This document shows positions 1 through 12,608 of a stretch of 12,608 nucleotides of DNA, piece after piece. The notes under the pieces were generated by a model. It had not been told where the DNA came from. It ran no database searches and saw nothing but the letters and a program-made list of their open reading frames with translations. The stretch lies in assembly GCF_003184185.1 (NCBI RefSeq), contig NZ_QHJG01000058.1, positions 15,660-28,267 on the forward strand. The letters run 5' to 3'. The first letter of the stretch is position 1. Every line of letters starts with the position of its first letter. Made by a program: the position numbers and the translations under genes. The stretch is from Legionella qingyii. Its GTDB lineage: Bacteria > Pseudomonadota > Gammaproteobacteria > Legionellales > Legionellaceae.

Positions 1-264
1 GCTGAACTAGATTATCTCGGCCATAGTTGGGATTGCAGCAAGGGATATAAGCAAAGCGGAAATGGGTGTATCAAGGTCGTTATACCCCAAAATGCTGAAC
101 TAGATTATCTCGGTCATAGTTGGAGTTGCAGCAAGGGATATAAGCAAAACGGAAATGGGTGTATTAAGGTCGTTATACCCCAAAATGCTGAACTAGATTA
201 TCTCGGTCATAGCTGGAGTTGTAGCAGGGGATTTAGAAAGATTGGCGAATACTGTGAACCTATT
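1..264 (+). repeat. Tandem 93-bp coding repeats (2.8 copies)
   Basis: Copies lie at 1-93, 94-186 and 187-264 (shortened). Copies 1 and 2 differ at only 5 of 93 bases, three of which change no or one residue conservatively. The period is a multiple of three and the reading frame stays open, so the array is a protein repeat and not a CRISPR or a non-coding satellite. The near identity implies recent duplication or ongoing homogenisation, and the array probably continues to the left of the window. Confidence 0.9.
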
Positions 265-267
265 TGA
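1..267 (+). CDS. C-terminal fragment of a Cys-repeat protein (5' end outside window)
   Basis: Frame 1 is open from the window edge to a TGA at 265-267 and encodes the last 88 residues of a larger protein. The fragment consists of two full copies and one shortened copy of a 31-residue unit that begins AELDYLGHSW and continues with C-S-K-G-Y, a Gly/Asn-rich turn, a second Cys and KVVIPQN. Each unit has two cysteines 11 residues apart, plus conserved Trp, Gly and Tyr, which suggests small disulfide-bonded modules and therefore an exported protein; that is inference, since the N-terminus is not visible. The third copy diverges after its first Cys and ends CEPI. Similar repeat proteins occur in Legionella and other gammaproteobacteria as far as I recall, but I know no function. 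The next gene starts 24 nt downstream on the same strand. Confidence 0.8.
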   Translation, partial: AELDYLGHSWDCSKGYKQSGNGCIKVVIPQNAELDYLGHSWSCSKGYKQNGNGCIKVVIPQNAELDYLGHSWSCSRGFRKIGEYCEPI

Positions 268-291
268 AATAAATTGTAGGAGTAATATTAA

Positions 292-1992
292 ATGAATTGC
301 TCGAGTAACATCCAACCTAAAATTATGAGCTCTAATAGACTAAGAAATTTAGAGAATTCAGAAATCCAAGAAAATCCTTTTTTCTTGCTTGGTGTGAACA
401 CTCGCGATAGTAGAAAACGAATTGTGGAATTAGCTGAAGAAAAATCGTTAGAACTTAATCATGAAGTATGTCAAAAGGCACGTTCCGACTTAACAAACCC
501 AAGAACTCGATTAAGCATTGAATTGGCCTGGTTGCCTGGTGTTTCTCCAAGAAAGGCAGAACAACTAACCAATCAATTAATTTTTGACCCAATGTCAATT
601 CGAAAGGAGACAGGTTTACCAGTTTTGGCTCATGCCAATCTTATGGCTGCTGCTTTTAATGCCATTGACGCTAAAGATAAAGCAGAAGATATTTCAGAGT
701 TCATACAGGAAATAGTATATCTTATTGATAGTATAAAAATTGATGACATCATTCGTGACATAAATGAGGATCGTTTGGTAGCTGGCTTTCCCGAGGTTCA
801 TGCACAGCAGCATATTGAAGCAGATCTAGCAGAACGAAATCAATATTTTAGAAGTGTCATTAAAGATGCCTTAAACCGACTCCCATCTTCAACTCTAATC
901 AAAGTAGTTGCATTAGTAGTAACTAACATAACACAAAATGGTGAGAAACATGCTCCAGTCTTGATTGATGAGTTGGTAGATAGTTATGAAATAGAATGTC
1001 TAGAGTTTCTCCAAAAAGAAGCAGACAATATCCAAGAACTTATTAAAATAGCAGACGAATCTGCATCTGCTGGCGAAAAAGTTGTTGAGCCAATTATCGA
1101 TAAACTAGAGACTGTGGTAAGAAATTGGGCTCAAGTTGCGAAACCTATTCAACTAAGTGCAATATCTCGTGGGCTTGAGCATGAATTAAGTAATACGTTA
1201 GCTTACTCAATCAGAAATCTTGCAATCGATTTGTTTAATGAGCACGAGATGAGTAATCAAACAAAAAGAATTACAAGTCTTATTAATGAGCTATTTTATG
1301 ACCCAGAAATCCTGGCACGTGTAGAACAGGATGTTGATAAACTCCAAGAGATTATAGAAGAACAAAAAAATTCTGATATTCGTCAAACCGAATTTGCTAA
1401 TGAAATAACCTATCAAGCTGAAATCGGTGTGATATTTAAGGAGTTATTAAGTATTTCTCCTAATGGAGTTAAGTGGAAAGATAATAGTTATCCACTGGAG
1501 GCAATCACGCGAGTTCGTTGGGGAGGAGTCAGGCACTCTATAAATGGCATACCTACGGGCACCAGGTACACAATAGCTTTTGGTGATAATGATTCAGAAA
1601 CAGTTGTAGATCTAAGACGTAAAGAAATCTATTCTACTTTTATTGACAAACTATGGAATGCAGTCGGAATTCGTTTATGTTCGGATATTCTTGCAACATT
1701 AGAATTAGGTAAAGAGATAAAGCTAGGCGCTGCTGTAATCAGGGATGAAGGTATCTCATTTATCAGGTATAAACTTTGGGGTAAGAATGAATCCATCAGC
1801 TGTTTGTGGCACCAAGTCCATACTTGGAGCTATGATGGAAAATTCTATATTGGTATGAAGGAGGATAAAAAAACTTATATTGGATTATCTTATATAAATG
1901 ATCCAAATATTCACATACTTGAATTAGTACTCCAAGTGGCCTTTAAAAAGCCCGGAATAAGATTACTAAGTGATACATTCAAAGAGAATTAA
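292..1992 (+). CDS. DnaJ-like/PH-like domain protein of unknown function
   Basis: This is a 566-residue protein whose ATG is preceded by GTAGGAG with 9 nt of spacing. Residues 27-83 read like the degenerate J-type region found in some large hypothetical proteins: ENPFFLLGV, a helix rich in Glu/Lys, then KARSDLTNPRTRL and the phrase ELAWLPG. No HPD tripeptide is visible, so it should not stimulate Hsp70 as a normal J protein does. The middle (about 120-385) is acidic and predicted helical. The C-terminal 180 residues are beta-rich with repeated Trp and aromatic residues (VRWGGVRHS, LWGKNESISCLWHQV) and look like two PH-like or bacterial-PH-like domains; that assignment is tentative. No signal peptide or membrane segment is seen. 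It faces the helicase-nuclease gene tail to tail, 228 bp away. A shared function with that gene is inference. Confidence 0.85.
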   Translation: MNCSSNIQPKIMSSNRLRNLENSEIQENPFFLLGVNTRDSRKRIVELAEEKSLELNHEVCQKARSDLTNPRTRLSIELAWLPGVSPRKAEQLTNQLIFDPMSIRKETGLPVLAHANLMAAAFNAIDAKDKAEDISEFIQEIVYLIDSIKIDDIIRDINEDRLVAGFPEVHAQQHIEADLAERNQYFRSVIKDALNRLPSSTLIKVVALVVTNITQNGEKHAPVLIDELVDSYEIECLEFLQKEADNIQELIKIADESASAGEKVVEPIIDKLETVVRNWAQVAKPIQLSAISRGLEHELSNTLAYSIRNLAIDLFNEHEMSNQTKRITSLINELFYDPEILARVEQDVDKLQEIIEEQKNSDIRQTEFANEITYQAEIGVIFKELLSISPNGVKWKDNSYPLEAITRVRWGGVRHSINGIPTGTRYTIAFGDNDSETVVDLRRKEIYSTFIDKLWNAVGIRLCSDILATLELGKEIKLGAAVIRDEGISFIRYKLWGKNESISCLWHQVHTWSYDGKFYIGMKEDKKTYIGLSYINDPNIHILELVLQVAFKKPGIRLLSDTFKEN

Positions 1993-2220
1993 CTTATATT
2001 AATAGACTTTTTGAAAAGCAGGTTTAAAATATCACCTTGATACAGATAGAAATAATTCATCATTAAATTTGTTTATGTTAAATTTATCTTCCCACTAATA
2101 AGATGGCTTTGCAATTATGTATTAATATGTACTTTGGCACTTTGAATTATTCAAAATTCCAAAAATTAAACCTTTGTAAGTTCAATAGCATATTCCTGTC
2201 TTAGATATTTGTTACTTAAA

Positions 2221-5200
2221 TTATATTTCTTCAGTTGTTTCATAAGAAAGCATTTGATCATTATGTGTATTTAGAATTCCTTTCAATATATTGTCTATTC
2301 TTACAATTTCAGCCTTCCAGTCCCTAGACCAATCTTGTGACCAAATACGCTCTATTTTCCATCCACGCGATTCCAACAACTCTTGTCTAATCTTATCACG
2401 GTCGCGAGCATAGGGTGTAGAATGAAATAATGCCCCATCACACTCTATACCTAAAATAAAATTAGTTTGAATGACAGGATGATGAATTCCTAAATCGATA
2501 TAAAAGCCACTTGATCCAATCTCAGCAGATACCTTATAGCCTAGCTCTTCTAATCGACGTTTAACATTTTTGCTGAATGAGCTTGATTTTCGAGTAGTAA
2601 TAGCACCACCAATACCAAAGGAATCTAATATAGCCTTTGCTTCAGGATAACTTTTATCATTGATTGCTTTTGCATATTTAAGATATCTTCCAAATAAAAC
2701 TAAATCAGGATTTTTAGTAAAATCTTTTTCTTCTGTTGGAATTAAATTTGGATCAAATGAGCAGAATACTTCTAGGCTCTGTTTCGCACGAGTGATTGCA
2801 ACATTAAGACGTCGTCCACCACCTTGCTTCGAAAGTGGACCAAAGTTCATATGTAGTTTCCTACCCTGTGAGGAGGGAGCATATCCGACAGAAATTAATA
2901 CAAGGTCTCTTTCATCTCCTTGAACATTTTCCAAGTTTTTCACAAAAAGAGGTATATCAGATTCGCCATTACTGAGTATTCTTGCTTTTTTTATATTATT
3001 TTTAAAACTTACATCAGAATGTATTCTACGTTCGATGGCATCTTCAATAGCTATCATTTGCGATTGTCCCATCGCAATAACACCCAGAGATTTTTCAGGA
3101 TTAATTTGGAATAACTGAGCTAATCTGTCGACTAAAGCTTCAGCCTCAACATTATTTCCTTCTTTTTGGTTAAAATAAGCATTATTTATTTGATGAAATT
3201 TAATAACTTCTCCTTCAGTTAAATAATATGGATTAGGGGCAGCAATTAATCTGCCTCCATAAAATGCTCTATTTGAAAATGCAATTAGAGATTCAGAGCG
3301 GCTTCTATAGTGCCATTCTAATACTTCAGAAGGATAAATTTGAGAGGCTAGATCTAATATACTTTGTGATAAATCTGATTCATTTTCATCGTCATCATCG
3401 TCAATAAATTCAACTGCTGAAAAGAAATTTGTAGGGGGCATTTGTTTTGGATCACCTACAACAACCATAGAATTTGCTCTATAGATCGATGGAATAGCAT
3501 CTTCAACCCTTACCTGAGATGCTTCGTCAAATATAATAATATCAAATAGTCCCATTTCCATTGGAAGTATTTGACTAATGCTTAATGGACTCATCAACCA
3601 ACAAGGTTTAAGTTTTAACATAGTAGAAAGTGCCCCTCGCTCCATAATTTCACGAGGCGAAAGTACCTTACGTTGTTTGTTAGCTTCTTTCTTAAGTAAA
3701 CTTAATCCTTCGAACTCTCCAACACCATTACCCCATCTTTTTGAAAAAGCATTATTTACAAATTCACGTGCAGAAATTCGGTGCTCTGATTCGATTTTTT
3801 TAAAAGATTCAATTTTAGTAAGAAAATTATTTCGATCGAAATTTCGTAGTTCAGGATATTGTGTAATAACTTCGTCTATCCACCATTTAATCACTAAAGA
3901 AATAAGGTATTGGTCCCAGGAGTCATCAATAGGAATGAGATTCTTAATCATTAGTTCTTTTGATAAATCACAATTAAAAGATGATTTAATGTTGTTTAAA
4001 CATAAATCAATCTTATCTAAGATTTCCAAATCGCTCATTTTTTCAACAAGAAAATCATAGTTATATTTTTCATTATCAGTATCTGAGACTATAGGTTTTT
4101 CGAAATACTGATTTAGTTCATTTTTTAGCTTATCTAGTTTCTCAATTTGTTCTTCTAAATTGATTTTTGCTTTATATAAATCAGGAAATATTTGTTTAAT
4201 TTTTGTCGCCGACTGACTGTTATAACTAGTTAATTCAGGATTAGAGAATAGTCCTAATTTCCTCATAATATCTCCAATACTAGATATGGCCTTAAGTATT
4301 GGATTAATTGTATTGAAGGCTTGAACAATTTTTTCTGGATCTGACTCATTAATCTCTAATGGAAGTAACTTATTTTGAGTGATGGATTTGAATGATTTTA
4401 TGGCTTCTTTTACCAGCCGATATGATTTAAAAGACTTATTTGTTCCATCCCAATTTGCTAGAAATTGACGCCTATAATTCCTCATTTTCCAAAAATTTGG
4501 GGTTAACCAATGAAATATACTACGCGAAATAGAGTAGTACATTTCAAGTTGCCTAATTATTTCGTCATTAGCATTTTTGTTTATTAAGTCAAAATGAGAC
4601 TTCTCACTTTCAATTACTTGTATTATTTCCTGGATTTCCTTTTGATATATCATTAAGCCAGATAAATCAGAGTAAAACAAAGCAGCAAACTCTAACCATT
4701 CAGAAGGTAGAGATAATTGAGTTAGCTCCTTTAATATATTGGAAGCGGGGATAGCTTCAATATTATTCACTCCGATATCTTTGATTTGTATTTTAATTGA
4801 GGATATTGATTGTTCAGTAAGTTTAATTTTTTCGACCATATCTAACATTACTTGCATAAAGCTATTAGTTAAAATAGTATTATCCTTCCTATGAAGCCAA
4901 GGATGAGTAGGAAGATCTTTCACTTTTGCTACATGCACTTGCAGTTCCCTTAATTTTCCACATATGTGCTTTAAGTCATCAAATGAATATTTTGCAAATA
5001 AATTAGCGAATTGAATATTCATCTTAATATTCTTTTGCTCGGAATGTAGGGTAAGTAAATCAGAAATATATAAGCCACTTGGATTGTGGACTGTTTCTAG
5101 TATTCGGTAATAAGTATTGATTTCTAACTTTAGGTTATCTAGTTCATTTGTTAACAATTCCCACTGTTTTTCAGCTTGGGGATCATGGCTTGCTTCTGCT

Positions 5201-6498
5201 AATTCTAAAAATGAGTTATATAAGCTTTGTTTATTCAAATCACTACTGTGAATAAGAACTGATTGTGATACAAGGTTAGCTTGTTTTAATCGAGCATATA
5301 CAACATCAAGTGCTGCTCTTTTTTCTGATACAAATAGTACTTTTTTACCTTTTGATAAAGTTTCTGCAATAAGATTTGTAATTGTTTGACTTTTCCCAGT
5401 ACCCGGTGGTCCCTGTATCACGACTACCTTGCTCTTTGTCGTTTGATCAATAGCTCTATGTTGAGATGAGTCAATATTTACAACAAAAAAATTATCTCGT
5501 TCTTTATAATCATCAAGACCTTTTATTCGCTCGTATATTTCACCTTTATTAGTAGGAATAGGTTTTCCGAGAAATAACTCTGATAAAATGGGGTGCATTT
5601 CAGAGTTTTCAAAAATAGAATCATAATCTCGAAGAAGTACTGTGCGACTTGCATTAAGATGGTCTATTAGGACAATATCAATTAGATAAAACTGATTTTC
5701 ATTGACTTTACTATATAGCTCATACTCTTTTTTCGTGAGAGCCTCCGCTAGGTTAACTGGAATTCTATCAACAATTTCTCCTTCCTCATTTTTTACAATT
5801 TTAAAACGAGGAGGAATTTTGGGGAGGGAATCAGTAAAGGATTCATCATGAATAACTGATTTACCAGATTTTTCTAAATAGTTCTTAAACTCTTGTAAAG
5901 CGTCGGATACTTGGTCAGATTCGAAATGTTCTGGAAGTTTTATGCCTAATTTTTGCCGAAGTGCAAGACGTAATGATGGATTCAAATGAACAGTAGTATC
6001 TTCTAGTTTCAAGCTCCATTTTTTTCCTTTATCCTTAACCACATCTACTGCTATTTTAAAAATTGGTGAGATTAGTAATTCATCTTGTTTGAAATTTACA
6101 TTATCCCTCCAACAAAGAAATGGCCCTAAAAGCCAAGCTCCAGAAATACCATATTCACGTTGAAACTTATCATCAGCAAGCCTTATTTTATCAAGTCTCT
6201 TAATTAAATCTGTATTTTTAGTTTCTTCTAATAGAAGATGTTGAGTGAGATTAAAATAAGAATTATTCATCAACTCTTGGAATATTGTTGATGTTGAGCG
6301 CAGGGGTATAAATTTTTCTGAAATAATAGCGTTATAAGCATCTTCTACCTTAGGAGCTTTTGATAAGTTAATACAATGCCCACGACTTTCACGGTAATAA
6401 ATTTCTTTATTTCTGCGTGATAAGTTGGCTAAGAGGTCTCTATAACGTAAAATTTGTTTTTTAATAAAATCTAAAATTGACACAGCTTCATTTTCCAA
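2221..6498 (-). CDS. DUF4011-type superfamily 1 helicase with C-terminal MTES_1575/Vsr-like nuclease
   Basis: The protein has 1425 residues. An N-terminal DUF4011-like segment (about 15-60, LANLSRRN) precedes a superfamily 1 helicase split by a long insertion. Walker A is GPPGTGKS at 363-370 with a Gln (Q346) upstream; Walker B is DEAS at 991-994, motif III GDPKQMPP at 1015-1022, motif V VQGDERD at 1192-1198 and motif VI NVAITRAK at 1232-1239. Residues about 400-960 are helical and probably coiled-coil, and an acidic run of five Asp sits at 1033-1037. Residues 1308-1394 match the MTES_1575/Vsr-like nuclease pattern: D1335, E1352-C-D1354, H1359, ARDRDKIRQ and RIWSQDW. All visible catalytic positions look intact. 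Related fusions occur in phage-defence loci, so cytoplasmic DNA or RNA cleavage coupled to ATP hydrolysis is the likely role. The start is non-ATG: TTG at 6498, or GTG at 6483; a TAA two codons upstream blocks any earlier start. Confidence 0.92.
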   Translation of the reverse strand: MENEAVSILDFIKKQILRYRDLLANLSRRNKEIYYRESRGHCINLSKAPKVEDAYNAIISEKFIPLRSTSTIFQELMNNSYFNLTQHLLLEETKNTDLIKRLDKIRLADDKFQREYGISGAWLLGPFLCWRDNVNFKQDELLISPIFKIAVDVVKDKGKKWSLKLEDTTVHLNPSLRLALRQKLGIKLPEHFESDQVSDALQEFKNYLEKSGKSVIHDESFTDSLPKIPPRFKIVKNEEGEIVDRIPVNLAEALTKKEYELYSKVNENQFYLIDIVLIDHLNASRTVLLRDYDSIFENSEMHPILSELFLGKPIPTNKGEIYERIKGLDDYKERDNFFVVNIDSSQHRAIDQTTKSKVVVIQGPPGTGKSQTITNLIAETLSKGKKVLFVSEKRAALDVVYARLKQANLVSQSVLIHSSDLNKQSLYNSFLELAEASHDPQAEKQWELLTNELDNLKLEINTYYRILETVHNPSGLYISDLLTLHSEQKNIKMNIQFANLFAKYSFDDLKHICGKLRELQVHVAKVKDLPTHPWLHRKDNTILTNSFMQVMLDMVEKIKLTEQSISSIKIQIKDIGVNNIEAIPASNILKELTQLSLPSEWLEFAALFYSDLSGLMIYQKEIQEIIQVIESEKSHFDLINKNANDEIIRQLEMYYSISRSIFHWLTPNFWKMRNYRRQFLANWDGTNKSFKSYRLVKEAIKSFKSITQNKLLPLEINESDPEKIVQAFNTINPILKAISSIGDIMRKLGLFSNPELTSYNSQSATKIKQIFPDLYKAKINLEEQIEKLDKLKNELNQYFEKPIVSDTDNEKYNYDFLVEKMSDLEILDKIDLCLNNIKSSFNCDLSKELMIKNLIPIDDSWDQYLISLVIKWWIDEVITQYPELRNFDRNNFLTKIESFKKIESEHRISAREFVNNAFSKRWGNGVGEFEGLSLLKKEANKQRKVLSPREIMERGALSTMLKLKPCWLMSPLSISQILPMEMGLFDIIIFDEASQVRVEDAIPSIYRANSMVVVGDPKQMPPTNFFSAVEFIDDDDDENESDLSQSILDLASQIYPSEVLEWHYRSRSESLIAFSNRAFYGGRLIAAPNPYYLTEGEVIKFHQINNAYFNQKEGNNVEAEALVDRLAQLFQINPEKSLGVIAMGQSQMIAIEDAIERRIHSDVSFKNNIKKARILSNGESDIPLFVKNLENVQGDERDLVLISVGYAPSSQGRKLHMNFGPLSKQGGGRRLNVAITRAKQSLEVFCSFDPNLIPTEEKDFTKNPDLVLFGRYLKYAKAINDKSYPEAKAILDSFGIGGAITTRKSSSFSKNVKRRLEELGYKVSAEIGSSGFYIDLGIHHPVIQTNFILGIECDGALFHSTPYARDRDKIRQELLESRGWKIERIWSQDWSRDWKAEIVRIDNILKGILNTHNDQMLSYETTEEI

Positions 6499-6534
6499 TG
6501 GTTATGGAAAATCCATTTCTACACAATTATTCCT

Positions 6535-6563
6535 TTTATCAATAAGAATCTGATAACGTTCAA
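6535..6563 (-). promoter_or_regulatory. Candidate sigma-70 promoter for the helicase-nuclease gene
   Basis: On the minus strand TTGAAC (6563-6558) and GATAAA (6540-6535) are 17 nt apart, each matching 4 of 6 consensus bases. The -10 lies 37 nt upstream of the TTG start. It is a weak match in AT-rich DNA and is listed only because no better candidate lies in the gap. The rest of 6499-6859 holds no gene that I can support. Confidence 0.3.
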
Positions 6564-6859
6564 GCAACGATTAGAAGGGCACTGTCCAATTCCGATCTCT
6601 TAATTAATCGTTTCTTTAGATAAGATGTTTTTATTTATCAGTGTTGATTAAAAATTTTTCGATTGTATATTAATGAGCAAAAATCTTCCAATAAAAATCG
6701 AAATTTAATGCTATTAGTAATAAATTTAACCGGGTTTTTATAACTAAGATGTAATGCATTGAGTACTTATTTTCGGGTAGATAAGCTCTTACTATGCCTC
6801 AACATAAATTAAAATGCTATCTCTTAAAAGTACCAATTAATGGGGATATTTTTTCCTAA

Positions 6860-7099
6860 CTATCCATTTATAAAAAAGAAAAACCAATCAACCAACCGTT
6901 TGAAATTCTCTCCATCTAGAAAATCGTTCCCTTTAACAACTTGGACAAGAACTGAGGATTCAACCCCCAGAAGTTCTGCAAAATATTTTAAATCCATAGA
7001 GGCATGATGCAAGAGCATTTTAATTAAATTTTTTTGCGATTCATTTTTTAAGATATATCTTGCTTCTTTTTGTGGCAAGTTAATTGATAAACACTCCAT
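6860..7099 (-). CDS. Small helix-turn-helix protein with aromatic C-terminus
   Basis: I place the start at the ATG at 7099, giving 79 residues, because GGAG lies 5 nt upstream; a longer in-frame version from a TTG at 7120 is less likely. Residues 36-57 (MDLKYFAELLGV, then ESSVLVQVVKG) fit an XRE-like helix-turn-helix: a helix, a Gly-Val turn and a second helix ending at Lys-Gly. This is followed by LDGENFKRLVDWF, as in many XRE folds. The protein ends in an unusual run, D-W-F-F-F-F-I-N-G. It resembles short hypothetical proteins that I associate with Legionella, but I cannot verify this. It has its own strong promoter and sits between the transporter and the helicase genes on the same strand. 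A DNA-binding regulator is the best guess; a target cannot be named. Confidence 0.7.
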   Translation of the reverse strand: MECLSINLPQKEARYILKNESQKNLIKMLLHHASMDLKYFAELLGVESSVLVQVVKGNDFLDGENFKRLVDWFFFFING

Positions 7100-7172
7100 G
7101 TCCGCTCCATATATAAACAAAATTGATTATTGCTTCTATGGATAAGAGTAAGCGGTTATGAATATTAAAAAA

Positions 7173-7200
7173 ATTAGAATATTTACCCCGAGATTGTCAA
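7173..7200 (-). promoter_or_regulatory. Strong sigma-70-type promoter for the small HTH gene
   Basis: On the minus strand a perfect TTGACA (7200-7195) is separated by 16 nt from TCTAAT (7178-7173), which matches 5 of 6 bases of the -10 consensus. Transcription would start near 7166 and give a leader of about 67 nt before the ATG at 7099. It is the best promoter match in the window and makes the small HTH gene a transcription unit separate from the transporter gene upstream. Confidence 0.55.
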
Positions 7201-7264
7201 AGGAAAAATGCATAAATGAGCCAAAAATAGTCAATGATAAGCAAATACTAAATAATAGCAAAAC

Positions 7265-8746
7265 TTAAACTTGAACAGTTGAATCATTTATAGCTTCTGT
7301 AGATTTTTCATCAATAAGATTTTTTATCTTTCCTGCAATAAGGTATAAGAAAATACCACCTACTAATGCCCATAGTCCCAATTGACAAAATACATGAAGG
7401 TAATCTGGGTTGGTGATTAGAGGATCTGTTGCTTGTGTTTGTACCATTGCATTAGAAAAGTATTGTGATAATGATGCAGAAACTCCTGAAACCATCATCC
7501 AGGTACCCATTAAAATACCTTGTAACTTAAGAGGTGCTATTCGGCCAATCATTGCATATCCTACAGGTCCTATTAATAATTCTGCAATGGCTTGAGCGAC
7601 TAGATGAAGTATGATCCAGGATATGCTGCTGAAACCTTGGTTGTTAGAAAATACTACCGCACAAGCCAAAGAAAAAAATGAAAAACTTAGAATTACAAAA
7701 GCGCTTGCAAATTGCATTGAGGTAGAAAAATTGTAACCCTTATCTTTGAGTTTATTGATAACAATCGCTACAACTGGTGCGCCTAAAATAATCACAATAG
7801 CGTTAAGATTTAAAATCCATTGGGTAGCAACTTCAAAATTAAAAATATGTTTATCGACATTATTCTTAATAAAAAGAGTGATGCCCATCGGGCCAGTATA
7901 ATAGATCATCCAAAATATAATTGATGTCACAGTTAAGATTAAATAGACCAGAATTTTTTGTTTGTCTGCTTGATTTTTTTGTTGATAACCTAAAACTAGA
8001 ATGACCAATAACATAACAATACTGGTAGTAATAACAAGGCTATTACTCAGGAAAGAAGAATGAAAACACAAAACTAACACTGGGATTAATGTAATAATCC
8101 CTATAAAGCTAATCATATTACTCGCGAACTTATTTCTACTGTTTTTAGAAGTCGAAGATAATTCATTGTCAGCAAGATTGTGCCAGCTAAAAATCATGAA
8201 TAGTAACGTTAAAATATTAGCAAATACACCAATATAGAAAAGCTGTTGGTAATCATTTGAGTAATCATAAAATCCACTACTGATATATCCGGCAAAAAAT
8301 CCTACATTCATTGCAGCATAACTTAAAAAGAACGCTTTATCCCTACGACTATCATCTGGCTGAAAGCGTTGAGATAAAATGGTGTTATAGCATGTTGTAT
8401 TGAGACCGCAACCTATCAGAAACAAGCCTAATCCTACATAGAGTAATGAGACTTGAGATATTGCCAACACTACAAGCCCTGCCGTTTGAATTAGGGTTGT
8501 AATAAAAAATAAATTGCGATTGCTGATATAGCGACCTCCCATCAATCCACCAAACAAATGTAAAACATAGTTAAAGGCTAAAAATAAGCCCACAACGCTG
8601 TTAGAGACTGTTGGAGATAACCCAAGTTGTTTGCTTATGTAAAGTGAGAGGGAAGAATAAAGTATTGCAAACGAAAATGTTGAACAAGCCTGAATAAAGT
8701 AAAGCGATGTAACTCCATTTGGCATTCTTTGTATTGAATTATGCAT
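7265..8746 (-). CDS. POT/PTR2-family (MFS) peptide-type transporter
   Basis: This 493-residue inner-membrane protein has roughly 12-14 hydrophobic segments. It fits the proton-dependent oligopeptide transporter family: GGLMGGRYISNR at 66-77 stands for the usual loop motif after helix 2, Y143-x3-N147-x-G149 matches FYxxxNxG, and the second half carries LIGPVGYAMIGRIAP followed by GILMGTWMM. The family motif ExxERFxYYG in helix 1 is not kept: the aligned residues are Q19-A-C-S22-T23-F-S-F, so the Glu and Arg linked to proton coupling are gone. The start ATG is preceded by GAAAG. It diverges from the 433-residue gene and may move the product or precursor of the neighbouring RiPP locus, or simply import peptides. 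Direction and substrate cannot be read from sequence. Confidence 0.88.
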   Translation of the reverse strand: MHNSIQRMPNGVTSLYFIQACSTFSFAILYSSLSLYISKQLGLSPTVSNSVVGLFLAFNYVLHLFGGLMGGRYISNRNLFFITTLIQTAGLVVLAISQVSLLYVGLGLFLIGCGLNTTCYNTILSQRFQPDDSRRDKAFFLSYAAMNVGFFAGYISSGFYDYSNDYQQLFYIGVFANILTLLFMIFSWHNLADNELSSTSKNSRNKFASNMISFIGIITLIPVLVLCFHSSFLSNSLVITTSIVMLLVILVLGYQQKNQADKQKILVYLILTVTSIIFWMIYYTGPMGITLFIKNNVDKHIFNFEVATQWILNLNAIVIILGAPVVAIVINKLKDKGYNFSTSMQFASAFVILSFSFFSLACAVVFSNNQGFSSISWIILHLVAQAIAELLIGPVGYAMIGRIAPLKLQGILMGTWMMVSGVSASLSQYFSNAMVQTQATDPLITNPDYLHVFCQLGLWALVGGIFLYLIAGKIKNLIDEKSTEAINDSTVQV

Positions 8747-8764
8747 TTTTTACTTTCACATCCA

Positions 8765-8792
8765 TTGAAAAAGGTGACTCTACCATTAAAAT
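8765..8792 (+). promoter_or_regulatory. Sigma-70-type promoter for the 433-residue gene
   Basis: TTGAAA (8765-8770) and TAAAAT (8787-8792) are separated by 16 nt, and each matches 5 of 6 consensus bases. The predicted start near 8799 gives a leader of about 79 nt that contains the inverted repeat at 8854-8866. It sits in the 131-bp region between the divergent transporter gene and this gene. Confidence 0.45.
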
Positions 8793-8853
8793 TGGCTAGT
8801 ATTAAGTCTTTTTTACAATTATCTAAATTTTAAAATAAGGATATTTTGTAATA

Positions 8854-8866
8854 CTGTATTTTACAG
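8854..8866 (+). promoter_or_regulatory. Perfect inverted repeat CTGTA-TTT-TACAG in leader
   Basis: Two 5-bp arms surround a 3-bp centre, directly before the ribosome binding site AGGTG (8865-8869) of the 433-residue gene; the last two bases of the repeat form part of that site. It could be a repressor operator or a small RNA hairpin that hides the ribosome binding site. It is short, so chance is possible. Confidence 0.3.
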
Positions 8867-8877
8867 GTGTTTAAGGT

Positions 8878-10179
8878 ATGAACCGAATTGAAAAAGTTTC
8901 ATGGAATGAAATCAAAAATAGAATTAATGCAGTAAATCCTTCTATATACCAAGTTTTAGACGAGCTTTTATCAAATACTCAAATCCCTTTTTTTCTGGCT
9001 CATTATCGTTTTGGTGAGCATTTTGGTATTAAAAATCTTGCATATCTTCCTGGTAAGTCGGGAAAACTGGAAAGAATAGATAGTCCCAACACAGATAATG
9101 AGTTGTTTCAACATTTAGGTTATGGAAAGAACAGCTTACCTTTAGGTATTATTCTGGATAAATATTGTGAATGGCACTATTTTGGGGAGGAAGATAGGAT
9201 TTTTCCTGATTGTGTACAAGGCCCAGGTGCTATTTTTAATATGCAAATTGTATTTGATGAAGATCAGACAGTTGATAACAATGTTTTATCGGTTTCATCG
9301 GGGGCTCTGTCTTCTTTTCTGTTACCTAATATAGGATGCCAAAGAAAACATGCTCGAGTACAAAAATATTTTAATGTTTCTCATCCTCCACCAAAAACAC
9401 CTTATGAACACTATCGTATCTTTAAAGAAGTCCTACAGGATGGATATACATCTACAAACTGGCATAGCCAGATTCTTTATTTTTCTGAACAGTTTATTGA
9501 GGAAGTAAAGAGGAATGATAAGTGGTTAAAGTTAAAGCTTCATTTTTCTGAAGCATTACGGAAAAAGCTAACTAAAAATACTTATGACTCCTCGTGTAAT
9601 GATCTATTTTTAAGTGCAAGGAAAGTAAATCGTTTTAGGCCCACTCCTTTTATCATGGATACAGCAAAATACATTTTTAATATCTGCATGGGATCAGGTA
9701 TTGGAGTAAAACCTGCTATTGATGAGCAGTATTTTCCTGTTAGTGATGTTCAAAGAATTTACAATACGTGTTATGGTCTTGAATATACACCTACGGTTAT
9801 GGTTCCTGCTTCTTTGGATGAGAAAAATGACAGTGTTTATTATCCATTGCAATGCCCATTTGCAAAAATTAATACCTTTAAAACTAATCAAAGTAATAGC
9901 ACGTTAACAGAGCTTGAAACTTTAAAGAATGTATTACTAGCATATCAAGAGGAGTTTACAGAAGAGAAGGGTGATGCATTTGGTAGCACTTTGTATAAAG
10001 TAAGTAAAGAAACTCAATTTACTTTTTATCATTATAAATCTGATAGTCAAAATTTGATTAAAAATCCAAATGAATTATTAGATGAGGATTCACGTTTTTT
10101 ATTTTCTTATTGTGATAATGCGACGATCTTCTCAAGTGATGCGAAACTATTTCGTGGGTGTGTCCGACTTTCAAGATAA
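8878..10179 (+). CDS. Protein of unknown function beside the borosin-like methyltransferase
   Basis: This 433-residue protein starts at an ATG with AGGTG 8 nt upstream. I do not recognise a named family. No signal peptide or membrane segment is seen, so it is probably cytoplasmic. Residues about 36-60 (FFLAHYRFGEHFG) and 87-122 (LPLGIILDKYCEWHYF, then DRIFPDCVQGPGAIFNM) have the rhythm of a jelly-roll or cyclic-nucleotide-binding-like beta domain, followed by a Ser-rich strand, FLLPNIGCQRKHARV and a PPPKTPYEHY segment. The C-terminal half is mixed, with scattered Cys and aromatic residues and no nucleotide-binding motif that I can find. I recall Legionella hypothetical proteins with a similar N-terminal pattern, but cannot verify this. 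Its last 9 bp overlap the end of the methyltransferase gene. It could be a second tailoring enzyme, a peptide-binding or immunity protein, or unrelated. Confidence 0.85.
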   Translation: MNRIEKVSWNEIKNRINAVNPSIYQVLDELLSNTQIPFFLAHYRFGEHFGIKNLAYLPGKSGKLERIDSPNTDNELFQHLGYGKNSLPLGIILDKYCEWHYFGEEDRIFPDCVQGPGAIFNMQIVFDEDQTVDNNVLSVSSGALSSFLLPNIGCQRKHARVQKYFNVSHPPPKTPYEHYRIFKEVLQDGYTSTNWHSQILYFSEQFIEEVKRNDKWLKLKLHFSEALRKKLTKNTYDSSCNDLFLSARKVNRFRPTPFIMDTAKYIFNICMGSGIGVKPAIDEQYFPVSDVQRIYNTCYGLEYTPTVMVPASLDEKNDSVYYPLQCPFAKINTFKTNQSNSTLTELETLKNVLLAYQEEFTEEKGDAFGSTLYKVSKETQFTFYHYKSDSQNLIKNPNELLDEDSRFLFSYCDNATIFSSDAKLFRGCVRLSR

Positions 10180-10947
10180 TTTATAATCTTGGAGATTGAT
10201 TTTTAGAAGTTTAAGATACTTTTCACTTAATTGTTTTTGATTTGCTGGCGTTATATACAAAGTTGTAGTCGAATTAATTTTTGAATCAACTAAATCCTTT
10301 AATTTAATTTTCTCAATTCTAGGTTGTTGCATAGGAACTTGTGCTGCTTCATATAGATAAGCGATATGATCATGGGGGTAGAACTTAGTTATGTATTCAG
10401 ATAAAACCTGCATCTTACTAGTTTGATTAATATTATGCATTCCAAGGTTTGCTATCTGCCATAAAATGACATGAGCATTTATGTCGACATCTCTTTCATA
10501 TAGTAATAGTTCGGTAGCATCAATAGTAAAACATCCTTTATTACCAGGATCTATTTCTAAATCACTAAATAGACAATCTAAAGTTGAAATTCCTGGGAGT
10601 ATGGTAGCATTTCCATTAGCTGCTTTTATTTTTTTTACTGCATTTAAAGCTGATTCAGCGAATATGGTTGGGTGACCATAAAATAGAACACAAAGTATTT
10701 TGCCTTTATTATATTCGCTAATAATGTAGTTTGTAATTTTACTATAAGCATCGATTCGTTTATCACTACTAAAATAGAGCTCCTCTAAATTCTCAGATTC
10801 TTTAGATTCGCGCTGAATCCAAGACTTGAGATTCTGCTCATTGACTAAATATAAAACTTTATCAGAATTTTTAATTATATATTTAGTTTCTTCAGTAAAG
10901 TGAGAGACTGATTTTATTCCAGATCCGCAAACTATTAGCTTTGACAT
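10171..10947 (-). CDS. SonM-like borosin peptide backbone alpha-N-methyltransferase (TP-methylase fold)
   Basis: The protein has 258 residues, about the size of the stand-alone split-borosin methyltransferase SonM of Shewanella. It has the tetrapyrrole-methylase fold: VCGSGI at 6-11, YGHP at 90-93, LPGIS at 117-121, IDPGNKG at 132-138 and LWQIANLGMH at 162-171. The last two, with YEAAQVPMQQPRIE (199-212), closely follow SonM as I remember it and are not typical of the cobalamin or siroheme methylases. Y58, R64, Y68 and Y90 reproduce the spacing of OphMA Y66, R72, Y76 and Y98, residues linked to amide N-methylation; those numbers are from memory. The expected reaction is SAM-dependent methylation of backbone amides in a separate precursor peptide. 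There is no fused C-terminal core: the protein ends DYKLS. The gene starts 3 nt after the small ORF upstream, so the two are probably translationally coupled. Confidence 0.85.
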   Translation of the reverse strand: MSKLIVCGSGIKSVSHFTEETKYIIKNSDKVLYLVNEQNLKSWIQRESKESENLEELYFSSDKRIDAYSKITNYIISEYNKGKILCVLFYGHPTIFAESALNAVKKIKAANGNATILPGISTLDCLFSDLEIDPGNKGCFTIDATELLLYERDVDINAHVILWQIANLGMHNINQTSKMQVLSEYITKFYPHDHIAYLYEAAQVPMQQPRIEKIKLKDLVDSKINSTTTLYITPANQKQLSEKYLKLLKINLQDYKLS

Positions 10948-10950
10948 TAA

Positions 10951-11094
10951 CTATAAAATTTCCACTATTTTATTTGAATGGGGTTGTTGCTCTGAACTAG
11001 TCATTTCCTGAACTGTATACAACAATTCCATATGTTCATTTGTATTTATAAATTCGCTGCCAACAGCATTTTCAATTTGGTTCAATAAATCCAT
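10951..11094 (-). CDS. Candidate borosin-type precursor peptide (47 residues)
   Basis: The ORF runs from an ATG at 11094 to a TAG at 10953-10951 and encodes 47 residues beginning MDLLNQIENAVGSEF and ending HSNKIVEIL. GGAG lies 6 nt before this ATG; an in-frame ATG at 11106 would add four residues (MEKK) but has a weaker ribosome binding site. The layout is that of a RiPP precursor: a short gene directly upstream of, and 3 nt from, its modifying enzyme. An N-terminal helical part (residues 1-32) would serve as leader, a polar linker (SSEQQPHSN) follows, and the C-terminal K-I-V-E-I-L is the only aliphatic stretch suited to N-methylation. It does not show the DPxxV..HGL..GD pattern of SonA-type borosin-binding domains as I recall it, and it is short for a split-borosin precursor. 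The coding call rests on position and ribosome binding site; the precursor role is inference. Confidence 0.65.
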   Translation of the reverse strand: MDLLNQIENAVGSEFINTNEHMELLYTVQEMTSSEQQPHSNKIVEIL

Positions 11095-11145
11095 TTTTTT
11101 CTCCATGAATCAACTTTCGGTTATTGTATAAACAAAAGGGTCAAA

Positions 11146-11173
11146 GGTATAGCTAATTAAAAAATTAATCCAA
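11146..11173 (-). promoter_or_regulatory. Candidate promoter for the precursor-methyltransferase operon
   Basis: On the minus strand TTGGAT (11173-11168) and TATACC (11151-11146) are 16 nt apart, each matching 4 of 6 consensus bases. The -10 ends 51 nt upstream of the ATG at 11094. The DNA here is very AT-rich, so chance matches are frequent, but the position suits a two-gene operon read leftward. Confidence 0.35.
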
Positions 11174-11259
11174 TTTACTAAAAATCATTACATTTATTTA
11201 TATTGATTGGAGGTGCTCGATATGATGTAATAACTGCACGAAACGAGCATTTGTGTGAT

Positions 11260-11610
11260 ATGGATATTAATATGAATCAAAATAACCTTCTATATAAAAA
11301 TATAAATAGTAACAACACCCTAAATATTATTGAAGCGGCTCTATTTTTAGGTGCGCATAAGGAAACAGTTCGTCGTATGGCCGTATCAGGTGATATTCCT
11401 GGTGTAAAGATTGGTAGGGGTTGGGTGTTTTTAGAGGAAGATCTTGTGGTGTACATACGATCTAAGTATGCTACCAGTGTTACATCGCAAGGCGCTGTCC
11501 ATAGGAGTAATAATAAATGGCGCTTTACAAAAGAAACTCAACTTGGTGGGTTAGTTTCACCCATCAAGGAAAAAGAATACAAAGAAGCACTGGGACTGCC
11601 GATAAAGTAA
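11260..11610 (+). CDS. MerR/excisionase-type helix-turn-helix protein
   Basis: From the ATG at 11260 the protein has 116 residues; an ATG at 11272 (112 residues) is equally possible and neither has a clear ribosome binding site. Residues about 21-70 form a HTH_17/AlpA-like winged helix: LNIIEAALFLGAHKETVRR is the helix-turn-helix, IPGVKIGRGWVFLEEDL the wing and following helix. Such proteins bind attachment or promoter DNA as excisionases or as regulators of integration. The last 31 residues are encoded in DNA that also codes for the start of the integrase in another frame. I recall similar HTH proteins with a comparable C-terminal tail (GGL.SP..EKEY..ALGLP) next to related integrases, which would mean this overlap is conserved; this is unverified. 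Co-expression with the integrase is expected. Confidence 0.8.
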   Translation: MDINMNQNNLLYKNINSNNTLNIIEAALFLGAHKETVRRMAVSGDIPGVKIGRGWVFLEEDLVVYIRSKYATSVTSQGAVHRSNNKWRFTKETQLGGLVSPIKEKEYKEALGLPIK

Positions 11611-12539
11611 GTGCACAAGAGTATCACGATAGGATCAAAGCGGAGTTATGGTCTGTCACTAAATTGGAAAATAAGCCAATTTATGGTTGGCGTGATGCCG
11701 TTTGTCGTTGGCTACGCGAAAATGGAAATAAGCGCAGCCTTGAAACAGATAAATTTCATTTACGATGGCTTGACCCTTATTTAAGTAATTATCAGCTTCA
11801 TGAGATTAGTCATGAACTGTTAGAGGAAATTGCACTTAAAAAGGAATTAGAGGGTGTTACTCTCACTACCGTTAATCGTGTAATGGAAATTGTAAGGGCA
11901 TTATTAACAAAGGCGTATAAAGAATGGGGATGGATTGAAAAAATTCCCGTTATTCGCATGCGTCAAATAGAAAATAGTAGAATTCGATGGCTTACAATTG
12001 ATGAAGCAAATCGATTGCTAAAAGAATTGCCACCACATCTTAAGGATATGGCAGCTTTTACTTTAGCAACTGGTTTGAGAGCATCAAATGTTACTGGGCT
12101 GGAATGGAAAGATGTTGACATGATTAGACGACATGCTTGGGTGCACCCTGATCAGGCAAAGACAAAAAAAGCTATTTCTGTTCCGCTCAATGACAATGCT
12201 ATTGAAGTTCTACAGTCCAGGTATGGTACTCATCCCAAGTTTGTTTTTTCCTACCAAGGCAAAAAAATAGGGAAGTGCACCAATCATGCCTGGTTAAAAG
12301 CTCTTAAACGAGCTGGTATTGAAAATTTCCGGTGGCATGACCTAAGGCATACATGGGCAAGTTGGCATGTGCAAAATGGGACGAGTTTGCAGGAGTTGCA
12401 ACAACTTGGTGGTTGGTCAAGTTTTGAGATGGTTTTGCGTTATGCACATCTTTCTGGCGATCTATTGAGAAATGCGGCTAACCGAATTAACTCGTTAGGT
12501 GTAACCAGAGAAGTTCATAATGTAGAGGGGTTTTTATAA
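11517..12539 (+). CDS. Tyrosine recombinase (phage-type integrase)
   Basis: This 340-residue integrase starts at an ATG with AGGAG 9 nt upstream, inside the preceding HTH gene. The N-terminal 45 residues (LYKRNSTWWVSF, HQGKRIQRSTGT) look like an arm-type DNA-binding domain, residues about 55-150 are the core-binding helical domain, and 155-325 are the catalytic domain. The catalytic set appears complete: R188 in TGLRASN, a Lys at 215-218 in the hairpin AKTKKAISVPL, H274 and R277 in WHDLRHTW, W300 in the GGW position, and the nucleophile Y309 in RYAHLS. It should therefore be active in site-specific integration and excision. Its place near the window edge, with an excisionase-like gene upstream, suggests it marks an end of a genomic island. 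The attachment site is not identified; no tRNA gene lies within the 69 bases that follow. Confidence 0.95.
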   Translation: MALYKRNSTWWVSFTHQGKRIQRSTGTADKVSAQEYHDRIKAELWSVTKLENKPIYGWRDAVCRWLRENGNKRSLETDKFHLRWLDPYLSNYQLHEISHELLEEIALKKELEGVTLTTVNRVMEIVRALLTKAYKEWGWIEKIPVIRMRQIENSRIRWLTIDEANRLLKELPPHLKDMAAFTLATGLRASNVTGLEWKDVDMIRRHAWVHPDQAKTKKAISVPLNDNAIEVLQSRYGTHPKFVFSYQGKKIGKCTNHAWLKALKRAGIENFRWHDLRHTWASWHVQNGTSLQELQQLGGWSSFEMVLRYAHLSGDLLRNAANRINSLGVTREVHNVEGFL

Positions 12540-12555
12540 AAAAGTGTTGGCTCTA

Positions 12556-12576
12556 CCCCAAAAAAGGGGGCATTTT
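12556..12576 (+). terminator. Weak intrinsic terminator after the integrase gene
   Basis: CCCC (12556-12559), a loop of six A and GGGG (12566-12569) form a short GC stem, followed after GCA by TTTT (12573-12576). The stem is only 4 bp and the T-run is short, so termination is probably partial. Its place 17 bp after the integrase stop codon supports the call. Confidence 0.4.
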
Positions 12577-12582
12577 AATCAA

Positions 12583-12598
12583 GTTAGTCTAGACTAAC
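12583..12598. other. Perfect 16-bp palindrome, possible recombination or operator site
   Basis: GTTAGTCTAGACTAAC is its own reverse complement with no central spacer. It lies 44 bp after the integrase stop codon and just after the weak terminator. It could be a regulator's operator, part of an attachment site, or a restriction-type palindrome by chance. The window ends 10 bp later, so no flanking arm can be examined. Confidence 0.4.
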
Positions 12599-12608
12599 CC
12601 ATTGATTT

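What the first reader, a model, noticed from the sequence alone, without database searches (positions are those of the whole stretch)
7265..11106. Possible split-borosin RiPP locus with transporter and unknown partner
The TP-methylase-fold protein at 10947-10171 matches SonM-type borosin N-methyltransferases in length, in the IDPGNKG...LWQIA and YEAA..P.Q.PRIE segments, and in the spacing of Y58, R64, Y68 and Y90 against OphMA. It is coupled to a tiny upstream ORF and packed with a 433-residue unknown protein and a POT-type transporter. Backbone N-methylated ribosomal peptides are rare in bacteria, and this gene arrangement is one I do not recognise.
Basis: partly seen in the sequence, partly recalled or inferred. 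Interest (0 to 1): 0.85.

Follow-up and report, generated by a model that had tools for sequence, protein, structure and literature searches.

The report
Legionella gene cassette for N-methylated peptides
A five-gene cassette found across Legionella probably makes and exports a short peptide whose backbone is methylated, and it carries an unfamiliar partner protein that also sits beside quite different small-molecule pathways.

Summary
The 258-aa protein is a SonM/OphM-type borosin alpha-N-methyltransferase: 25 of 26 PDB sequence hits are borosin enzymes, best SonM, E 1.6e-39. The upstream ORF is a precursor, probably 47 aa, ending QPHSNKIVEIL. An NKIV-type core motif is present in 30 of 32 near-relative loci, the other 2 being cut off, and is doubled in 17 of 30 distinct sequences. 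The leader (about 35 aa) is too short for SonA's 53-residue binding domain. The conserved unit has five genes: precursor, methyltransferase, 433-aa partner (PART), POT-like transporter, small ORF. In 45 genomes of the genus, 54 of 63 methyltransferase hits have PART within 5 kb. PART has no Pfam family; its N-half models as a CRP-like beta-roll, its C-half matched nothing significant. Distant PART copies sit in YcaO/TfuA/ATP-grasp clusters (16 of 16 fetched), and in other genomes of the class beside another kind of methyltransferase. The transporter lacks the ExxER motif and TM4 lysine of importers. Open-paper searches found no Legionella borosin, but key surveys could not be read. Methylation, PART's role and export are inferred.

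The parts
10951..11094 (-). precursor peptide gene, 47 aa (the longer 51-aa reading starts at 11106)
   Evidence: GGAG before the ATG at 11094; same 47-aa reading in L150; dN 0.072, dS 0.49 against L150, from 14 differing codons; ORF with the core motif in 30 of 32 near loci, 2 cut off
10954..10989 (-). putative core region QQPHSNKIVEIL (residues 36-47 of the precursor)
   Evidence: conserved QxxSNKIVxI-type motif, one copy in 13 and two in 17 of 30 distinct near-clade precursors, degenerate second copies counted
11095..11158 (-). upstream region of the precursor gene, likely promoter and ribosome-binding site
   Evidence: 60 bases before the start identical in L150; DNA homology to L150 ends at 11158
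10171..10947 (-). borosin-type peptide alpha-N-methyltransferase, 258 aa
   Evidence: SonM E 1.6e-39, OphM-type hits E 7.9e-39 to 2.3e-34; Pfam TP_methylase 44.2 bits; active-site residues conserved
8878..10179 (+). partner protein PART, 433 aa, no Pfam or NCBIfam family; N-half CRP-like beta-roll by model
   Evidence: within 5 kb of the MT in 54 of 63 MT hits of the genus
7265..8746 (-). POT-family transporter, 493 aa, without the ExxER motif and TM4 lysine
   Evidence: Pfam PTR2 107.7 bits; alignment to DtpA and DtpB; motif absent in 57 of 57 relatives, duplicates included
6860..7099 (-). small conserved ORF, 79 aa, starting MEC; fifth gene of the cassette, function unknown
   Evidence: tblastn match downstream of POT in 22 of 22 borosin-type loci with a POT and at least 1.5 kb of room, window included

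Best explanation
This is a split-borosin RiPP cassette of Legionella. The methyltransferase binds the short precursor through its N-terminal leader (MDLLxxIExAVGxEF) and puts methyl groups from SAM on backbone nitrogens in the C-terminal core (QPHSNKIVEIL, probably at I and V positions). The core is then released and exported by the POT-like transporter, which has lost residues that importers use for proton coupling. PART most likely acts on, or hands over, the modified peptide as a biosynthetic partner (release or further tailoring, about 50%); a product-binding sensor or immunity role is about 30%. Shown here: enzyme family, active-site residues, coding and conservation of the precursor, core repeats, gene linkage, motif loss in the transporter. 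Inferred: methylation, its positions, release, export direction, PART's role and the product's use.
For: MT against SonM E 1.6e-39 with the active-site tyrosines and arginine aligned. Precursor under purifying selection, dN/dS about 0.15 against L150, and the core motif conserved, doubled in 17 of 30 distinct sequences. Several more distant precursors keep a similar core written differently: PDANKVF in L024, DMTHV twice in L051, ADMSRVV in L026, L027, L030 and L031. 54 of 63 MT hits and 53 of 60 close PART hits are within 5 kb of each other in 45 genomes. In the tree, 44 MTs without PART form one side of a 100/100 branch and all 33 with PART lie on the other. DNA homology to L150 starts at the end of the MEC gene and ends just upstream of the precursor. 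In 11 of 16 YcaO-type loci PART lies head to tail with the ATP-grasp gene and overlaps it, as biosynthetic genes often do.
Against: No mass-spectrometric or biochemical data. The leader is about 35 aa, too short for SonA's 53-residue domain, and the precursor matches no Pfam family, so how the enzyme holds it is unknown. The core is fairly polar, unlike the primarily hydrophobic cores of tested enzymes (passage of PMC11285071). Not every distant locus has a clear core: none was found for L025, L022 has AIAQPN-type repeats, and L001, L048, L145 end differently. No recognisable protease is in the cassette. PART also occurs beside another kind of methyltransferase with no convincing precursor ORF upstream, which speaks against a pure leader peptidase, and H385 is missing in one distant member. 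9 of 63 MT hits lack a close PART within 5 kb. In L002 the DNA homology runs on to 11598, past the cassette.
Confidence: 0.82

Rival explanations
1. PART is not a maturation protein but a cytosolic receptor or immunity protein for the exported peptide; the cassette is then a signalling or competition system (precursor, modifying enzyme, exporter, receptor).
Against: No DNA-binding or signalling domain recognised: the C-half alone had no significant match. The Foldseek match has a TM-score of only 0.26 on the model's length. No cNMP-binding Pfam hit in 38 members. PART is more conserved than the MT (for example 80% against 60% in L003), unlike a fast-changing immunity protein. It overlaps ATP-grasp genes in 11 of 16 YcaO-type loci.
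Confidence: 0.3
2. The methyltransferase works on a small molecule or tetrapyrrole and the small ORF is an unrelated regulator or antitoxin.
For: Same TP_methylase fold family; YabN is the top NCBIfam model, with a higher score than for two control enzymes; the small ORF has no family.
Against: The PDB search gives borosin enzymes in 25 of 26 rows and no tetrapyrrole enzyme. Substrate-binding residues of SonM are kept. The ORF has a C-terminal motif, often in tandem, conserved together with the MT.
Confidence: 0.06
3. The POT protein imports nutrient peptides and is a chance neighbour.
For: The POT relatives with solved structures are named peptide permeases and symporters.
Against: It lies beside PART in 18 of 18 near-clade loci with room (L005 and L011 are cut by contig ends) and in 12 of 16 YcaO-type loci. 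ExxER and the TM4 lysine are absent in 57 of 57. In 11 more distant loci another ORF, of about 400 aa where not cut, follows the MT instead; it is an MFS protein in the one tested, L024.
Confidence: 0.1

Closest known systems
SonM-SonA split borosin (type IV) of Shewanella oneidensis
   Same: Free-standing alpha-N-methyltransferase of about 260 aa with the same active-site residues, next to a small separate precursor with a C-terminal core (PMC8429565 Results part 1 of 4).
   Different: Leader about 35 aa instead of a 53-residue five-helix domain; core with a conserved SNKIV-type motif and often two copies; PART, a POT-like or MFS transporter and, in the near clade, the MEC ORF in the locus.
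Class 4 borosins of PMC11395268 (MT and core separate, no binding domain found in the cluster)
   Same: Separate MT and core peptide, no recognisable binding domain (figure legend).
   Different: Could not be compared in detail: two papers that define types V-X are not held.
OphMA fused borosins of fungi
   Same: Methyltransferase domain, E 7.9e-39 to 2.3e-34 for the OphM and MroM type chains.
   Different: Precursor not fused to the enzyme.
DtpA/DtpB proton-coupled peptide transporters
   Same: POT family, E 3e-46 (DtpA) and 3.2e-40 (DtpB); TM10 glutamate kept.
   Different: ExxER replaced by QxxST-like residues and the TM4 lysine by T or S in all 57 relatives.
CRP/FNR and other cyclic-nucleotide-binding domains
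   Same: Beta-roll fold of PART's N-half by model.
   Different: No sequence family match, no recognised DNA-binding domain, C-half without significant match.
Legionella YcaO/TfuA/ThiF/ThiS/ATP-grasp clusters on conjugative plasmids and other contigs
   Same: A distant PART (24-27% identity to the window's) and, in 12 of 16 loci, a POT (41-45%) are part of them.
   Different: Different chemistry; no borosin MT within 5 kb of any of 19 distant PART hits.

Membership tests
Split borosin (type IV sense of PMC8429565: separately encoded MT and precursor) | alpha-N-methyltransferase homologous to SonM/OphM with its core-binding tyrosines and arginine | tested here: met
Split borosin (type IV sense of PMC8429565: separately encoded MT and precursor) | separate small precursor gene next to the MT | tested here: met
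   30 of 32 near loci, 2 cut off; alignment
Split borosin (type IV sense of PMC8429565: separately encoded MT and precursor) | backbone N-methylation of the core | not testable with these tools
   needs mass spectrometry
SonA-type precursor with a 53-residue borosin binding domain | five-helix domain of about 53 residues before the core | tested here: not met
   the NKIV core motif starts at residue 41 of 47 and the core region at about 36; no Pfam hit for the window precursor or L013, while the Wenzhouxiangella precursor L042 has a weak LigA hit, E 0.027. No structure of the precursor was predicted
Cobalamin, siroheme or RsmI methylases | closer similarity to these than to SonM/OphM | tested here: not met
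   none among 26 PDB sequences at E up to 10; NCBIfam CobF and CbiE E 0.003-0.006, far below cut-offs
Proton-coupled POT peptide importers | POT family membership | tested here: met
   PTR2 E 8.3e-31
Proton-coupled POT peptide importers | ExxER motif in TM1 and lysine in TM4 (motifs and helix numbers recalled from general knowledge) | tested here: not met
   alignment to DtpA/DtpB; absent in 57 of 57
CRP/FNR cyclic-nucleotide-binding proteins (PART) | cyclic-nucleotide-binding beta-roll | tested here: inconclusive
   fold match of the model, no family match
CRP/FNR cyclic-nucleotide-binding proteins (PART) | C-terminal helix-turn-helix | tested here: inconclusive

The most novel reading that the evidence does not exclude
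PART plus a modified POT/MFS transporter is a chemistry-independent chassis of Legionella and related gammaproteobacteria, into which different tailoring enzymes are plugged (borosin N-methyltransferase with precursor, YcaO/TfuA with a ThiS-like carrier, ATP-grasp ligases, a class I methyltransferase). PART would be a new kind of protein needed by all of them to finish, carry or sense a small peptide-like product.
Probability: 0.35. Interest if true: 0.8.

Novelty: new variant of a known kind. Interest (0 to 1): 0.62.

Why it matters
If right, a genus of amoeba-dwelling and sometimes pathogenic bacteria carries, often in several copies per genome, a cassette for a backbone-N-methylated peptide with a nearly fixed core. 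That gives a defined candidate molecule to look for, a minimal leader for studying how borosin enzymes recognise substrates, and a family-less protein shared by several unrelated tailoring chemistries, whose function one structure and one assay could go far to settle.

Tried and rejected
Tetrapyrrole-methylase reading: rejected, with controls. Coordinates as given: extended, since DNA homology to L150 covers 6861-11158. PART as a Cys-His-Asp peptidase (H385, D404, C428): only an idea. PART by sequence against the PDB: four weak rows, best E 0.48. C-half of PART alone: nothing significant, which does not show a new fold. Phages: no PART match. Viral contigs: no MT relative confirmed. Plasmid DNA near-identical to the window: none; by protein, 20 plasmid records match the MT and 8, all Legionella, match PART. 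Precursor-like ORFs beside the class I methyltransferases of L185, L186, L188, L189, L193 and L197: none convincing.

Rows dropped before counting: 3 fragment rows of the MT table and 7 fragment rows of the PART table were left out; one of those (G012) is a PART remnant beside an MT counted as lacking PART. Of the 19 distant PART hits of the genus, 14 were fetched, plus 2 plasmid records. In the tree, one of 81 loci (L043) gave no MT row. The POT count holds the same locus under two ids in several cases. Of the 20 PART loci (L187, L190, L192, L194, L195, L199, L200, L201) show no recognised biosynthetic partner; only some of their neighbours were scanned. Close-type PART without a borosin MT was also looked at: L151 and L153 keep POT and MEC, L155 has the aspartate-decarboxylase cluster, L152 a 421-aa ORF not identified, L170 and L171 no partner that I recognised, L172 an MFS-like piece.

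Literature: three survey papers on borosin types were looked up and are not held, so the claim that I found no report of a Legionella borosin rests on full-text searches of open papers: 'borosin' with 'Legionella' gave 0; for 'borosin' from 2021 on, 27 of 29 papers were listed and seen as titles and abstract starts; 'Legionella' with 'RiPP' and 'biosynthetic gene cluster' gave 35 papers, 20 listed, none opened for it; one search listed 3, none about it. Of PMC8429565 I saw the outline, Results part 1 of 4 and passages; of PMC11395268 part 1 of 5 and passages; of PMC11285071 and PMC3218107 passages only.
Full report
What is there. The window comes from a Legionella: the 433-aa protein is 99% identical to one from L. 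anisa and the methyltransferase 91% to one filed under L. pneumophila. No whole genome is held for it. On the minus strand lie a precursor-size ORF and a 258-aa methyltransferase; facing them is a 433-aa protein (here PART); beyond it, on the minus strand, a POT-family transporter and a small ORF starting MEC.

The enzyme. phmmer against the PDB gives 26 sequences at E up to 10. The 25 strongest are SonM, OphM, dbOphM and MroM type borosin enzymes (E 1.6e-39 to 2.3e-34); the remaining one is a weak match (E 0.019) to an unrelated protein. The residues that hold the core peptide in SonM are aligned and conserved. The NCBIfam hit to YabN (70.9 bits) is far below its cut-off of 525. Two borosin-type enzymes from Rheinheimera and Wenzhouxiangella have the same top model, at 33.9 and 36.9 bits.

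The precursor. The likely start is the second ATG, giving MDLLNQIENAVGSEFINTNEHMELLYTVQEMTSSEQQPHSNKIVEIL. Against the closest other locus (L150) it has dN 0.072 and dS 0.49 (7 synonymous and 7 non-synonymous codons), and the 60 bases upstream are identical. I took all distinct loci whose MT is at least 55% identical. 30 of 32 have an ORF with the motif N[KTIE][IV][VAEF] (or the NKVV, NKIA forms) directly before the MT, and the other 2 are cut off. In the aligned set a short N-terminal motif (M-LL--LE-AVG-EYL) is followed by a variable linker and a QxxSNKIVxI-type core, once in 13 and twice in 17 of 30 distinct sequences, some second copies being degenerate. Several more distant relatives keep a similar core: PDANKVF in L024, DMTHV in L051 and L069, ADMSRVV in L026, L027, L030 and L031, TDTTKIA in L038. 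Others do not fit as well: no convincing precursor was found for L025, L022 has three AIAQPN-type repeats, and L001, L048 and L145 end differently.

The cassette. DNA homology between the window and L150 covers 6861-11158 at 89% and stops there; against L002 it runs on to 11598 and again at 12282-12454, in the neighbouring HTH and integrase genes. The left neighbour is a helicase-nuclease in the window and a type III restriction system in L150; both have an integrase on the right. The MEC ORF lies downstream of POT in 22 of 22 borosin-type loci with a POT and room. In 45 genomes of the genus, PART was found in 35 (one, G015, only as a fragment; one, G011, only the distant type) and the MT in 34 (G007 and G019 only as fragments). 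A genome holds up to 4 MT copies of near full length, one of the 4 with an in-frame stop, and up to 5 PART copies. 54 of 63 MT hits have a close PART within 5 kb and 53 of 60 close PART hits have an MT; 3 MT and 7 PART fragment rows were left out. In a tree of 82 methyltransferases 44 without PART are separated by a 100/100 branch from 38 others, 33 of which have PART. Of the 5 without, two (L039, L069) end near a contig end and three (L022, L027, L029) do not. In the near clade the transporter is POT-type: 18 of 18 loci with room. In 11 more distant loci another ORF follows the MT in the same direction, about 400 aa where not cut or broken; it is MFS_1 by Pfam in the one tested, L024. L001 and L154 have an MFS gene just before the precursor.

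PART beyond borosins. A distant PART lies in the same cluster as ATP-grasp, ThiS-like, YcaO and TfuA genes in 16 of 16 fetched loci, with ThiF in 14 and a homologous POT in 12. In 11 PART runs into the ATP-grasp gene; in 5 it faces TfuA tail to tail (annotated plasmid examples). These 16 are 14 of the 19 distant hits of the genus plus 2 plasmid records. In L154 and L155 PART lies near aspartate decarboxylase, D-Ala-D-Ala-ligase-like, Asp/Glu racemase and MFS genes (Pfam for L154). In a sample of 274 genomes of the class, 18 have PART, the L. anisa genome itself among them. In 20 loci fetched from 12 of these 18 genomes, 2 have the borosin MT (both already known loci), 6 have a class I methyltransferase convergent with PART (4 of the 6 above the Pfam cut-off, 2 below but related by BLAST), 3 have YcaO, 1 has two ATP-grasp genes with a POT, and 8 have no partner that I recognised. 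No precursor-like ORF was convincing next to the class I methyltransferases.

The transporter. Aligned to DtpA and DtpB, the window protein has QACST where these have ELWER, and lacks the TM4 lysine. Both are absent in 57 of 57 relatives, including those in YcaO clusters, while the TM10 glutamate is kept in all (several loci counted under two ids). The role of these residues in proton coupling is general knowledge, not tested here. It makes export, or at least a different coupling, more likely than ordinary peptide uptake.

Mechanism and limits. Best reading: MT methylates the backbone of the precursor's core; PART takes part in finishing, carrying or sensing the product; the POT-like protein exports it. 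The first step rests on strong family evidence, the others on linkage and motif loss. Membership: a split borosin in the sense of PMC8429565 (separate MT and precursor), but without room for SonA's 53-residue binding domain, so closer to what PMC11395268 calls class 4 (legend). Open-paper searches found no Legionella borosin, but three main surveys are not held, so priority is uncertain.

Noticed in passing
window 2221-6498 minus: Large DUF4011/helicase plus MTES_1575 nuclease protein, close to anti-phage ProA and candidate system PDC-S37 but below NCBIfam's ProA cut-off; in L150 a type III restriction system lies next to the cassette instead, so the cassette sits beside varying defence genes.
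   Followed up: partly
window 11203-12539 plus: Excisionase-like HTH protein (135 aa) and a tyrosine integrase (340 aa) beside the cassette; related DNA also lies near the cassettes in L002, L010 and L133.
   Followed up: partly
window 1-267 plus: End of a protein with near-identical repeats of about 31 residues (AELDYLGHSWxCSKGYKQxGNGCIKVVIPQN); not identified.
   Followed up: no
window 292-1992 plus: 566-aa ORF with no family above any cut-off in Pfam or NCBIfam.
   Followed up: no
L148, L149, L156, L158-L169, L173: PART and mostly POT belong to a YcaO/TfuA/ThiF/ThiS/ATP-grasp cluster on Legionella plasmids and other contigs; a 2011 paper shows ycaO and tfuA as proteins of unknown function in a figure of conjugative elements (PMC3218107, passage).
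   Followed up: partly
L154, L155: PART beside an aspartate decarboxylase, ATP-grasp ligases, Asp/Glu racemase and MFS transporter: possibly a beta-alanyl peptide pathway.
   Followed up: partly
L185, L186, L188, L189, L193, L197: PART convergent with a class I methyltransferase in other genomes of the class, with a POT in L185, L189 and L197.
   Followed up: partly
L009, L011, L013, L014, L016: An acetyltransferase-like ORF (GNAT by Pfam in L009) lies between MT and PART in these loci; it may add a further modification.
   Followed up: partly
L022:2639-2824: Distant precursor with three AIAQPN-type repeats and no PART nearby.
   Followed up: no
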